Part shown: positions 1 through 64,000 of the stretch, one piece after another
Layout: the number at the start of each line of letters is the position of its first letter
How positions within the stretch are numbered: the first letter of the stretch is position 1
Source of the DNA: Hymenobacter sp. PAMC 26628
GTDB taxonomy: Bacteria > Bacteroidota > Bacteroidia > Cytophagales > Hymenobacteraceae
DNA: 64,000 nt
NCBI RefSeq assembly: GCF_001562275.1
Contig: NZ_CP014304.1
Span: forward strand, 1,736,001-1,800,000
Direction: 5' to 3'
Notes under the pieces: generated by a model
Seen by the model: only the letters and a program-made list of their open reading frames with translations
Database searches by the model: none
What the model was told of the DNA's origin: nothing
Translations under genes and position numbers: made by a program

Positions 1-498
1 CAGCAAGCTCACCACAAACACCACCCCCATGATGCTGGCCAGGTACTCGAGGCGCTGGCGTCCGTACTTATTTTCGGCCGCAGCCACAATGATGTAGTCG
101 CCCTGGTTATCGCGGTAAAAAATGCCTACCGCCTGCCGGTTCCCCAGCGTAAAATACAATTCCTTGGAGGCCACGATGCGCGCCAGCGTGGCGTCGGACA
201 GCTGCACCCGGCGGTCGGCGGCCACGAAGCGCACCCGCATGTACTCGTCGTACACCTGCAAAATCTCGTTGTTGAGGGCTTGCAGGTACTTCTTTTCGAA
301 GTCGCGGAAGGCCCCGGCGCGCATCTCGTCCTTTTCCAGGTAGATGTAGCCCGTCACCTGGGCCCGGTCGCGCAGCCGCTGCCGGAATTCACGTCCCGTG
401 TAGCTCTCCTGTAAGGCAAACACGCCCGCCAGCACGGCCAGCAGCAGCACCGCCACTATGCCCAAAAACAGCCACGTCAGTCGGTTGCGAATGGTCAT
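1..498 (-). CDS. Sensor histidine kinase, N-terminal part (cut by window edge)
   Basis: The reading frame starts at the ATG ending at 498 and runs off the left edge, so only about 166 residues are visible. They show a hydrophobic N-terminal segment (residues about 8-28, WLFLGIVAVLLLAVLAG), a periplasmic sensor region of about 120 residues, and the start of a second membrane segment at the edge. This is the usual front end of a membrane histidine kinase; HAMP, HisKA and ATPase domains would lie outside. It sits 141 bp downstream of an OmpR-type regulator on the same strand, which supports a two-component pair. The kinase call rests on this context and topology, not on a visible catalytic motif. 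Confidence 0.75.
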   Translation of the reverse strand, partial: MTIRNRLTWLFLGIVAVLLLAVLAGVFALQESYTGREFRQRLRDRAQVTGYIYLEKDEMRAGAFRDFEKKYLQALNNEILQVYDEYMRVRFVAADRRVQLSDATLARIVASKELYFTLGNRQAVGIFYRDNQGDYIIVAAAENKYGRQRLEYLASIMGVVFVVSLL

Positions 499-510
499 TT
501 TTTAATAATA

Positions 511-627
511 TGAAAATGTGCTGAATGTGAAAAATGTAATTTTCAGTTGATTTACCAAATACGAAAAGGCAAAAACCATTGCCCCTGCTTGGTTAATAAA
601 GGCATTCTCACATTCAGCACATTTTCA
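511..627. repeat. Inverted repeat between response regulator and kinase
   Basis: A perfect 20-bp inverted repeat has arms at 511-530 (TGAAAATGTGCTGAATGTGA) and 608-627, separated by 77 nt. It fills most of the gap between the regulator and kinase genes, so a transcript of both would carry a long stem-loop. There is no T-tract typical of a terminator. Similar skewed stem-loops occur at 9680-9767 and 10683-10762, also between genes of one strand. Confidence 0.8.
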
Positions 628-639
628 CATTTTAAAGAA

Positions 640-1326
640 TTATTCCTCCCGCATCACGTAGCCCATGCCCACTACGGTATGAATCAGCTTTCTATCGAAC
701 CCTTTGTCCACCTTGTTGCGCAAATAATTGACGTATACGTCAATCACGTTCGAGCCCGTGTCGAACGATTCTTCCCAGGTGTGCTCGGCAATTTCGCCCC
801 GGCTCAGCACGCGGCCCTGGTGGCGCAGCAGCAGCTCCAGCAGGTTGAACTCGCGGGCGGTGAGCTTAATGGGCTGGCCGGCCCGCACCACCGTTTTGGC
901 GGCCGTGTCCACGGTCAGGTCGGCCAGGTGCAGCTGGTTGCCCTTGGCCTCGTGGCCGCGGCCGCGGCGGCGCGTGAGGGCCCGCACGCGGGCCAGCAGT
1001 TCCACGAAGTCGAAGGGCTTCACCAAGTAATCGTCGGCGCCGCCGTCGAAGCCCAGCAGCTTGTCCTCGGTGGTACCCAGGGCTGTGAGCATGAGGATGG
1101 GCAGGTTTTGGTCCTGGGCGCGCACGGCCCGCAGCACCTCCAGCCCGCTCTGGCCGGGTAGTATCACGTCCAGAATCAGCAGGTCGAACGCCTGGCCCAG
1201 GGCCAGGCGCTGGCCGTAGGGCCCGTCGTAGGCCACGGTCACGTCGTAGCCCTCTTCCTCCAGCCCGCGCCGGATAAAGGCCGACACCTTGGGCTCGTCT
1301 TCTACTAACAGTATTTTGGTCGGCAT
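640..1326 (-). CDS. OmpR/PhoB-family response regulator
   Basis: This is a DNA-binding response regulator of about 228 residues. The receiver domain (residues 1-120) opens with KILLVEDEP, carries the phospho-acceptor Asp in LLILDVILPG and the conserved Lys in DDYLVKPFDF. The C-terminal half is a winged-helix OmpR domain (LTAREFNLLELLL, VIDVYVNYLRNKVD, GMGYVMRE). The ATG at 1326 is preferred over a non-ATG start three codons earlier because MPTKILLVED begins exactly at the domain. It lies directly upstream of the kinase gene and is probably its partner. CusR/RprY-type regulators are the nearest match I recall; the stimulus is unknown. Confidence 0.93.
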   Translation of the reverse strand: MPTKILLVEDEPKVSAFIRRGLEEEGYDVTVAYDGPYGQRLALGQAFDLLILDVILPGQSGLEVLRAVRAQDQNLPILMLTALGTTEDKLLGFDGGADDYLVKPFDFVELLARVRALTRRRGRGHEAKGNQLHLADLTVDTAAKTVVRAGQPIKLTAREFNLLELLLRHQGRVLSRGEIAEHTWEESFDTGSNVIDVYVNYLRNKVDKGFDRKLIHTVVGMGYVMREE

Positions 1327-1414
1327 GTGCTGCAAAATAACGCCGCGGCCGCCGCAAGTGCGGTTGCCGCCGCCGTGGGGGCCCCGGCCCGGCGGTGCTG
1401 CCCTGCGGAAATAC

Positions 1415-1422
1415 TACATTTG
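1415..1422 (+). promoter_or_regulatory. Bacteroidota-type -7 box (TACATTTG) upstream of TlpA-like gene
   Basis: TACATTTG matches the Bacteroidota sigma consensus TAnnTTTG exactly and lies 50 nt before the GTG start at 1472. No clear TTG -33 box is visible at the right spacing, so the call is tentative. Confidence 0.5.
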
Positions 1423-1471
1423 GCTTGCCCGGCGTTGGCTATGCGCTCACCCTGCCTTCCCCAAGCTCCCC

Positions 1472-2611
1472 GTGAAACAATACCTGCTTAGCCTGCTACT
1501 GGTGGCGCCCGGGCTGGCCCCGGCCCAAACCAGCTATCCTTTCGCGGTGAAGGGCAAAGTCGGGCACTTAAATGCGCCGGCCAAAATTTACCTGGTGCGC
1601 GGGCCCGAGCGCCTGGACTCGGCTGTCTTAAAAAACGGCGCGTTTGAATTAAAGGGCAGCACGCAGGTGCCCTCGTCGGCCGATTTGGTGCTGGAGCGCG
1701 GTGGTAAGCTGCGGGATGGCTGGGTAAACAAAATGTATTTTAAGTCACCGGACCGCGTCGGTTTATTTTTAGAAGCCGGCCTCATCCTGGTCACCAGCGC
1801 CGACTCGCTGCCCAAGGCACGCCTCACGGGCGGCCCCCTCACTGCTGATTACCAGCGGTTCCAGGCTTCGCTGCAACCCCTCCTCGACAAGCAAAAAGCG
1901 CGGGGGCTTGAGTACCGCAAGGCATCGGAGGCGCAGCGCAAAGACCCGGCGTTCGCGGAGCGGATGCAGGCGCAAGGCCAGGCCAGCTTCGCGGAATACA
2001 ATCGCTACACCCTGGCGTTTATCAAGGCCAACCCAACTTCCTGGGTGAGCCTGGAAATGCTGACGCAAGCCATGGCCGTGCCCGAGTACACGGAAGTGGC
2101 CCCCCTCTACAACGCATTCAGCCCCGCCCTAAAAAACAGTGCGCCCGGCCGCAAATACGGTGAAATGCTCCAGCGCCTCCAGGCGGTGGCAATTGGGGCG
2201 CAGGCGCCCGGCTTCACCCAGCCCACGCCCGACGGCAAGCCGGTTTCGCTGGCCGACTACCGGGGCAAGTACGTGCTGGTCGATTTCTGGGCTTCCTGGT
2301 GCGGGCCCTGCCGCGCCGAGAACCCCGCCGTAACGAAGGCTTACCAGGCCTACAAAGGCCGCAACTTCGAGGTCCTGGGGGTGTCGCTCGACGACGAAGA
2401 AAGCCGGGGGAAGTGGCTGAAAGCCATTGAGGAAGACCACTTGCCCTGGACCCAAGTATCGGACTTGCATGGCTTTGAAGGCGAGGTGGCCCGCCGCTAC
2501 AACGTGCGCGCCATTCCCCAGAATTTCCTGATTGACCCAACCGGCAAAATCATTGCCACCAACCTGCGCGGCGACGAGTTGCAGGCAGCGCTGGCGCGGT
2601 ACGTGAAGTAG
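1472..2611 (+). CDS. TlpA/ResA-like thiol-disulfide oxidoreductase with N-terminal DUF4369-like domain
   Basis: This is a secreted or envelope redox protein of about 379 residues. The start is taken as GTG 1472 because it begins a signal peptide (VKQYLLSLLLVAPGLAPAQ); the longer frame upstream encodes implausible sequence. After the signal comes a region resembling DUF4369 (SYPFAVKGKVGHLNAPAKIY), then a helical stretch, then an AhpC/TSA-thioredoxin domain with the active site FWASWCGPCRAE near residue 275 and the cis-Pro loop RAIPQNFLID. Such Bacteroidota proteins reduce periplasmic disulfides or serve cytochrome maturation; the exact partner is not evident. It is followed by a convergent gene with a GC-rich palindrome between them. 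Confidence 0.88.
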   Translation: MKQYLLSLLLVAPGLAPAQTSYPFAVKGKVGHLNAPAKIYLVRGPERLDSAVLKNGAFELKGSTQVPSSADLVLERGGKLRDGWVNKMYFKSPDRVGLFLEAGLILVTSADSLPKARLTGGPLTADYQRFQASLQPLLDKQKARGLEYRKASEAQRKDPAFAERMQAQGQASFAEYNRYTLAFIKANPTSWVSLEMLTQAMAVPEYTEVAPLYNAFSPALKNSAPGRKYGEMLQRLQAVAIGAQAPGFTQPTPDGKPVSLADYRGKYVLVDFWASWCGPCRAENPAVTKAYQAYKGRNFEVLGVSLDDEESRGKWLKAIEEDHLPWTQVSDLHGFEGEVARRYNVRAIPQNFLIDPTGKIIATNLRGDELQAALARYVK

Positions 2612-2637
2612 CCCCTGGGGCGGGGCCCCCGGGGGCC

Positions 2638-2976
2638 CTAGTCGTCCTCGTAATCCAGGCCCAGGCAGCTGTTCAGGGCCTGTTGCAGCTCGCTGGCGGC
2701 GTGCATCTGGGCCGCCTTGCGGCTCACTGCCAAGCCCTTGCGGTACACTTGCTCGGCCTCGTCTTTGCGGCCGAAGCCCTCGAGCAGCTTGCCGGCGTGG
2801 TAGTAGGTGCCTACGTAGTCGGGGTGCTCGGCCAGGAGTTTTTGGTAGTATTCCCAGGCCACCAGGGGCTCGGCGGCGCGGTACTCGGTGGCCAGGGCGT
2901 AGACGGTGAACGGGTCGGCGGGGTCGTCGGCGTAAAAGGCTAACAGTTGTTCTAAACGGGAGGGGGCAGCGCTCAT
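2638..2976 (-). CDS. Small tetratricopeptide-repeat protein
   Basis: This protein of about 112 residues starts at MSAAPSRLEQLL. The sequence contains about two TPR-like units: DPFTVYALATEYRAAEPLVAWEYYQKLL and the following HPDYVGTYYHAGKLLEGFGRK region, each with the W/Y-A-G-Y pattern. No signal peptide or membrane segment is visible, so it is probably a cytoplasmic scaffold of unknown partner. It ends in an acidic tail. The stop codon TAG is fused directly to a 16-nt GC palindrome at 2623-2638. A longer start at 3081 would read through the promoter of the divergent etfB and is rejected. Confidence 0.75.
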   Translation of the reverse strand: MSAAPSRLEQLLAFYADDPADPFTVYALATEYRAAEPLVAWEYYQKLLAEHPDYVGTYYHAGKLLEGFGRKDEAEQVYRKGLAVSRKAAQMHAASELQQALNSCLGLDYEDD

Positions 2977-2994
2977 TGGAGTGGGAGAATTGGC

Positions 2995-3002
2995 TATCTT
3001 TG
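2995..3002 (+). promoter_or_regulatory. Candidate promoter of etfB-etfA (TATCTTTG)
   Basis: TATCTTTG fits TAnnTTTG; a TTG lies at 2976-2978, 16 nt upstream, somewhat short of the usual spacing of about 19. The box is 142 nt before etfB and lies between the divergent TPR gene and etfB. Confidence 0.5.
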
Positions 3003-3143
3003 GGCCGGCAAAAGTGCGGCTTTTACGCCGTATGTTAATGATAACACGCGCCGGCCCCCCGCGGATGAACCTCCGGGGCATACGGTCGGTTGTTATGCAT
3101 GCCGCCTATTTTTACGCTCTCCGCTCACTCAAATTTTGCCTAG

Positions 3144-3884
3144 ATGAAGTTTCTGGTTTGCATTTCCAACGTGCCCGACACGACCACCAAAATTAGCTTT
3201 ACGCCCGATAATAAGGAGTTTAACAAAGCCGGGGTGCAGTTCGTCATCAACCCCTGGGACGAATACGCCCTCACCCGCGCCATCGAGCTGAAGGAGGCTA
3301 ACGCCGGCAGCACCGTGACGGTGCTGAACGTGGGCGAGGCCGACACCGAGCCCAACATCCGCAAGGCCCTGGCCATCGGCGCCGACGACGCCATTCGCGT
3401 GAACGCCGCCCCGCAGGACGCCTTTTTTGTGGCTGAGCAAATTGCGGCCGTGGCCAAAGACGGCGGCTACGACGTGATTTTGATGGGCAAGGAAAGCATC
3501 GACTACAACGGCTTCCAGGTGCACGGCATGGTGGGCGAGCTGCTCGGCATCCCCACGGTGGCCCCGGCCATGAAACTGGACATGGCGGGCACCACCGCCA
3601 CACTGGAGCGCGAAATTGAGGGCGGCAAGGAGATTGTGGAAGTGAGCACGCCCTTCGTGGCCTCGTGCCAGCAGCCCATGTGCGAGCCCCGCATCCCCAA
3701 CATGCGCGGCATCATGACGGCCCGCACCAAGCCCCTGAAGGTGGTAGCCCCCGTGGGCGACCCCGCCCGCACCCAGGTGGCCGAATTCGCGCTGCCCCCC
3801 AAGAAGCAGGGCGTCAAGCTCATCGACGCCGCCAACGCCGGCGAGCTCATCAAGCTGCTGCGCAACGAAGCCAAAGTCATCTAA
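3144..3884 (+). CDS. etfB: Electron transfer flavoprotein, beta subunit
   Basis: EtfB is the 246-residue small subunit of the cytoplasmic ETF heterodimer, which passes electrons from acyl-CoA dehydrogenases toward the quinone pool. Visible signatures are the N-terminal MKFLVCISNVPDT, the nucleotide-binding region around VTVLNVGEAD and DVILMGKESIDYNG, and the C-terminal IPNMRGIMTARTKPL that marks AMP binding in this family. The length is normal. EtfA follows after a 125-nt gap that holds a palindromic repeat, and the two are likely co-transcribed. Confidence 0.96.
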   Translation: MKFLVCISNVPDTTTKISFTPDNKEFNKAGVQFVINPWDEYALTRAIELKEANAGSTVTVLNVGEADTEPNIRKALAIGADDAIRVNAAPQDAFFVAEQIAAVAKDGGYDVILMGKESIDYNGFQVHGMVGELLGIPTVAPAMKLDMAGTTATLEREIEGGKEIVEVSTPFVASCQQPMCEPRIPNMRGIMTARTKPLKVVAPVGDPARTQVAEFALPPKKQGVKLIDAANAGELIKLLRNEAKVI

Positions 3885-3892
3885 TTCTATTT

Positions 3893-3994
3893 GTCAGGCT
3901 GACGAAGGAAGCATCTTATCACGGCTGCTTTCGTCGCAATCACTAATTCTTACGGCGCTAGCGTGATAAGGTCCTTCGCTGCGCTCAGGATGAC
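3893..3994. repeat. REP-like palindromic element, family A, in the etfB-etfA gap
   Basis: Imperfect inverted arms lie at 3893-3923 (GTCAGGCTGACGAAGGAAGC...TTATCACG) and 3963-3994 (GTGATAAGG...GCGCTCAGGATGAC). The core GAAGCATCTTATCAC recurs at 40487-40728 and 50501-50595, and a half copy lies near 28506. It fills nearly the whole gap between etfB and etfA and could form a strong hairpin in the shared transcript. Confidence 0.8.
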
Positions 3995-4009
3995 AAAAAA
4001 GCAAAAATC

Positions 4010-4987
4010 ATGTCTGTTCTAGTTGTAGTTGAATGCGCCGAGGGCGAAGTGAAGAAGTCGTCGCTTGAAGTGGCTACCTATGGGGCCCAGGTGGCCGCCA
4101 TGCTGGGCACCACGGCCACGGCCGTGGCCGTGGGCGAAGCCACGGAAGCCAACCTGGCCAAGCTCGGCGAGCAAGGCATTACGAAAGTGCTGTACGACGC
4201 CGAGCCCCGCCTGAAAGATTTTGTGAACAACGCCTACACCAAGCTCATCGCCACGGCGGCCGAGCAGGAGGGGGCCCAAGTGCTGGTGCTGGCCAATTCC
4301 AACATCGGTGCCTCGGTGGGCTCGCGCCTGTCGGTGCGCCTTAAGGCCAGCCTGGCCACCAACGCGGTGGAGTTGCCCAAAACCGACGGCGGCCAGTTCG
4401 TAGTGAAGCGCGGCGCGTTTTCGGGCAAGGCGTTTTCGGACGTGGTGCTCAGCGGCGACCGCAAAATCATCGCCGTGAAAAAGAACAGCCTGGAGGCCCA
4501 GCACGAAGCTGGGAAAACCGCCGAGGTGGTGGCCTTCGCTGCTCAGCTGTCGGACGCTGACTTTGCCGACGCCCCCAAGCAAGTGGTGATGCAAGAGCAA
4601 ACCGGCGGCGTGCTGCTGCCCGAGGCCGAACTCGTGGTATCGGGCGGCCGCGGCATGAAGGGCCCCGAAAACTGGCACCTCATCGAGGACCTGGCCAAGG
4701 CCCTGCACGCCGGCACGGCCTGCTCGAAGCCGGTGAGCGACGTGGACTGGCGCCCCCACCACGAGCACGTGGGCCAAACGGGCATCACCATTTCGCCCAA
4801 CCTGTACATTGCCTGCGGCATTTCGGGCGCCATCCAGCACTTGGCCGGCGTGAACAGCTCGAAGGTCATCGTGGTCATCAACAAAGACCCCGAAGCGCCA
4901 TTTTTCAAAGCCGCTGATTACGGCATTGTGGGCGATGTGTTCGACGTGCTGCCCAAGCTGACGGCCGCCGTAAAAGAATTGAACTAG
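4010..4987 (+). CDS. etfA: Electron transfer flavoprotein, alpha subunit
   Basis: EtfA is the 325-residue FAD-binding large subunit of ETF. It begins MSVLVVVECAEGEVKKSS. The C-terminal FAD domain shows VVSGGRGMKGPENW, the loop GQTGITISPNLYIACGISGA and VVINKDPEAPFFKAADYGIVGD, all standard for the family. It pairs with EtfB upstream. A strong intrinsic terminator begins 18 nt after the stop, so the etf transcript ends here. Confidence 0.97.
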   Translation: MSVLVVVECAEGEVKKSSLEVATYGAQVAAMLGTTATAVAVGEATEANLAKLGEQGITKVLYDAEPRLKDFVNNAYTKLIATAAEQEGAQVLVLANSNIGASVGSRLSVRLKASLATNAVELPKTDGGQFVVKRGAFSGKAFSDVVLSGDRKIIAVKKNSLEAQHEAGKTAEVVAFAAQLSDADFADAPKQVVMQEQTGGVLLPEAELVVSGGRGMKGPENWHLIEDLAKALHAGTACSKPVSDVDWRPHHEHVGQTGITISPNLYIACGISGAIQHLAGVNSSKVIVVINKDPEAPFFKAADYGIVGDVFDVLPKLTAAVKELN

Positions 4988-5004
4988 CCCCGCGGGGCCG
5001 GCAG

Positions 5005-5052
5005 GAACCTGGGGCCCCGGAACATATTCCGGGGCCCCAGGTTCTTTTTTTT
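5005..5052 (+). terminator. Intrinsic terminator of etfBA
   Basis: A perfect 17-bp stem (5005-5021 with 5028-5044, containing GGGGCCCC in both arms) and a 6-nt loop are followed by eight Ts at 5045-5052. Confidence 0.93.
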
Positions 5053-5178
5053 GCCTGGCGCGTTTTTCTTCCGGGCCGTTCTCCTTTATTTGTCGTAACG
5101 TTCAAAAATTAATCTTACCTTCTAAGGCCCCCCGTTTGCCCGGGGCCCCAACCGCAGGTCAGCGGTAGCCAACTTCCC

Positions 5179-5799
5179 TTGAAAAAAATCCAGCTTGAAA
5201 TTTTAGGCCTTTCCTCCAGCCAGTCGCAGTCCGGCTCCTTCGCCCTGATCCTGGGCGAGAAGCACGGCAACCGCCGCTTGCCCATCATCATCGGCATGTT
5301 CGAGGCCCAAAGCATTGCCATCCAGATTGAGAAAATCAGCCCCACCCGGCCGCTGACGCACGATTTGTTCAAGGCCTTTGCCGAGCACGTCCACGTGGCC
5401 ATCATCGAGGTGGTGATTTCCGACCTTAAGGAGGGTGTGTTCTACTCGCGCATTGTGTGCTCGGACGGCGCCACCACGTTCGAAATCGACGCCCGGCCCT
5501 CCGATGCCATCGCCATTGGCCTGCGCTTCGACGTGCCCATCTTCACGGTGGAAAGCGTACTGAGCGAGGCCGGCATCATCCTGTCCGATCTTGACGAGGG
5601 CGGAGAGGAAAGCGACGACGAGGACGACGACGATACCGACGGCGAAGCCGAAACCCCCAAGGCCCCGCGCCCCACCGAGCCCAGCGGCCAGGTGCCGGTC
5701 GAAGAGCTCAGCAAGATGCTGAGCCAGGCCCTCGAAAAGGAAGACTACGAGAAAGCCGCCAAGATCCGCGACGAACTCAACAAGCGCAACGGCCAGTAG
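5179..5799 (+). CDS. Bifunctional nuclease (BFN/DUF151) domain protein with C-terminal UVR motif
   Basis: This cytoplasmic protein has 206 residues. Residues 1-130 form the DUF151/BFN domain (KIQLEILGLSSSQSQSG, LPIIIGMFEAQSIAI, RPSDAIAIGLRFDVPIF). Residues about 138-165 are an acidic linker of E, S and D. Residues about 175-203 form a UvrB/UvrC-type UVR helix pair (LSQALEKEDYEKAAKIRDELN). The start codon is TTG at 5179: no in-frame ATG or GTG precedes the conserved KKIQLEIL block. BFN proteins have been described as DNase/RNase enzymes, but in this two-domain bacterial form the role is uncertain. The TAG stop is followed directly by GGCCCC. Confidence 0.9.
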   Translation: MKKIQLEILGLSSSQSQSGSFALILGEKHGNRRLPIIIGMFEAQSIAIQIEKISPTRPLTHDLFKAFAEHVHVAIIEVVISDLKEGVFYSRIVCSDGATTFEIDARPSDAIAIGLRFDVPIFTVESVLSEAGIILSDLDEGGEESDDEDDDDTDGEAETPKAPRPTEPSGQVPVEELSKMLSQALEKEDYEKAAKIRDELNKRNGQ

Positions 5800-5817
5800 G
5801 GCCCCGCAATACTTATC

Positions 5818-5850
5818 AAAAGCGCCTTTCCCACCCGGGGAGGCGCTTTT
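5818..5850 (+). terminator. Intrinsic terminator after the BFN gene
   Basis: Stem arms AAAAGCGCCT (5818-5827) and AGGCGCTTTT (5841-5850) enclose a 13-nt loop; the T-rich end continues as GCTTTT. Confidence 0.85.
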
Positions 5851-5883
5851 GCTTTTAGCCATTTTTTGCCTTAATCTTTGCCA

Positions 5884-6411
5884 ATGAATCCTTCTGACGA
5901 TGCCCTGCGCTACCCCACAGGCCGACCCGCCCTGCCCACGGCCCCGCTGGGGCCCCCCGGCCGCGCGCCCTACTTGCAGCAGCTGGCCAACTTGCCAAGC
6001 CAGCTTGCTGCCGCAGCCCAGGCCGTGGGCGGCGTACGCCTGGAGCAACCCTACCGCCCCGGCGGCTGGAGCGGCCGCCAGGTCACCCACCACGTGGCCG
6101 ACTCGCACCTCAATGCCTACGCCCGCTTCAAGCTGGCCCTGACGGAAGACTACCCCACTATCCGCCCCTACGACGAAGCGGCCTGGGCCGAGCTGCCCGA
6201 CGTGGCCGCCACGCCCGTCACCACATCGCTGGTCCTGTTGGAGTCCTTGCACACGCGCTGGCTGGTGCTGCTGCACCACCTCGATGAGGTGCAGTGGCAG
6301 CGCACGTTCTACCATCCCGGCTACAAAACCACGTCCACGTTGGAGCAGGCCCTGGTGCTGTACGCCTGGCACGGGCGCCACCACCTGGCCCACTTAGAAT
6401 TGCTGAAGTAA
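5884..6411 (+). CDS. YfiT/DinB-superfamily metal-dependent protein (bacillithiol-transferase-like)
   Basis: This protein of about 175 residues has a four-helix DinB fold. The metal-ligand pattern of the YfiT group is visible: HHVADSHLNAYARFK near the middle and the C-terminal WHGRHHLAHLELL. The N-terminal YPTGRP and QLEQPYRPGGWSGRQV stretches also fit YfiT. Members of this group are annotated as putative hydrolases or bacillithiol S-transferases; the substrate here cannot be told from sequence. ATG 5884 is chosen over a TTG two codons earlier. It is flanked by terminators on both sides, so it is likely monocistronic. Confidence 0.85.
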   Translation: MNPSDDALRYPTGRPALPTAPLGPPGRAPYLQQLANLPSQLAAAAQAVGGVRLEQPYRPGGWSGRQVTHHVADSHLNAYARFKLALTEDYPTIRPYDEAAWAELPDVAATPVTTSLVLLESLHTRWLVLLHHLDEVQWQRTFYHPGYKTTSTLEQALVLYAWHGRHHLAHLELLK

Positions 6412-6447
6412 AAAAGAGGGCCCCAGCTAATAGCGGGGCCCTCTTTT
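6412..6447. terminator. Bidirectional terminator between yfiT-like gene and mlaF
   Basis: Arms AAAAGAGGGCCCC (6412-6424) and GGGGCCCTCTTTT (6435-6447) enclose a 10-nt loop. The A/T ends make it usable from both strands, which suits the convergent genes either side. Confidence 0.9.
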
Positions 6448-6463
6448 GCAAAGCCGTGGGGCC

Positions 6464-7273
6464 CTAAATGTTGGCCCCCTCGGGATGCTCGTCGGTGATG
6501 GCGGCGAGGCCGCCTTCGTCGTCCACCCGCTTAGCGGCGCGCACCAGGCTGCTGCTAAAGATGAACTCCTTAAGCTCCGGCACTTCCACGTTCAGGATTT
6601 CGTCCTTGGTGCCGTCCCACAGCTTTTCGCCCTTGTGGAGGAAAATGATGTGCTCCCCGATTTCAATCACCGAGTTCATGTCGTGGGTCACAATGACGGT
6701 GGTGATGTTGTACTCGTGGGTGATTTCGTGAATCAGGTTGTCAATTTTGATACTCGTGGCCGGGTCGAGGCCCGAGTTGGGTTCGTCGCAAAACAGGTAA
6801 GTACACTGCGGGGCGATGGCGCGGGCGATGCCCACGCGCTTTTTCATGCCGCCCGAAATCTCGGCTGGCATCTTGTTGCCCGCGTTTTCCAGGCCCACGC
6901 GCTTGAGGCAAAATTCCACCCGGTCCCGGCGCTCGTCGGCCAACATTTCGGGCGTGAGCATTTGCAGGGGGAAGGCCACGTTTTCGGCCACCGTCATCGA
7001 GTCGAACAGCGCCGAGCCCTGGAACAGCATCCCGATTTTGCGGCGGATTTCCTGGCGGATGGCCACCTTGTTGTTGGTGTACACCGTGCCATCGAAGGTA
7101 ATGGAGCCGATGTCGGGCTTCATCAGGCCCACAATGCACTGCAAGAGCACACTTTTGCCCGTGCCCGAGCCGCCAAGCAGCAAATTGCACTTGCCCGTTT
7201 CGAAGACGCAGTTAATACCGCGGAGCACGGGGTTGCCGTCGAAAGCTTTTTGGACGTTAGATACTTCAATCAT
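6464..7273 (-). CDS. mlaF: ABC transporter ATP-binding protein, MlaF/Mkl type
   Basis: This 269-residue ATPase belongs to a Mla/MCE-type phospholipid transporter that keeps outer-membrane lipid asymmetry. Walker A is LGGSGTGKSVLL (residues about 33-44), the signature is ISGGMKKRVGIARAI, Walker B is YLFCDEPNSGLDP, and the switch is VIVTHDMNSV. The SGGMKKR signature and DEPNSGLDP are characteristic of MlaF-type proteins. The permease gene mlaE lies 62 nt upstream on the same strand. No MlaD/MCE-domain gene is in the immediate neighbourhood. The TAG stop is followed by GGCCCC. Confidence 0.93.
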   Translation of the reverse strand: MIEVSNVQKAFDGNPVLRGINCVFETGKCNLLLGGSGTGKSVLLQCIVGLMKPDIGSITFDGTVYTNNKVAIRQEIRRKIGMLFQGSALFDSMTVAENVAFPLQMLTPEMLADERRDRVEFCLKRVGLENAGNKMPAEISGGMKKRVGIARAIAPQCTYLFCDEPNSGLDPATSIKIDNLIHEITHEYNITTVIVTHDMNSVIEIGEHIIFLHKGEKLWDGTKDEILNVEVPELKEFIFSSSLVRAAKRVDDEGGLAAITDEHPEGANI

Positions 7274-7335
7274 GAGATTTAGCTGTTGGCTGATAGCTGT
7301 TAAACACCTGCTTTTAACGAATAAAAGCTAGCAGC

Positions 7336-8067
7336 TTAAAGTAGAACGGCGGCCAGCACGAAGTCGGCGATGAGGATGGCGATGATGGAGTTGGTAACGG
7401 CGCCGGTGCTGGCCGCGCCTACTTCCAGGGCCCCACCCGTGGTATTGAACCCTTTGAAGGAGGAAATACCCGAAATTAAGAACGCAAAAACCACCGATTT
7501 AATCAGCGCAAACACGATGTTGTAGGGTACAAAATCCTCGCGAATGCCCTCAATAAAATCTTGCGGGGCCATGGCACCGGTGAGCGTACCGGCCAAGTAG
7601 CCACCCAGAATGGACAGCACCATGGCCAAAACCACGAGCAGCGGAAACATGAGGATGGAGGCCAGCATGCGCGGAAACACCAAGTACGAGGCCGAATTGA
7701 TGCCCATCACCTCCAGCGCCGATACTTGCTCGGTGATGCGCATGGTGCCCAGCCCCCCGGCGATGCTGCTGCCCACCTTGCCCGCCAGCACGATGCTGGT
7801 GATGGTGGGGGCCAGCTCCAAAATCGTCATTTCGCGCACCATGTAGCCGATGGTGGCCTTGGGAATGAGCGGATTGGTGAGGTTATAAGCAATCTGCACG
7901 CAGGTTACGGCCCCGATAAAGGCCGACACGATGGCAACGATGAATACCGAATCGACGCCGATGAGCATGGCCTCGTCGACGGTACGGGCCCAAAGCACGG
8001 CCACCCGTTCGCGGCGGCTGAGCATACCTTGCAGGAAAAGGACAAACTTGCCAAAAGTTGTAAACAT
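7336..8067 (-). CDS. mlaE: MlaE-type ABC permease
   Basis: This 243-residue integral inner-membrane permease belongs to the MlaE family and has about five to six hydrophobic segments. The MlaE hallmark region is present: ELAPTITSIVLAGKVGSSIAGGLGTM, followed by EQVSALEVMGINS and the late G-F-N-TTGGA-EVG stretch. It forms the membrane channel of the MlaF ATPase encoded just downstream. The gene order mlaE-mlaF is usual in Bacteroidota. The intervening 62 nt are an imperfect repeat-like sequence with TAGCTGTTGGCTGATAGCTG. Confidence 0.93.
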   Translation of the reverse strand: MFTTFGKFVLFLQGMLSRRERVAVLWARTVDEAMLIGVDSVFIVAIVSAFIGAVTCVQIAYNLTNPLIPKATIGYMVREMTILELAPTITSIVLAGKVGSSIAGGLGTMRITEQVSALEVMGINSASYLVFPRMLASILMFPLLVVLAMVLSILGGYLAGTLTGAMAPQDFIEGIREDFVPYNIVFALIKSVVFAFLISGISSFKGFNTTGGALEVGAASTGAVTNSIIAILIADFVLAAVLL

Positions 8068-8156
8068 AAAGTCAGGTGCGAAGCGGTAAGGTAAAGGGAT
8101 AACAATCGGGCGCGCGAAGTGCTGCCGGGCAGCTTACGTAAAAACCAAGAAAACGA

Positions 8157-8879
8157 GTGGAAGCAAACCAAAATTTAGTCGTTGTTACCGGCGGAACCAA
8201 AGGTATCGGGCGGGCCGTAGTGTTGCGCTTTGCCCGGGCCGGTTACGCGGTGGCCACCTGCGCCCGCGCCGCCGACGAGCTGGCCGTGCTGGCCGCCACC
8301 GTGGCGCACCACGTGCCCGGGGCCGTGCTGCACACCCTCCCCGCCGACCTGGCCGACCCGGCCGGCTGCGCGCACTTCGCCGAGTTTGTGCTGGCCCAAC
8401 CGGGCACGCTGGCCGCCGTGGTGCACAACGCCGGGGCCTTCCTGCCCGGCCGCCTGCAAGACGAGCCCGCCGACGGCTCGCAGCTGCGCCAGTTGCTGGC
8501 CGTGAACCTGCTCAGCGCCTACGACCTCACGCGGGCGCTGCTGCCCACGCTCATCCGGCAGGGCAGCGGGCACATTTTCACGCTCTGCTCCACGGCCAGC
8601 ATCACGGCCTACCCCACGGGCGGTTCCTACGGCATCGCCAAGCACGCCCTCTACGGCTTCACCCGCAACTTGCGCGAAGAGCTTAAGGACCAAGGCATTC
8701 GGGTAACGGCCGTGCTGCCCGGGGCCACCCTCACTGCCAGCTGGGAGGGCGTGGACCTGCCCGCCGAGCGCTTCATTCGGGCCGACGACGTGGCCGAGGC
8801 CATCTTCGGGGCGTTCAGCCTTTCGCCCCAGGCCGTGGTTGAGGAGCTGCTGATTCGGCCCCAGTTAGGTGATATTTAA
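8157..8879 (+). CDS. Short-chain dehydrogenase/reductase
   Basis: This is a classical SDR of 240 residues. Cofactor binding: VVTGGTKGIGRAVVL near the N-terminus. The NAG motif occurs as VHNAGAFLPG, the catalytic Ser in LCSTASITAYP and the Tyr/Lys pair in SYGIAKHALYG. The substrate is unknown; the sequence resembles sepiapterin-reductase-like SDRs (ELxxxPQ end). It starts with GTG at 8157, the only start close to the Rossmann motif. It is divergent from mlaE, and a second SDR gene follows after 98 bp. Confidence 0.88.
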   Translation: MEANQNLVVVTGGTKGIGRAVVLRFARAGYAVATCARAADELAVLAATVAHHVPGAVLHTLPADLADPAGCAHFAEFVLAQPGTLAAVVHNAGAFLPGRLQDEPADGSQLRQLLAVNLLSAYDLTRALLPTLIRQGSGHIFTLCSTASITAYPTGGSYGIAKHALYGFTRNLREELKDQGIRVTAVLPGATLTASWEGVDLPAERFIRADDVAEAIFGAFSLSPQAVVEELLIRPQLGDI

Positions 8880-8977
8880 TGAGGGCCCTGGGGCCCGGCA
8901 GCACTGAGGCCGTTACTTTGCACCCCGGCCCCGCCCGCGTTGCGATGGGGGCCCCGCATTCTTTTTAGAAGTACCCC

Positions 8978-9673
8978 ATGGACTTATCCGGCAAAATCGC
9001 CATCGTCACGGGCCCCGCCAAGGGCATCGGCCGCGCCACCGCCGAGGCGCTCCTGCAAAAAGGGGCCCTGGTGGCCGGCTGGGGCCGCACTGCGCCCGAG
9101 GGCTTGGACCACGAGCGGTTCCAGTTCTTTGAATGCGACGTGCGCGACGAGCACGACGTGGCCGAGGCCTTCACCAACACCCAACGCGAGTTGGGGCCCG
9201 AAATCCACGTGCTGGTGAACAACGCCGGCGTGGGCGTGATGGGCGACGTGGACGGCTTCGACAGCGCCGACTGGCAGCTGATGTTCGAAACGAACGTGAA
9301 CGGGCCGTTTTTCTGCACCCGCGCCGTGTTGCCGCAGATGAAAAAGCAGCAGGCTGGCCACATCGTCAACGTGGCCTCGCTGGCCGGTACGGTGGGCACC
9401 GAGGGCATGGCGGGCTACTGCGCCACTAAGTATGCGCTGCGCGGCTTCTCCGACGCGCTGTTTAAGGAGCTGCGGCCCGACGGCATCCGCGTCACCTGCG
9501 TTATGCCCGGCTCGGTCGAAACCAACTTCAACGGCGGCCAGCCCGGGGCCCAGCCCAACCCCTACAAGATGCAGCCCGCCGACGTGGCCGACGCCATTGT
9601 GCACGCCCTGGAAGCCTCCGCGGCCATCATGGTGTCGGAAATCCAGCTGCGGCCGGCGCAAGTCAAAAAGTAA
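8978..9673 (+). CDS. Short-chain dehydrogenase/reductase
   Basis: This is a classical SDR of 231 residues. Motifs are IVTGPAKGIGRATA, VNNAGVGVMG, the Ser in NVASLAGTVG, and YCATKYALRGF with catalytic Tyr and Lys. The C-terminal PGSVETNF loop is also typical. The substrate is not predictable. It follows another SDR gene but is not closely similar to it, so this is not a recent tandem copy. An inverted repeat separates it from gldA. Confidence 0.88.
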   Translation: MDLSGKIAIVTGPAKGIGRATAEALLQKGALVAGWGRTAPEGLDHERFQFFECDVRDEHDVAEAFTNTQRELGPEIHVLVNNAGVGVMGDVDGFDSADWQLMFETNVNGPFFCTRAVLPQMKKQQAGHIVNVASLAGTVGTEGMAGYCATKYALRGFSDALFKELRPDGIRVTCVMPGSVETNFNGGQPGAQPNPYKMQPADVADAIVHALEASAAIMVSEIQLRPAQVKK

Positions 9674-9679
9674 TAGCTT

Positions 9680-9767
9680 AGTTATTAGTTGCTCGTTGTT
9701 AGTTGTCAGAATGTGCTGTCGGCAATTAAAGCGAACGAACAACTGACAACTAGCACTGACAACTAAA
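9680..9767. repeat. Imperfect stem-loop repeat between SDR and gldA
   Basis: The left arm is G/T-rich (TTGTTAGTTGTCAG near 9697-9710). The right side is A/C-rich with two copies of CTGACAACTA at about 9742-9766. It ends two bases before the gldA start, so it may affect translation of gldA. Confidence 0.65.
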
Positions 9768-10676
9768 ATGGTAGAAATAGAACACCTGAGCAAAATCTAC
9801 GGCACCCAGAATGCCGTGGATGACATCAGCTTCACGGCGGGCAAGGGCGAGATTGTGGGCTTCCTGGGGCCCAATGGCGCGGGCAAAAGCACGACCATGA
9901 AGATTGCCACCGGCTACCTGCCGCCCAGCGCCGGCACCGTGCGCGTGGCTGGCCACGACGTACAAACCGAGAGCCTGGCCGTGCGCCGCGAGGTGGGCTA
10001 CCTGCCCGAGCACAACCCGCTCTACCTCGACATGTACGTGCACGAGTACCTCGAATTTATCGGGGCGGTGCACGGCCTGCGGGGCCCCAGCCTGCGCAAC
10101 CGCGTGGCCGAGCTGGTGCGCCGCGTGGGCCTGAGCCGCGAGCAAAACAAGCAAATTGGGGCCCTGAGCAAGGGCTACCGCCAGCGCGTGGGCCTCGCCC
10201 AGGCGCTGCTCCATGATCCCAGCGTGCTCATTCTTGATGAGCCCACCACGGGCCTCGACCCCAACCAAATCCAGGAAATCCGGGAGCTGATTCGGGAAGT
10301 GAGCCACGACAAAACGGTGATTTTCAGCACCCACATCCTGCCCGAAGTCACGGCGCTGTGCTCGCGCGTCATCATCATCAGCCGCGGCAAGCTGGTGGCC
10401 GACAGCCCAGTGGCCGAGCTGGCCGCCCGCGCCGCCGGCGAAACCATCGTCCGCGCCGAATTTGAGGGCCCCGTGGACGCCGCCCGCCTGGCCCAGCTGC
10501 CCGGCGTGCGCGGCGTAGAGGCGGGCCCCGGCGGCTTCGTCAGCCTACGCAGCGCGCCCGGCACGGACTTGCGCGGCGCCATCTCGCGCCTTGCCGCCCA
10601 AGAGGGCTGGGTGCTGCTGGGCCTCCGCCAGGAGCAGCAGTCGCTGGAAGCCGTGTTTGGGGAATTGACGAAGTAA
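9768..10676 (+). CDS. gldA: Gliding motility ABC transporter ATPase GldA
   Basis: This 302-residue ABC ATPase provides the motor subunit of the GldA/F/G transporter known from Flavobacterium gliding motility. Walker A is LGPNGAGKSTTMK, the signature LSKGYRQRVGLAQAL, Walker B LILDEPTTGLDP, and the H-loop IFSTHILPE. The GldA-typical region VGYLPEHNPLYLDMYV is present. The identification is supported by gldF and gldG directly downstream. The C-terminal 80 residues are the usual accessory domain of this subfamily. Confidence 0.95.
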   Translation: MVEIEHLSKIYGTQNAVDDISFTAGKGEIVGFLGPNGAGKSTTMKIATGYLPPSAGTVRVAGHDVQTESLAVRREVGYLPEHNPLYLDMYVHEYLEFIGAVHGLRGPSLRNRVAELVRRVGLSREQNKQIGALSKGYRQRVGLAQALLHDPSVLILDEPTTGLDPNQIQEIRELIREVSHDKTVIFSTHILPEVTALCSRVIIISRGKLVADSPVAELAARAAGETIVRAEFEGPVDAARLAQLPGVRGVEAGPGGFVSLRSAPGTDLRGAISRLAAQEGWVLLGLRQEQQSLEAVFGELTK

Positions 10677-10682
10677 GTTTTT

Positions 10683-10762
10683 TAAATGTGGAGATGTGCG
10701 GATGTGGAAAATGTGGGAATTAAATAATTCTCATATCTCCCACATTATCACATTCCTCACAT
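10683..10762. repeat. Imperfect stem-loop repeat between gldA and gldF
   Basis: The G/T-rich left half (ATGTGGAGATGTGCGGATGT at 10685) pairs imperfectly with a C/A-rich right half ending in CACATTCCTCACAT, with AATTAAATAATT at the centre. It resembles the elements at 511-627 and 9680-9767. No T-tract follows, and gldA and gldF are presumably co-transcribed through it. Confidence 0.65.
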
Positions 10763-10772
10763 CAATCAATAT

Positions 10773-11498
10773 ATGCTCACTATTTTAAATAAAGAATTCA
10801 ACGCTTTCCTGAACTCCGCCGTGGCCTACGTGGTGCTGGGGGTTTTTCTGGTGGCGACGGGCCTGTTCGTCTGGGTATTCCCCGACAGCAGCATCCTCGA
10901 CTACGGGTTTGCCGATTTGCAGACGCTGTTTTCGCTGGCCCCCTGGCTGTTCCTGTTCCTGATTCCGGCCATCACCATGCGCACGTTTGCCGAGGAGAAA
11001 AAGGCCGGTACCATCGAGCTGCTGCTCACGCGCCCGCTCACCGACGGCCAGATCATCGGCGGCAAGTACCTGGCCTGCTTGCTGCTGGCACTGCTGGCGC
11101 TGGTGCCTACGCTGCTCTACTACTTCTCGGTCTACCGGCTGGGCAGCCCTCCCGGCAACATCGATTCGGCGGCCACCGTGGGCTCGTACCTGGGGCTGGC
11201 GCTGCTGGCGGCGGTGTTTGCGGCGGTGGGCGTGCTGGCCTCGGCGCTCACGCGCGACCAGATTATTGCCTTCCTGGTGGCCGTGGTGGGGTGCTTTTTG
11301 CTGTACTCGGGCTTCGATTCGCTGGCCTCGGTGCTCGACGGCAGCGCGGCGTACTACGTAAGCCAGCTCGGCATCGCGGCCCACTACCGCGACCTGAGCA
11401 AGGGCTTGGTGGACTCGCGCGACGTGGTATATTTTTTAAGTGTGGTGGCCGTGGCGCTGCAAGCCACGCGGTTGGTTTTGCGCAGCCGCAACTGGTAA
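10773..11498 (+). CDS. gldF: Gliding motility ABC transporter permease GldF
   Basis: GldF is the 241-residue inner-membrane permease of the GldAFG transporter. It has about six hydrophobic segments; the N-terminal MLTILNKEFNAFLNS and the conserved TMRTFAEEKKAGTIELLLTR block are diagnostic of GldF/ABC-2 permeases. Its stop codon abuts the ATG of gldG (TAA ATG), indicating translational coupling. In Bacteroidota, GldAFG is linked to gliding and type IX secretion. Confidence 0.95.
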   Translation: MLTILNKEFNAFLNSAVAYVVLGVFLVATGLFVWVFPDSSILDYGFADLQTLFSLAPWLFLFLIPAITMRTFAEEKKAGTIELLLTRPLTDGQIIGGKYLACLLLALLALVPTLLYYFSVYRLGSPPGNIDSAATVGSYLGLALLAAVFAAVGVLASALTRDQIIAFLVAVVGCFLLYSGFDSLASVLDGSAAYYVSQLGIAAHYRDLSKGLVDSRDVVYFLSVVAVALQATRLVLRSRNW

Positions 11499-13232
11499 AT
11501 GGAAACGACGACTGACCACTTGCCCGCCCCCGGGGCCCCCGCCGTGCCCTCGCGCAAACGCGCCGATTTGCTGCGTTTTGCCGCCGTGCTGGGGGGCTTG
11601 CTGCTGCTGAATTTTATCGGCCAGCGCCTATTTGTGCGCCTCGACTTAACAGAGGAGAAGCGCTACACGATGGCCCCGGCCACCAAAAAGCTGCTCTCCG
11701 ATTTGAAGGAGCCGGTCACCATCACGGTGTACCTCACCGGTGACTTTCCGCCCGCCTTCCGCCGCCTCGAGCAGGGCGTGCGCGAAACGCTGAACGAGTT
11801 CAAGGTGTACGGCGGGGCCAACCTGAACTACATTTTCATCGACCCCAGCGCGGGCAGCACCGAGGCCAACCGCAACAAGTTTTACCAGACGCTCTTCAAA
11901 AAAGGCTTGAAGCCCACTAACTTGGGTGCCACCGAAAACGGCAAGCGCGTCGAGAAAATTATCTTCCCCTGGGCCGTGGTGAGCGTGGGCGGTAAGGAGA
12001 AAAACGTGCTGCTGCTGCGCGGCAGCCAAACCGCCTCGCCCGATGTGCGCCTCAACCAAAGCATTGAGGGCCTGGAATATGAGCTGGCCAGCACTATCCG
12101 TAACTTGGTGCCCGGCCGCCGCAAACGCATCGGCGTGGTGCAGGGCCACGGCGAGCTGAGCAACGCCGAAGCCGGCGACATTCTGGGGGCCTGGCAGCAG
12201 CAGTACGACGTGTACCGCGTGACCCTCAGCCAGGTGCCGGACCTGCGGGCCCTCGACGCCATCGTGGTGGCCCAGCCCAAATCGCCGTACTCGGAGGAAG
12301 AGAAGTTCAAGCTCGACCAGTTCATCACGCAGGGCGGGCGGGCGCTGTTTTTCGTCGATGCCCTGCGCGTGGACCTCGACAGCGTGAGCCGCAACGGCGC
12401 CGCCCTGGCCACGCCCTACAATTTGAACCTTGACGACCTGTTCTTCAAGTACGGCCTGCGCCTGAACCAAAACCTGGTGCTCGACCTCAACTCGGGCCAG
12501 ATTCCGCTGGTGACGGGTATGGAGGGCAACAAGCCCAAAATTGAGCCCATGCCCTGGCAGCTCTACCCGCTCGTTAACAAGTTCAGTGCCCACCCCATCA
12601 CCCGCAACCTCGACGCGGTGTACCTCAAGTTTGCCGGCAACCTCGACACGGTGAAGGCCGTGGGCGTGCGCAAAACGGCCCTCATGACCACCTCGCGCTA
12701 CACCCGCGTGCTGCCCGCCCCGGTGCCCATCAACTTCAACGACGCCCGCCTCGAGCCCAACCCCAAGCTCTACCAAAACGGGTTCCAGCCGGTGGGCTAC
12801 CTGCTCGAAGGCCAGTTCAAGTCGCTGTTTGCCAACCGCACGCGGCCCGGCACCATGCAGTACCAGCCCGAGAAAAACGCCCAGGCCAAGCCCAGCAAAA
12901 TCCTGGTCATCGCCGACGGCGACTTCATCCGCAGCGAAATCGATAAGAAAACCGGCCGCCCCCTGCGCCTGGGCTTCGACCGCCTCGCCAACACCGAATT
13001 CGCCAACCGCGAACTGGTCCTCAACGCCACCGATTACCTGCTCGACGACACCGGCCTCATCGCCGTGCGCGGCAAGCAAATCACCCTCCGCCCCCTCGAC
13101 AAAGTGCGCCTCGCCGAGGAGCGCCGCCGCTGGCAACTCCTCAACCTGGGGGCCCCACTGCTGCTATTGGGCCTGTTTGGGGCCCTGCGCGCCTGGCGGC
13201 GCAAGCGGCGGTTTGCGAGTTTTGCAAGCTAA
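11499..13232 (+). CDS. gldG: Gliding motility-associated ABC transporter substrate-binding protein GldG
   Basis: GldG, 577 residues, has an N-terminal membrane helix (LLRFAAVLGGLLLLNFIGQ), a large extracytoplasmic domain with the LDLTEEKRYTMAPATKKLL signature, and a C-terminal membrane helix (LLNLGAPLLLLGLFGALRAW) followed by a basic tail. This topology and length fit GldG. It follows gldF without a gap. No regulatory element is visible inside the operon. Confidence 0.95.
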   Translation: METTTDHLPAPGAPAVPSRKRADLLRFAAVLGGLLLLNFIGQRLFVRLDLTEEKRYTMAPATKKLLSDLKEPVTITVYLTGDFPPAFRRLEQGVRETLNEFKVYGGANLNYIFIDPSAGSTEANRNKFYQTLFKKGLKPTNLGATENGKRVEKIIFPWAVVSVGGKEKNVLLLRGSQTASPDVRLNQSIEGLEYELASTIRNLVPGRRKRIGVVQGHGELSNAEAGDILGAWQQQYDVYRVTLSQVPDLRALDAIVVAQPKSPYSEEEKFKLDQFITQGGRALFFVDALRVDLDSVSRNGAALATPYNLNLDDLFFKYGLRLNQNLVLDLNSGQIPLVTGMEGNKPKIEPMPWQLYPLVNKFSAHPITRNLDAVYLKFAGNLDTVKAVGVRKTALMTTSRYTRVLPAPVPINFNDARLEPNPKLYQNGFQPVGYLLEGQFKSLFANRTRPGTMQYQPEKNAQAKPSKILVIADGDFIRSEIDKKTGRPLRLGFDRLANTEFANRELVLNATDYLLDDTGLIAVRGKQITLRPLDKVRLAEERRRWQLLNLGAPLLLLGLFGALRAWRRKRRFASFAS

Positions 13233-13251
13233 AGTTTAGCCCATTTAAAAG

Positions 13252-13548
13252 ATGGAGAACTCCAGCTATGTTGACCTGAGAATGATTAGCGTTATTCTCC
13301 AACGTGTGCTTTCGCAGGAAATTAGCCGTGAAGAAGCTTCCAATTGGGCTTATAAAACCCGTGTTGGGTTAGAAGAACGGCGTATAAATTTCCTTCCCGC
13401 AAAGGATGAAAGAAAAATTTGGGATGCTATTTTTTTGGTAGAAGGAATCGATTTAAAAGACTCCCCAAATTCTTATTTACACTGCTTAAGCGACGTTGTG
13501 GAATGGAATAAGAAGTTGGAACTCGATGTTTCTAATTCAGCCGCGTGA
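13252..13548 (+). CDS. Small AT-rich hypothetical protein
   Basis: This protein of about 98 residues is clearly AT-richer than its neighbours. It begins MENSSYVDLRMISVILQRVL and has the pattern SREEASNWA, then KIWDAIFLVEGIDLKDSP and YLHCLSDVVEWNKKLEL. I recall a similar arrangement (REE-x-WA, W-x-A, G-x-DL-x-DSP, YLH, D-x-x-W) in small uncharacterised bacterial proteins, sometimes near toxin loci, but I cannot name a family. There is no signal peptide. Its last 17 bp overlap the convergent ParE-type toxin gene. It starts 20 bp after gldG. An immunity role is only a guess. Confidence 0.6.
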   Translation: MENSSYVDLRMISVILQRVLSQEISREEASNWAYKTRVGLEERRINFLPAKDERKIWDAIFLVEGIDLKDSPNSYLHCLSDVVEWNKKLELDVSNSAA

Positions 13549-13825
13549 GTGGCTTGGCGTTGTTTTGAATACGGGAAATAACAACTGTATCCGTAGTGTG
13601 GATACGGTAGATAATACTATAATCCCCACTCACCAATTCCCGCGTAAGCCCATCCTTAAATTGCGGAGCCATTCGGCCGCTCTGCGGGAAGTTTATTAGA
13701 ATATCCACCCGCGCAATTAGCTTATCAATAAGCCGGTTGGCATAGCCTTCAGAGAACTGTGAATAAAATTCACGCAGTTGGTGCAAATCCTCGATTGCCG
13801 GATTCGACCAGACTATTTGCGCCAT
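13532..13825 (-). CDS. RelE/ParE-family toxin
   Basis: This 97-residue protein has the RelE/ParE plasmid-stabilisation pattern: IVWSNPAIEDLHQLREFYSQ, a helix with LIARVDILINFPQSGRMAP, then LTRELVSGDYSIIYRI and a C-terminal VVISRIQNN strand. ParE-type members poison gyrase and RelE-type members cleave mRNA; the target cannot be decided here. Its ATG lies inside the 3' end of an upstream antitoxin gene (13-nt overlap), the usual module order in this family. Confidence 0.88.
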   Translation of the reverse strand: MAQIVWSNPAIEDLHQLREFYSQFSEGYANRLIDKLIARVDILINFPQSGRMAPQFKDGLTRELVSGDYSIIYRIHTTDTVVISRIQNNAKPLTRLN

Positions 13826-13992
13826 GACTTTACTAATTCCTTGACTTCTTCGTGCGTCTTGGATTCTCCGCGCTCAGCAGCGGCAAATCCTTGCTCTATT
13901 TTCTCGATGTAAATCAGGCGGTCAATCAGTTCTTCCAACTCAAACTTATCGGGAAGTTGGTCAATCGTGGTTTTCAAGGTTTCTTTAGTCAT
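13813..13992 (-). CDS. Antitoxin of the ParE/RelE pair
   Basis: This short gene encodes 59 residues: it begins MTKETLKTTIDQLP and ends EEVKELVKSWRK before TAG at 13813-13815. The sequence is helical and acidic (FELEELIDRLIYIEKIEQG, AERGESKTHEEV), as in antitoxins of Bacteroidota ParE pairs. It overlaps the toxin start by 13 nt. Neutralisation and autoregulation are inferred from the module type. Its GC is lower than the chromosomal background. Confidence 0.82.
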   Translation of the reverse strand: MTKETLKTTIDQLPDKFELEELIDRLIYIEKIEQGFAAAERGESKTHEEVKELVKSWRK

Positions 13993-14047
13993 GGCGGATG
14001 GGATTGAGCGTTCCGTTAAAGATAGGAAGCCAGTAGTTTTCTACGGC

Positions 14048-15382
14048 CTACACCAGCACCCCAACTTCTTCCGCCTCCATCAGTCCCTGGGCATTGACGG
14101 CGCTTAGGCGGAGGGCCCTGGTTTCGCCCACCAGCAGCGGGTCGTACTTGGCCACCACGCGGATGTAGTTGGGCGTGAAGCCTTCCATGCGGCCGTTGTG
14201 CACGTCGTCCTCAAACAGGACTTCGGTTTCCAGGCCTATGTGCTCCTCGTAAAAGGCACGCTTTTTCTTTTCCGAGAGGCTGCGGAGCTGGGTGGTGCGC
14301 TCGTGGCGCAGCCGGTCTTGCACGCGGCCGGGCAGGGTAGGGGCCAGCGTGTCGGGCCGCTCCGAGTATGGGAATACGTGGAGGTAGCTGATGGGTAGCT
14401 CGTTGAGGAACTGGTAGGTATCCAGGAAGTCGGCGTCCGTCTCGCCCGGGAAGCCCACAATCACGTCCACGCCGATGCAGGCGTGCGGCATCAGCTCCTT
14501 GATGCGGGCCACGCGCTGGGCGTAGAGGGCCCGGCGGTAGCGGCGACGCATCAGGCCCAGTATTTTGTCGGACCCGCTTTGCAGCGGGATGTGGAAGTGG
14601 GGCATGAAGCACCGCGAGGCCGCCACAGTCGTCAAAATCTCGTCCGTCAGCAAGTTGGGCTCGCAGCTGCTGATGCGGAAGCGCCGGATACCTTTTACTT
14701 GATCGAGGGCCGCCACCAGCTGGGTGAAGTCTTCGCGCCGCTCGCGCTCGGGGCCCTGGAGGCCGAAATCGCCCAGGTTCACGCCCGTGAGCACGATTTC
14801 GGGCACGCCCTGGGCGGCCAACTCCTCCACCCGCGCCACCACGCTGGCGATGCTGCCCGAGCGGCTGCCGCCCCGCGCCAGCGGAATGGTGCAAAATGAG
14901 CACGAGTAGTCGCAGCCGTCCTGCACTTTCAAAAACGTGCGGGTGCGGTCGCCAAACGAGTGGGCCGGGTGAAACTCCGTAGCGGCCGAAATAGGGGAGG
15001 CCCGCACGTGGCCGGGGGCCCCGGCCGCCGGCCTCGGCAAGCCAGCAATGGTGTCGGCGAGCTGGAATTTCTCGGCCGCGCCGAGTACCGCCGCCACGCC
15101 GGGAATGTTGGAAATCTCCTCGGGCTTAAGCTGGGCGTAGCAGCCCACGATGGCCACGAAGGCCGCGGGGTTGTGCTTCAGGGCCTGCTGGACTACCTTG
15201 CGGCATTTGCGGTCAGCGTGGTCCGTGACGGAGCAGGTATTAATAACGTAGTAGTCGGCGCCGGCTTCGAACGCCACCGGTTGAAAGCCTTTGTCCTCAA
15301 ATTGCCGGCCGATGGCCGACGTTTCGGAGAAGTTGAGCTTACAGCCTAACGTGTAAAAGGCGACGGATTGGGAAGTTGCCAT
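14048..15382 (-). CDS. mtaB: tRNA (N6-threonylcarbamoyladenosine(37)-C2)-methylthiotransferase MtaB
   Basis: This radical-SAM enzyme of about 444 residues adds a methylthio group to t6A37 of tRNA. The N-terminal UPF0004 domain carries three Fe-S cysteines (TLGCKLNFSE, NTCSVTD, VGCYAQ). The radical-SAM cluster is DGCDYSCSFCTIPLARG, followed by EIVLTGVNLGDFG. A C-terminal TRAM-like domain reads TEVLFEDDVHNGRMEGFTPN. These features separate MtaB from MiaB/RimO. ATG 15382 is preferred over an earlier frame start because a TATCTTTG promoter box overlaps the upstream codons. Confidence 0.94.
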   Translation of the reverse strand: MATSQSVAFYTLGCKLNFSETSAIGRQFEDKGFQPVAFEAGADYYVINTCSVTDHADRKCRKVVQQALKHNPAAFVAIVGCYAQLKPEEISNIPGVAAVLGAAEKFQLADTIAGLPRPAAGAPGHVRASPISAATEFHPAHSFGDRTRTFLKVQDGCDYSCSFCTIPLARGGSRSGSIASVVARVEELAAQGVPEIVLTGVNLGDFGLQGPERERREDFTQLVAALDQVKGIRRFRISSCEPNLLTDEILTTVAASRCFMPHFHIPLQSGSDKILGLMRRRYRRALYAQRVARIKELMPHACIGVDVIVGFPGETDADFLDTYQFLNELPISYLHVFPYSERPDTLAPTLPGRVQDRLRHERTTQLRSLSEKKKRAFYEEHIGLETEVLFEDDVHNGRMEGFTPNYIRVVAKYDPLLVGETRALRLSAVNAQGLMEAEEVGVLV

Positions 15383-15388
15383 AGCCCG

Positions 15389-15396
15389 CAAAGATA
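15389..15396 (-). promoter_or_regulatory. mtaB: -7 box (TATCTTTG) immediately before mtaB
   Basis: On the minus strand TATCTTTG ends six nucleotides before the mtaB ATG (15382). If transcription starts 5-7 nt downstream, as is usual, the mRNA would be nearly leaderless. Confidence 0.6.
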
Positions 15397-15711
15397 CGAA
15401 CAGGGCTCGGGGCCCTAGCCGATGAGTATGAGCTTATGGGCAGAGTGCAGGAGCACTCTTCCGCATGGTGGAAGCATTACCATCAAACAAGCCGCTCGAT
15501 ATAACTTATGCGGGAACGGTTGCGCTTACTTGAAACGTTTGCAAGTCCCTTTAATTTTTTACGTTAAACTTTAAAATTCCGTTTTTTTCAGGAAAATACC
15601 CTGTTTTAGGAGGTGTTCGTTGGTAAAATTAATTCAAACCATATCTTTGTCCTTACAAAAACACACCTGTTGTTGAAATTTTAACTTAGCCTTCTTCCTT
15701 TACCCACCCGT
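15397..15711 (+). promoter_or_regulatory. glnN: AT-rich regulatory region with glnN promoter
   Basis: This 315-bp gap holds no gene. It becomes AT-rich from about 15480. A good promoter is visible: TTG at 15620-15622, a 19-nt spacer, and TATCTTTG at 15642-15649, about 63 nt before the glnN ATG. Upstream AT-rich sequence (15540-15600) could bind regulators, but I see no defined operator. Confidence 0.65.
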
Positions 15712-17901
15712 ATGGCTATCCTCCGTTTCAAAGCGCTTGAATTGGTTAACGAGCGCAAAGCCGTTACTGTAAAGCCCGCCCACCCGCGGCGCTCCGACAG
15801 CTTCGGCCAAAACGTGTTCAACCTAGAAGCTATGCGGGCCAATATGGCCGGCGAATATTTTAAGAAGCTGCAAGCCGCCGTAAAGCAGGGCGCCGCAGTG
15901 GAGCGCAACGTGGCCGACGCCGTGGCTTCAGCCATGAAAACCTGGGCCATGGCCAAGGGGGCCACGCACTACACGCATTGGTTCCAGCCCCTGACCGGCG
16001 CAACGGCCGAAAAGCACGACTCGTTTTTCGACCTGAACTCGGAAGGCCGCGCCATCGAGAGCTTCAAAGGCTCGGCGCTGGTGCAGCAGGAGCCCGATGC
16101 CTCGTCGTTTCCCAACGGTGGCATCCGCAATACGTTTGAGGCCCGCGGCTACACCGCTTGGGACCCTACCTCACCCGCATTTATTATTGAAACCGTAGGC
16201 GCCAAAACGCTGTGCATTCCTACCATCTTCGTGGCCTACACTGGCGAGGCGCTTGACTACAAAGCCCCGCTGCTGAAGTCGCTGGCCGTGCTGGAAAAAG
16301 CTGCACTCGACGTGTGCCAGTACTTTGACAAGGACGTGAGCCGGGTGCACACTACGCTGGGCATCGAGCAGGAATACTTCTTGGTAGACAAGGCACTGTA
16401 CGACGCCCGCCCCGACCTGGTGATGACCGGCCGCACCTTGTTTGGCCACGCTCCGGCCAAGGGCCAGCAGCTCGACGACCATTACTTTGGTTCGATTCCG
16501 GCAAGGGCCCACGGCTTCATGCTCGAATTTGAGGAAGAAGCCAACCAACTCGGCATTCCGCTGCGCACCCGCCACAACGAGGTGGCCCCTAACCAGTTTG
16601 AGTGTGCCCCTACTTTCGAGGATGCTAACCTGGCCGTGGACCACAACCAGCTGTTGATGGACATCATGGGGCGGGTGGCCGAGCGCCACAACCTCAAGGT
16701 GCTGCTGCACGAGAAACCCTTTGCTGGCGTGAATGGCTCGGGCAAGCACAACAACTGGGCGATGAGCACCGATACGGGCGTGAACTTGCTCGCTCCCGGC
16801 CGCCGGCCGAAAGAAAACCTGCAATTCCTCGCGTTCTTCATCACCACCATCAAGGCGGTGCACCGCTACGGCGACTTGCTGCGCGCCAGCATCGCCTCGG
16901 CGTCTAACGACCACCGCCTGGGGGCCAACGAAGCGCCGCCCGCCATCATGTCGGTGTTCGTGGGTTCGATGCTGGACTCGGTGCTCGACGAGTTGGAGCG
17001 CACGGCCAAGGTGCCGCTCGACAAGGGCGACAACATTTACTTGAAGCTCGGCATCGACAAGATTCCGCCCATTCTGCTCGACAACACCGACCGCAACCGG
17101 ACGTCGCCGTTTGCCTTCACCGGCAATAAGTTTGAGTTCCGCGCCGTGGGCTCATCGGCCAACTGCTCGTCGGCCATGACGACGCTGAACGCCATCGTGG
17201 CCGACCAGCTCATCGATTTCAAAACTGAAGTGGACGAACTGATTGACCAGGGCAAAAAGAAGGAAGTGGCCATCGTGGAGGTGCTGCGCCAATACGTTAT
17301 CAGCTCGAAAAGCATCCGCTTCGAGGGCAACGGCTATTCTGACGAGTGGAAAGAGGAAGCCGCTCGCCGGGGCCTGAAAAACGTGCCGACCACGCCTCTG
17401 GCCCTCGATGCCCTGGTGACGCAAGATTCTACGGACCTGTTTGTTCGCCACGGCATCCTGTCGAAGGTGGAGCTGCACGCCCGGCACGAGATTTTGCTGG
17501 AAGAGTACCAGAAGAAGATTCAGATTGAGGGCCGCGTGATGGGCGATTTGGCCATCAACCACATCATCCCCACGGCCATTGCTTACCAAACCAAGCTCGT
17601 GGAAAACGTGCGCGGCCTGCGCGAGCTGGGCCTCGACACCGACCACGCGCAGGTGACGATTGAAATGATTAAGGCCATTTCGGGCTACGTGTCGACCATC
17701 AAAACCAACGTCGACGCGATGGTAGAAGCCCGCAAAGACGCCAACAAGCTAACCGATGTGCGCGAGCAGGCCATTGCTTATTGCGACGACATTAAAACGA
17801 AGTTCGCCCCCATCCGCCGTGCCGTAGATAAGCTCGAGCAGATGGTGGCCGATGAGGACTGGCCCTTGGTTAAGTACCGCGAGCTTTTGTTCCGGAACTA
17901 G
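15712..17901 (+). CDS. glnN: Type III glutamine synthetase
   Basis: GSIII is the 729-residue ATP-dependent enzyme that forms glutamine from glutamate and ammonia, typical of Bacteroidota and cyanobacteria. Length alone separates it from GSI (about 470). Visible motifs are the N-terminal GSIII block (SFGQNVFNLEAMRANM), the substrate loop GIEQEYFLVD, RTRHNEVAPNQFE, FAGVNGSGKHNNWAM and the late block DNTDRNRTSPFAFTGNKFEFR. It stands alone with its own promoter and terminator, which fits nitrogen-responsive control, although no regulator site is recognisable. Confidence 0.97.
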   Translation: MAILRFKALELVNERKAVTVKPAHPRRSDSFGQNVFNLEAMRANMAGEYFKKLQAAVKQGAAVERNVADAVASAMKTWAMAKGATHYTHWFQPLTGATAEKHDSFFDLNSEGRAIESFKGSALVQQEPDASSFPNGGIRNTFEARGYTAWDPTSPAFIIETVGAKTLCIPTIFVAYTGEALDYKAPLLKSLAVLEKAALDVCQYFDKDVSRVHTTLGIEQEYFLVDKALYDARPDLVMTGRTLFGHAPAKGQQLDDHYFGSIPARAHGFMLEFEEEANQLGIPLRTRHNEVAPNQFECAPTFEDANLAVDHNQLLMDIMGRVAERHNLKVLLHEKPFAGVNGSGKHNNWAMSTDTGVNLLAPGRRPKENLQFLAFFITTIKAVHRYGDLLRASIASASNDHRLGANEAPPAIMSVFVGSMLDSVLDELERTAKVPLDKGDNIYLKLGIDKIPPILLDNTDRNRTSPFAFTGNKFEFRAVGSSANCSSAMTTLNAIVADQLIDFKTEVDELIDQGKKKEVAIVEVLRQYVISSKSIRFEGNGYSDEWKEEAARRGLKNVPTTPLALDALVTQDSTDLFVRHGILSKVELHARHEILLEEYQKKIQIEGRVMGDLAINHIIPTAIAYQTKLVENVRGLRELGLDTDHAQVTIEMIKAISGYVSTIKTNVDAMVEARKDANKLTDVREQAIAYCDDIKTKFAPIRRAVDKLEQMVADEDWPLVKYRELLFRN

Positions 17902-17966
17902 GCCCCAAGGGGTAGAATCGGGTCCGGTGTTGGGTGGGAATTCTCGCCGCGCCCCGGTTTTGAAAG

Positions 17967-17994
17967 AGGCAGCCTGCGTAGGCTGCCTTTTTTT
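17967..17994 (+). terminator. Intrinsic terminator of glnN
   Basis: Arms AGGCAGCC (17967-17974) and GGCTGCCT (17981-17988) enclose TGCGTA and are followed by a run of Ts to 17994. Confidence 0.9.
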
Positions 17995-18091
17995 GTGGGC
18001 CATGGTGGGCAGCTTGAGGCCTTGGGCGGCCCTGGCGCGGGCAAGGCGGTGAAGTGCCGGGCTGGCCGAGGATGGGGCCCCGGGCCGGTGG

Positions 18092-18595
18092 CTAGGCGGG
18101 GCCCCCGCTGGGAAGCTGGGCCGGGGCCCCATCCTCGACCAGCTCGGCGCCGCTGCCGGGGTCGGGCACGAGCAAGTGCCAGGTGGCGAGGCGCAGCTCG
18201 TCGAGCCGGCCGAGGGTTTCGCCCACGGTAGGGTTGGCCTTCAGCTTATCGAGCAGGCCGCTTTTCAGGGCCGCCACTACTAGTTTCTCCAGCACAAAGG
18301 GCAGCACCCAGCCCACCACGTTGGAAGCCAGGGCCCCGCGCAAGCCCAGGCGGGCCAGCAGGCGCACGCTCATGCGCTCGAGTAGCAGCACCCGGGCAGC
18401 GGGCACGGCCTTATTGGACAAAAAGTCGGCCACCAGCTTAAAGTTGCCTTTTTCTACCTCGGCCCGCAGCACGTCCTGCACCGCGTCGAGGGCCCGGGCG
18501 GCGAGTTGGCGAAACAAGCGGCCCGTTTGCCAAGCCGTGAGGCCGGTGCGGCGGGCAGCGCGGGCCACCAAAGGAAACAATGCGGGGGTCTTCAT
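18092..18595 (-). CDS. Hypothetical protein, helical
   Basis: This protein of about 167 residues starts at MKTPALFPLVARAARR. I do not recognise the family. It is Ala/Leu/Arg-rich and predicted helical, with one moderately hydrophobic stretch (ASNVVGWVLPFVLEKLVVAAL, about residues 93-113). That might be an amphipathic or membrane-associated helix. The C-terminus is acidic then Pro/Gly-rich and may be disordered. It shows the codon bias of a genuine gene (high GC3). It stands alone between the glnN terminator and a rightward gene. Confidence 0.6.
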   Translation of the reverse strand: MKTPALFPLVARAARRTGLTAWQTGRLFRQLAARALDAVQDVLRAEVEKGNFKLVADFLSNKAVPAARVLLLERMSVRLLARLGLRGALASNVVGWVLPFVLEKLVVAALKSGLLDKLKANPTVGETLGRLDELRLATWHLLVPDPGSGAELVEDGAPAQLPSGGPA

Positions 18596-18749
18596 AAGGC
18601 GGGGCACGGCGGGGCGTAAAGTTTCCTTTCAGGAGAGTGAACAGGGTCAATTACGGAACGAGTACGGCAGCACTACCGTTGTTGGTTGTGATTTGGGCCC
18701 CCAAGGGCGAGCAAAGCGGCTCGCTTCTGGTTGGGCCTGAGCCGGTTTT

Positions 18750-18757
18750 TATTTTTG
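18750..18757 (+). promoter_or_regulatory. -7 box (TATTTTTG) upstream of hypothetical gene
   Basis: TATTTTTG fits TAnnTTTG; a TTG is present at 18731-18733, 16 nt upstream. The box lies 36 nt before the ATG at 18793. Confidence 0.5.
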
Positions 18758-18792
18758 CGTTGGAGCATTGCCGGCGCAGTTTATACCTGTAC

Positions 18793-19158
18793 ATGACTGA
18801 TTTGCTTCTGGATATTAATCTACAACAAATTCCCGATGCGTATTTCAATGGCGACTGGGCGGTGCTCAGCCGGGTGCTGAATCGCAACGATCCGGACAGC
18901 CTGCTGGCCCAGGCCACGCGGCTGGTACTGGGCCCCGGGCAGTTGGAAACGCACGCAGCGTCTGACGGCCCTGCCGAAACTGGCCGTTGGGCCGTGACGC
19001 GCGACGAGCTGCTGAACCGCCCGTACCTGCGCTTCGAGCTGCCCGCTGAGGAAACCCGGGCTTTAGTGACGCGCCTGCGCCGCTCGGCCGATGGGCTGCG
19101 CAGCCAGCTCAGCCTGTATTTTGCGTCGGGTATGGAGCTCCAGCTTGGCCGACTTTAG
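18793..19158 (+). CDS. Hypothetical protein
   Basis: This 121-residue protein starts at MTDLLLDINLQQIPDAYFNG. The family is not recognised. The fold looks mixed alpha/beta with a Leu-rich C-terminal half (TRLRRSADGLRSQLSLYFASG). There is no signal peptide or membrane segment. A TAnnTTTG promoter box upstream and ordinary local codon use support a real gene. It precedes the PAS protein gene by 43 bp on the same strand and may share its transcript. Confidence 0.65.
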   Translation: MTDLLLDINLQQIPDAYFNGDWAVLSRVLNRNDPDSLLAQATRLVLGPGQLETHAASDGPAETGRWAVTRDELLNRPYLRFELPAEETRALVTRLRRSADGLRSQLSLYFASGMELQLGRL

Positions 19159-19201
19159 GCGCCCTGCACGTTAATTTGGCCATTTCTCGCTACTTATTTA
19201 T

Positions 19202-19720
19202 TTGCCTGTGAATCCCAACGCTTCTGCCGCCGCCGTGCCCGCTATTGGCGCGGAACAGTTTACGTTTTTGGTTGACATGATTCCGCAGCTGGTGTGGGTA
19301 ACCGATGCTGCCGGCTTCCACATTTATTTCAATCAGCGGTGGATTGATTTCACCGGTTGCACGCTGGCCGACAGCGTGGGGCCCGATATGTGGAACAACC
19401 TGCTACACCCCGACGACCGGGCCCGGGCGCGCGACGTATGGGGCCACTCGCTGGCCACGGGCGACAATTACGGCATTGAATACCGCTTCCGGGCGGCTGA
19501 TGGCAGCTACCGTTGGTTTTTGGGCCAGGCCCGCCCGTGGCACGACGCCCAGGGGGCCCTCACCACGTGGTTTGGCACGTGCACCGACATCCACGACCAG
19601 AAGCTGGTGGCCGAGCAGCTGCAAAGTTCCTACGCCGACCTCGAAGCCAAGGTAACGTTCCGCAACTTGGAGCTGGAGCACCAGGTGCAGGATTTGCAGC
19701 AGCAGCTGGCGGCCAGGTAA
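19202..19720 (+). CDS. Stand-alone PAS/PAC domain protein
   Basis: This protein of about 172 residues contains one PAS_3-type domain with PAC tail: FLVDMIPQLVWVTDAAGFHIYFNQRWIDFTG, then HPDDRARARDVW, then YRFRAADGSYRWFLGQARP and the PAC sequence WFGTCTDIHDQK. The last 40 residues form a coiled coil (EAKVTFRNLELEHQVQDLQQQ). No kinase, cyclase or output domain follows, so it is either a truncated sensor kinase front end or a signalling adaptor. The start is TTG 19202 or GTG 19208; no ATG is available before the domain. Confidence 0.8.
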   Translation: MPVNPNASAAAVPAIGAEQFTFLVDMIPQLVWVTDAAGFHIYFNQRWIDFTGCTLADSVGPDMWNNLLHPDDRARARDVWGHSLATGDNYGIEYRFRAADGSYRWFLGQARPWHDAQGALTTWFGTCTDIHDQKLVAEQLQSSYADLEAKVTFRNLELEHQVQDLQQQLAAR

Positions 19721-19770
19721 CGGCCCAGCGGTGGGGCCCGTACAGGGCCCCGTACCCATCCGCGCCGTCC

Positions 19771-20745
19771 ATGAAAGCCATTACCATCCGCCAAGCCGGC
19801 GGCCCCGACGTGTTACAGCTCACCGATGCACCCAAGCCCCGGCCCGCCGCGGGCCAGGTGCTGGTGCGCGTGCAGGCCGCCGGCGTGAACCGCCCCGACG
19901 TGCTGCTGCGCCAGGGCAAGTACGCCGGGAGTGGCGACGTGGCGGGCTCGGTGCCCGGCCTCGAAATAGCGGGTGTGGTGGAAGCCTGCGGCCCCGGGGC
20001 CCCGCGCTGGCAGCCCGGCGACGCCGTGTGCGCCCTGCTGGCGAGCGGTGGCTACGCCGAATATGCCGTGGTGGACGCCCGGCACTGCCTGCCCGTGCCC
20101 GACGGCCTGGGCCCGGTAGCGGCCGCAGCCTTGCCCGAAACCGTGTTCACGGTGTGGCACAACGTGTTCCAGCGCGGGGCCCTGCAACCTGGTGAAACGC
20201 TGCTGGTGCACGGCGGCAGCAGCGGCATCGGCACCACGGCCATCCAACTGGCCCACGCTTTGGGCAGCCGCGTGGCCACCACGGCCGGCTCCGATGCCAA
20301 GTGCGCGGCGTGCCGCGACTTGGGCGCCGACTGGGCTATCAACTACAAAGCCGAGGACTTCGAGGAGGTGCTAAAAGGCGAAGGTGTGGACGTCGTTCTC
20401 GACATGGTGGGCGGCGACTACATCGCCAAAAATCTGCGTTTGCTGAAGGATGACGGTCGCCTGGTGTTCATCAACGCCACGCAGGGTGGGGCCGGCGCCT
20501 TTAGTGCACTGGAGGTAATGCAACGCCGCCTTACCATCACGGGCAGCACGTTGCGCCCGCGCTCGGCCGATTTCAAGGCCGCGCTGGCCGCCGCCGTTGA
20601 GCAGCACGTGTGGCCTTTGGTGGCGGCCGGTAAGTTTCGCCCGCTCATCCACCAAACGTTTCCGCTGGCCGAAGCCGCTGGGGCGCATCGGCTGCTGGAA
20701 AGTAGCGCCCACATTGGCAAAATTGTGCTGGAGGTGAGAAGCTAA
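19771..20745 (+). CDS. NAD(P)H-quinone oxidoreductase, zeta-crystallin/PIG3 type
   Basis: This 324-residue zinc-free medium-chain dehydrogenase starts at MKAITIRQAGGPDVL. The quinone-reductase motifs are GVNRPDVLLRQGKY, PGLEIAGVVEACG and the NADPH-binding LLVHGGSSGIGTTAIQLA. The C-terminal RPRSADFKAAL and HIGKIVLEV are typical of the PIG3/TP53I3 group. It probably reduces quinones or activated alkenes with NADPH in the cytoplasm. It begins 50 bp after the PAS gene on the same strand. Confidence 0.9.
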   Translation: MKAITIRQAGGPDVLQLTDAPKPRPAAGQVLVRVQAAGVNRPDVLLRQGKYAGSGDVAGSVPGLEIAGVVEACGPGAPRWQPGDAVCALLASGGYAEYAVVDARHCLPVPDGLGPVAAAALPETVFTVWHNVFQRGALQPGETLLVHGGSSGIGTTAIQLAHALGSRVATTAGSDAKCAACRDLGADWAINYKAEDFEEVLKGEGVDVVLDMVGGDYIAKNLRLLKDDGRLVFINATQGGAGAFSALEVMQRRLTITGSTLRPRSADFKAALAAAVEQHVWPLVAAGKFRPLIHQTFPLAEAAGAHRLLESSAHIGKIVLEVRS

Positions 20746-20775
20746 AGCAGTTTGCAAGCAAGTGTACCCGGTGTT

Positions 20776-20836
20776 GTAAAACGGAGTGCCACTCCGTTTG
20801 GCGTTCGCACGGAAACGGAGTGCTACTCCGTTCTAC
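20776..20836. repeat. Two tandem hairpins of AACGGAGTG..ACTCCGTT (family C)
   Basis: Hairpin one lies at 20778-20799 (AAAACGGAGTGCCACTCCGTTT) and hairpin two at 20813-20832. The pair is also a larger palindrome (TTGTAAAACGGAGT with ACTCCGTTCTACAA). It sits between the quinone oxidoreductase and ispG, about 200 bp before the ispG promoter. No T-tract follows. Confidence 0.8.
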
Positions 20837-21036
20837 AAGCCGTTGGCGGTATACTGACTTGAAAACCGCTAGCCTGGGCCCTATCGGCGTGGGTGCTGAC
20901 CCAAAACCTGTACCCGCCGCAAAACCGAGCCACGGGCCGCCCTACCGTGGCGCGGGTGTGGCCGCGGGCGTGGGGCCCCGGCAATGCCGCGACGGGTGGA
21001 ATAATGCGGGCGGGGCCAGGCGTCGCGCCATCAAGT

Positions 21037-21044
21037 TACCTTTG
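21037..21044 (+). promoter_or_regulatory. ispG: -7 box (TACCTTTG) of ispG
   Basis: TACCTTTG matches TAnnTTTG and lies 43 nt before the chosen ispG ATG (21088). It supports that start over the longer upstream frame. Confidence 0.6.
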
Positions 21045-21087
21045 TGTGGCCCTGCAACTTTCGACCGGGGCCCCTAGTTTTCTGGCC

Positions 21088-23094
21088 ATGAACAAGACGT
21101 ATTGCCCCAGCCTGACCGAGTACAAGCGCCGCGTGGCGCGGGTGGTGAACATCGGTGGCGTGCCCATGGGCGGCGACTACCCCATCCGCGTGCAGAGCAT
21201 GACCACCGTCGACACGATGGACACCCTCGGCTCGGTGGAGCAAACCCTGCGCATGGTGGCCGCCGGCTGCGAGTACGTGCGCATCACAGCCCCCAGCGTG
21301 AAGGAGGCCCAGAACCTGCTGGAAATCAAGAAGGAACTGCGGGCCCGCGGCTGCAATGTGCCGCTCATCGCCGACATTCACTTCACGCCCAACGCCGCCG
21401 AGCTGGCCGCCCGCATCGTGGAAAAGGTGCGCGTAAATCCCGGCAACTACGCTGACAAAAAGAAGTTTGAGGAAATTGAGTATACCGACGCCAGCTACGC
21501 GGCCGAGGTCGAGCGCATCCGCGAGCGGTTCCGGCCGCTGGTGAAAATCTGCAAGCAGTACGGCACGGCCATGCGCATCGGCACCAACCACGGCTCGCTG
21601 AGCGACCGGATCTTGAGCCGCTACGGCGACACGCCGCTGGGCATGGTGGAGTCGGCGCTGGAGTTTTTGCGCCTTTGTGAGGAGGAGAATTACCACGACG
21701 TGGTGCTGAGCATGAAGGCCAGCAACACCCAGGTGATGGTGCAGGCCTACCGCCTGCTGGTGCAAAAGCTCGACGAAGAGGGCCTGCAACCCTACCCGCT
21801 GCACCTGGGCGTGACGGAGGCCGGCGAGGCCGAGGACGGCCGCATCAAGTCGGCCGTGGGCATCGGCACGCTGCTCGAAGATGGCCTGGGCGACACCGTG
21901 CGCGTGAGCCTGACGGAGGCCCCAGAGGCCGAGGCCCCCGTGGCCCGCATGCTGATTGACCGCTACGTGGGCCGCGCCGCCACGGCCCGGCCCATCCGGC
22001 CGCTGGTGGGCCCCGAGCCCCTCAACCCGTTTCAGTACCTGCGCCGCCACACCCACGAGGTGGCCAACTTTGGGGGCCTGAACGTGCCGCGCGTCGTCGC
22101 CGACCTTTCGCGGCTGCCGCGGCTGGAATACGGCGACCTGCGCGCCGCCGGGCACCTATACTCGCAGTTCCTCGATAAGTTCCAGATGTCGGACCTGGGG
22201 GCCGACTACATCTACACCGGCGAGCGGCCGGTGCCCTTCATGCTGCCCAACGGCCTGAAGGAAATCGTGAATTACACCGCCTGGGCCGACACCGGCCGCC
22301 GCCTCGACCATTACCCCCTGATGACGGCCGACCGCTACATGGCCGACCCGCGCCGCAGTGGGTTGCCCGAGCATCACCCGCAGCTCAACTTCTTGCTGCT
22401 GTCGCTCGACGTACTCGACGCTGCCCTGCTCGCCCGCCTGCGCGACGACCGTGCCGTGGTGGTAGCACTCGTGACGACCAACGCCCACGCCATGCCGGAA
22501 CTGCGCCGGGCCTTTTTTGAATTAATAAACGCCGGCGTGAGCTGCCCGGTCGTCATCTGCCGGGCCCATGGGCCCCAACCGGCTGCCCAAACGCAGCTCG
22601 ACGCGGCCACCGATGCGGGGGGGCTACTCATCGATGGCCTTGGCGACGGGGTAGCGCTGAGCACTGAGCTGCTGACCGAAATGCCGCAGGAGGCTTGGCT
22701 TGGCACCGTGGGGGGGCTCAACCAGCTCAGCTTTGGCATTTTGCAGGCGGCGCGCACCCGCATGAGCAAGACCGAATACATCAGCTGCCCCAGCTGTGGC
22801 CGCACCCTGTTCGACTTGCAGGAAACCACCGCTCTGATTCGCCAGCGCACCGACCACCTCAAGGGCATCAAAATTGGCATCATGGGCTGCATCGTGAACG
22901 GCCCCGGCGAAATGGCCGACGCCGACTACGGCTACGTGGGCGTGGGCAAAGGCAAAATCGCCCTCTACCGCGGCCAGGACGTCATCAAAAAAGCCGTCCC
23001 CGAAGAGCGCGCCGTGGACGAATTAATCGAGCTAATGCGCGAAGACGGCAAGTGGATTGAAAAGGAAGTGGTGGGCGAACCGGTGGGAGTTTAA
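21088..23094 (+). CDS. ispG: 4-hydroxy-3-methylbut-2-enyl diphosphate synthase (long form)
   Basis: IspG/GcpE, 668 residues, is the iron-sulfur enzyme of the MEP isoprenoid pathway that converts ME-cPP to HMBPP. The length shows the three-domain form with an inserted middle domain found in plants, Chlamydia and Bacteroidota, rather than the 370-residue two-domain form. The N-terminal TIM-barrel block is GGDYPIRVQSMTTVDT; the middle region is about residues 290-540. The C-terminal cluster cysteines lie in YISCPSCGRTLFD and GIMGCIVNGPGEMADAD. The start MNKTYCPSLTEYKRR follows a TACCTTTG promoter. Confidence 0.96.
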   Translation: MNKTYCPSLTEYKRRVARVVNIGGVPMGGDYPIRVQSMTTVDTMDTLGSVEQTLRMVAAGCEYVRITAPSVKEAQNLLEIKKELRARGCNVPLIADIHFTPNAAELAARIVEKVRVNPGNYADKKKFEEIEYTDASYAAEVERIRERFRPLVKICKQYGTAMRIGTNHGSLSDRILSRYGDTPLGMVESALEFLRLCEEENYHDVVLSMKASNTQVMVQAYRLLVQKLDEEGLQPYPLHLGVTEAGEAEDGRIKSAVGIGTLLEDGLGDTVRVSLTEAPEAEAPVARMLIDRYVGRAATARPIRPLVGPEPLNPFQYLRRHTHEVANFGGLNVPRVVADLSRLPRLEYGDLRAAGHLYSQFLDKFQMSDLGADYIYTGERPVPFMLPNGLKEIVNYTAWADTGRRLDHYPLMTADRYMADPRRSGLPEHHPQLNFLLLSLDVLDAALLARLRDDRAVVVALVTTNAHAMPELRRAFFELINAGVSCPVVICRAHGPQPAAQTQLDAATDAGGLLIDGLGDGVALSTELLTEMPQEAWLGTVGGLNQLSFGILQAARTRMSKTEYISCPSCGRTLFDLQETTALIRQRTDHLKGIKIGIMGCIVNGPGEMADADYGYVGVGKGKIALYRGQDVIKKAVPEERAVDELIELMREDGKWIEKEVVGEPVGV

Positions 23095-23125
23095 TGATGA
23101 GTTTGTCTAAACTGATTTACGAGTC

Positions 23126-23602
23126 ATGAAAGAAGTCTGGGAAATTCTTATTGTTTCTTTTTGCGGCTTGATTTTATGGCCTAATACCTCGCAAGGCCAG
23201 ACTCTGCAATCGTCAGTATCCAAGGATACTATAGTTGTAGCTGATGGTCCTTATGTCTATGTAGATAGTATGCCTTCATTGTCCAGTGACCAAAATTTGA
23301 GCAATGCGAAAAAAGAAATCAGAATTCATAATGCAATTCAAAAAGGTCTTGTATATCCGGCGGATTTCAAACCGATCAATAAGCCAGCTAAAGTTTTTGT
23401 TCGATTTATGGTTGCTCGGGATGGCCGAATTACTGACGTAGTGCCAATGCCTGCCTTTGACAAAAGATTAAACAATGCTTGCCTCGAAGCGGCTGCCGCT
23501 GCTGTAAGAACATTGGGTACTCTTAATCCCGGCATTCAGAAAGGGCGCGCTGTACCAGTTGGTATTACAACTGGAATCGATTTTGGAAAAGAAGCTAATT
23601 AA
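23126..23602 (+). CDS. TonB C-terminal domain protein
   Basis: This protein of about 158 residues has an N-terminal hydrophobic segment (ILIVSFCGLILWPNTSQGQ, probably a signal peptide) and a C-terminal TonB-like domain: KVFVRFMVARDGRITDVVPMPAFDKRLNNAC, then the AAAAAVRTLGTLNPGIQKGRAVPV motif. Many Bacteroidota carry such small energy-transducer-TonB annotated proteins; without a Pro-rich spacer or a stable membrane anchor this one may be exported rather than coupled to ExbB/D. It is AT-richer than its neighbours, as is the gene after it. Confidence 0.75.
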   Translation: MKEVWEILIVSFCGLILWPNTSQGQTLQSSVSKDTIVVADGPYVYVDSMPSLSSDQNLSNAKKEIRIHNAIQKGLVYPADFKPINKPAKVFVRFMVARDGRITDVVPMPAFDKRLNNACLEAAAAAVRTLGTLNPGIQKGRAVPVGITTGIDFGKEAN

Positions 23603-23708
23603 TAGCGTTTTTTGTGCCTTCATCCGCCACATGGCGATGACGTACTAAATTTTCCAGCCGTTACCAAAATGCTTCTGCTATTTGCCTGTTACAACCTGAG
23701 TATTATTG

Positions 23709-23987
23709 ATGCTTGATTTTAGTTTTATCCCCGACGAAAAACCCGTGCATCACCGGGGCTTAACCTATGTCGGCGGTATTGAGTACGAGGAATTTGTACA
23801 AGCCCAGAATTTAAAAATAATTGAAAGTCACCTCGATTATTACGGTAAGTTTCGCTGGATAAGTCAGAACGTGCAACAAAAGCGGGTAATGCTAACGCCT
23901 GCCGTTGCTGCGGCTATACCCAATCTGGCTTCCATCTTAAAGCAAGCATTTGCAGCTGATTGCGGCTTGTTAGCTTTTGGCGATTGA
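23709..23987 (+). CDS. Hypothetical protein
   Basis: This 92-residue protein starts at MLDFSFIPDEKPVHHRGLTY; its family is not recognised. The composition is ordinary soluble, ending in LKQAFAADCGLLAFGD. ATG 23709 is taken because it gives the first in-frame ATG; a TTG lies one codon earlier. The stop lies 1 nt before the ATG of the PhyH gene, so the two are probably translated from one message. Similar small proteins are often annotated as hypothetical in Hymenobacter, as I recall. Confidence 0.6.
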   Translation: MLDFSFIPDEKPVHHRGLTYVGGIEYEEFVQAQNLKIIESHLDYYGKFRWISQNVQQKRVMLTPAVAAAIPNLASILKQAFAADCGLLAFGD

Positions 23988-23988
23988 T

Positions 23989-24717
23989 ATGGTTACTTCT
24001 GCATCAGTTCAATTGCTCCGGCAGCATGGTTTAACAATTCTCCCGCAGCTCCTCACTCTGCTCGAAGTAACCGCCCTGCTGCACTGCATCGAAAGCGCCC
24101 CCGCGGCTGGCGCCAATTTCCGGCGTAGCCAGGACGTGTTTGCAATTCGCAATTTGCTGGAAGAAATAGCGGCGCTGGGGGCCCTATTAAATACTGCTGC
24201 GCTGCGTGACGTGTTGGGCGAATTGTTTCCGACCGGCTGCCACCTCACCAAGGCTATTTATTTCGACAAGCCGGCGGGCTCGAACTGGCTAGTGGCTTGG
24301 CACCAGGATTTGATGATTAACGTGGAGCACCGCGCCGATGTGCTCGGCTTTGGGCCCTGGACGGCCAAGGCCGGCTGGGTGGCGGTGCAGCCGCCGGTGG
24401 AAGTGCTTGAAAACACCATCACCGTGCGCCTGCACCTCGACGACTGCGACGCCACTAATGGGGCCCTGAAAGTGGTGCCCGGCTCGCACCGGCGTGGCGT
24501 GGTGCCGGCCGAAACCATTGCTGGCCAAACAGCTACGGCCGCTGTGTGCGCCGTGCCCGCCGGTGGGGCCCTGCTGATGAAGCCGCTGCTACTGCACGCC
24601 TCCAACCGCAGCACCAGCGACCGGCCGCGGCGGGTGGTTCATCTGGAGTTTTCGGCCCAGGAGCTGCCCGCGGGGCTGGTGTGGCGCGAGCGGCGGGCGC
24701 TGTGGCACGCTCGGTGA
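23989..24717 (+). CDS. Phytanoyl-CoA dioxygenase (PhyH) family protein
   Basis: This 242-residue protein is an Fe(II)/2-oxoglutarate-dependent dioxygenase of the PhyH family. The metal-binding HxD lies in AWHQDLMINVE (residues about 104-107); the distal His and 2OG-binding Arg are in LLLHASNRSTSDRPRRVVHLEF near the C-terminus. PGSHRRGV is also family-typical. The substrate is unknown. ATG 23989 follows the upstream stop by one base. Its last 90 bp are related to a remnant at 30618-30701, on the far side of the efflux operon. Confidence 0.88.
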   Translation: MVTSASVQLLRQHGLTILPQLLTLLEVTALLHCIESAPAAGANFRRSQDVFAIRNLLEEIAALGALLNTAALRDVLGELFPTGCHLTKAIYFDKPAGSNWLVAWHQDLMINVEHRADVLGFGPWTAKAGWVAVQPPVEVLENTITVRLHLDDCDATNGALKVVPGSHRRGVVPAETIAGQTATAAVCAVPAGGALLMKPLLLHASNRSTSDRPRRVVHLEFSAQELPAGLVWRERRALWHAR

Positions 24718-24781
24718 AGCTTGCGCGGCAGGCTGGGGGCCCGAAAACTGCTGGGTAACTAGCAGGGGTCGGCCGTCCGCC

Positions 24782-26398
24782 TTAGGCAGCTGCGTCGGCC
24801 TGGCCGCCCGCGCCGGGTTTATTGGCTTTCATGAGGAAAACGAGCCCGATGGAAAACAGGCAGGCGAACCCCAACAGGTAGAAGGCGTCGGTGTAAGCCA
24901 GGGTGGTGGCCTGCTGCTGCACGACCCGGTAGATGGCCCCCTGGGCCTGCCGCATGGCATCGACCCCGCTGGCGTTGACCCGGCCGAACACGGAGGTAGC
25001 GAACTGGCGCAGGCCCGCCGCGTAGTCGGGGTTGGTGAAGGTGAGGTGGTCGACGATGCGGCTCTGGTGGAACTGGCTGCGGCGGGCAATTACGGTTTCG
25101 ATGGCCGCGATACCAAAGCCGCCCCCGATGGTTTGCACCAGGTTGGTGAACATAGCCACTTGGTTGGTTTTGGACTTGGCCAGGCCCACGTAGGAAGCCA
25201 CGGTAATGGGCACGAACAGGAAGCCCAGCCCCAGGCTTTGGTAGATGCGCGCCGTGGCCACCGTGCGAAAATCAACGGTGGTGCTCAGGATGTGCGCGTA
25301 GTAGAAGCAGGCCAACGAGCTAACTACCAGGCCAAAGCCGATCAGCCAGCGGGCCTGCACCTTGCCCGTTAGCCAGCCCACAATGGGCATCAGCAAAATC
25401 AGCGACAGGCCGCCCGGCGTGATGGCCAGGCCGCTATCGACGGCCCGGTAGCCCAGCAGCGACTGCAAAAACTGCGGCAGCTGCGTGGTGCTGCCGTAGA
25501 GCAGCGCGCCCACCACGAACATGACCAGCATGGCAGCCGTGAACGTGCGGCTGCGGAACAGGCTCAGGTCGAGGAGCGGGTTTTTGGCGCGCATCTCCCA
25601 GATAATGCCGCCCACCAGTAGCACCGCCGCCGCAACACTGAGCAGGATAATGGCCTGCGAGCTGAACCAGTCGTCGCGCTCGCCCCGGCTCAGCACGTAT
25701 TGCAACGCGCTCAGGCCCAGGCCCAGCAGGCTCAGGCCGATGTAGTCCACGCTGATGCCCTTGGCCCAGGCGTTGGCTTTTTCCTTCACCAGCTCCGGCG
25801 GGTCTTTCACCAGCGCCGTCACCAAGAACGCGGTGATGAGGGCAATGGGCACGTTGACGAAAAACACCCAGTGCCAGCTGTAGCTGTCCACGAGCCAGCC
25901 GCAGAGCAGGGGCCCCACCGTGGGGGCCACCACCGTGGCCACGCCAAACAGCGCAAACGCCTGCCCCTGCTCCTCGGGCGGAAAGGAATCTTTGAGAATG
26001 GCCTGGCCGACGGGCGGAATAATGCCGCCGCACAGACCTTGAAAGGCTCGCATGACCAGCAGCATGCCCAGCGACGACGACAGCCCGCACAGCAGCGACG
26101 ACACCCCGTAGGCCACTAGCGCCAGCATGAACAGGCGCGACCGCCCAATGGCCGTGGACAAAAAGCTCGCCGTGGGTAGCATCACGGCCTTGGCCACCAG
26201 CAGCACCGTGATGACCCAAGTCACGTCGTCTTGCGAGGCACCGAGGCTGCCGCCGATGTTTTGCAGGGCCACCGACACGCTGGAGTTGTCCAGCACGTCC
26301 ATGAACGTGCCCAGCGCCACCGTGATGGCGATGGCCCACTTGAGGTGACCGGCCAGCCCGGCCCCGGCGGGCTTAGACAAGGTTTGCGTTTGCGCCAT
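24782..26398 (-). CDS. MFS drug transporter, DHA2/EmrB-QacA type
   Basis: This inner-membrane proton-driven efflux permease of 538 residues has 14 predicted helices. DHA2 signatures are GTFMDVLDNSSVSVALQNIGG, the motif A-like TASFLSTAIGRSRLF, and GPLLCGWLVDSYSWHWVFFVNVP. It is the last gene of a leftward operon with a TolC-type channel, an HlyD/EmrA adaptor and an unknown protein, forming a tripartite EmrAB-TolC-like pump. No TetR or MarR regulator is adjacent. It converges on the phyH gene. Confidence 0.95.
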   Translation of the reverse strand: MAQTQTLSKPAGAGLAGHLKWAIAITVALGTFMDVLDNSSVSVALQNIGGSLGASQDDVTWVITVLLVAKAVMLPTASFLSTAIGRSRLFMLALVAYGVSSLLCGLSSSLGMLLVMRAFQGLCGGIIPPVGQAILKDSFPPEEQGQAFALFGVATVVAPTVGPLLCGWLVDSYSWHWVFFVNVPIALITAFLVTALVKDPPELVKEKANAWAKGISVDYIGLSLLGLGLSALQYVLSRGERDDWFSSQAIILLSVAAAVLLVGGIIWEMRAKNPLLDLSLFRSRTFTAAMLVMFVVGALLYGSTTQLPQFLQSLLGYRAVDSGLAITPGGLSLILLMPIVGWLTGKVQARWLIGFGLVVSSLACFYYAHILSTTVDFRTVATARIYQSLGLGFLFVPITVASYVGLAKSKTNQVAMFTNLVQTIGGGFGIAAIETVIARRSQFHQSRIVDHLTFTNPDYAAGLRQFATSVFGRVNASGVDAMRQAQGAIYRVVQQQATTLAYTDAFYLLGFACLFSIGLVFLMKANKPGAGGQADAAA

Positions 26399-26432
26399 GA
26401 CGAAGGGAAAAGGAGGGGAAGGGCTGCCGGCG

Positions 26433-27074
26433 TTAGCGCGGCGTGGTGTGCAGGTGGGTGCGCGCCTGCGCCACGGCTTCCTGGTAGTGGTTGAGGAAAT
26501 CGGCGAGGATTTCTTCCTGCGTCACGCTCTCAATCTGGCGGTCGTCGCGCCAGGTGCCTAGTAACTCGATAGTTTTGGTGCGGGTGGGCTCCTTGTCATC
26601 TTGCTTGTCGCCGCCGCCTTCCGGGGCCTCATCGCCGCCCTCTTTACCGTCGGCCTTGTCGTCGTCCTTCTTCTTGTCCTTTTTATCGTCCTTCTCTTCT
26701 TTGGGCGGCGCCTCGGGCTGGCCCTGCTCGGCTTCAATGGCCTTAGCCAGCTTGTTTTCCTCGAACCAGCAGTGCACGTAGGGCAGTACGGCCTCGATGC
26801 GTACCTCGGCCACCACGGCGTACTGAAACTCGACGGGGCCATCCAGGTGCCGGATAATGAGGTACACGCGGCCATCGTCGAGGCCGGTGTCGCAGGTGCG
26901 GGCGTGGGGGCGCAGGGCGGCGGCAGCCGTTTCGAGGGCCGGGCGCGCGGTATTGTTATAGAAGTCGGTCTGGCGCTTCAGGTTGTCGATAAATGCCTGG
27001 TCCTCTTGCGCGAGGTTGGCAAAAAAGCCGTTGAGGTCGGCTTCCCAGCGGCCGGGGGGGGTAGGGGCTTCCAT
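26433..27074 (-). CDS. Hypothetical protein in the efflux operon, with a charged low-complexity insert
   Basis: This 213-residue protein shows no signal peptide. Residues 1-116 and 166-213 look folded (YLIIRHLDGPVEFQYAVVAE, VLPYVHCWFEENK; then IELLGTWRDDRQIESVTQEE). Residues about 117-165 are a K/D/E/G-rich tract (KEEKDDKKDKKKDDDKADGK). The gene is spaced 34 bp from each neighbour and lies between the adaptor and MFS genes, so a function tied to the pump or its substrate is likely. I do not recognise the family. Confidence 0.7.
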   Translation of the reverse strand: MEAPTPPGRWEADLNGFFANLAQEDQAFIDNLKRQTDFYNNTARPALETAAAALRPHARTCDTGLDDGRVYLIIRHLDGPVEFQYAVVAEVRIEAVLPYVHCWFEENKLAKAIEAEQGQPEAPPKEEKDDKKDKKKDDDKADGKEGGDEAPEGGGDKQDDKEPTRTKTIELLGTWRDDRQIESVTQEEILADFLNHYQEAVAQARTHLHTTPR

Positions 27075-27108
27075 GATTGAAGAGCGGTTGAACTTGATAG
27101 TAAGAAGG

Positions 27109-28440
27109 TTACTGGGGCCCCACCCGGCGGCGGGCGGCGTGGTTCACTACGCGGGGGCTGGCCTCGACGTGGGTGGTATCGGCGGCCTGCCGGGTGGGCA
27201 CCACGGTGATGTCCACCTCGGGCGTCACCGACATGCCGGGGGCCAGCAGGTGCAGGTCGGGCTGGCCGTTGAACACGATTTTGACCGGGATGCGCTGCAC
27301 CACCTTCACGTAGTTGCCGGTAGCATTCTCGGCCGGCAGCAGGCTGAAGCGTGCCCCAGTGCCCCGCTGGAAGCTCTCGACCGACCCCCGAAACTGCTCG
27401 CCCGAATAGGTGTCGACCTCAATCAACACCGGCTGGCCTACCCGCATGTGGGCCAGCTGCGTCTCCTTAAAGTTGGCCGTCACCCACAGCTGCCCGTAGG
27501 TGATGAGCAGCAACTGCTGGCCCACGGCCACGGTCTGGCCCTCGTCCACGGCCTTGCCTGTTACGCGCCCGGTTTCGGTGGCGTAGAGCTTGGTGTAGGA
27601 GAGCTGGAGCCGGGCCTGGTCGGCGGCGGCCTGGGCCTGGGCAATCTGGGCGTCGGACACGCTGATTTGCTCGGTGGCCTGGCGGTAGTCGTTGCGGGCC
27701 TGGGCCACCACGGCGGTGGCCTGGCTGGCCTGGGCGCGGGCGGCCTGGGTGCGTTGGTCGGCGGCGGCGGCCTGGTCGGCGCTGGCGCGGGCGGTGGTCA
27801 GGGCCTGGTCGTAGCGCTGGCGCGACACGGCATCGGTCTTGTACAGCTCGGCGTAGCGCTGCTCGTTGCGGGCGTCGTTGGCGGCCTGGGCGTGGGCGGC
27901 GCGCGCCTCGGCCTGGGCCTGGGCCGCGCTGGCCTCGGCGGCGGCTAGTTGGGCCTGCTGCTGGGCAATCACGCTGCGCCGCGAGGCGCTGGCCTGCTCG
28001 GCGGTGTTGCGCTGGGCGCGGGCGCTGGTCACCTGAGCCTCGGCCTGGGCCAGCTGGGCCTGGTAGTCGCGCGGGTCTATTTCCATTAGCAGCGTGCCTT
28101 TCTTTACCAGCTGGTTGTCACGCACGTACACCTTCAGCACCTGGCCGGCCGCGCGCGGACTCACCCGCACGGCATTGCCCTCTACGAAGGCGTCGTCGGT
28201 AGTCTCGTGGTCGCTGGTGTATAGATAGTAGCGCACGCCCCAAATCAGCAGCAGCACCAACCCCACCGCCGCCAGGATGAGAAACCAGGTGCGCCGGTAA
28301 ATGGGCTTTTCGGTGGTGTCGGCGGGTGCATCCTTGGCCTGTGGCTGCACGCGGCGCGGGTTGTTACCCACGCGCCGGTCGGGCGCGTCCGAAGGGTCGG
28401 CGACTTGCCGCCGGGCGGGAGACGTAAGGTGATCGGCCAT
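27109..28440 (-). CDS. HlyD/EmrA-family periplasmic adaptor
   Basis: This 443-residue membrane-fusion protein has a disordered N-terminus (residues 1-47), one membrane helix (TWFLILAAVGLVLLLIWGV), then the biotinyl-lipoyl half-motif VRVSPRAAGQVLKVYVRDNQ. A long Ala/Gln-rich coiled coil follows (about residues 120-280), then the second lipoyl half and beta-barrel (GRVTGKAVDEGQTVAVGQQL, GQPVLIEVDTYSG). It bridges the MFS permease and the TolC-type channel encoded in the same operon. Confidence 0.94.
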   Translation of the reverse strand: MADHLTSPARRQVADPSDAPDRRVGNNPRRVQPQAKDAPADTTEKPIYRRTWFLILAAVGLVLLLIWGVRYYLYTSDHETTDDAFVEGNAVRVSPRAAGQVLKVYVRDNQLVKKGTLLMEIDPRDYQAQLAQAEAQVTSARAQRNTAEQASASRRSVIAQQQAQLAAAEASAAQAQAEARAAHAQAANDARNEQRYAELYKTDAVSRQRYDQALTTARASADQAAAADQRTQAARAQASQATAVVAQARNDYRQATEQISVSDAQIAQAQAAADQARLQLSYTKLYATETGRVTGKAVDEGQTVAVGQQLLLITYGQLWVTANFKETQLAHMRVGQPVLIEVDTYSGEQFRGSVESFQRGTGARFSLLPAENATGNYVKVVQRIPVKIVFNGQPDLHLLAPGMSVTPEVDITVVPTRQAADTTHVEASPRVVNHAARRRVGPQ

Positions 28441-28560
28441 GAGGGGGGTAGGGTTCAGAATCTGGTTTCTTGCCGGCTGATTTTGCCTTGCTGAATAAAC
28501 TGTCTGGGAAGCTCAGGATGACAGATGGTGGGCTTTCAAAATCATCTTAAAAACAACTAC

Positions 28561-30324
28561 TTATAAGCGAAAAGACTGCGCTGTGCCGGTAGCCGCAGCG
28601 AAATTGAGCCGGGCCGCGCCGTACTGGGCCAGGGCCTGCACGCGCAGGGCGCGGGCGTTGGCCAGGGCCGCCTGCGCTTGCAGCACTTCGAGGTTGTCGG
28701 CCACGCCGGCCCGGAAGCGCTGGGTGGCCAGCGCCAGCTCGCGGCCGGCCAGGGCCAGCTGCTCGTCGGCGGCCTGCACCTGGGCGGCGGCCAGGTTCCA
28801 GCCAATCAGGGCCTGGCGCACGTCCTGCTCCACCTGGCCGCGGGTGTTGCCCAGCTCCAACTCGGCTTGGCGCTGCTCGCTCAGGGCGGCCTTCACCCGG
28901 CCGCCGACGTAGCCACCGTCGAACACGGGCACGCTCAGCGTCACGCCGTAGGTGCGGGTGATGCGGTCGCTTTTAAAGGGCGTCACGGCCGACTGCCCGT
29001 AGTCGCCGGCTGCGCTGATGATGGGGTAGCGGGCGGCGGCGCGGGCGCGGCGGTCCAGTTCTTTTTGGGCGATGGTTTGCTCCGCGATGCGCGCATCCAG
29101 CCGGGCGGCTTGGGCCGGCGCCAGGGCTTGTTCCACGGTGGGCACGGCCTCGGCGCGGGCCACCAATGTATCGGTGAGTGCCGTGGCGCTGCCCTGGGGC
29201 AGGCCCACGGCGCGCTCCAGGTCGAGGCGGTCCTGGGTGGCGCTGGCCTCGGCCTGGATTAGGCGCAGGCGCTGCTGCGACGCGCGCACCTCGGCCCGCA
29301 CCACGTCGATGCCGTCGGCCACGCCCGCGTCGCGCTGCTTTTGGGCCAGCTGGCGCAGGGCTTCGGCCAGCACCAGGTCGGCGCGGGCGGCCCGCACTTC
29401 CAGGGTGCCGCGCTGGGCGGTGAGGTAGGCCAGGGCCACGAACGTGGCCACCTGCTCGCGGGCCAGCTCGGCGGTGAGGTCGGCCACGCGCACGGCGGCG
29501 GTACTGCTTTTGTACTCGCGCATCGCGGCCAGGTTCAGCAGGGCCTGCGAGAAGTTGAGCCGCGCGTCAAACGTGTTGAAGGGCCCCACGAACGACGGAA
29601 TGGTGGGGGCCGCGGCCGCGCCACCGCCGGTACCACCGCCCATGCCGGTGCCCGTCATGTCCTGGCCGCCGCTGGGTGCCAGGCCCTGCGCGACCAGGTT
29701 GAGGGTGCGGTTTTGCTGGTAGGCCGTGCCGTTGAGGTTGGGCAGCAGGAAGGAGCGCACCTGCTGCCGCAGGGCCCGCGCTTCCGTGGCCCGCTCGGCG
29801 GCGAGCAGGGTGGTGAGGTTGTTTTCCAGGCCGATGGCCACGGCTTGGGGCAGGCTGAGCTGCGCCGGGGCCACGGCCAGCACGCGGGCCGCGCCAGTGG
29901 AAGCGCCCATCATGCCGCCGCCGCGCGGGGCTCCACCAAACGAGGCCTGCGGCGTGGTGGTGCCGCTGGGTTCGCCCACCGTGCCGGTGCCGCCGGGGCT
30001 TGGGGCAACCTGGCCCGCTGGCGCCATTTGCCCGGCCCCCGTGGGCATTGGGTTGGGTGGCCCGTCCGGCGGCCGCTGCATTTGCCGCTCCTGGGCAGTT
30101 TGCTGCATTTGCTGCTGCCGCTGCTGCAATTCCTGCTGCTGCTGCTGGCCCACGGGAGGGCCCCCAATGCCGCTGGGCTGGCCGCTACCAGCCGGGGCGG
30201 GCCGCGTGGCCGGTGGAGCCGCCGGGTTCGACTGCGCCGCCGCGCCCAACGTTACGGCTAGCAGTCCCAGGCTGGCGGCCGCGGCTCGGTAATAGCGGCC
30301 CGGCGGAAAGAATAGATTTCGCAT
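28561..30324 (-). CDS. TolC-family outer-membrane efflux channel
   Basis: This outer-membrane protein of about 587 residues starts at MRNLFFPPGRYYRAAA and has a signal peptide ending near GAAAQ. Residues about 25-130 are unusual: Pro/Gly/Gln-rich low complexity (VGQQQQQELQQRQQQMQQ). The TolC repeats follow, with LSLPQAVAIGLENNLTTLLA, the coiled coils, and a second unit near VTLSVPVFDGGYVGGRV and ALIGWNLAAAQVQ. It is the first gene of the efflux operon. No lipobox Cys is visible at the cleavage site. Confidence 0.93.
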   Translation of the reverse strand: MRNLFFPPGRYYRAAAASLGLLAVTLGAAAQSNPAAPPATRPAPAGSGQPSGIGGPPVGQQQQQELQQRQQQMQQTAQERQMQRPPDGPPNPMPTGAGQMAPAGQVAPSPGGTGTVGEPSGTTTPQASFGGAPRGGGMMGASTGAARVLAVAPAQLSLPQAVAIGLENNLTTLLAAERATEARALRQQVRSFLLPNLNGTAYQQNRTLNLVAQGLAPSGGQDMTGTGMGGGTGGGAAAAPTIPSFVGPFNTFDARLNFSQALLNLAAMREYKSSTAAVRVADLTAELAREQVATFVALAYLTAQRGTLEVRAARADLVLAEALRQLAQKQRDAGVADGIDVVRAEVRASQQRLRLIQAEASATQDRLDLERAVGLPQGSATALTDTLVARAEAVPTVEQALAPAQAARLDARIAEQTIAQKELDRRARAAARYPIISAAGDYGQSAVTPFKSDRITRTYGVTLSVPVFDGGYVGGRVKAALSEQRQAELELGNTRGQVEQDVRQALIGWNLAAAQVQAADEQLALAGRELALATQRFRAGVADNLEVLQAQAALANARALRVQALAQYGAARLNFAAATGTAQSFRL

Positions 30325-30530
30325 ACACGCCAGCAATAGGCTTTAATACCCTTTTAATGTCGGTTTGAACGCGAAAAACCCGTAGTTGGCTGGAGTGTTT
30401 AGAAAAAAATCCCGGCTCCTCTGGCTTACCTGAACCGTAAGTGAGGACAAACATGCGCATTTAGTACCCGCTACTGCTGAGTAGTGCGGGTCGGTGTGGG
30501 TAGGGGCCCCGCCACCAGGGGCCCGGTAAC

Positions 30531-30618
30531 GACAGTTGGTGCCGGGCCTCGTCAAACTCGCCCTCGCTCTTGGGGCCACCACCAGCGGGGCGGGTAGCGC
30601 GCGCTTCGCTCATAAAGC
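30531..30618 (-). pseudogene. Remnant of a DctA/GltP symporter 3' region
   Basis: On the minus strand this stretch encodes FMSEARA, then after a loss of about 13 codons KSEGEFDEARHQLSL. The same sequence, with the intervening ITNVIGNGVATLVIA, is found near the C-terminus of the intact symporter at 31137-32480. It is therefore a decayed copy of roughly the last 45 codons, with no start. It joins head-on at about 30618 with a phyH remnant on the other strand. Confidence 0.8.
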
Positions 30619-30701
30619 AGCGGGTGATTCGCCTGGAAGTTTCGGCCCAGGAGCAGCTACCCGTAGGGCTTGCCTGGCGCGAGCGTGGGGCGTGGGCATA
30701 A
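30618..30701 (+). pseudogene. Remnant of a phyH 3' end
   Basis: The plus strand reads RVIRLEVSAQE, PVGLAWRERGAWA then TAA. This matches the end of the intact PhyH protein at 24628-24717 (RVVHLEFSAQE, PAGLVWRERRALWHAR) with about three quarters of bases identical by eye, plus small indels. There is no upstream coding sequence, so it is a fragment. It lies in the same orientation as the intact gene, on the opposite side of the efflux operon. Confidence 0.8.
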
Positions 30702-30705
30702 CATG

Positions 30706-30746
30706 AAAAGGGCCGCGCGAACCAATAATTCACGCGGCCCTTTTTT
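30706..30746. terminator. Hairpin terminator after the phyH remnant
   Basis: Arms AAAAGGGCCGCG (30706-30717) and CGCGGCCCTTTT (30733-30744) enclose a 15-nt loop and end in six Ts. It could act on either strand: after the remnant phyH on plus, or after the decayed porin on minus. Confidence 0.8.
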
Positions 30747-30768
30747 GGCCCTGTTCTGGGGGCCCCGG

Positions 30769-31085
30769 CTACAGAATGGCCGGCATCTGCATCGTTATTT
30801 CGGGGCGGTACCTGACGTCGTTCACGTTGGTGAAATCGGGGCGGGCGCGGTAATTGAGCGTGATTTTGGCTTGGTGGCCGTCGAGCAGCACGTTCACGCC
30901 GCCGTCAAACAAATGCACGTCCTGGACGCGGTGCCGTCTTCGCGGCGCAGGCCCTTGTAGCGGCCGTGGGTATAGCTGGTGCAGGGCTGCATGCGGGCCT
31001 TAGGTCCCAGCAGGCGGTGGGGCAGCAAGTAGCCGGTTTGGGTGGGTTGGGCCGCGTCGGCAAGGGCGAAGCGCGGCCCGGCTGC
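30769..31085 (-). pseudogene. Frameshifted 3' fragment of an outer-membrane porin
   Basis: In the minus direction one frame reads GYLLPHRLLGPKARMQP and SYTHGRYKGLRREDG. After a frameshift near 30925 the sequence continues in another frame as VHLFDGGVNVLLDGHQAK, ITLNYRARPDFTNVNDV and ends QMPAIL with TAG at 30769-30771. This is the usual end of Bacteroidota porins of the phosphate-selective (OprO/P-like) type. About 100 codons survive; the 5' end and most of the barrel are absent. No intact copy is in the window. Confidence 0.75.
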
Positions 31086-31136
31086 AGGCCAAGACAGAAA
31101 AGAACAACCGTTGGAAAGGAACGAACGCCCGGGGCC

Positions 31137-32480
31137 CTAGCGGGCCATGAGGTCGGGCTGCTGCGCCACGAGGGGCAGCTCGGCCGCCGGCTCGGGCCGC
31201 TGGGCTTCGGGCACCGAGCGGCCTTGCAGGGCCAGCTGGTGGCGGGCCTCGTCGAACTCGCCCTCGCTCTTGGCGATGACCAGCGTGGCCACGCCGTTGC
31301 CGATGACGTTGGTGATGGCGCGCGCCTCGCTCATAAAGCGGTCGACGCCCAGCAGCAGAGCCACGCTCTCGACCGGGATGACCTTGGTGGCGGCCAGTGT
31401 GGAGGCCAGCACGATGAAGCCCGACCCGGTGACGCCCGCCGCGCCCTTGCTCGTGACGACGAGGATGGCAATCAGCGAGAGCTGCTGGGTGAGCGAGAGC
31501 GGAATGTTAAAAGCCTGGGCCAGAAAGATAACCGCGATGGAGAGGTAGATGGACGTGCCGTCGAGGTTGAAAGAATAGCCGGTGGGAATGACCAGGCCGG
31601 CCACCGAGCGCGAGCAGCCGTAGCGCTCCATCTTGTCGATCATGCGGGGCAGGGCCGATTCGGACGACGAGGTGCCCAGCACCAGCAGAATTTCCTCCTT
31701 GATGAAGCTCAGGTAGGGCCCCAGGCGCAGCTTGTAGTAGCGCAGGATCAAGTTGAGCACCACGAAAATGAACAAGCTCATGGTGGCGTACACCACCAGC
31801 ATGAGCTTGCCCAGCGGCAGCAGCGTGGCGATTCCGTACTTGCCGATGGTGAAGGCCATGCCCCCGAACGCGCCCAGCGGGGCCAGCTTCATCACCAGGG
31901 CCAGCACCCCGAACATGGCGTGCGAGAGCCGGTCGAAGGTTTTTACCAGCGGCTCGGCCGTTTTGCCCATCCGGTTGAGGGCCAGGCCGAAGAGCACCGC
32001 AAACAGCAGCACTTGCAGGATGTCGCCCTTGGCAAAGGCCTCCACCACGTTGCTGGGCACGAGGTGGGTGAAGAACTCCACCCAGTTCATCTCGCCGGCC
32101 TGGGAGGTGAACTTGGCGGCTTCCTCCGTCTTCTTGCCGTCGCGCAGCACGGCCTGGGCCACGGCCTGCACGCCCACGCCGGGCTTGGTGAGGTTGGCCA
32201 CCAAAATGCCGAGGCCCAGGGCCAGCGTGGTCACGATTTCGAAGTACAGCAGGGCCTTGCCGCCCACGCGGCCCACTTTTTTGAGGCTGCCCATGCCCGC
32301 GATGCCCAGCACCACCGTGAGGAAGATGATGGGGGCAATCAGCATCTTGATGAGGTTGATGAACGTGTCGGCAATGGGCTTGAGGGCCGCGCCAAACGTG
32401 GGAAACAGGGCCCCGACCAGCACGCCCAGGGCAATGGCGGTGAGCACCTGCACGGTGAGGTTCGAATACAAACGTTTCAT
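31137..32480 (-). CDS. C4-dicarboxylate/amino acid:cation symporter (DctA/GltP family)
   Basis: This 447-residue inner-membrane secondary transporter starts at MKRLYSNLTVQVLTAIA. The DAACS signatures are the serine-rich loop LGTSSSESALPRM, the motif VIPTGYSFNLDGTSIYLS and GAAGVTGSGFIVLAST. The pattern is closer to DctA (succinate/fumarate/malate) than to GltP, but substrate choice is not certain. Eight membrane helices with two re-entrant loops are expected. The TAG stop is followed at once by GGCCCC. A decayed copy of its end lies about 500 bp downstream. Confidence 0.92.
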   Translation of the reverse strand: MKRLYSNLTVQVLTAIALGVLVGALFPTFGAALKPIADTFINLIKMLIAPIIFLTVVLGIAGMGSLKKVGRVGGKALLYFEIVTTLALGLGILVANLTKPGVGVQAVAQAVLRDGKKTEEAAKFTSQAGEMNWVEFFTHLVPSNVVEAFAKGDILQVLLFAVLFGLALNRMGKTAEPLVKTFDRLSHAMFGVLALVMKLAPLGAFGGMAFTIGKYGIATLLPLGKLMLVVYATMSLFIFVVLNLILRYYKLRLGPYLSFIKEEILLVLGTSSSESALPRMIDKMERYGCSRSVAGLVIPTGYSFNLDGTSIYLSIAVIFLAQAFNIPLSLTQQLSLIAILVVTSKGAAGVTGSGFIVLASTLAATKVIPVESVALLLGVDRFMSEARAITNVIGNGVATLVIAKSEGEFDEARHQLALQGRSVPEAQRPEPAAELPLVAQQPDLMAR

Positions 32481-32977
32481 AACAAACGTATCAAAAGGGT
32501 GGGAAGGCAAGTAAAGGTGCGGGCGTGGGGCCCCGCGGCAGGCGCTACATCGTGGTTGAGGCGGGAGGTGGCCCGAAGCTTTTTATCGCCCGCAAATACG
32601 ACCAACGAAATGTTGATGCGCACCGCAACGTACCAGTCGAAATAAGCTTCGTGGCCCCGCCCTTCGGCCCTAGTGCCGGGTGCTTGGCCGTGCTGCCACG
32701 CACAGCCGCGGCGGGGGCGCGGGCAGGGCCCCCAGTGTTGGCAAGCACACGCTGGTGGCGGCTGCATTGGGTATGCAGGCAATATTCACCAAAAGCTTGA
32801 GCATGTAGGCGGCGAAAAGGCAAGGCAGCGGGAACGGGCGGTAAAAGTAGGCCGGGCGCGGCTTCGCCAGTCGGGCAGCCCGGCTGCGGGGCCCCGCAAA
32901 GTCGCAATAAATTCGGCGTTTTGCCAATCTTTCCGGGGCCCCCGGTGTTACATTACCGACCCCTAACCAGCCCCGCC
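32481..32977. other. Intergenic region without a supported gene
   Basis: These 497 bp separate the divergent symporter gene and a small rightward gene. Several short frames exist but none has a recognisable domain or good start. The region is GC-rich with a less GC-rich centre. I see no clear promoter box, repeat or RNA. Confidence 0.6.
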
Positions 32978-33151
32978 ATGAACGGTAAAGACCTCTTTAA
33001 TTTCGGCCCCGCCTTCGGGTATTTCTTCCGTAAGAACGACCCCGCCCGCAAAACCAACTTCAACCTCAAAACCATGCACTTCATCAATAAGCTCAGCTTG
33101 GCAATGTTCCTGGTGTGCCTGGTGATAATGTTCTTCCGCTACGTGTTGTAG
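32978..33151 (+). CDS. Small single-helix membrane protein (DUF6728-like)
   Basis: This 57-residue protein starts at MNGKDLFNFGPAFGYFFRKN. The first half is soluble and basic, with FGYFFRKNDPARKTNFN. The second half is one membrane helix (INKLSLAMFLVCLVIMFFRYVL). From memory this matches a small Bacteroidota-specific family annotated DUF6728; the assignment is tentative. Function is unknown. It precedes the MmcQ/YjbR gene by 14 bp and may be cotranscribed with it. Confidence 0.7.
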   Translation: MNGKDLFNFGPAFGYFFRKNDPARKTNFNLKTMHFINKLSLAMFLVCLVIMFFRYVL

Positions 33152-33165
33152 TACAGCGCGTAGCA

Positions 33166-33528
33166 ATGAACATTGAGGATTTTCGCGCTTATTGCCTCAG
33201 TCTGCCGGGCGCCACGGAAGAAACGCCGTTTGGCCCCGACACGTTGGTGTTTAAAGTGGGCGGCAAAATATTTGCCCTCACCGATTTGCAAACCTTTGGC
33301 AGTGTAAATTTGAAGTGCGAGCCCGAGCGGGCCGCCGAGCTGCGCGAGCAGCACGACTACGTACTGCCCGGCTTCCACATGAACAAGAAGCACTGGAACA
33401 CGGTGCTCATCGGCACCGGGGCCCCCGACGCCAAGGTGCGGGCCTGGACGGCCGAATCGTACCAGTTGGTGGCCGCCGCGCTGCCCAAAGCCGCGCGGGC
33501 CGCCCTAGCCCGTGCCCTCGAAGACTAG
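33166..33528 (+). CDS. MmcQ/YjbR family protein
   Basis: This 120-residue cytoplasmic protein starts at MNIEDFRAYCLSLPGATEETPF. The family pattern is clear: FGPDTLVFKVGGKIFAL, VNLKCEPERAAELREQHDYVLPGFHMNKKHWNTV and the C-terminal SYQLVAAALPKAARAAL. YjbR proteins have a CyaY-like fold with a proposed double-wing DNA-binding motif; the actual role is not established. It is followed after 20 bp by an Rrf2 regulator gene. Confidence 0.9.
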   Translation: MNIEDFRAYCLSLPGATEETPFGPDTLVFKVGGKIFALTDLQTFGSVNLKCEPERAAELREQHDYVLPGFHMNKKHWNTVLIGTGAPDAKVRAWTAESYQLVAAALPKAARAALARALED

Positions 33529-33548
33529 CCCCTGGGGCCCCGCACATA

Positions 33549-33983
33549 ATGCAAATTAGCAGTCGTTTCTCCGTAGCCGTGCACGTGCTTTCGCTCCTGG
33601 CAAGCCAGGGCCCCGCCGTGCTGCTTACCTCGGAGCGCATGGCCGGCAGCGTGAACACCAACCCGGTGGTCATCCGCCGCATCTTGGGCCAGCTCAAAAA
33701 AGCGGGGCTGGTGGAGGTGCGGGCGGCGGCAGGCGGTACATTTCTGCGGCGTGCGCCGGCCAGCATTTCGCTGCTCGACGTGTACCAGGCCGTTGAAGTG
33801 GTGGCCGAAGGCAAGCTGTTCCACGTGCATGCCTCGCCCAACCCGCGGTGCGCCGTGGGGCGCAACATTCAGGCTGCGCTGGACGCGACGCTGGCGCGCG
33901 CCCAAACGGCCCTGGAGCGGGAGCTGGCCCGCGTGACATTGGCCCAGGTAGTGACCGATCTGGCATTGCCGGCTGGCAGTTGA
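33549..33983 (+). CDS. Rrf2-family transcriptional regulator
   Basis: This 144-residue winged-helix regulator starts at MQISSRFSVAVHVLSLLA. The helix-turn-helix segment reads SERMAGSVNTNPVVIRRILGQLKKAGLVEV, followed by the wing AAGGTFLRRAP and the helix SISLLDVYQAVE. The Cys-rich Fe-S loop of IscR/NsrR is missing: only one Cys (PNPRCAVGRNIQ) is present. It therefore resembles the YwnA/CymR-like redox or ligand-sensing group. A palindrome in the next gap is a good operator candidate. Confidence 0.9.
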   Translation: MQISSRFSVAVHVLSLLASQGPAVLLTSERMAGSVNTNPVVIRRILGQLKKAGLVEVRAAAGGTFLRRAPASISLLDVYQAVEVVAEGKLFHVHASPNPRCAVGRNIQAALDATLARAQTALERELARVTLAQVVTDLALPAGS

Positions 33984-33999
33984 TTTTTTTTGATACTCA

Positions 34000-34020
34000 T
34001 TGTAACAACTGTGGTTACAA
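34000..34020. promoter_or_regulatory. Candidate Rrf2 operator (TTGTAAC-N7-GTTACAA)
   Basis: A perfect 7-7-7 palindrome, TTGTAAC (34000-34006), AACTGTG, GTTACAA (34014-34020), lies 16 nt after the Rrf2 stop codon. It is 15 nt upstream of the -7 box of the next gene, so it covers the -33 region. Repression of the downstream gene by the upstream Rrf2 protein is inferred. Confidence 0.7.
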
Positions 34021-34035
34021 CCTGTTTAACGCATT

Positions 34036-34043
34036 TAACTTTG
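34036..34043 (+). promoter_or_regulatory. -7 box (TAACTTTG) of the NAD(P)-binding gene
   Basis: TAACTTTG fits TAnnTTTG and lies 63 nt before the ATG at 34107. The region where the -33 element should be is covered by the palindrome at 34000-34020. Confidence 0.6.
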
Positions 34044-34106
34044 CCAACAGCGCTGGTGCGTGGGCCCGTGCTGCGCTCAAATCATTCACCCAATCAATTG
34101 AAGGCC

Positions 34107-34757
34107 ATGAAAATTGCTCTTATCGGCGCTACCGGTTTTGTAGGCTCCAACTTGCTGCGCGAAGCCCTGATGCGCGGCCACCAAGTAACCGCCATCGTAC
34201 GCAGCCCCGCCAAGCTTACCGTAGCCCACGACCACCTGACCGTGGTGCAGGGCGACGTGACCCACGTGGGGGCCCTGGCCGCGCAGCTGGCTGGCCACGA
34301 CGTGGTGCTGAGCGCCTTCAACCCGGGCTGGGACAATCCCAACATCTACGCCGATTCGCTGGCGGGCTCGAAGGACATCGAAACGGCGGCCGAGCAATCG
34401 GGGGTGCCGCGCCTGGTGGTGATTGGCGGGGCCGGCAGCCTTTTCATCGACGGCCAGCAGCTGGTGGATGGGCCCCAGTTCCCGGCCGAAATAAAGGCGG
34501 GCGCTACCGCGGCCCGCGACTACTTGAACGTGCTGAAACAGAACACCACGCTCGACTGGACGTTCTTCAGCCCCGCCATCGAAATGCACCAGGGCATCGA
34601 CACCGGCCGCACCGGCCACTACCGCCTGGGCACCGACAGCCCGGTGTTTGACGCTAGCGGCCGCAGCGTGCTCTCGGGCGAAGACCTGGCCGTGGCGGTG
34701 CTGGACGAGGTGGAACAGCCCAAATTCAGCAAGCAGCGCTTCACGGCCGCCTATTAG
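34107..34757 (+). CDS. NAD(P)-binding oxidoreductase, NmrA/YwnB-like
   Basis: This 216-residue atypical SDR starts at MKIALIGATGFVGSNLLREA, whose GATGFVG is the Rossmann motif. It continues with VTAIVRSPAKL and VVIGGAGSLF. Such proteins reduce or bind NAD(P)H; many sit beside Rrf2 or MarR regulators and respond to oxidative or electrophile stress. The upstream Rrf2 gene and the palindrome between them make it the likely regulated target. A terminator follows. Confidence 0.9.
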   Translation: MKIALIGATGFVGSNLLREALMRGHQVTAIVRSPAKLTVAHDHLTVVQGDVTHVGALAAQLAGHDVVLSAFNPGWDNPNIYADSLAGSKDIETAAEQSGVPRLVVIGGAGSLFIDGQQLVDGPQFPAEIKAGATAARDYLNVLKQNTTLDWTFFSPAIEMHQGIDTGRTGHYRLGTDSPVFDASGRSVLSGEDLAVAVLDEVEQPKFSKQRFTAAY

Positions 34758-34778
34758 GGTGCCCTGGCTGTGCGCGCA

Positions 34779-34814
34779 AAAAAGCCCCGCCGATGCAAAT
34801 CGGCGGGGCTTTTT
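34779..34814. terminator. Bidirectional terminator between the NmrA-like and M14 genes
   Basis: A 16-bp stem (34779-34794 with 34799-34814; core AGCCCCGCCGAT) has a GCAA tetraloop, with A-run and T-run ends. It serves the convergent genes on both sides. Confidence 0.92.
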
Positions 34815-34834
34815 GTTGGCGTAGGGCCCCGGGA

Positions 34835-37441
34835 CTACTGCCCGACCAGGAACACGGCGTTGCCGAACAGCAGCTTGCCGCTCTGCCAGAAGGCGCGGAA
34901 CAGCGGGTTGTCGCCGAGGTAGATGACCTGGCCGCGGCCGAGGTCCTGCTCGCCCAGTACTAGCGTATCCACCAGCTCCTTGCGGGCCTTGGTGCCGGCG
35001 TAGCCCGAGTAGTAGCCGTCCTTCTTGATGACACCCACGTTCCAGCCGCCCTTGCTTAGGAAGCGGTAGCTGAGCGGCGTGCGAATGAGGGCCGAATAGG
35101 TGCCGCCGTAGCCAAAAGCCAGCGGGTGCGTGTTGTCGAGCTGCACGCGGTAGATGGTACCCAGGGCCTGGTCCTCCGTGCTTTCGCGGTCGGCGTTGCC
35201 GTAGCGGCGCAGCGGCAGGTAGGGGTTGGCCTTTTCCTCCTTCTTGAGGGCCACGGAGTCGGCGGCCTTGGCTTTCAGCAGGAAATCCTTCTTGTTGGCC
35301 AGGAATTTCATGCCGCCTTCCATGGCGATGAGCTTGCCGCCGCCGCGCACCCAGGCCTTGAGGCTTTCCAGGGCCTTGTCGGGGTAGATGTCGGCGTAGC
35401 TGCCGTCGGGCAGGATCAGGACGTCGATTTTGGCCATGTTCACCCGGCTCAGGTAATCGGTGCCGAGCACCGTGATGGGGTAGCCGAGCTGCTGCTCGAA
35501 GAAGTGCCACACCTCGCCAAAGGCCGTGGCGTCGATGCCGGGGCCCGCCACCACGGCCACCACGGGCTGCTTCACGAAGTGCACCGTGCCCGAGCCCAGG
35601 TCGCGCCCGGTGGTCGAGAAGCCCGTTTTCACGGCCTGCACCACCGTGCCCGCCGAGTCGGCCTGGGCCCGCACGATCTGGTCAAATTTGGGCCCCAGGG
35701 CCTCGTTGCCGGTGCGGGTGATGATGAGCGTGCCGGGCGCGTACTTCTGCCCCTCGGCCTCAAAATCCTTTTCGGCGAAGCGCACTTTCACCTTCTGCTG
35801 AAGCAGTTGGCTGAGGAAGCGCACGTCCTGCAAGTTGTTCCAGCGGGCGAGGTAGGCGTAGGGCTTGTCGGTGGGGGCGGCGGCGCTGCCCTTCACCACG
35901 GCCGGGGTGGGCGTGGGGCCCGAGGCGTCGAGGCGCTGGGCCAGGGCGTAGGCCTTCACCCCAAACGAGTAGGGCAGGGCCCACGACGTGATGTCGTAGG
36001 TGAGCGAATCTTCCAGCTGCGGGCGCGGCTCGAACAGCACTTTTACGAGCGTCGATTTGGGCTGGTACATGCTCACGAGTACGTCGTGGGGCGCAATTTC
36101 CACGTCCTCGGTTTTGCCGGAGGCGTAGTTGTAGCCGCGGGTGCGCAGCTTCTTGGGCGCGAAGCCGTAGCTGATTTGCTGGCGCTCCAGGTACTGGGTC
36201 AGCATTTTCAGCTGTCCGGGGTCGTTGCCGGAGGCCAGCACGAAGGTTTTGTAGGGGCCCCGGGGCTTGGTTTTGGCGTCGGTGAAGTAGGCCTGGAACT
36301 CGCGCAGCAGGTCGTCGTGGCGCTCGGACGTGGCCTGGAGGGTGGCGCGGCTGGCGGCGTGGTGGTGGGCAATGCGCTGGGCCAGCGTGAGGGTATCGCC
36401 GTCGGCGCGGCCATATGCGGTGCCGGTTTGGCCGCCTTGCTCGTAGGTCATGCCGATGGCGCCGTTGAAGCTGGGCCAGGTGTCGCCGTAGGTGGGGGCG
36501 AACAAATCGTAGGTTTCGCGGGTGAAGTACAGCCAGTTGTTCTTGTCGAACACGGCCCGGTTGTAGTCGCCGATGATGCCCTGGAACTTGCGCTGCCAGG
36601 GCGTGATGTCGGCGTGGTAGGGCTTGGCGGCCGGCGAGAAGTAGTACGAGCTGTTGGGGCCCATCTCGTGGAAATCGGCGTGCACCTGCGGCAGCCACTG
36701 GTTATACAGCACGATGCGCTGGCGGCTTTCCTGCTGGGTTTGCCAGGCCCAGTCACGGTTCAGGTCGAAGTAGTAGTGGTTGTAGCGCCCGCCGGGCCAG
36801 GGGTTGCGGTTTTGCCAGGCGTCCGGCGAGGCGTTGGGCACTCGGTTGCGGGCGCTGTTGTTCCAGTTCACGTAGCGGTCGTGGCCGTCGGGGTTCACGC
36901 AGGGGTCAATCAGTACGACCGTATTCTTCAGCCAGCCCTGGATTTGCTGGTCCTGGAGGTTGGCCAGGTCGTAAAGCACCTGCATCACAGCTTCGGAGGA
37001 GCTGGCTTCGTTGCCGTGCACGTTGTAGCTCATCCAGCACACGGCCGGCATTTGGCGGCTGGCGGTGCCGCTTTCGAGGCTGGCCAGCCGGCGGCCGTTG
37101 TGCTGAATGGCATCGAGCTGGCCGAAGTTTTCGGCACTGGCAATCTCGATGACCTCCAGGGTCCGCTTCTCGTAGGTTTTGCCGTAGGGCACCACTTTCA
37201 TGCGGCCGGGCGAGTGCGCCACCACGTGGGCAGCGTAGCGCAGCACCTCGGCCTGGGGCGTGAACTGGCTGCCCAGTGGGTAGCCCAGGAACTGATCGGG
37301 GGTGAGCAGGGGCCCCGCGGCGTCGGCCGGGGCGGTTTGGGCGGCGCTGGCCAGGGGCAAGGCCAGGCCCAGCAGCAGCCCGCGGCCGGCGCCGCGCAGG
37401 GCGCGCATCGCCGCTTGCCCGCGCAAGAGTAGAGAAACCAT
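34835..37441 (-). CDS. Secreted M14-family zinc carboxypeptidase
   Basis: This exported protein of about 868 residues has its start placed at MVSLLLRGQAAMRALRG (a second candidate is MRALRGAGRG, 11 codons later), giving a signal peptide ending at LASAAQ. The M14 zinc and substrate motifs are SYNVHGNEASSSEAVMQVL (HxxE), VNWNNSARNRVPN, QVHADFHEMGPNS (His ligand) and the catalytic Glu in TYEQGGQTGTA. The C-terminal 350 residues are an added domain, with a class I glutamine amidotransferase-like stretch (VLILPDGSYADIYP). It is divergent from the S9 peptidase gene. Confidence 0.9.
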   Translation of the reverse strand: MVSLLLRGQAAMRALRGAGRGLLLGLALPLASAAQTAPADAAGPLLTPDQFLGYPLGSQFTPQAEVLRYAAHVVAHSPGRMKVVPYGKTYEKRTLEVIEIASAENFGQLDAIQHNGRRLASLESGTASRQMPAVCWMSYNVHGNEASSSEAVMQVLYDLANLQDQQIQGWLKNTVVLIDPCVNPDGHDRYVNWNNSARNRVPNASPDAWQNRNPWPGGRYNHYYFDLNRDWAWQTQQESRQRIVLYNQWLPQVHADFHEMGPNSSYYFSPAAKPYHADITPWQRKFQGIIGDYNRAVFDKNNWLYFTRETYDLFAPTYGDTWPSFNGAIGMTYEQGGQTGTAYGRADGDTLTLAQRIAHHHAASRATLQATSERHDDLLREFQAYFTDAKTKPRGPYKTFVLASGNDPGQLKMLTQYLERQQISYGFAPKKLRTRGYNYASGKTEDVEIAPHDVLVSMYQPKSTLVKVLFEPRPQLEDSLTYDITSWALPYSFGVKAYALAQRLDASGPTPTPAVVKGSAAAPTDKPYAYLARWNNLQDVRFLSQLLQQKVKVRFAEKDFEAEGQKYAPGTLIITRTGNEALGPKFDQIVRAQADSAGTVVQAVKTGFSTTGRDLGSGTVHFVKQPVVAVVAGPGIDATAFGEVWHFFEQQLGYPITVLGTDYLSRVNMAKIDVLILPDGSYADIYPDKALESLKAWVRGGGKLIAMEGGMKFLANKKDFLLKAKAADSVALKKEEKANPYLPLRRYGNADRESTEDQALGTIYRVQLDNTHPLAFGYGGTYSALIRTPLSYRFLSKGGWNVGVIKKDGYYSGYAGTKARKELVDTLVLGEQDLGRGQVIYLGDNPLFRAFWQSGKLLFGNAVFLVGQ

Positions 37442-37719
37442 CAAATTGAAAAGAAATAGAAGGGTCGGGGCGAGGCAAGGACGAGCCTGCCGCCGGCAAA
37501 GATGCAGGGTGGCCGCCGGGTAGCCGCACGCTTTAGCCTTTTGCCACGGAAAAACCAGGATTTTTCCAGAAGACGCAGGGTGGTCTTTTAGGGCCCCAGC
37601 CGGCAAACGCACTATTTTTTGCAACTTGGGGGCCCAAACCAACCGGGCACGGCTGCCCGTGCGGCGGCCGCAGAGCCTCCCGGCCCGGGCCTTCGGAGCT
37701 TTTAGTAATCCTACTTCCT

Positions 37720-39774
37720 ATGAAGAACGTGCTACCCTTGCTGGCCGCCCTGGCCTTGCCACCACTGGCCGCCGGGGCCCAAACCGCCCCCGCGCCGCGC
37801 CCCTTGAGCCTGCGCGACCTGGCCCAGATGCGCGACGTGGCCGACCCCAACCTGTCGCCCGACGGGGCCTGGGTGGCCTACACCGTGGCCCGCGTGGACA
37901 CGGCCACCGACAAGCGCGACGCCGACATCTGGATGGCCCGCACCGACGGCAGCCAGAACCTGCGCGTCACCACCAACCCGGCCAGCGAAAGCAAGCCCCG
38001 CTTCAGCCCCGACGGCAAGTACCTGAGCTTCGTGTCGAGCCGCGGCGAGGACGACGGCGGCAATGCCCAGCTCTGGCTGCTGAACCGCGCCGGCGGCGAG
38101 GCCGAGAAAGTCACCAAGCTGAAAGGCAGCGTGTCGGACTACGTGTGGAGCCCCGACGGCCAGCGCATCGCCATGATCCTCAAGGACGCCGACCCCGACT
38201 CGCTCACCGCCGCCCAGAAAGCCAAGAAGAAAACCGCGCCCCCCATCGTCATCGACCGCTTCCAGTTCAAGCAGGACGTGGACGGCTACCTGAACAAACA
38301 GCGCCAGCACCTGTACGTGTTCGACGTGGCCACGCGCCGGCTCGTGTGCCTCACCCCGGGGCCCTACGACGAGCACCTGCCCGCCTGGAGCCCCGACGGC
38401 AAGCAGCTGGCCTTCAGCAGCAAGCGCGGCCCCGACCCCGACCGCCACGACAACTACGACCTGTTCCTGATTGACGCCCAAGCCGGGGCCCCCGCCCGGC
38501 CGCTGCTCGCCACCGACGTGCCCGAGAGCGCGCCCAACTACGGCAGCCGCCCCGCCTGGAGCCCCGACGGCCGGCATATTGCCTTCGTGCAAGGGGGGCC
38601 CAAGGAGCAGCTCGTATACGCCCTGCACCAGCTCATGGTGGTGGACGTGGCCGGGGGCCCCGCCCGCCCCCTCACCGCCGGCCTCGACCGCAACACCACC
38701 CAGCCCGAGTGGGTCCCCGACGGCAAAAGCGTCTATTTCCTGCTCGAAGACGACCGCGCCGAATCGCTGATGCGGGTGCCGGCCGCCGGTGGCAAACCCG
38801 AGAAAGTGCTGGCGGGGGCCCGCCAGGTGGGCGGCTTCGCCCTGGCCAGCAAAGGACAGCTCGTGGTGCTCAGCAGCCAGCCCCAGCAGCCCACCGAGGT
38901 GTTTGCGCTGAATAAGAAGGGGGGGCTGAAGCCACTTTCCAAACAGAACGACGCCTGGCTGAAGGGCGTCACGCTCGGTGCCGTCGAGCCCATCCAGGCC
39001 AAAAGCAAGGACGGCACGCTGGTGAGCGGCTTCACCATCAAGCCGGTGGGCTACCAGGCGGGCCGCAAGTACCCGGCCATCTTGCGCATCCACGGGGGCC
39101 CCGTGGCGCAGTTCGGCTACGGCTTTGCGTTTGAGTGGCAATACTTTGCCGCCAACGGCTACGCCGTGGTGGTGGCCAACCCGCGCGGCAGCTCGGGCCG
39201 GGGCCTGGAGTACAGCAAGGCCATTTTTGCCGATTGGGGCAACAAGGACACCGACGACGTGCTGGCCGTGGTGGACTACGCCGTGGCGCAAGGCCTGGCC
39301 GACCCCGACCGTCTCGGCGTGGGCGGCTGGAGCTACGGCGGCATCATGACCGACCAAGTCATTGCCCGCGACCAGCGCTTCAAGGCCGCCGTGAGCGGGG
39401 CCAGCATCGGCAACGTGCTGGCCGGCTACGGCACCGACCAGTACATCCGCGACTACGAAACCGAGCTGGGCACGCCCTGGAAAAATACCGACGTGTACCT
39501 GCGCGTCTCGTACCCGTTCTTCCACGCCGACCAAATCAAAACCCCCACGCTCTTCGTGTGCGGCGAGAAGGATTTCAACGTGCCCCTGCTCAACACCGAG
39601 CAAATGTACCAAGCCCTCAAAAGCCTGAACGTGCCCACCCAGCTCGTCATCTACCCCGGCCAGTTCCACGGCGTCACCACGCCCAGCTACGTGAAGGACC
39701 GCTACGTGCGCTACTTGAACTGGTACAACAAGTACCTGATGCCCAAGGGCACGGCCACAGCCTCCGGGCAGTAG
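37720..39774 (+). CDS. Secreted S9-family prolyl oligopeptidase-type peptidase
   Basis: This 684-residue serine peptidase carries a signal peptide (MKNVLPLLAALALPPLAAGAQ). Residues about 40-400 form a beta-propeller with repeated Tol/WD-like blades (NLSPDGAWVAY, RFSPDGKYLSF, WSPDGKQLAFSS, WSPDGRHIAFV). The alpha/beta-hydrolase domain follows, with the nucleophile in GGWSYGGIMTD, the Asp in CGEKDFNVPL and the His in GQFHGVTTP. It probably degrades peptides outside the inner membrane. It is transcribed divergently from the M14 peptidase gene. Confidence 0.94.
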   Translation: MKNVLPLLAALALPPLAAGAQTAPAPRPLSLRDLAQMRDVADPNLSPDGAWVAYTVARVDTATDKRDADIWMARTDGSQNLRVTTNPASESKPRFSPDGKYLSFVSSRGEDDGGNAQLWLLNRAGGEAEKVTKLKGSVSDYVWSPDGQRIAMILKDADPDSLTAAQKAKKKTAPPIVIDRFQFKQDVDGYLNKQRQHLYVFDVATRRLVCLTPGPYDEHLPAWSPDGKQLAFSSKRGPDPDRHDNYDLFLIDAQAGAPARPLLATDVPESAPNYGSRPAWSPDGRHIAFVQGGPKEQLVYALHQLMVVDVAGGPARPLTAGLDRNTTQPEWVPDGKSVYFLLEDDRAESLMRVPAAGGKPEKVLAGARQVGGFALASKGQLVVLSSQPQQPTEVFALNKKGGLKPLSKQNDAWLKGVTLGAVEPIQAKSKDGTLVSGFTIKPVGYQAGRKYPAILRIHGGPVAQFGYGFAFEWQYFAANGYAVVVANPRGSSGRGLEYSKAIFADWGNKDTDDVLAVVDYAVAQGLADPDRLGVGGWSYGGIMTDQVIARDQRFKAAVSGASIGNVLAGYGTDQYIRDYETELGTPWKNTDVYLRVSYPFFHADQIKTPTLFVCGEKDFNVPLLNTEQMYQALKSLNVPTQLVIYPGQFHGVTTPSYVKDRYVRYLNWYNKYLMPKGTATASGQ

Positions 39775-39777
39775 TGA

Positions 39778-39812
39778 GGAGTAGCGCGAACGTAGTGGTT
39801 CGCGCCAAGGCA
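39778..39812. repeat. Short hairpin related to repeat family B
   Basis: AGGAGTAGCGCGAACGTAGT followed by GGTTCGCGCC forms a stem GCGCGAAC/GTTCGCGC just after the S9 stop. The AGTAGCG start is shared with the repeats at 49720-49790 and 50393-50482. Confidence 0.5.
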
Positions 39813-39873
39813 GTGCTTGACTGAACTCATGGCAGGCGCTGCTTGTAAGCACTATCTACTTGTATCTTGCATC

Positions 39874-40134
39874 ATGCGCCAAGTCATCCTCACCGTCCCC
39901 GACGAGTTTTACGCGCCCTTTATGAAACTGGTAAAGGCGCTGCCGTTCTCCATTAAAGCCAAGCCCATAGCCCCGCCCAAGCCCAAGCAATACACGCCCG
40001 CGCAGCAGGAGTGGATTGATGATTTCCGCGAGGCGCTCCACGAAGTGGAGTTGCACCAACAGGGAAAAATTAAATTGCAAACGCTTGACGAATATATACA
40101 TGAGCTTCGAAATAGTCCTGACCAAGAGCTTTAA
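39874..40134 (+). CDS. Antitoxin of a RelE-type pair
   Basis: This 86-residue protein starts at MRQVILTVPDEFYAPFMKLV. A short N-terminal beta strand plus helix is followed by a flexible Pro/Lys region (KAKPIAPPKPKQYTPAQQ) and an acidic helical C-terminus (EWIDDFREALHEVELHQQG). This layout is common for Bacteroidota antitoxins next to RelE-like genes. The toxin gene overlaps its end by 35 nt in another frame. The pair is AT-richer than its neighbours. Confidence 0.78.
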   Translation: MRQVILTVPDEFYAPFMKLVKALPFSIKAKPIAPPKPKQYTPAQQEWIDDFREALHEVELHQQGKIKLQTLDEYIHELRNSPDQEL

Positions 40135-40432
40135 GCGCACTGCCAAGCCTTTAGTCAAGCGATTTGCTTCATTTGAACAAGATTTAACTGCTTTTGGGGA
40201 AGAGCTTTTAGCTAATCCACAAGCTGGCGAACCGCTGGGCCGCGACTGTTATAAAGTGCGCGTCCGCATAGCGGCGAAAGGCAAAGGCAAGAGCGGCGGT
40301 GCCCGTGTAATTACTTGCGTCAAAATAATCGGTGAGCAAATATTCCTGCTCACGATTTATGATAAATCGGAGCAAGATTCTATTTCGGACAATGAGCGTG
40401 ATGACTTGTTGCGAGAGAATGATTTGCTGTAA
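40100..40432 (+). CDS. RelE/HigB-like toxin
   Basis: This 110-residue protein starts at MSFEIVLTKSFKRTAKPLVK. The RelE-superfamily features are an N-terminal helix pair, GRDCYKVRVRIAAKGKGKSGGARVITCV (beta strands with basic residues) and IFLLTIYDKSEQDSI before the last helix. The HigB-2/RelE group cleaves mRNA on the ribosome, which is known of the family and not shown here. It overlaps the antitoxin gene by 35 nt. A perfect palindromic terminator begins at its stop codon. Confidence 0.82.
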   Translation: MSFEIVLTKSFKRTAKPLVKRFASFEQDLTAFGEELLANPQAGEPLGRDCYKVRVRIAAKGKGKSGGARVITCVKIIGEQIFLLTIYDKSEQDSISDNERDDLLRENDLL

Positions 40433-40476
40433 AAACGAAAAAGCCCGCTGCAATTGCAGCGGGCTTTTTCGTTTTT
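40431..40476. terminator. Perfect 46-nt palindromic terminator of the toxin-antitoxin pair
   Basis: The arms at 40431-40453 and 40454-40476 are exact reverse complements (AAAAACGAAAAAGCCCGCTG...). The left arm begins inside the toxin stop codon and the right arm ends in TTTTT. It may terminate both strands. Confidence 0.9.
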
Positions 40477-40486
40477 ATTTAATTCC

Positions 40487-40728
40487 GTCATGCTAAGAGC
40501 CTGCGAAGCATCTTATCACGGTTGCACGGTTGCCGTTTCAATGCGGAAGCTGTTTAAAAAGCCCTTAGAACGTCATGCTGAGCTTGTCGAAGCATCTCTA
40601 CCGCTGACTAATTTATTAATTGCTGCTGCGGTAGAGATGCTTCGACAAGCTCAGCATGACGTTCAATTTTGAATTTCCTGACTTCCTAAACAGCTTTGTG
40701 ATAAGATGCTTCGCAAGCTCAGCATGAT
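40487..40728. repeat. Nested REP-like palindromes, family A
   Basis: The outer element has arms at 40487-40519 (GTCATGCTAAGAGCCTGCGA...TTATCAC) and 40698-40728. In its loop lies a second element with perfect 37-bp arms at 40568-40604 and 40628-40664 (core CGTCATGCTGAGCTTGTCGA) and a 23-nt loop. The outer element's AAGCTGTTTA/TAAACAGCTT segments flank the inner one, as if the inner copy had inserted into an existing hairpin. The region lies between the toxin terminator and the leuS stop. Confidence 0.88.
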
Positions 40729-40749
40729 AAACTGTGTAATAATTAATAA

Positions 40750-43725
40750 TTACACCACCACGTTCACCATGCGGCCGGGGACTACTACTACTTTCTTCAC
40801 GGCTTTGCCTTCGCCGAAGCGGGTGAGGAAGTCCGATTCGCGGATGGCGGTTTCGATTTCGGCGGCGGTAGCGGTGGCGGCGAACTGGCGCTGGTCGCGC
40901 ACTTTGCCGTTGATGGCCACGGGGTAGGTTACGTTGGCTTCCACCAGGAATTCCTCGCGGAACTCGGGGTACGCGGCCTGGCTGATGCTGCCGGGCGCGT
41001 GGCCCAACTCGGCCCACAGCTCCTCGGCCAGGTGCGGGGCGAAGGGGGAGAGCAGCAGCGTGAGCGGCTCCAGGATGGCGCGCTTGTGGGTGCCGAGGGC
41101 CGTCAGCTCGTTCACGGCAATCATGAAGGTGCTGACGCAGGTGTTGAAGCTGAACTTCTCAATGTCGTGCGCCACCTTTTGGATGACGCGGTGCAGGGCC
41201 TTCAGCTCGGCGGGCGCGGCGGGCTCGTCCGTCACGGCCAGGGCCCCATCCTCGGGGTGGAACAGGCGCCAGAACTTCTTGAGGAAGCTGCCCACGCCGC
41301 TGATGCCGTTGGTATTCCAGGGCTTGAACTGCTCCAGGGGCCCCAGGAACATTTCGTACAGCCGCAGCGCATCCGCGCCGTATTGAGCCACCAAAACGTC
41401 GGGATTGACAACGTTAAATTTGGCCTTCGACATCTTCTCGACTTCCGAGCCGCAGACATAACGTCCGTCTTCCTCAAAAATAAATTCTGACTTAGCATAA
41501 TCGGGACGCCATTTCTTGAATGCTTCTGTGTCGAGTACATCATTATGAACAATACTCACATCAACGTGGAGCGGAGTGTAAAAGGCATTAGTGTCAAACT
41601 TCATAGTTTGCATGCCTTCATTGTATGTGAATGTCTCTGCTGGACTGGAAAAACTATCTCCGATTTTATTCAATACCGGTTTCCATATCAACCAATCTGT
41701 TCCTGAAAATTCATAATTATTAGCAATCCACCTGTCAAGCAGATTTTTTGACACAAAAACTGGCGGGCTAATTAATTGCTCAGAACTGCCGTCTTTACCG
41801 TGTTTATGCCAACTGACATTCAGCCGATACACGAAATTTGACCGGCCCAAAATCATCCCCTGATTAATTAGTTTCTGGAACGGCTCGGTGCCCGTTACCA
41901 GGCCCAAATCCTTCAGAAACAGGTACCAGAAGCGGGAGTAGAGCAGGTGGCCGGTGGCGTGCTCGGCGCCGCCCATGTAGAGGTCCACTTGGCCCCAGTA
42001 TTTCTCGGCTTCTTCGCCCACGAAACGGTCGGCGTTTTCGGGGTCCATGTAGCGGAGGTAGTACCAGCTCGAGCCGGCCCAGCCGGGCATGGTGCTCAGC
42101 TCGAACTCGTGCTGGCCGCGGTACTTCCAGTCGGTGGCGCGGCCCAGGGGCGGCTCGCCGTGCTCGGTGGGCTTGTACTCGTCGATTTCGGGGAGCACGA
42201 GCGGCAGGTCGGCTTCGGCCACGCCGTAGGCGGTGCCGTCCTTGTAATACACCGGAATGGGCTCGCCCCAGTAGCGCTGGCGGCCGAAAATGGCGTCGCG
42301 CAGGCGGAAATTGGTCTTGCCCTTGCCGAGACCTTTTTCCTCTAAAAAGGCGATGAGCGTGGTGGTGGCCTCCTTGTAAGTGAGGCCGTTGACGATGCCC
42401 GAGTTGATGTAGCGGCCTTCCTTGGTGGGGTCGGCCTGCTGGTGGAGGTCCTTTTGGGCGTCCGAAATGGCCGGGATGGGCAGGTCGAAGTGCTTGGCGA
42501 AGAGGTAGTCGCGCTGGTCGCCGCTGGGCACGGCCATCACCGCGCCGGTGCCGTAGCCGGCCAGCACGTAGTCGGCGAGCCAGATGGGCACGGGGGCCCC
42601 ATCCACGGGGTTGGCAGCGTAGGCCCCCGTGAACACGCCCGACACGGCCTTCACGTCGGCCATGCGGTCGCGCTCCGAGCGGCGCTTGGTGGCGGCGATG
42701 TACTCGTCCACGGCGGCGCGCTGGCCGGGCGTGGTGAGCTGGTCCACTAGCTCGTGCTCGGGGGCCAGCACCAGGAACGTAGCGCCGTAGATGGTGTCAA
42801 CCCGCGTGGTATACACCTTAATGTCAGTGCCTTCGTGGCCCTGCACCGGGAAGGTAACCTCGGCCCCAATGCTCTTGCCAATCCAGTTGCGCTGCATCTC
42901 CTTCACGGCGTCGGGCCAGTCCAGGGCGTTGAGGCCCTGGAGTAGGCGGTCGGCGTAGGCGGTGATGCGCAGGTTCCACTGCGGCATCAGGCGGCGCTCG
43001 ACGGGGTAGCCGCCGCGCTCCGAAAGGCCGTCCTTCACCTCGTCGTTGCTGAGCACCGTGCCCAGCGCCGGGCACCAGTTCACGTAGGTGTCCTGCTGGT
43101 AGGCCAGGCGGTAGGGAAGGATGGCGGCGAGCTTCTGCTTCTCGGTGAAGCTCTGCCACTGGCCGGCCGAAAACTCGTGCCGCTCTTCATCGCCGCCCGC
43201 CGCGCGGATGCCCGCGCTGCCGCCTTCGGCAAACTTGGCCTGCAAGGTGCGGATGTGCTCGGCCTGGTCGGTATCCAGGTTGTACCAGCTATTGAACAGC
43301 TGGAGGAAAATCCACTGCGTCCACTTGTAGTACTGCGGGTCGGAGGTGCGCACCTCGCGGCTCCAGTCGTAGCTGAAGCCCAGCTGCTGGAGCTGCCGGA
43401 TGTATGTTTCAATGTTCTGCTCCGTCGTCACGGCCGGGTGCTGGCCGGTCTGGATGGCGTACTGCTCGGCGGGCAGGCCAAACGAGTCGAACCCCATGGG
43501 GTGCAGCACGTTGCGGCCCTGCAGGCGCTGGTAGCGGGCCACGATGTCGGAGGCGATGTAGCCCAGCGGGTGCCCCACGTGCAGCCCCGCCCCCGAGGGG
43601 TACGGGAACATGTCGAGCACGTAGTACTTGGGCTTGCTGGAGTGGTTGTCGGCCTTGAAGGTCTGGTGCGTTTTCCAGTGGGCTTGCCACTTTTTTTCAA
43701 TCTCTTCGGGACGGTAGGCGGGCAT
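40750..43725 (-). CDS. leuS: Leucyl-tRNA synthetase
   Basis: This 991-residue class I synthetase charges tRNA-Leu. The start MPAYRPEEIEKKWQAHWKTH follows a TACCTTTG promoter; an upstream frame extension is rejected. The HIGH motif is YPSGAGLHVGHPLGY. The CP1 editing domain holds TRVDTIYGATFLVLAPEHEL. The KMSKS loop reads EVEKMSKAKFNVVNPD, with Ala for the usual final Ser. Residues about 620-760 (41400-41880) are AT-rich (I counted 45 G/C in 120 bases at 41581-41700) and include more residues than I recall for Bacteroidota LeuRS. The rest is GC-rich. Confidence 0.95.
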   Translation of the reverse strand: MPAYRPEEIEKKWQAHWKTHQTFKADNHSSKPKYYVLDMFPYPSGAGLHVGHPLGYIASDIVARYQRLQGRNVLHPMGFDSFGLPAEQYAIQTGQHPAVTTEQNIETYIRQLQQLGFSYDWSREVRTSDPQYYKWTQWIFLQLFNSWYNLDTDQAEHIRTLQAKFAEGGSAGIRAAGGDEERHEFSAGQWQSFTEKQKLAAILPYRLAYQQDTYVNWCPALGTVLSNDEVKDGLSERGGYPVERRLMPQWNLRITAYADRLLQGLNALDWPDAVKEMQRNWIGKSIGAEVTFPVQGHEGTDIKVYTTRVDTIYGATFLVLAPEHELVDQLTTPGQRAAVDEYIAATKRRSERDRMADVKAVSGVFTGAYAANPVDGAPVPIWLADYVLAGYGTGAVMAVPSGDQRDYLFAKHFDLPIPAISDAQKDLHQQADPTKEGRYINSGIVNGLTYKEATTTLIAFLEEKGLGKGKTNFRLRDAIFGRQRYWGEPIPVYYKDGTAYGVAEADLPLVLPEIDEYKPTEHGEPPLGRATDWKYRGQHEFELSTMPGWAGSSWYYLRYMDPENADRFVGEEAEKYWGQVDLYMGGAEHATGHLLYSRFWYLFLKDLGLVTGTEPFQKLINQGMILGRSNFVYRLNVSWHKHGKDGSSEQLISPPVFVSKNLLDRWIANNYEFSGTDWLIWKPVLNKIGDSFSSPAETFTYNEGMQTMKFDTNAFYTPLHVDVSIVHNDVLDTEAFKKWRPDYAKSEFIFEEDGRYVCGSEVEKMSKAKFNVVNPDVLVAQYGADALRLYEMFLGPLEQFKPWNTNGISGVGSFLKKFWRLFHPEDGALAVTDEPAAPAELKALHRVIQKVAHDIEKFSFNTCVSTFMIAVNELTALGTHKRAILEPLTLLLSPFAPHLAEELWAELGHAPGSISQAAYPEFREEFLVEANVTYPVAINGKVRDQRQFAATATAAEIETAIRESDFLTRFGEGKAVKKVVVVPGRMVNVVV

Positions 43726-43748
43726 TGGCTTGGCGTTGGTAATTCCGG

Positions 43749-43756
43749 CAAAGGTA
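43749..43756 (-). promoter_or_regulatory. leuS: -7 box (TACCTTTG) of leuS
   Basis: On the minus strand TACCTTTG ends 23 nt before the leuS ATG at 43725. It supports the shorter start of LeuRS. Confidence 0.6.
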
Positions 43757-43890
43757 ACGCCTTCGCTTAGGGGACGAAACACAAACGCGGCGGGACTGCA
43801 CGCTGCTGGCCTTCCCAGGCGTAGTTTTGCTCCACTGTGCGGTAGTCTCCCGCCGCCACGGCATCGCTTCTCGGCTTCGGCTGAAACGAG

Positions 43891-43922
43891 CGAAGCCCGT
43901 GGTTGGCAGACCACGGGCTTCG
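43891..43922. other. Isolated 13-bp hairpin in the leuS-dnaG gap
   Basis: Arms CGAAGCCCGTGGT (43891-43903) and ACCACGGGCTTCG (43910-43922) enclose TGGCAG. No T-tract follows on plus. It lies about 40 nt before a small candidate gene at 43961. The rest of the gap 43757-44314 shows nothing else I can support. Confidence 0.6.
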
Positions 43923-43960
43923 AAGTGGGTGATTCTTTCTCCCCATAAAGTTCGAAACTC

Positions 43961-44089
43961 ATGGAGAAAAAACCAAACGACGGCGATGATTACGTAGTAA
44001 TCGTCGTCAGGCTCCCGGTTAAGCTGCTGTTGCGGCTTGGTCGGTGGCTAGTGCTGGCCGGCGGTACTTACGTGCTGCTGTACCACTAA
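43961..44089 (+). CDS. Candidate 42-residue membrane peptide
   Basis: ATG 43961 opens a short frame encoding MEKKPNDGDDYVVIVVRLPV and then KLLLRLGRWLVLAGGTYVLL ending YH. It has a charged, acidic start and a hydrophobic segment broken by Arg and Lys. It could be a small membrane protein, but length alone gives little support and I know no family. It has a clean ATG and stop in a 590-bp gap that otherwise lacks genes. Confidence 0.35.
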   Translation: MEKKPNDGDDYVVIVVRLPVKLLLRLGRWLVLAGGTYVLLYH

Positions 44090-44314
44090 CCAGTAGCCGG
44101 CGGGGAGGGTTCGCGCCCTTCCCGCTTGGGGCTGTAACGTGGGCCCAGCCACATGGAGTTGCGCAAAGATGCAAATATTTTTAGGAAGGCCTTGAGGCTC
44201 TGCCATTGACTGCCTGACTGAGCGATACATTGAGTGCCGCGTCTGGCCAGTAGCCACAGCTGGCCGAACTTTGCAGGGCCGGGCCAGCTTAATTAATGAC
44301 CCTGCCCACCGTTC

Positions 44315-46378
44315 ATGGCCCGCATCCCCAAAGAACTCGTTGACCAAATAATTCAAACCGCCGACATCGTGGAAGTCGTCGGCGACTTTGTGCAGCTCAA
44401 GCGCAAGGGCCAGAACCTGTGGGCTCCGTGCCCGTTCCACAACGAAAAGTCGCCGTCGTTTTCCGTCAACCCCGCCAAGGGGTTGTACAAATGCTTCGGC
44501 TGCGGCAAGGCCGGCGGCGTGGTGCAGTTCGTGATGGACGTGGAAGGCACCTCCTACGTGGAGGCCCTGAAGTACCTGGCCAAGAAGTACGCCATTACCG
44601 TTCAGGAGGAGGAAAAAACGCCCCAAGAGCAGTTGGTGCAGAACGAGCGCGACTCACAGTTCATCGTGTCGAGCTGGGCCAAAGACCACTACCACCGCCT
44701 GCTCCAAAACACCGAGGAAGGCATGAGCGTGGGCTACGGCTACCTCAAGGAGCGCGGCCTGAACCTGGCCACCATCCAAACCTTCGAGCTGGGCTACTCG
44801 CTCGACCAGTGGGAGGACCTGCTGAAAAGCGCCACCGCGGCCGGCTATGAGCTGAAATACCTCGAAAAAACCGGCCTCGTCATCAAGCGCGAAGACGACC
44901 AGGGGCACGACACCGGCCGGCGCTACGACCGGTTCCGGGGCCGCGTCATGTTCCCGATTCACAACATTTCGGGCCGCGTGGTGGGCTTCGGGGCCCGCAC
45001 CCTGAAGCGCGACGACAAGATGGCGAAGTACCTCAACTCGCCCGAGTCGGAGATTTACCACAAGTCGGACGTGCTCTACGGGCTGTTCCAGGCGCGCCAG
45101 GCCATCCGGCAGGAGGAGGTGTGCTACCTCGTGGAAGGCTACCTCGACGTGCTGAGCCTCTACCAGGGCGGCATCAAAAACGTGGTGGCCTCGTCGGGCA
45201 CGTCGCTCACCGAGGGCCAAATCCGGCTCATCAAGCGGTATTCCGACAACGTGACGGTGCTCTACGACGGCGACGCGGCCGGCATCAAGGCCAGCCTGCG
45301 CGGCACCGACCTGCTGCTCGAAGGCGGCCTGAACGTGCGCGTCGTGCTGTTCCCCGACGGCGACGACCCCGACAGCTACATCCGCAAGGTGGGCGACCAG
45401 CGCTTCGCCGAGTACATCGAAAAGAGCAGCCAGGACTTCATCACCTTCAAAACCACGCTGGTGGCCCGCGACGCGGCCGGCGACCCGGTGAAGAAGGCCG
45501 AGGCCATCCGGCAGGTGCTCACCAGCATCGCCAAGGTGCCCGACGCCATCAAGCGCCAGGTGTTTTTGCAGCAAACGTCGGCCGCGTTCGGCATTGACGA
45601 ACAGGTGCTCATCACCGAGTACAACAAGCTGGTGAAGCCCGCCGCCGGGGCCCCCCGCCCGGCCGAGGGTGGGGCCCCCAGCGGCGGCAGTAGCAGCGGC
45701 AATGGGCGCCCCGCCCCGCCGGTGGCCGCCACCCGCGCCCTCACGGCTGAGGAGGAAGCCGAAGCCGCCATGTACGGCGCCTTCGAGCCCGGGGCCCCCG
45801 CCGCGACATCGCCAGCCGCGCCCACGGAGACTGACGAAGATGCTGCCCAAACCGACCTGCTGCAAGCCTGTGAGCGCGAAGTGCTGCGCCTGCTGGTGCT
45901 CTACGCCGCGCGCGAAGTGGACACCGACGTGAGCGTGGCCCAGTACCTGCTGGGCCAGCTGGAGGAGGAGCCGTTCAAAACGCCGCTCTACGCCGAGCTG
46001 TGGGCCCTGTGCCGCGAGGAGCTGCTGGCCGGCCGCTTCCCCGAGGCGCGGCAGCTGGGCCAGCACGCGCGGACCGACATCCGCCTGCTGGTGTCGGACC
46101 TGGCCACCGAGCGCTACGACATCAGCCCCAACTGGCGGGTGAAGGAAATCTACGTCTTCAACGAAGTGGACATGCCCAAAGTGGCCTGCGACAACGCCGT
46201 GCTGCGCCTCAACAAATGCCACGTGCAGCGCGAGCTGAACCGCCGCCTCGAAACCCTGCGCCAACCCATGCTTGACGACGCCGAGCTGTTCGAGAACCTG
46301 CGCGCCATCAAGGACTTGAAGCAACTCGACAACCAGCTGGCGGCGCTGCTGGGCACGGTTATTCCGCGCGGCGCTTAG
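44315..46378 (+). CDS. dnaG: DNA primase
   Basis: DnaG, 687 residues, makes RNA primers for replication. The N-terminal zinc-binding domain has CPFHNEKSPSFSVNPAKG and CFGCGKAGGVVQF. The RNA polymerase/TOPRIM core shows FPIHNISGRVVGFGARTL, VEGYLDVLSLYQGG and the metal motif YDGDAAG. Residues about 445-520 are a Pro/Gly/Ala-rich linker (GGAPSGGSSSGNGRPAPP). The C-terminal helical region for helicase contact follows. The start MARIPKELVDQIIQTADIVE is standard. Confidence 0.97.
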   Translation: MARIPKELVDQIIQTADIVEVVGDFVQLKRKGQNLWAPCPFHNEKSPSFSVNPAKGLYKCFGCGKAGGVVQFVMDVEGTSYVEALKYLAKKYAITVQEEEKTPQEQLVQNERDSQFIVSSWAKDHYHRLLQNTEEGMSVGYGYLKERGLNLATIQTFELGYSLDQWEDLLKSATAAGYELKYLEKTGLVIKREDDQGHDTGRRYDRFRGRVMFPIHNISGRVVGFGARTLKRDDKMAKYLNSPESEIYHKSDVLYGLFQARQAIRQEEVCYLVEGYLDVLSLYQGGIKNVVASSGTSLTEGQIRLIKRYSDNVTVLYDGDAAGIKASLRGTDLLLEGGLNVRVVLFPDGDDPDSYIRKVGDQRFAEYIEKSSQDFITFKTTLVARDAAGDPVKKAEAIRQVLTSIAKVPDAIKRQVFLQQTSAAFGIDEQVLITEYNKLVKPAAGAPRPAEGGAPSGGSSSGNGRPAPPVAATRALTAEEEAEAAMYGAFEPGAPAATSPAAPTETDEDAAQTDLLQACEREVLRLLVLYAAREVDTDVSVAQYLLGQLEEEPFKTPLYAELWALCREELLAGRFPEARQLGQHARTDIRLLVSDLATERYDISPNWRVKEIYVFNEVDMPKVACDNAVLRLNKCHVQRELNRRLETLRQPMLDDAELFENLRAIKDLKQLDNQLAALLGTVIPRGA

Positions 46379-46432
46379 GCTTTGGGGCCCCGCGCCTGAA
46401 GCGCCGCGTGGGGGCCCTAACCGCAAACCGCG

Positions 46433-46882
46433 CTACTTGAGTTGTTTCAGCGAGCGTTTGGTTTCGCGGTGCGCGCGCTTGATGCGGGCGTTGAGCTGCT
46501 TCTGGTTGGCTCTGGTAAGTTTGGCAGGGGCCATGTTTACCACGGTCAGCGGGCCGCCGGGTTGCATGGTGAACGGTACCTCAGCCGCGCCATCGTAGGC
46601 GGCTACGGCGGCCACGGGCCCCGCATCGGCCGGCACGATGAAGAAAAAGAGGCCGTCCGCGTTGGTAGCGCAGGTTTGCTTGGTGCGCACCAGCCGCACC
46701 ACGGCGCCGCCCAAGGGCCCCTTGGGCGTGTCGATGCGGCCGGTTAGGGTAACGTTAGCCGGGGCTCCGGCCGACGCAGCGGAGGCAACCGGAGCGGCCG
46801 GCTGCGCCTGCGCCCGGGCCGGGCCCGCCCACACGATGCAAACCGCCACGAAGCAGGTGCAAGAGATAAAACGCGCAATCAT
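46433..46882 (-). CDS. Secreted protein with carboxypeptidase-regulatory-like domain
   Basis: This 149-residue protein has a signal peptide (MIARFISCTCFVAVCIVWAG...ARAQ). Residues about 42-110 look like a small beta-sandwich of the carboxypeptidase-regulatory or CarboxypepD_reg type (VTLTGRIDTPKGPLGGAVVRL, then TNADGLFFFIVPADAGPVAAV). The C-terminus is a basic helix (NARIKRAHRETKRSLKQL). Function is unknown; such domains usually occur on larger envelope proteins. It converges on dnaG. Confidence 0.65.
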   Translation of the reverse strand: MIARFISCTCFVAVCIVWAGPARAQAQPAAPVASAASAGAPANVTLTGRIDTPKGPLGGAVVRLVRTKQTCATNADGLFFFIVPADAGPVAAVAAYDGAAEVPFTMQPGGPLTVVNMAPAKLTRANQKQLNARIKRAHRETKRSLKQLK

Positions 46883-47212
46883 AGCGGGAATAGTATAACG
46901 TGGTAAAATCTTGAATCGAAAAATAAGCGGATACCTAGCGGTAGGAACGAACCAGCCAATGCCGAATATATCAAATCTAGAAAAAAGTAAAAGTGCAAGT
47001 CGACTCGCGTAATGGCACAGAGAATAAAAATAAAACTATTTTAAGTAAATAAAGCGAAAAATAATTTTAAATACGAATTGGTGGCCTAATAAATTGTATT
47101 AACCCTGACTGCCTTCAAGGTTATAAAATAAATAATTCCCCATGCAATATAAATTTATTGCTAACGAAGGCGACCTCTTGGGCCCTATTATCACCAGCCC
47201 GGCCGGAGCTGG
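46883..47212. other. AT-rich intergenic region
   Basis: These 330 bp upstream of the secreted protein gene and downstream of the glycosyltransferase are markedly AT-rich from about 46900 to 47160 (for example AAAATAATTTTAAATACGAA). No reading frame, promoter box or repeat is convincing. The composition suggests a regulatory or foreign remnant, with nothing specific visible. Confidence 0.6.
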
Positions 47213-48271
47213 CTAACGCAGGCCCAACTCAGCAAACCGGCGCTTGCCGCGGGCGAAATAGGCCCACACCACGCTGCCAGCCCAGGCCCCCGGGCGCTGC
47301 GCCACGCGCAGGTGGGGCCCCGCGGCGGCGCGGCGGGCGCGCCAGTACGCGCGCTTTTGAAAGAAGTGCCAGTGAGCCCGGGCCACGGCGCGGGCGTCGG
47401 CCAGGTGGCCGCCCGCCAGAAAGCGCAGGCCGGCCACCCAATCCAGCACCAGGCGCTGGGCTAGGGGCCCCATGAGCTCGCCTGGGGCCGCGTTTTTGTA
47501 GAGCAGCGCCAAGCCGTTGCGGAAGTTGAGGTAGGTTTTGCGGGGGTTGGTTTTGGCCAGCGTGCCGCCGCCCACGTGGTGCACGGCGCTGCCGCCGTGG
47601 TACCACACCTCGTGGCCCGCGTTTTGGAGGCGCCAGCAAAAGTCGATTTCCTCCATGTGGGCAAAAAACGCGGGCTCGAAGCCGCCCAATGCGCGCCAGG
47701 CGCTGGCCCGCACCAGGCAGCAGGCCCCGCTGGCCCAGGCCACGGGGCGCGCGTCGTCGTACTGGCCGGCGTCCACTTCGGTGGTGTCGAACAAGCGGCC
47801 GCGGCAGAAGGGGTAGGCCAGCCGGTCGAGGTAGCCGCCGCCGCCGCCGGCGTACTCGAACCGCGTGGGGTCGGCGTGGGCCAGGATTTTGGGCTGCACG
47901 GCGGCGATGCCTGGGTGTGCCTCCAGTAGGGCGCGCAAAGGCCGCAGCCAGCCAGCCGTTACGGCCACGTCGGAATTTAGCAGCACGTAGTACGGGCTAT
48001 CGACCAGCGCCAGGGCGTGGTTGTAGCCGTCGCAAAAGCCGAAGTTGCGCTCCAGCAGCAGCAGCTCCACCGTGGGGAAGTCACGGGCCAGCAGCGCCAC
48101 CGAATCGTCGGTACTGGCGTTGTCGGCCACCACCACCCGGGCCCCGTCGGCGTGCGCCACCACGCCGGGCAAAAAACGGCGCAGGAAATCTGCGCCGTTC
48201 CAGTTCAGCACCACAATGGCCACATCGGCGCACGCCCCGGCCCGGCCGGGAAAAGGTTGGTTCGCCGCCAA
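47213..48271 (-). CDS. Glycosyltransferase family 2
   Basis: This GT2 enzyme of about 352 residues resembles rhamnosyltransferase-type proteins that extend surface polysaccharides. Motifs are VAIVVLNWNGADFLRRFL, VVADNASTDDS, LLNSDVAVTAGWL (the DxD-like site), and the acceptor-side ASGACCLVRASAWRALGG and HMEEIDFCWRLQNAGHEV. There is no clear membrane segment. The start is TTG at 48271, 4 bp after the ybaB stop; a GTG 16 codons later is possible. It is co-oriented with ybaB and probably coupled to it. Confidence 0.9.
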   Translation of the reverse strand: MAANQPFPGRAGACADVAIVVLNWNGADFLRRFLPGVVAHADGARVVVADNASTDDSVALLARDFPTVELLLLERNFGFCDGYNHALALVDSPYYVLLNSDVAVTAGWLRPLRALLEAHPGIAAVQPKILAHADPTRFEYAGGGGGYLDRLAYPFCRGRLFDTTEVDAGQYDDARPVAWASGACCLVRASAWRALGGFEPAFFAHMEEIDFCWRLQNAGHEVWYHGGSAVHHVGGGTLAKTNPRKTYLNFRNGLALLYKNAAPGELMGPLAQRLVLDWVAGLRFLAGGHLADARAVARAHWHFFQKRAYWRARRAAAGPHLRVAQRPGAWAGSVVWAYFARGKRRFAELGLR

Positions 48272-48275
48272 GGGC

Positions 48276-48614
48276 TCAAACGCCGAAGTTGCCCAGGTCG
48301 AGGCCGGGGATGTTGGGCATCAGGCCGCTGGTTTTGCGCTGCATTTCCTGGCGGGCCTGCTCGCCGGCCGCCTCCAGGGCCTTGTTGGCGGCGGCCACCA
48401 CAAGGTCGGCCAGCATGTCGCGGTCCTGCACGGTGAGCAAGCTGTCGTCGATTTCAATTTTCAGGAGCTTGCGCTCGCCGTTGGCGGTGGCGCGCACCAG
48501 GCCGCCGCCGGCCTCGCCGGTGGCGGTGAGGTGTTGCATTTCTTGTTGGGCCTGCTGCATTTTTTCTTGCAGCTCCTTCACCTTGCCCATCATCCCCATC
48601 ATGTCGAATGCCAT
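48276..48614 (-). CDS. ybaB: YbaB/EbfC nucleoid-associated protein
   Basis: This 112-residue DNA-binding dimer of the YbaB family starts at MAFDMMGMMGKVKELQEKMQ. The family core is present: Q-rich first helix (QQAQQEMQHLTATGEAGGG), then VRATANGERKLLKIEIDDSLL and the last helix DLVVAAANKALEAAGEQAR. It ends GLMPNIPGLDLG. In most bacteria ybaB accompanies dnaX/recR; here it is paired with a glycosyltransferase. Confidence 0.93.
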   Translation of the reverse strand: MAFDMMGMMGKVKELQEKMQQAQQEMQHLTATGEAGGGLVRATANGERKLLKIEIDDSLLTVQDRDMLADLVVAAANKALEAAGEQARQEMQRKTSGLMPNIPGLDLGNFGV

Positions 48615-48816
48615 AGCAAAAAGTCGTTGGTAAGCCCGTGTAGGCCTTGTTTTGAAAAAAAGGTGGACGTTCCGGCAGCGCCGGGGCCCGCCCGTATATA
48701 CCCGCGGGAGGCCCAATAAGTGCCCCGCCGGGCGCGGAGCGTAAAGGTAGCCGCAGCAGCCAGCCGATGCCCCGCCCCGTAAACGGGTTTATTTGCTGCT
48801 TCAACTACTTTTTGCC

Positions 48817-49713
48817 ATGATGGTTTCTTTCTTGCTGGCCGGGGCCCTGGCCGTGGCCGATACCGTGTACCCCGCGCCTAACGCCCAGGCCGTGGCGGCT
48901 CCCGGCGCACGCCTCACGCTGGTAGCCAAGCAGTTCAAATTCACCGAGGGCCCCGCGGTGGACCACGCCGGCAACGTGTTCTTCACCGACCAGCCCAACG
49001 ACAAAATCTGGAAGTACAGCACCGATGGCCAGCTAACGGTGTTTCTCTCGCCCTCGGGCCGGGCCAACGGGCTCGATTTTGACGCCAAAGGCAACCTGCT
49101 GGCCTGCGCCGATGCCCAAAACCAGCTCTGGTCCATCAGCCCCGCCGGCAAGGTGACGGTGCTGGCCGACGGCTTTGAGCGGCACCATTTCAACGGGCCC
49201 AACGACCTGTGGGTGAACCCCAAAGGCGGCGGCATCTACTTCACCGACCCCTATTACCAGCGCGACTACTGGGCGCGCACGGCCCCCGACCTGACTGCCC
49301 AAAACGTGTACTACCTGGCCCCCGGGGCCCCCGCGCCGGTGCTGGCCGCCGACCAGCTGCGCCAGCCCAACGGCCTCGTGGGCACGCCCGATGGCCGCCA
49401 GCTATTCGTGGCCGACATCGAAGCCAACAAAACGTACCGCTACCAAATTGGCCCCGGCGGCCGCCTTAGCAACCGCCAACTATTTGTGGCACAGGGCTCG
49501 GACGGCATGGCCCTTGATAGCAAAGGCAACCTCTACCTCACCGGCCAGGGCGTAACGGTGTACAGCGCCCAGGGCCAGAAAATTGCCCACATCGACGTGC
49601 CCGGGGCCTGGACCGGCAACGTGTGCTTCGCCGGCAAAGACCTGAAAACCTTGTTCATCACCGCCTCCGAAGCCGTGTACACGCTGCCCCTACGGGTAAA
49701 AGGCTTGCGGTAA
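48817..49713 (+). CDS. SMP-30/gluconolactonase-family secreted beta-propeller
   Basis: This protein of about 298 residues has a signal peptide (MMVSFLLAGALAVADT). The SMP-30 pattern is clear: FTEGPAVDHAGNVFFTDQPN, SGRANGLDFDAKGNLLACADA, FNGPNDLWVNPKGGGIYFTDPYY, RQPNGLVGTPDGRQLFVAD and GSDGMALDSKGNLYLTG. These carry the metal-binding Glu, Asn and Asp of the propeller. It probably hydrolyses a sugar lactone in the periplasm; the substrate is uncertain. A family B palindrome follows the stop. Confidence 0.9.
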   Translation: MMVSFLLAGALAVADTVYPAPNAQAVAAPGARLTLVAKQFKFTEGPAVDHAGNVFFTDQPNDKIWKYSTDGQLTVFLSPSGRANGLDFDAKGNLLACADAQNQLWSISPAGKVTVLADGFERHHFNGPNDLWVNPKGGGIYFTDPYYQRDYWARTAPDLTAQNVYYLAPGAPAPVLAADQLRQPNGLVGTPDGRQLFVADIEANKTYRYQIGPGGRLSNRQLFVAQGSDGMALDSKGNLYLTGQGVTVYSAQGQKIAHIDVPGAWTGNVCFAGKDLKTLFITASEAVYTLPLRVKGLR

Positions 49714-49719
49714 AACGGT

Positions 49720-49790
49720 AGTAGCGTGGACGCTGCGAGTCCGCGCGATGAACGTGTTAGCACGCGCGAACTCGCAGCAGCCACGCTACT
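49720..49790. repeat. Palindromic repeat, family B, providing the TlpA stop codon
   Basis: Inverted arms lie at 49720-49747 (AGTAGCGTGGACGCTGCGAG...) and 49763-49790. The right arm ends ACGCTACT, and its CTA (49786-49788) is the TAG stop of the minus-strand TlpA gene. A second copy is at 50393-50482, just beyond the other end of the same gene. Confidence 0.8.
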
Positions 49791-50382
49791 GGCTGGCCAG
49801 CTGCTGCAAGTAGGCGCGGAATTCGGCCGTGTCGTAGTCGGCCATGCCTTCGTGGCGCACGGCCACGGTGCCGTCGGCGCCCAGCACGAAGGTGGTGGGG
49901 ATGGATTTCGTGTCGAACACTTTGGGCAGCGGCGCGGCCGGGAAAAACACCGGGAACGTGTAGCCAGCCTGCTCCACCACGCGGCGGGCCCGGGTGGGAT
50001 TCTCGTCGAGCGATACCATCACGAAGGCCACGCGGGCAGTGTCTACCTGGCCGTACAGGTGTTGGAGGGCGGGCATTTCGGCGCGGCACGGCGGGCACCA
50101 GCTGGCCCACAGGTTCAGCACCACCACTTTACCGGCGAAGCGGCGCAGGTTGGTGGGGCGGCCGTCGAGGGTGTAGAGCGGCGCGTCGGGCAGCGGCCTG
50201 GGGGCCCCGGCATGGGCGGGCTGGTCGGCGGGCAACGTAGGCCGCCAAAGCCCGGTAGCTAGCAAGCCCCGTTGCAGCGTGCCCACCACGGGCGCCTTGA
50301 GGTCAGTAAAAAACATCACGGCCAGGCTGCCCCAAAGCAGGCCTTGGGTGAGGTTGGCACGGTGGCGTTGCAGGAAAGACAT
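49786..50382 (-). CDS. TlpA-family thioredoxin
   Basis: This 198-residue membrane-anchored thioredoxin has a hydrophobic N-terminal segment (LTQGLLWGSLAVMFFTDL) as anchor or uncleaved signal. The active site is NLWASWCPPCRAEMPALQ; the cis-Pro loop is KSIPTTFVLGADG. It reduces disulfides in the periplasm, for example for cytochrome c assembly. Its stop codon is donated by a palindromic repeat and another repeat copy lies 11 bp upstream of its start, so the gene is bracketed by family B elements. Confidence 0.9.
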   Translation of the reverse strand: MSFLQRHRANLTQGLLWGSLAVMFFTDLKAPVVGTLQRGLLATGLWRPTLPADQPAHAGAPRPLPDAPLYTLDGRPTNLRRFAGKVVVLNLWASWCPPCRAEMPALQHLYGQVDTARVAFVMVSLDENPTRARRVVEQAGYTFPVFFPAAPLPKVFDTKSIPTTFVLGADGTVAVRHEGMADYDTAEFRAYLQQLASQ

Positions 50383-50392
50383 GGCAACGGGG

Positions 50393-50482
50393 AGTAGCGT
50401 GGACGCTGCGAGTCAGCGCGTTGAACGGGCGGAAAAAGGTGCTGGCGGCGCAACGCGTGGATTCGCAGCGACTGCGCTACTT
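50393..50482. repeat. Palindromic repeat, family B
   Basis: The left arm is 50393-50420 (AGTAGCGTGGACGCTGCGAG...) and the right arm about 50454-50482, which is the imperfect reverse complement (TTCGCAGC.ACTGCGCTACT). It lies between the TlpA start and a family A element. Confidence 0.75.
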
Positions 50483-50500
50483 ATGGGCCTGCCGAATAGG

Positions 50501-50595
50501 GGCTGTCGTGCTGAACGCCGTGAAGCATCTTATCAGGGTAGTACAAGTCGTTCGGCGGTGATAAGGCGCTTCACAGCATTCAGTACGACAGCCCT
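50501..50595. repeat. REP-like palindrome, family A
   Basis: Arms at 50501-50536 (GGGCTGTCGTGCTGAACGCC...GAAGCATCTTATCA) and 50560-50595 are imperfect reverse complements. The GAAGCATCTTATCA core is the same as at 3893-3994 and 40487-40728. It ends 14 bp from the stop of the next minus-strand gene. Confidence 0.8.
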
Positions 50596-50608
50596 GTCGG
50601 ATAGCGCC

Positions 50609-52618
50609 TTACTTTAAAATCGTGACGGTGCCGGTTTGGCGTAAGGTTTGGCCGGTTTCGTCGGTTTGCTCGAAGCGCCACACGTACACGCCGTTCACGG
50701 GCGCATGGCCGTTGGTGGTACCGTCCCAGGTGCTGGCGCGGTCAGTGGCGCGGAACACCTGCTGGCCGTTGCGGTCAACGACGATCAGCACGAAATTTTC
50801 CAAAAACCGGCCTTTCACTTCAAACACGTCGTTCAGCCCGTCGCCGTTGGGGGTGAAGGCGTTAGGCAGCAGCAGGCGGGCGCGGCGCGGCACCTGCGCC
50901 ACGCTGGAGTAGCTGAACGTGCCCGCCGGGATGCCGGCCCCGCTGATTTGCAGGCGGTAGCGCAGCACCTGGCGGTCGGCCGGCGGCTGGGCATCGGTGG
51001 TGCTGAGGGCGGTGGTGGGGGCGGCCGTGGCCAGCGCTGTGCCGTCGGGGGCCAGGGTTTGGAGGGCGTAGGCGGCGGGCTGGCTGGGGTCGGGGCCGCT
51101 GAAGGCTGACCAGCTCAGGCCCACGGCGGTGGCGTCGTCGTCGAGGGCCTGGGCGGTGAGGATGCTCGGGCAGGCCACGCCGCTTTCGGCCGAGGTGTTG
51201 CCGCACAAGTCGGTGAGGCGCAGCGAGTAGCACACGGCGGTGAGCGTCGCCGCGCCGGTCGAGTCGGTGACGGTGCGCCCGGTGGTGGCCGTGAGGAAAT
51301 CGGAAACGGGGCCCGCGCTGGGCAGGCGGCGGTAGTGCAGCGTGCCCCCGGCCGGCACGGGGCCCCCGGGCAGGCTGGGGGTGAGCGTCGGCCGGTTTTG
51401 CAGGTTGAAGCTGGCCACGAGGCGGGGCGTGGGCGGGGCCACGTTGGAGGTGGCCACCAGGCTGGCTTCGTTGGACAGCACGGCCCCGCCGTCGGTGCTC
51501 ACGCGGTAGGTGTAGCGGGTGCCGCACACCACGTTGGGGTCCTCCAGTCCGCCGTTGATGGGAGTCAGATTGGTGATGGCCACGCCGTTGCGCGTCACGG
51601 CGTAGGGCCCCGGGCTAGGGTTGGCGTTGGTTAACAGCAGCTGGTTGCGGCCCTGCGCCGAGGCCACCGCCAGGCCCAGGGTGTAGCGGGTGGCCGAGGC
51701 GACGGTGGCGGTTTGGCAGTAGTCGGTGCGCAGCAGGCGGTAGCCGCCGGCCACGGCGTTGGGCAGGGCAACACTGGTGCTGCCCGGCGGCACGTCGGCC
51801 ACGTTTTGGAACGGGCCAGCGGTACCGGCCGGGGCCCGCTGCAAGCTGTAGAGGTAGCCGGCCGGCAGCTGGCCCACGGCCAGGCTCAGCTCGCCGTTGG
51901 GCGCGGGGGCGCTCAGCGTCAGGGTGTTCAGGGCGGGGGCCTGGGCGGCCGCTAGGGTGGGGATGGTTTGGGTATTGGAGCTGGTGCAGGGCCCCACCAA
52001 GTTGTAGTAGCCCGTGACCGTGACGGTAGTAGCCCCGGCCAGCGCCACCACCTGCGGCAGGTTGCGCCGCAGCACGGGCACCTCGGGCCCACTGCCGGCG
52101 CGCACGGTGTAGCGGTCGTACACGGCATCCGTCACCGTGACCAGGGCCACGCCGGCGGGGCAGGGGGCGATGGCGAACGGCGGCGGCACGGTGGCGTAGG
52201 CCGTGAGCACGCGGGTGTAAAACGTGCCGATGACGCCGCCGTTGGCCAGCGTGGTGTTGGCGTTTTCGGAGATGGTGACGGGGCCCGGCGCGGTGGGCGT
52301 GTAGCGGTACACGGTGCTGGCCCCGGTGGGCGAAATCAGGCAGCTGGGCGGGTACACGTTGGTGCCCGGCAGGGCCGTATAATACGTCAGATCGGGCGAT
52401 ACGGCGCGGCTGGCGCAGGGCACAAAGCGCACCGCCTTGCCCACGCACAGCGCCTGCACCTCCTGCCCGGTGGCGGCATCGACGACGGCAAACGGCACGC
52501 CGTTGCAGTCGGTGGGCGGAGGCTGGGCGCAGTTCTGGGCTTGGGCCCGTGCAGGCGCCAGGCCCCACGTCAGGCCCATTAGTAAAAGGAAAAATAAACC
52601 GGGGAGCGTCAGCTTCAT
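50609..52618 (-). CDS. Secreted protein with gliding-motility-associated (T9SS type B) C-terminal domain
   Basis: This protein of about 669 residues starts at MKLTLPGLFFLLLMGLTWGL, with a signal peptide ending near ARAQAQ. The middle is Thr/Ala/Pro-rich and likely beta-sandwich repeats (fibronectin-like), with paired Cys. The last 90 residues are the CHU_C/type B sorting domain: LLLPNAFTPNGDGLNDVFEVKG, VDRNGQQVFRATD, WDGTTNGHAPVNGVYVW. This directs export through the type IX system to the surface. Function beyond surface display is unknown. Confidence 0.9.
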   Translation of the reverse strand: MKLTLPGLFFLLLMGLTWGLAPARAQAQNCAQPPPTDCNGVPFAVVDAATGQEVQALCVGKAVRFVPCASRAVSPDLTYYTALPGTNVYPPSCLISPTGASTVYRYTPTAPGPVTISENANTTLANGGVIGTFYTRVLTAYATVPPPFAIAPCPAGVALVTVTDAVYDRYTVRAGSGPEVPVLRRNLPQVVALAGATTVTVTGYYNLVGPCTSSNTQTIPTLAAAQAPALNTLTLSAPAPNGELSLAVGQLPAGYLYSLQRAPAGTAGPFQNVADVPPGSTSVALPNAVAGGYRLLRTDYCQTATVASATRYTLGLAVASAQGRNQLLLTNANPSPGPYAVTRNGVAITNLTPINGGLEDPNVVCGTRYTYRVSTDGGAVLSNEASLVATSNVAPPTPRLVASFNLQNRPTLTPSLPGGPVPAGGTLHYRRLPSAGPVSDFLTATTGRTVTDSTGAATLTAVCYSLRLTDLCGNTSAESGVACPSILTAQALDDDATAVGLSWSAFSGPDPSQPAAYALQTLAPDGTALATAAPTTALSTTDAQPPADRQVLRYRLQISGAGIPAGTFSYSSVAQVPRRARLLLPNAFTPNGDGLNDVFEVKGRFLENFVLIVVDRNGQQVFRATDRASTWDGTTNGHAPVNGVYVWRFEQTDETGQTLRQTGTVTILK

Positions 52619-52649
52619 GCCCAAAAATACGCGCCGGCGGGCCCCCGTG

Positions 52650-53750
52650 CTACTGCACACCGTTCGAGCCGGCCACGGGCCACGCGTAGCGGCGCACGAA
52701 CGCCGCCGCCTGCCGCAGCGCCGGGTACGGAGCCGCTCCGGGGCCCCCGCCGGGCACCGCCGCCCGGAAGGCCGCCAACAGCATTTCGCCCGGGCTAGTG
52801 GCCCCCGCTACAAGCTCCACCGCCGGGGCCCCAGCCGCCGCCAGCAGCTCCACGCCCAGCAGCTGCTCGGCGTTTTCCACTACTTGGCGGGTGCGTAAAG
52901 CAGCGTAGGCATCGGATTCCGCGGCCACTAGCTGACTGCTGGTAGCGGTATGTTTCGCCAAGCCCAGCGCGGCCGCACCGAGCCCCGGCCCCGCCACATA
53001 CTGCGCCGCGCGGGTCGCGGCTGCCTGGCCCAGCGCCGCCGCGGCCGCCACCAATTGCCCCAGCGCGGGGGCCAGCGGGGCCGATTCTTGACCGCCTAGG
53101 GCCCCAGTCACGGCTTGCTCCGCCGCGTTCAGTACGGTTTGGAATGCCGTTTCTTCGACCGTTTCGGCTGGCGCTAACAGGACCCGCACGGCCGCCGCGG
53201 CCCGCGCCAGGTGCCGGGCGCGTAGTAGCGCATCCACGGCGTAGGCCAAAGCGAAGGGGGCCCCGCGCCGCAGGGCCTCCGCCTCGCCGGCGCGCAGGGC
53301 CAGCGGCTCCCAGCTGAACAGGCTGAACGCGTCGGCCGTGGCCAGGCGGTAGCCCTGGTAATTGATTTCGCCCTCGCCCAGCAGCGGCAGGGCCAGGTGG
53401 GCCCGGGCCGCGTCGTCGCCGCCTTGCTCGAACACCACCGGCAAAAGCTCACGGTTGTACATGGCCAGCAGGCGCTCAACCGTGGGGCGGGGCAGGCCAG
53501 TGGGTTGGTTGACGGCCTGTTGCGCGGCCAGCAGCAGCATCAGGCGCACCAGGGGCTGGGGCGCTTCGGGGCCCGTGCCGCAGGCCTGGGCTCGCAGGGC
53601 GGCCAGCTCGGGCTCGGCGGCGGGGGCCCCGGCGGGGGCGAAGCGGGCGGCTGCTTCGGGGCCCAGGGCCACGGTTTCGCCGCTGGCCCGCAGCTCGGCC
53701 AAGGTGCTAAGGGTGAGCGGGGCGCCGGGCGTGAGGAGATGGGCGGACAT
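52650..53750 (-). CDS. Aromatic amino acid ammonia-lyase-like protein lacking the MIO tripeptide
   Basis: This 366-residue protein starts at MSAHLLTPGAPLTLSTLAEL. It aligns by eye with HutH/PAL proteins (about 500 residues): N-terminal LTLSTLAELRASGETVALGP, then LLPVVFEQG at residues 102-110 and HLALPLLGEGEINYQGYR at 118-134, and a C-terminal VVENAEQLLGVELLAAAG block. In active lyases the EKGS segment runs through Ala-Ser-Gly before LAPLAH; here it is EQGGDDAARAH, so the residues that form the MIO cofactor are missing. The YGxNTGFG loop is also not visible. It is probably not a lyase. It lies 31 bp upstream of the surface-protein start. Confidence 0.72.
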   Translation of the reverse strand: MSAHLLTPGAPLTLSTLAELRASGETVALGPEAAARFAPAGAPAAEPELAALRAQACGTGPEAPQPLVRLMLLLAAQQAVNQPTGLPRPTVERLLAMYNRELLPVVFEQGGDDAARAHLALPLLGEGEINYQGYRLATADAFSLFSWEPLALRAGEAEALRRGAPFALAYAVDALLRARHLARAAAAVRVLLAPAETVEETAFQTVLNAAEQAVTGALGGQESAPLAPALGQLVAAAAALGQAAATRAAQYVAGPGLGAAALGLAKHTATSSQLVAAESDAYAALRTRQVVENAEQLLGVELLAAAGAPAVELVAGATSPGEMLLAAFRAAVPGGGPGAAPYPALRQAAAFVRRYAWPVAGSNGVQ

Positions 53751-53891
53751 GGAATGGCTGGTGAAGTGGGGCGGTAGCCGTTCGCTACTGAATGGCCGGG
53801 GCCAGTGCCCCCTCCAGCGGAGCCAGCGGCGCACGGGCTTCGGCAGCGGCGCACCCGACGGGCGGCGTTTGCCGCCCAGCCGCGGTTTCTG

Positions 53892-54671
53892 CTACGAGGT
53901 GAGGTGGGCTTTCCAGGCCGCGAATTCGGTGGCGACGATGCGCTGGCCCGTAATGCCGTTGCTGGCATCGGCGGCCAGAAATACAATTGGTTCGGCCATT
54001 ACATCGGGGCTCAGCAGTTGAAACTGGCCAGCAATTTTCGCCTTCGCCGCGTCGGGAATCATGCCGGTATCGGTGGCCCCGCCGGGCAGCAGCATGTTCA
54101 CGTCGATGCCGTGTTCGCGCAGGTCTTCGGCCATGATGAGCGACAGCGACTCGGCCCCCGCCCGCGACGGCCCGTAGGGTACGAAGCCGCGGCGGCGCAT
54201 GGTTTCGTGGTTCATCGAGATGTTCACAATCTTGCCCCGCTGCTGCTGCAAAAACAGCGGCACGAAGGCCTTGGCTACCAGGAAGTACCCCGTTAGGTTC
54301 GTGTCCACGAGGTCGCGAAATCCTTCGGCGCTCACTTCGTAAAACGGCTGCGGCCGGGTCAGAAAATCGGGGTTCACGGTGCGCATCCCAATGCCGGCGT
54401 TGTTCACCAGCAAATCCAGGCCACCCCAGTGCGTGCCCACCCATTGCACGGCCGCCGCGATGGAGACCTCGTCGCGCACGTCCAGTTCCAGTACCTGCAC
54501 GTCCAGGCCTTCGCCGTGCAGCTGGGCCCGGGCCTGCGCGAGCCGCTCGGGGCCCCGGGCCGTGGCGACGACCGTTGCCCCGGCCGCGGCCAGGGCCCGC
54601 GCCATGGCCAGCCCCAGGCCGCTGGAAGCGCCGGTAACCAGTGCCCGCTTACCCATTAAGTCCTTCGTCAC
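53892..54671 (-). CDS. Short-chain dehydrogenase/reductase with Arg in place of the catalytic Lys
   Basis: This 259-residue SDR begins MTKDLMGKRALVTGASSGLG. Motifs: TGASSGLG (cofactor), VNNAGIGM, and the Ser in NISMNHETM. The usual YxxxK appears as YGPSRAGAES, so the Lys is Arg. The end SPDVMAEPIVFLAADASNGITGQ is typical of FabG-like enzymes. Activity and substrate are open. The gene starts 31 bp after the hisS stop, on the same strand, so it may be on the hisS transcript. Confidence 0.87.
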   Translation of the reverse strand: MTKDLMGKRALVTGASSGLGLAMARALAAAGATVVATARGPERLAQARAQLHGEGLDVQVLELDVRDEVSIAAAVQWVGTHWGGLDLLVNNAGIGMRTVNPDFLTRPQPFYEVSAEGFRDLVDTNLTGYFLVAKAFVPLFLQQQRGKIVNISMNHETMRRRGFVPYGPSRAGAESLSLIMAEDLREHGIDVNMLLPGGATDTGMIPDAAKAKIAGQFQLLSPDVMAEPIVFLAADASNGITGQRIVATEFAAWKAHLTS

Positions 54672-54702
54672 GTAGGCGATGCGTTTGAGTGGTAGTACAA
54701 AA

Positions 54703-56184
54703 TCACAAGGACCTAGGGGTTACTTCCTGGGCCAGCACGGCCACGGCTTCGGCCACCGAGAGCAGCTGCTCCTGGCCGGCGCGCATGTCGCGCAGCTTCA
54801 CCTGGCCGGCGGCGCGCTCGTCGGGGCCCGCCAGCAGCAGGTACGGGATGCCTTTCTGGTCGGCGTACTGGAACTGTTTTTTGAGCTTGGCCGCGTCGGG
54901 GTACAGTTCGGCGGGCACGCCGGCGGCGCGCAGCTGGGCCAGCAGCGGCAGGCCGGCGGCCAGCGAGGCCGCGTCGAACTGCGCCAGCAGCACCCGGGTG
55001 AGGGTACCGGTGCCGGCCGGGAACAGCTCCAGCTCCTCCAGGCAGTCGTAGAGCCGGTCCACGCCGAAGGAGAAGCCCACGCCCGACACATCCGGCAGCC
55101 CGAAGGCCCCGGTGAGGTTGTCGTAGCGCCCGCCGCCGCTCACGCTGCCCATCGCCACGTTGTTGATTTTTACCTCAAAAATGCAGCCCGTGTAGTAGGA
55201 GAGGCCCCGGGCCAGCGTGGGGTCAAACTCCAGCCGGTCGAACTGGGCAAAGCCGGAGGCTTGCAGCAGGTCGCGCACGGCGGCCAACTCGTTGAGGCCC
55301 CGGTAGTAGGCATCCTGCGAATCGTCGGCTTCGTCGGTGGGCTCGTTGGGGCCCGGGCGCTGGCCGTCGGGCTCCACGCCGGCCGTCACGAAGCCGACCA
55401 GCAGGCGCTGGAGCTTCTTGGCGTAGCCACCGCCCACCGTCAGCAGCTCGAACAGCGTGTCGATGGTGGGGGCCGTAAAGCCTTTTTCGAGCAGCTCCTT
55501 GCTCACGCCGTCGCGCCCGATTTTGTCGAGCTTGTCGATGGCCACGAACAAGTCTGTCTCTTTGCCCTCGCCGCCCAGCGCCTGGTAAATGTTGCGCAGC
55601 ACCCCGCGATGATTGATTTTGATGGTGAAGTCCACCAGGCCCAACCCGTTGAGCACCTGGGCCATCATCAGCACAATTTCGGCTTCGCAGAGCAGCGAGT
55701 CGGTGCCCACCACGTCGGCGTCGCACTGCCAAAACTCGCGGTAGCGGCCGCGCTGGGGGCGGTCGGCGCGCCACACGGGCTGCATCTGGTAGCGCTTGAA
55801 GGGGAAGGTGAGGGCGGCCCGGTTCATGGCCACGTAGCGGGCGAAGGGCACGGTGAGGTCGTAGCGCAGGCCCTTCTCGGCGATTTTGGGCAGCACGGCA
55901 CGGGGGCCCTGGGCGAGGTCGTCGGCCGTCACGAGCGGGGTAATTTCGCCGCGCCGTTCCTTCACCAGGAAGTTGCCCGAGTTCAGCACTTTAAACAGGA
56001 GCTGGTCGCCCTCGTCGCCGTACTTGCCCGTCAGCACCGAGAGGTTTTCCAGGGTCGGCGTTTCGATGGGCGCGTAGCCAAACTGCTCGAACGTGCGGCG
56101 GATGACGCCAAAAATGTGCTGGCGGCGGGCCACCTGGGCCGGGCCAAAATCGCGGGTGCCTTGCGGGATGCTGGGTTTTTCCAT
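54703..56184 (-). CDS. hisS: Histidyl-tRNA synthetase
   Basis: HisRS, 493 residues, is a class II synthetase. It starts at MEKPSIPQGTRDFGPAQVAR. Motif 2 is VWRADRPQRGRYREFWQCDAD. The histidine-specific motif is LARGLSYYTGCIFEVK, followed by GSVSGGGRYDNL and VGFSFGVDRL (motif 3). The C-terminal anticodon-binding domain follows (AAGVPAELYPDAAKLKKQFQ). A TACCTTTG promoter box ends 8 nt before the ATG. Confidence 0.96.
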   Translation of the reverse strand: MEKPSIPQGTRDFGPAQVARRQHIFGVIRRTFEQFGYAPIETPTLENLSVLTGKYGDEGDQLLFKVLNSGNFLVKERRGEITPLVTADDLAQGPRAVLPKIAEKGLRYDLTVPFARYVAMNRAALTFPFKRYQMQPVWRADRPQRGRYREFWQCDADVVGTDSLLCEAEIVLMMAQVLNGLGLVDFTIKINHRGVLRNIYQALGGEGKETDLFVAIDKLDKIGRDGVSKELLEKGFTAPTIDTLFELLTVGGGYAKKLQRLLVGFVTAGVEPDGQRPGPNEPTDEADDSQDAYYRGLNELAAVRDLLQASGFAQFDRLEFDPTLARGLSYYTGCIFEVKINNVAMGSVSGGGRYDNLTGAFGLPDVSGVGFSFGVDRLYDCLEELELFPAGTGTLTRVLLAQFDAASLAAGLPLLAQLRAAGVPAELYPDAAKLKKQFQYADQKGIPYLLLAGPDERAAGQVKLRDMRAGQEQLLSVAEAVAVLAQEVTPRSL

Positions 56185-56192
56185 TACGGCCG

Positions 56193-56200
56193 CAAAGGTA
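56193..56200 (-). promoter_or_regulatory. hisS: -7 box (TACCTTTG) of hisS
   Basis: On the minus strand TACCTTTG ends 8 nt before the hisS ATG (56184). The leader would therefore be very short. The rest of the 177-bp gap upstream shows nothing distinct. Confidence 0.6.
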
Positions 56201-56361
56201 GGGCTCCCGGGTAGCGCGGGCTTGGTGCGCCCACGTCGAAAGTTGGGGCGGCCGCGGCTGGGCGTGAACCGGCCCGCGCTGGCCCACCTGCCTAGCGCGC
56301 ACGCAGTCGGCCGCGCGTGTTTTCGGGGCCAAAGCTCCTGTACCAGGAGGTACCCAGCCGG

Positions 56362-58344
56362 CTATTCCTTTGTGAACGTAAATTCCTTGCCCCCCTGCTG
56401 GAGCACGAATGTCGGCTTAGCCAGGTCAAACGCGGCGCGAATGCCCGCTTGGTCGAACTTAAAAACGCCCTGGCTCACGGGCTCTATGGAGAAAGCGGGC
56501 TGGCCGGTGGCCTGGGCCTTAAGGGTAGTACCGTCTTTGGCAAACGTAATCTTCAGCGGTATCTGGGGGCTGGCGTAGGTACCCGCGTAGCGGTCGAGGT
56601 CGGCGGGAGTAGGCACAAAGCCCGTGGTGCGGTACTTCTCATCAACCATAATGCGCTGGTCGCGGTTGGCCACGGCCCAGGCGGTGTGGAAGATGAGTTG
56701 GTCGCGCCGGGCCATGGCCGGAAAGTCAATCAGGGCCACGTCGTCGGTGGCTTGGTGCCACTGGGGATGCATGCCGCTGTAGTAGAAGATGACGGGTACA
56801 TTGTGCTTAGCGAAGTTGTAGTGGTCGGAGCGGTAGTAAACGCGCTCGGGGTCGTTGGGGTCGTTGTATTTGTAGTCGAGAGCCACCGGGTTGTACTGCT
56901 GATTAGTGGCTTCGCTCAAGGTGTGCAGTTCGGTGCTGAGCCGGTCGTCGCCGACCAGGTACACGTAGTCGCCCTTGCCTTGGTGCAGGCTATCCACGCG
57001 GCCCACCATGTCGATGTTGAGGTCCGTCACGGTGTTAGCCAGTGGGAACACGGGGTGGTCGGTGTAATACTGCGAGCCCAGCGCTCCCTCTTCCTCGCCA
57101 GTGTTGGCCAAGAATAAGAGGCTGCGGCGCGGGCCATGGCCGTCTTTTTTGGCCTGGGCGAAGGCGCGGGCCATGGCCAGCACGCTCACCGTGCCCGAGC
57201 CGTCGTCGTCGGCGCCATTGTACACCTCGCCGTACTTGATGCCCAGGTGGTCGTAGTGGGCCGACACTACAATGACTTCGTCTTTTTTATCGCTGCCTTC
57301 GAGGTAGCCCAGCACGTTTTCGGTGGTGAAGGGCTCGTTGCGTAGCACGGCCTTTGCCTCGACTGGCGCGGGCTTGAAGGACGAAGCAACCGGCTTGCCA
57401 GACTTGGCCACGGCTTTGCGATACTGCGCCAGGCCAGCCGGGGTGGTGCCCAGTATCTGGGCGCCCAGCTCGGGCGAAACAAAGAAAAAGTTCGGCCCGT
57501 CCTGCTGCTTTTTGCCCACAAACGAGAGCTGGTCAATGCCAAGCACTTGCCCAAACGCCTGGGGCACTGCTGCCAAAGACGCCGCCGTCGGCATAATCAG
57601 CGTGAAGGAACGGGCCCCGAGTGGGGCCAGCGCGCCTTGTCGGCTGACTAAACCAGCATAGTCGGCGGGGGCGTAGGGGCTGGGTTTGCCGTCGGCGCCC
57701 AGCAGCGACTGGCCCTTCGCGTTCAGGGGCTCGCCCAGCAGCAGCACCACGTCTTTGCCTTTGTAGTCGGCGGCGGTGGCAAAGTCCGAATACTTTTCTT
57801 CCTTAATGCCGTAGCCCACAAACACCGGCTTCAGGGTAACCGGCACCGCAAACGCATCGGTGACAATGGCGTAGAAGTCCTTGTTGCCCTGGTAGGTCTT
57901 GGGGCCCACTTTCAGCACGCTGGCCGGGGCGTCCAAGCTCATGCGAGTCATATCGAAATGCTGGAGGTAGGGATTGTCGGACCCGGCAACGGGGCCCGTC
58001 AATCCATCGGCCGCAAATGCCTTGGCGAGGTAGTCGGCGGCCATTTTCTGGCCTTTCTTGCCCGTTTCGCGACCTTCGTAGGCATCGGAGGCCAGTACCG
58101 AAAGGTCTTGCTTCAGGCCGTCGGGCGTGATGCTGGCGGCGTAGGGCAGCGAGTAGTCGGTGGGGGTAGGGGCGGCGGCCACACTGGTCGCCGTTGCTGC
58201 CGGGGCAGTTTCCTGGCCGCGCTTGTGCTTGGTCTTGATTTTGGTAGGCCCGTCGGGGGCAGTCGACTGAGCCATGGCCGGCGTAGTAGCCGCCAGGGCC
58301 AGCAGGCCGGCTGCCAAGGCGCAGTAGGTAAAGGTTGCTTGCAT
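56362..58344 (-). CDS. Secreted M28-family metallopeptidase with extra C-terminal module
   Basis: This exported zinc aminopeptidase of about 660 residues starts at MQATFTYCALAAGLLALAAT with a signal peptide ending AMAQ. A protease-associated insert covers about residues 150-300. The M28 zinc sites are VVSAHYDHLGI, NGADDDGSGTVSVL, LFLANTGEEEGALG and the distal His in HVPVIFYYSGMHPQWH. Residues about 570-660 form a separate module (DLDRYAGTYASPQIPLKITF ... FVLQQGGKEFTFTKE) shared with the serine hydrolase at 59649-60983. An insertion sequence lies 41 bp upstream of the start. Confidence 0.92.
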   Translation of the reverse strand: MQATFTYCALAAGLLALAATTPAMAQSTAPDGPTKIKTKHKRGQETAPAATATSVAAAPTPTDYSLPYAASITPDGLKQDLSVLASDAYEGRETGKKGQKMAADYLAKAFAADGLTGPVAGSDNPYLQHFDMTRMSLDAPASVLKVGPKTYQGNKDFYAIVTDAFAVPVTLKPVFVGYGIKEEKYSDFATAADYKGKDVVLLLGEPLNAKGQSLLGADGKPSPYAPADYAGLVSRQGALAPLGARSFTLIMPTAASLAAVPQAFGQVLGIDQLSFVGKKQQDGPNFFFVSPELGAQILGTTPAGLAQYRKAVAKSGKPVASSFKPAPVEAKAVLRNEPFTTENVLGYLEGSDKKDEVIVVSAHYDHLGIKYGEVYNGADDDGSGTVSVLAMARAFAQAKKDGHGPRRSLLFLANTGEEEGALGSQYYTDHPVFPLANTVTDLNIDMVGRVDSLHQGKGDYVYLVGDDRLSTELHTLSEATNQQYNPVALDYKYNDPNDPERVYYRSDHYNFAKHNVPVIFYYSGMHPQWHQATDDVALIDFPAMARRDQLIFHTAWAVANRDQRIMVDEKYRTTGFVPTPADLDRYAGTYASPQIPLKITFAKDGTTLKAQATGQPAFSIEPVSQGVFKFDQAGIRAAFDLAKPTFVLQQGGKEFTFTKE

Positions 58345-58385
58345 GCGAGGGGTGCGCGGAATAAAAGGGTGAGAAGAATTGATTT

Positions 58386-59435
58386 TAGGACTTACGCAAA
58401 AGGCGTAACTTGAAAAGAAAACCCATGAAAGTGACGGCACAACTTTACGGGCAGTTTTTGGTGAGCAGCCAAGTGAATTACACCGGCACGTACCTGGCCG
58501 AGCACTTGGAGGGCCTGACGCACGACAACGTGCGCTACTTTCTCAAGACCAGTCACTTCACGCCGCGCCAGCTCTGGCAGCAGGTGCGCCCGCAGGTGGT
58601 GTTGAGCGCGCGGGGCTACGTCCTGTTTGACGACACGGTACTCGACAAGCACCATAGTCGGCGCATCGAGTTGGTGCGCCGCCAGTACAGCGGCAATGCC
58701 CACGGCATCATTGCCGGCATCGGCTTGGTCACCTGCGTGTACGTCAACCCCGAAACCGACCAGTTCTGGCTCATTGACTATCGCCTCTTCGCCCCCGCCA
58801 CCGAGGGCAAGACCAAGCTGGACCACGTGGCCGAGAGGCTGACGCAACTGGTGCCACGTGGCATTTCGTACCGCACGGTGCTCATGGACAGCTGGTACGC
58901 GACCACGGCCTTGTTCAAGTGGCTGCTGGCCGCCGGCAAAACGTTTTACTGCCCGCTGAAAAGCAACCGCCTCGTCGACGATTCCGGCGGCCAGCAGCCC
59001 TATCAGCCCGTGAGCTGCCTGTCTTGGTCGGCCGCAGAGGTGGAAGTCGGAAAAATCTTGAAAGTGAAGGGCATGCCCAAGGACTGCAAACTGAAACTTT
59101 TCCGCGTACTGGTGTCCCCCCACCGGACGGACTACCTCCTCCCCAACGAGGTCGAGCCCTTGAACACGGCCGCTGCCGAACACGAAAGCAGCGTCCGCTG
59201 GACGATTGAGCAGTTTCACCGCGAACTCAAGCAACTCACCGGCGTGCAAGCCTGCCAGTGCCGGCTGGCCCGCAGCCAGCGCAACCATAGTGCCCTGGCT
59301 ATGCGGGCCTGGACCCGCCTCAAACAAGCTGCCTACCAGACCCAAAAGACCGTTTATCAACTTAAACAAGGGTTTTTGGATGCGTATATGCGCCATGAAT
59401 TAATGCAGCCAACGCTGGCTTTTGCGTAAGTCCTA
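58386..59435 (+). mobile_element. Complete insertion sequence (IS701-like), 1050 bp
   Basis: The element has 17-bp perfect terminal inverted repeats TAGGACTTACGCAAAAG at 58386-58402 and the reverse complement at 59419-59435. It is flanked by identical GATTT at 58381-58385 and 59436-59440, a 5-bp target-site duplication. One transposase gene fills it; the stop codon lies inside the right repeat. Intact ends and duplication point to a recent insertion. The IS701 label is from memory of the transposase sequence. Confidence 0.9.
58425..59429 (+). CDS. Transposase, DDE type (IS701-like)
   Basis: This 334-residue transposase starts at MKVTAQLYGQFLVSSQVNYT (a TTG five codons upstream is possible). 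The DDE triad is apparent: Asp in GYVLFDDTVLDKHHS, Asp in TVLMDSWYATTALF, Glu in WTIEQFHRELKQLTG. CQCRLARSQRNH near the end is characteristic of the group. The frame is open throughout and includes no frameshift, so the element may be active. Confidence 0.92.
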   Translation: MKVTAQLYGQFLVSSQVNYTGTYLAEHLEGLTHDNVRYFLKTSHFTPRQLWQQVRPQVVLSARGYVLFDDTVLDKHHSRRIELVRRQYSGNAHGIIAGIGLVTCVYVNPETDQFWLIDYRLFAPATEGKTKLDHVAERLTQLVPRGISYRTVLMDSWYATTALFKWLLAAGKTFYCPLKSNRLVDDSGGQQPYQPVSCLSWSAAEVEVGKILKVKGMPKDCKLKLFRVLVSPHRTDYLLPNEVEPLNTAAAEHESSVRWTIEQFHRELKQLTGVQACQCRLARSQRNHSALAMRAWTRLKQAAYQTQKTVYQLKQGFLDAYMRHELMQPTLAFA

Positions 59436-59565
59436 GATTTAAAAAAAATAAACCAGCAGTAAATGTAAGTAATAGGTATAGGCATTAAACTATTATTTCC
59501 TAAAAAAATGCCACCGCCCTATTAGCGCCTCAAAGCGGCTAGCAGCATGGTGGCAGAAAATTCCC

Positions 59566-59597
59566 GGCAACGCGGTCTTGCAAGACGTCGCGTTGCC
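59566..59597 (-). terminator. Candidate terminator of the serine hydrolase gene
   Basis: GGCAACGCGGTCTTG (59566-59580) pairs with CAAGACGTCGCGTTGCC (59581-59597) except for a 2-nt bulge. In the minus direction it lies about 52 nt after the serine hydrolase stop and is followed by GGGAATTTTC, a weak T-run. Confidence 0.5.
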
Positions 59598-59648
59598 TGA
59601 ATGGGGAAGCATGAACAACGAGCCGCTGCCTCCAGGCGCTGGAACAGC

Positions 59649-60983
59649 TTACTCCTTGGTAAAAACGTGGGTGGTGCCGCCCTGCGTGAGCGTGAAGGTG
59701 GGCTTAGCCGCGTCGAACTCCAGGCGGATGCCGGCCGGGTCGAAGGTGAACGCGCCGGGGCCCACGGCTTCGAGCGGCAGGGGCCCCTGGCCGGTGGCCT
59801 GGGCCGTGAGGCTGGCGCCGCCCTTCGCCACCGTGATTTTTAGCGGGAACCCGGGGCTGGCGTAGGTGCCAGGGTAGCGGTCGAGGTCGGCGGCGGCGGG
59901 CGTAAAGGTTTTGAAGCTGGGAATTTTGTAGGGCTGGCCGAAATAAATGCGCGCCGCGTCGGCCATGAGCTGGTCGGCGGAGTAGGAGCCGGCGACGCCG
60001 TTGCTGCACACGGCCACGGCCAGCTTATCGGCGGGAAAGTAGCCGGCCGCCGAGTGGAAGCCGTCGATGGCGCCGTTGTGGCCATAGCTTTTCTGGGGCC
60101 CCACCGCCGTGGCAAACAGGGCCCGGCCGTAGCCGTCGCGCAGGGTTTGCATGGTGGCCAGGCTGCTGGCCGCCACCAGCTTGCCGCCAAATAGCGCCTC
60201 GAAGAAGCGGTCGAGGTCGGCGGGCGTCGACACTAGGGCTCCTGCGCCGCCGGGTACGCTCATGTCGGTTTCCGGGGCCAACTGCCAACCGCCGGGGCCG
60301 GTTTCGTACGACAGTGCCTCCTGGTTTTGGGGGTTGATTTTGCCGCCGTAGAATGTGTTTTTCAGGCCGGCCCGGGCCAGCACGCGCTTTTGCAGGGCCT
60401 GCGGGTAGGGCATTTTGGTGAGTTTTTCCACGATGTAGCCCAGCAGCACGAAGTTGGAATTGCTGTAGGCCGCCTTGGTGCCGGGGGCAAAATCGGGCTT
60501 GGGCCCGGCGATGAGGGCCATCAACTCGGCCTGCGTGTGGGGCTGCGTCATGAAGGCCGGAAAGGCCGGGTCGTTGGTGAAGTTGTGCAGGCCGCTGCGG
60601 TGGCTCAGCAGCTGGTCGATGGTGATGGCCGCGGCGCCGGGCACCTGCGGAAAAAACGTGGCCAGCGGCGTTTCCAAGGTCAGCTTTTTCTCCTCAATGA
60701 GTTGAAAAATCATCACCCCCGTGAACGTCTTTGTGATGGAGCCAATGCGGTAGCGCGTATTGGGCGTGGCCGGGGCGCTGGGCGCCAGCCGGGCATCGCC
60801 GAAGGCGCGGCGGTATACCACCTGCCCGCCTTTGGACAGGGCCAGGCTGCCCATCATCTTATGGTTGGCGGCCAGGGCCGTCAGCAAGCTGTCGAGCTTA
60901 GCGGTATTGAGCTGCTGGGCCCGGCACGCCACGGCGGTAAGGCCCAGCAGGCCGACGAGGAAAGGAGTAGCGCGGGGCAGCAT
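59649..60983 (-). CDS. Secreted serine hydrolase, class C beta-lactamase/DD-peptidase fold
   Basis: This 444-residue protein starts at MLPRATPFLVGLLGLTAVAC, a signal peptide whose Cys (TAVACRAQ) may be a lipobox. The active-site SxxK is IGSITKTFTGVM, the Tyr motif is YSNSNFVLLGYI and the third motif is YGHNGAIDGF. Residues about 355-444 repeat the module found at the end of the M28 peptidase (DLDRYPGTYASPGFPLKI ... FTLTQGGTTHVFTKE). The enzyme probably cleaves peptides or esters in the envelope; antibiotic resistance is not implied. Confidence 0.9.
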   Translation of the reverse strand: MLPRATPFLVGLLGLTAVACRAQQLNTAKLDSLLTALAANHKMMGSLALSKGGQVVYRRAFGDARLAPSAPATPNTRYRIGSITKTFTGVMIFQLIEEKKLTLETPLATFFPQVPGAAAITIDQLLSHRSGLHNFTNDPAFPAFMTQPHTQAELMALIAGPKPDFAPGTKAAYSNSNFVLLGYIVEKLTKMPYPQALQKRVLARAGLKNTFYGGKINPQNQEALSYETGPGGWQLAPETDMSVPGGAGALVSTPADLDRFFEALFGGKLVAASSLATMQTLRDGYGRALFATAVGPQKSYGHNGAIDGFHSAAGYFPADKLAVAVCSNGVAGSYSADQLMADAARIYFGQPYKIPSFKTFTPAAADLDRYPGTYASPGFPLKITVAKGGASLTAQATGQGPLPLEAVGPGAFTFDPAGIRLEFDAAKPTFTLTQGGTTHVFTKE

Positions 60984-61071
60984 AGCAGGTGAAAGAAAGA
61001 AGGGGAGTGCAAGAAGAGTGTTGGGAATGAATCGCCGCGCCGGCCGCGGCATTACAGCGGCCCGGGGAAAA

Positions 61072-62346
61072 CTAGCGCCCAGCGGGGGCCCCAGTGTAGC
61101 CGCTCTGGGCCAGGAAGGCTTTGGCGTCGTGCACGTTGAGGATGTCGACCAGGGCCTGTTTTTTATCGGGGGTCCGGTTGTAGTAGGCCTGCACGATGCG
61201 GTAGCCCACGTAGTAGCCCAGGTCGCAGGGCTTCTCGGGGGTTTCCTGGGGACCGTTGGCAATCCAGTTTTTCGAGTTGGTGCCCAGCATTTCCCGTTGG
61301 AAGGCGGCCCACAGCGCTGCTTCGTGGGCGTTGCCGTAGGGGTGCAGGCGGGCGTTGTTGCCCAGCGAGCCCGTTATCAGCTCGCCCACGAAGTCGGCCA
61401 TGCCTTCGCTGAGGGCGTAGCTGAGCAGGGTGCCGTCCTGGGGGCCCTGGTTGCGGTGCACCAGCTCGTGCACCATCAGGGCGGGCAGCTCGGCCACGGG
61501 GGCGCAGCGGTTGCGCTGGAGCAGGCTCAGCTCGGTGGTGTTCACGCCCGGGCCGTTGGCGATTTGGTCGGCCCCAATGAGCAGGCCCGCGTCCGATACG
61601 GTGCCGCCCGATACCCAGCCGCCGATGACGAAGTAGACGTTCTGAAACCGCACCGCCGGGTACAATGCCTGAAAGCGCCGGAAAGCGGCCACGACTTTCG
61701 GTTTTTCGGCGGCAATGGCCTCCGTGCTGGACCGGATGGAGCCGTAGTACTTGGGCCGCTGCAAGATGCACTGCGCAAACTCGGCGTCGCTGGCAATTTT
61801 CAGTTGGGCGTAGTCCTGCAAGCCCGGGGAGGCTCTGGCGAAATAGTCGCGCCGGAAAATGGACGGGGCCCCCGCCGTGTCGCGCCGGGCCGCGGCGTAG
61901 GCCGCCCAGAAGTGGTCGATGTCGGTGGTCACCAGCTGCACGTCCTCGGGCCGGCGGATGCGGGTTTTTTCCTCCTGTTGGCGGGCCTGGGCCAGCAGCT
62001 TGGGCCACTGTGGGCTGGCGTGCAGCGCGTTCAGGTCGGTGTCGGCGGCGAGGTGGGCGGCGTCTGCGTAGCCCGCCCCGATGGCCTGGCGCAGGTTGCC
62101 GAAGGCTTGCGGCGCGTCGTGCAGCAGGGCGTAGCAGCAGGCGGTGTTGTAAAAGGCATTGGCCCGGTAGCGCGGACTGGCCCCGGGGGCCCCCACCACC
62201 TGCCGGTAGGCGGCAATGGCGGCGGGATAGTCCTGCCGGCCCAGGCCCTGCTCGGCCCGGGCCATCAGCGAATCCACGCGGGTTTTGGGCTGGGCCGGGG
62301 CGGGGAGGGCCGCGGCCCACAGCAGCAACAGCAACAGGTATTTCAT
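61072..62346 (-). CDS. Secreted DUF2268-like zinc protease with TPR region
   Basis: This 424-residue protein has a signal peptide (MKYLLLLLLWAAALPAPAQ). Residues about 25-110 contain TPR-like repeats (YPAAIAAYRQVV, NAFYNTACCYALLHD). The C-terminal half contains the metalloprotease motif LPALMVHELVHRNQG (HExxH) and a downstream Glu in ALSEGMADFVGELITG, the layout of DUF2268 proteins. It lies 88 bp upstream of the serine hydrolase on the same strand. The substrate is unknown. Confidence 0.82.
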   Translation of the reverse strand: MKYLLLLLLWAAALPAPAQPKTRVDSLMARAEQGLGRQDYPAAIAAYRQVVGAPGASPRYRANAFYNTACCYALLHDAPQAFGNLRQAIGAGYADAAHLAADTDLNALHASPQWPKLLAQARQQEEKTRIRRPEDVQLVTTDIDHFWAAYAAARRDTAGAPSIFRRDYFARASPGLQDYAQLKIASDAEFAQCILQRPKYYGSIRSSTEAIAAEKPKVVAAFRRFQALYPAVRFQNVYFVIGGWVSGGTVSDAGLLIGADQIANGPGVNTTELSLLQRNRCAPVAELPALMVHELVHRNQGPQDGTLLSYALSEGMADFVGELITGSLGNNARLHPYGNAHEAALWAAFQREMLGTNSKNWIANGPQETPEKPCDLGYYVGYRIVQAYYNRTPDKKQALVDILNVHDAKAFLAQSGYTGAPAGR

Positions 62347-62393
62347 TGCCAAAGGATGGAAAAGTGGAAATATTCGATTTGCAAGGTATGAAT

Positions 62394-62425
62394 AGGGCCC
62401 CCGGACCAGCTGGTCCGGGGGCCCT
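62394..62425. repeat. Perfect 32-nt GC palindrome
   Basis: The sequence from 62394 to 62425 (AGGGCCCCCGGACCAG and its exact reverse complement) has no loop. It lies in the 110-bp gap between the DUF2268 gene start and the stop of the next gene upstream, both on minus. There is no T-run, so a simple terminator is doubtful. Confidence 0.75.
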
Positions 62426-62456
62426 GCGGCGGTTTATTTGATGAAACGCGCGGCGC

Positions 62457-63269
62457 TTAGCGGCCCACCCGCGGTTGGGCGGCGTAGGCGGGCTGGGCGG
62501 GGGCGGGCAGGTGAGCGCGGTCCAGCACCACCAGCACGCGCTGGCCGGCTTGCACGGCGGCGGCCACTTGGGTGGCCAGGCGCGCGGCGCGGTACTCGTT
62601 CACGGCGCGGGTGGCGTTCAGCACAAAGTCCGGGGCCCCAGTGGGTTGCGCGCCGAAGGCCGTGGCGGGCAGCGACCACCACGCGCCGCCCGTGGGGCAG
62701 TAGGTGCGGTAGGCCGTGCGCAGCTCGGCGGGGGTGCGCACCACTTGCTCGCTGCCGGGCAGGTCGTGCGCGCCGTTGGTGATGAAGGCCTTGGTGGCCC
62801 GCAGCACCAGGTCTTTGGGGGCCCCGGTAGCTTGGCGGAACTGCTGGGTTTGGCGCAGTAGCCAGTACAGCTTCAGGGGCTCGGGGGCGAGCTTGGTTTG
62901 GAGGTAGGCGTACTCGGCGTATACGTCGTCGAGGCGCTGGGTGGCCACGTGCTGCTGCTGGGCCAGGAAGCGGGCGTAGCCGGCGGGCCCCATGCGGCCG
63001 ATGGTGGCGGCTTCGGTGCTGTCGGTGCCCAGGTCGGGGTTTTCAAAGAACACCACCGTGGGCTGGCACTGCGCAAAAGCCTGGCGCATCCGGGCAAATT
63101 GCTCGTGGGCGGCATCGTTCGACGGCACCGTGCCGAAGTAGGTAACGGACGCCGCGGGCGCGGCCGCCGGGGCCCCCGAAGCGGTGGCAGTGGCCGAAAG
63201 CGATTGGGCGAAAGTAGCGGCGGTGGGAACGAGCAACGCGGCGGTCAGGAACAAAGAGGCAATTTTCAT
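62457..63269 (-). CDS. Secreted hypothetical protein, weakly TraB/ChaN-like
   Basis: This 270-residue protein has a signal peptide (MKIASLFLTAALLVPTAATFAQ). Residues about 25-45 are Ala-rich. The body has a pattern resembling TraB/TIKI/ChaN-type proteins: FARMRQAFAQCQPTVVFFENPD, then helices, then QVAAAVQAGQRVLVVLDRAHLP near the end. The N-terminal GxxH motif of those families is not seen (YFGTVPSN instead). The call is therefore only a resemblance. The gene stands alone between the DUF2268 and receptor genes. Confidence 0.6.
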   Translation of the reverse strand: MKIASLFLTAALLVPTAATFAQSLSATATASGAPAAAPAASVTYFGTVPSNDAAHEQFARMRQAFAQCQPTVVFFENPDLGTDSTEAATIGRMGPAGYARFLAQQQHVATQRLDDVYAEYAYLQTKLAPEPLKLYWLLRQTQQFRQATGAPKDLVLRATKAFITNGAHDLPGSEQVVRTPAELRTAYRTYCPTGGAWWSLPATAFGAQPTGAPDFVLNATRAVNEYRAARLATQVAAAVQAGQRVLVVLDRAHLPAPAQPAYAAQPRVGR

Positions 63270-63365
63270 GGTGCAGGAAGAAAAAAGGTGAAGAAGTGAA
63301 AAGGGGAGGAAAATGAAGGTGAGAAGTGAAGAAACTGGGGCCCCACCGGGGCCCCCGCGGGGGCC

Positions 63366-64000
63366 CTAGCCGCCGAAGCCGCCGCCGCCGCTGGGGCCGT
63401 TGTCAATCTTTTTGCCGGGCTTGCTGGCCCCGATGTACCAGGTGAAGCCCAGCCAGGCCACGCGGGTCTCGTACTTGTTGTAGAGGCTGGTTTGCAGCTC
63501 GGGCGTGGCCAGCTCGGTGCGGCGCACCTGGGTGTTCAGCACATCCGATACCCGCAGGGTGAGGGCGGCGCGCTCCTGGAACAGCTGCTGGCGCAGGGCC
63601 AGGTCGAGGCCGCCGGTGGGCAGCTGGCGGCCTTGGGCCGTGAGCACCGTGGAGCGGATGTCGCCGGTGAGCTGCACGTCGAGGCCCTTGCGGGGCGTGA
63701 AGTTGTTGGCCAGGCGGGCGGTGCCGGCCAGGGCGGCGCGGTTGGCGGTGTTCAGGGCGTTGGCGGCAATCTGCGAGTAGTAGAGCGAGCCGCTGGCCGA
63801 CACGCGCCACCACTTGGTGAGGGGCTGGGCCCAGGTCGTTTCGAAGCCGAAGCTGTTGGTGGTGCCCACGTTGTCGAAGGTTTCGCGGGTCACCACGCCC
63901 ACGTTGTTGGTGCGGGTGGCAGCCGTGTCGATGGTGCGTATCCGGCGAATGGCGTTCTGGGTGAAGCGGGCAAACACCGTGTTGGTGAGGCTGGCCCCGC
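63366..64000 (-). CDS. TonB-dependent receptor/outer-membrane beta-barrel protein, C-terminal part (cut by window edge)
   Basis: Only the last 210 residues are inside the window; the frame runs past 64000. They form amphipathic beta strands of an outer-membrane barrel: FGFETTWAQPLTKWWRVSASGSLYYSQI, then RKGLDVQLTGDIRSTVLTAQG, GLDLALRQQLFQERAALTLRVSDVLNTQ and YETRVAWLGFTWYIG. This matches the end of outer membrane beta-barrel family proteins in Bacteroidota. A Gly-rich tail (GPSGGGGFGG) follows the last strand. The TAG stop is fused to GGCCCCC. Confidence 0.88.
   Translation of the reverse strand, partial: GASLTNTVFARFTQNAIRRIRTIDTAATRTNNVGVVTRETFDNVGTTNSFGFETTWAQPLTKWWRVSASGSLYYSQIAANALNTANRAALAGTARLANNFTPRKGLDVQLTGDIRSTVLTAQGRQLPTGGLDLALRQQLFQERAALTLRVSDVLNTQVRRTELATPELQTSLYNKYETRVAWLGFTWYIGASKPGKKIDNGPSGGGGFGG

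Follow-up and report, generated by a model that had tools for sequence, protein, structure and literature searches.

A histidine ammonia-lyase gene without its catalytic motifs, retained under selection: repeated erasure of hutH in Hymenobacter and its family

Why should a bacterium keep an ammonia-lyase gene in an open frame when the residues that would make its product an enzyme are gone? This question is raised by a hutH gene in the window, the stretch of 64,000 nucleotides from Hymenobacter sp. PAMC 26628 that was analyzed here (Table 1). A sequence-only reading of this stretch had claimed that the protein keeps the HutH/PAL framework, has lost the MIO-forming Ala-Ser-Gly and the Tyr loop YGxNTGFG, is encoded by an intact and maintained frame, and lies next to a gene for a T9SS-type protein. 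All of these claims were borne out. The frame is open on the minus strand from the ATG at 53750 to the stop at 52650. In the following, a motif is called “missing” and a gene “erased” when the text pattern (ASG, YGxNTGFG, or QDxYSxR) fails, which in full-length erased forms corresponds to altered and not to deleted blocks.

Table 1. Features of the hutH region, in positions of the window
Feature	Position	Strand	Basis
Surface protein, type IX secretion (type B sorting), downstream of hutH	50609..52618	minus	PF13585, TIGR04131; locus survey
Erased HutH orthologue (366 aa)	52650..53750	minus	ORF, profile matches, alignments, dN/dS
C-terminal helix, residues 290-306 (VVENAEQLLGVELLAAA), retained	52833..52883	minus	model, alignments, block comparison
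Beta-hairpin, retained, with the stretch after it (Q132, Y134, and W147 among the residues), residues 128-150 (EINYQGYRLATADAFSLFSWEPL)	53301..53369	minus	model, alignment, block comparison
Junction of residues 110/111: five-residue deletion including the MIO-forming Ala-Ser	53420..53421	minus	alignment with intact orthologues
Junction of residues 39/40: Tyr loop (intact orthologues: YGINTGFG) and its surroundings absent, about 31 residues in all	53633..53634	minus	alignment
Short-chain dehydrogenase, between hisS and hutH in the window genome	53892..54671	minus	
hisS, histidyl-tRNA synthetase, upstream of hutH, same strand	54703..56184	minus	

The HutH/PAL motifs quoted for the protein are present, and in the profile search PF00221 was its only Pfam match, with 105.5 bits (E 3.5e-30; cut-off 27.3), best over the N-terminal half. 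The top NCBIfam models were those of histidine ammonia-lyase (HAL), all far under their cut-offs, for instance, NF006871 with 99 bits (cut-off 524) and TIGR01225, the HutH model, with 88.8 bits (cut-off 539.15); the intact relative G043 of the same genus passed the latter with 615.4 bits. HALs were also the nearest sequences with a solved structure. According to an AlphaFold2 model built from an alignment of 4 sequences (pLDDT 73.6, pTM 0.73), the window protein is predicted to retain the MIO-lyase fold: HAL ranked first in Foldseek (E 5e-10), and VIA-align yielded a Z of 26.1 for 7tqr (rmsd 3.3, 299 residues) and of 25.3 for the HAL 1gkj (rmsd 3.0, 295 residues), with HAL and tyrosine aminomutase tied in the top rows. 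Among the 50 rows listed, MIO lyases and ergothionase reached Z values of 19.6 to 26.1, compared to about 14 for fumarases. A different helical family, considered as an alternative, was rejected on the Pfam result and on the higher structural scores of the MIO lyases than of the fumarases. The family assignment stands because profile, sequence, and structure matches agree.

Alignment with intact orthologues located the losses. The MIO region reads EQG-SLGAS-GDLAPLAHL in the intact orthologues and EQG-GDDAARAHL in the window protein; Ala-Ser of the triad is gone with the five-residue deletion, and the Gly is left. Besides the Tyr loop, the block holding QDPYSxR is absent, as are the LCTPASVDS segment and most of the stretch that leads to SGGNFH, and the EDHVSM region can be aligned without its residues being conserved. 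A search for a displaced Ala-Ser-Gly yielded RASGETVA, near the N terminus, as the sole ASG of the protein, which upholds the loss.

By position and by sequence, hutH of the window is a vertical orthologue of the hutH genes in its relatives. PF00221 was present in all 204 genomes of the host family, the Hymenobacteraceae, and thus in 120/120 genomes of the genus; in the rest of the order, it was found in 206 of 311 genomes, 105 being without, and in family f19 in 244 of 295, 51 being without. The motifs were read at the 120 positional loci of the genus and in 19 of the 84 other family genomes, while the remaining 65 were classified from their profile scores. All three motifs were kept at 92 genus loci and all were missing at 26. 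The N-terminal part of hutH lies in another frame at the remaining two loci, G014 and G061; ASG is intact in both, and these cases could be assembly errors. The orthologues with the same loss that were sought following the sequence-only reading were thus found in 36 family genomes, 26 in the genus and 10 in other genera.

The catalytic motifs of these 36 genes are gone or altered to varying depth, and two depths can be told apart: forms near full length with altered or deleted catalytic parts (for instance, SLGAYGD or SLGA-GD) and shrunken forms of about 365 to 400 residues, the window gene among them. Some full-length erased forms contain catalytic remnants, namely, YSFR in G013, G105, G019, and G101 and an INTG remnant in G101. 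G094 and G101 have lost or altered MIO and Tyr regions beside nearly intact blocks such as SGGNFHG and QLCTPAS and, judged from these motifs, look like early stages of erasure. Genus g2 contains erased forms only (8/8), with profile scores down to 30 bits, and the two erased genes in genus g5 (G181 and G182) are near full length. A single open frame is present in 35 of the 36 erased genes, the N-terminal part of G107 being cut by a contig end; the erased gene of G018 (Hymenobacter coccineus), a draft assembly, is frameshifted. Outside the family, nine low-scoring matches look, judged from the match table, like contig-edge, split, or frame-broken copies and not like erased genes; further low matches are present in f19 (for instance, G689, G720, and G542). 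G045, G020, G013, G054, and G006 possess an additional PF00221 paralogue in which ASG and the Tyr loop are intact and which is possibly a tyrosine ammonia-lyase.

The erased genomes are scattered among the intact ones in a concatenated tree and in a tree of hisS. The best hisS tree contains 11 changes between the intact and the erased state, and its strongly supported branches force 5 changes when the other named group is the only one with which the erased rows are contrasted. That the erased genes of the genus (21 cases in the hisS tree) go back to one event was rejected by the AU test with a p-AU of 0.0006, obtained on this single-gene tree with its long branches. The lesions at the MIO site differ between the erased groups in the alignment, which covered 34 of the 36 erased and 40 intact sequences. 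The catalytic motifs were, therefore, lost several times independently in the family; since the trees are quick ones of one or two genes, “several” is claimed and the exact number is uncertain.

Erasure accompanies the loss of the remaining histidine degradation pathway. The window genome contained no match to urocanase (HutU, PF01175) and none over the cut-off to HutI (TIGR01224). HutU, tested in 200 of the 204 family genomes, was found in 79/120 genomes of the genus and in 66/80 of the other family genomes, and HutI over cut-off in 76/120 genus genomes. Urocanase was absent in 35 of the 36 erased cases, with this absence being less sure in G094, G108, and G126, which are only 78% to 82% complete. 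The sole exception, G093, possesses on another contig a separate HutU-HutI-HutH set with intact HutH motifs and keeps the erased hutH despite this second set; it seems to have regained the histidine pathway while the erased gene stayed. This second HutH of G093 (contig C142) is divergent and adjoins HutI and HutU. Conversely, 20 family genomes contain an intact-looking HutH without urocanase, 16 in the genus with motifs read (among them G062, G064, G085, G100, G116, and G118) and 4 outside it judged by score, and loss of the pathway seems therefore to precede erasure. G012 seems to have lost the pathway recently: HutH is intact, urocanase is absent, and HutI is present as two sub-cut-off pieces with stops (contig C1, positions 599621 to 600375). 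In a paired test of erasure against HutU loss on the hisS tree, 7 pairs were obtained, on average 4.7 for, 0.1 against, and 2.2 tied, with a median p of 0.0625; the association was not significant on well-supported branches. Outside the family, 35 of 77 genomes (G204 to G280) were without HutU, 26 of them also without PF00221 and 9 with some match, and all 26 genomes lacking PF00221 in this set lack urocanase as well. The two absences, thus, coincide more closely outside the family than inside it. The sequence-only reading had concerned a single gene; beyond it, the loss is recurrent, accompanies the loss of urocanase, and affects a gene that is present in all family genomes searched.

The erased hutH genes are under purifying selection. 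In 15 pairs of erased genes, dN/dS was 0.08 to 0.46 (NG86 values only, G018 excluded; Z of 3.0 to 8.9), and each pair was below the minimum of 60 neutral simulations, the means of which were 0.67 to 1.06. The sequences compared contained some codons from before the start, and the ratio should therefore tend upward. Among the pairs listed, at most six for each group (six of the 10 pairs of clade A and six of the 15 in each of clade F and g2), dN/dS was 0.28 to 0.44 in clade A, 0.43 to 0.49 in B, 0.20 to 0.27 in C, 0.29 in D, 0.08 to 0.13 in E, 0.08 to 0.19 in F, 0.11 to 0.15 in the unsaturated g2 pairs, and 0.23 for G122/G127. Intact HutH controls had values of 0.04 to 0.17 among the pairs listed, and in comparison, constraint is relaxed in the erased clades A to D (0.20 to 0.49). 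In clade A, dN/dS of the downstream gene was also high (0.28 to 0.56), as was that of one hisS pair (0.36). Intact HutH in genomes without urocanase had a dN/dS of 0.05 to 0.07 in two clades and of 0.23 in one pair. In these two clades, the intact protein is constrained without the pathway, which would point either to the second role also here or to urocanate being of use in itself.

The dN/dS values and the simulation speak against a neutral pseudogene. That the gene is useless and slowly on its way out after relaxed selection would agree with its dN/dS above that of intact HutH, with the progressive shrinking, with the frameshift in G018, and with the low scores in g2. Such a decay is nevertheless quite improbable, considering that all 15 pairs were below the neutral dN/dS, that simulated neutral drift led to a mean of 1.9 to 18 stops per sequence (although to none in the best run for 9 of the 15 pairs) while 35 of 36 erased genes stayed in one open frame, that not one of the 204 genomes had lost PF00221 although HutU was absent in 55 of 200, all 55 keeping PF00221, and that the erased state is common to all eight genomes of the divergent genus g2. 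With its motifs lost and the gene held by selection, the window gene probably encodes a pseudoenzyme.

The gene downstream of hutH encodes a type IX sorting domain, with 58.1 bits for PF13585 and 43.2 bits for TIGR04131. From its signal peptide-like start, the surface protein should be exported, and HutH should be cytoplasmic, which counts against a joint role of the two. At 138 of the 139 loci read in the family, a same-strand relative of this surface protein follows hutH; the remaining locus is on the short contig of G094, which contains neither hisS nor the downstream gene. The two genes adjoin in 138/138 family loci where both were found. The open-frame gap between them never exceeded 400 nt (0/138), in comparison to 25 of 121 gaps above 700 nt between hisS and hutH. 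This unbroken pair points to shared expression or shared work. Besides the window genome, strong matches to the short-chain dehydrogenase between hisS and hutH were confined to G018 and G010 within the genus loci retrieved, with a weak one (51 bits) in G116.

One consequence of this arrangement could be that only operon structure or translational coupling is at stake, with the frame being kept for expression of the surface gene while the protein itself does nothing. The unbroken adjacency is consistent with such a coupling, as is the short distance from hutH to the first downstream ATG, with a median of 34 nt in 30 erased loci compared to 103.5 nt in 104 intact loci (four of them outside the family). 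However, this first ATG is more than 400 nt away in 6/30 erased and 7/104 intact loci, so that the true start of the surface gene is unclear there. Of 20 loci inspected in other families, 4 also had the order hisS-hutH-surface protein; these 4 were from f19 (6 loci inspected), a family with 51 of 295 genomes without PF00221. The gene order alone, therefore, does not enforce retention. Moreover, coupling alone would not protect the amino acid sequence, yet dN/dS was 0.08 to 0.46 as opposed to the simulated 0.67 to 1.06, and residues of a hairpin are invariant in erased representatives, as outlined below. This favors a role at the level of the protein and leaves mere coupling unlikely.

Which parts of the protein are retained was evaluated with 12 erased and 12 intact representatives, compared in blocks of ten positions in reference numbering. 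In the catalytic blocks, identity among the erased forms was only 0.02 to 0.22 of the intact value, in contrast to ratios of 1.02 and 1.18 in the two blocks of the hairpin (reference positions 161 to 180; QGYxL). Block 161-170 had the top identity of all blocks among the erased forms (0.76), and the first part of residues 128 to 150 of the window protein falls in this best-conserved block. The FxWxP block after the hairpin had a ratio of 0.78 and the stretch preceding the MIO site one of 0.92; the terminal blocks 11-20 and 491-497 were also above 1 (1.28 and 1.09), at lower identity. Invariant in the 12 erased representatives were, among others, Q168, G169, Y170, L172, F181, and W183 of the reference. 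The hairpin pattern could be parsed in 33/36 erased, 97/103 intact, and 20/20 outside-family sequences. [YF]QG was present in all 33 parsed erased sequences, and QG in 57 of the 97 parsed intact family sequences and in 2 of the 20 from outside; of the three erased sequences that could not be parsed, two (G121 and G122) read QS and QN. Presence of QG in 57 intact sequences indicates that the hairpin QG was retained and not gained.

Alternatively, the scaffold may have taken on another chemistry and become a new enzyme. Ergothionase is a natural MIO-less homologue (PMC13405746), and its structure 6s7j matched the window model with a Z of 24.6. However, the shrunken forms have lost the loops of the active site by deletion, and lesions vary between the lineages. 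The polar residues in the 40 best-conserved erased columns are E93, R124, R131, H154, Q168, E434, and R492, of which all but Q168 and R492 are at least as well conserved in the intact forms, so that no new polar cluster stands out. A new catalytic function is, in consequence, very improbable. The sequence-only reading had proposed a pseudoenzyme, either as partner or regulator of an active lyase or as a repurposed helical scaffold. HAL-family enzymes are tetramers with shared active sites, into which an inactive partner could fit. A profile search of the window genome yielded no second PF00221 match, however, and another match beside the erased HutH was found in only 2 of the 26 erased genus genomes (G093 and G013), the other 24 having none, which brings the chance of a partner or regulator close to nil, unless the active lyase belonged to a family other than PF00221. 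The proposal of a pseudoenzyme with a repurposed scaffold is sustained by the lost motifs, the predicted fold, the occurrence of the loss in orthologues, and selection.

The reading preferred here, with a probability of about 0.58, is that hutH was disarmed in lineages without the hut pathway and that selection keeps its product as a pseudoenzyme for a non-catalytic function, perhaps one connected with the gene downstream. The process would have started in lineages without other histidine degradation (urocanase, imidazolonepropionase), in which the Tyr loop, the MIO segment, the QDPYSxR block, and subsequently further loops may have undergone deletion or change without loss of frame; purifying selection would have continued to act on the helical bundle and on one hairpin. 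The resulting protein is probably dead as an enzyme and may do the job of a scaffold or adaptor, which the intact HutH of the family would have done already. The retained hairpin (QGYxL, followed by FxWxP) is a candidate for the contact surface, and the position of the genes suggests that the job may be tied to the always-adjoining type IX secretion cargo. Loss of the MIO and Tyr regions with the other blocks nearly intact, as in G094 and G101, may mean that there was selection for inactivation itself, for instance, by stopping a drain of histidine into dead-end urocanate in cells that needed the scaffold. A more far-reaching version makes HutH a two-job protein throughout the family, with an indispensable, non-catalytic second job done jointly with the type IX cargo and an activity that became harmful after loss of the pathway and was repeatedly removed by selection, through in-frame excision of the catalytic loops that spared the scaffold and one hairpin; this version is possible but doubtful.

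As a rule, pseudoenzymes are encountered as isolated, completed events. In this family, an ordinary metabolic enzyme is losing its active site in parallel and at different stages, with intact close relatives as controls. This natural series may allow one to ask why the scaffold is kept, whether disarming was selected, and if a textbook catabolic enzyme has a hidden second role. It also means that such genes may carry the annotation of a histidine ammonia-lyase without having the activity. Full-text literature searches (for histidine ammonia-lyase pseudoenzymes and for hutH and urocanase in these bacteria) retrieved no report of an erased HutH in Hymenobacter or its relatives.

Among the known systems, delta-crystallin of bird lenses kept a lyase fold for a non-catalytic role; it belongs to another lyase family, its role is known, and we know of no repeated loss of the active site there. 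Ergothionase of Treponema denticola (6s7j) is HAL-like and MIO-less as is the window protein, with a Z of 24.6 over 299 residues; it is, however, a full-length working enzyme, whereas the window protein has lost the loops themselves and shares 15% identity with it, and the matches between the two are at the level of the fold only, at 13% to 15% identity. As described for ergothionase (PMC13405746), the HAL fold can work without MIO. The nearest system is HutH itself (PF00221, TIGR01225), from which the window protein differs by the absence of the MIO triad, the Tyr loop, and QDPYSxR, by being well over 100 residues shorter, and by a genome without urocanase or a HutI over cut-off, and with which it shares the position before the same downstream gene, the N- and C-terminal sequence, and the predicted fold.
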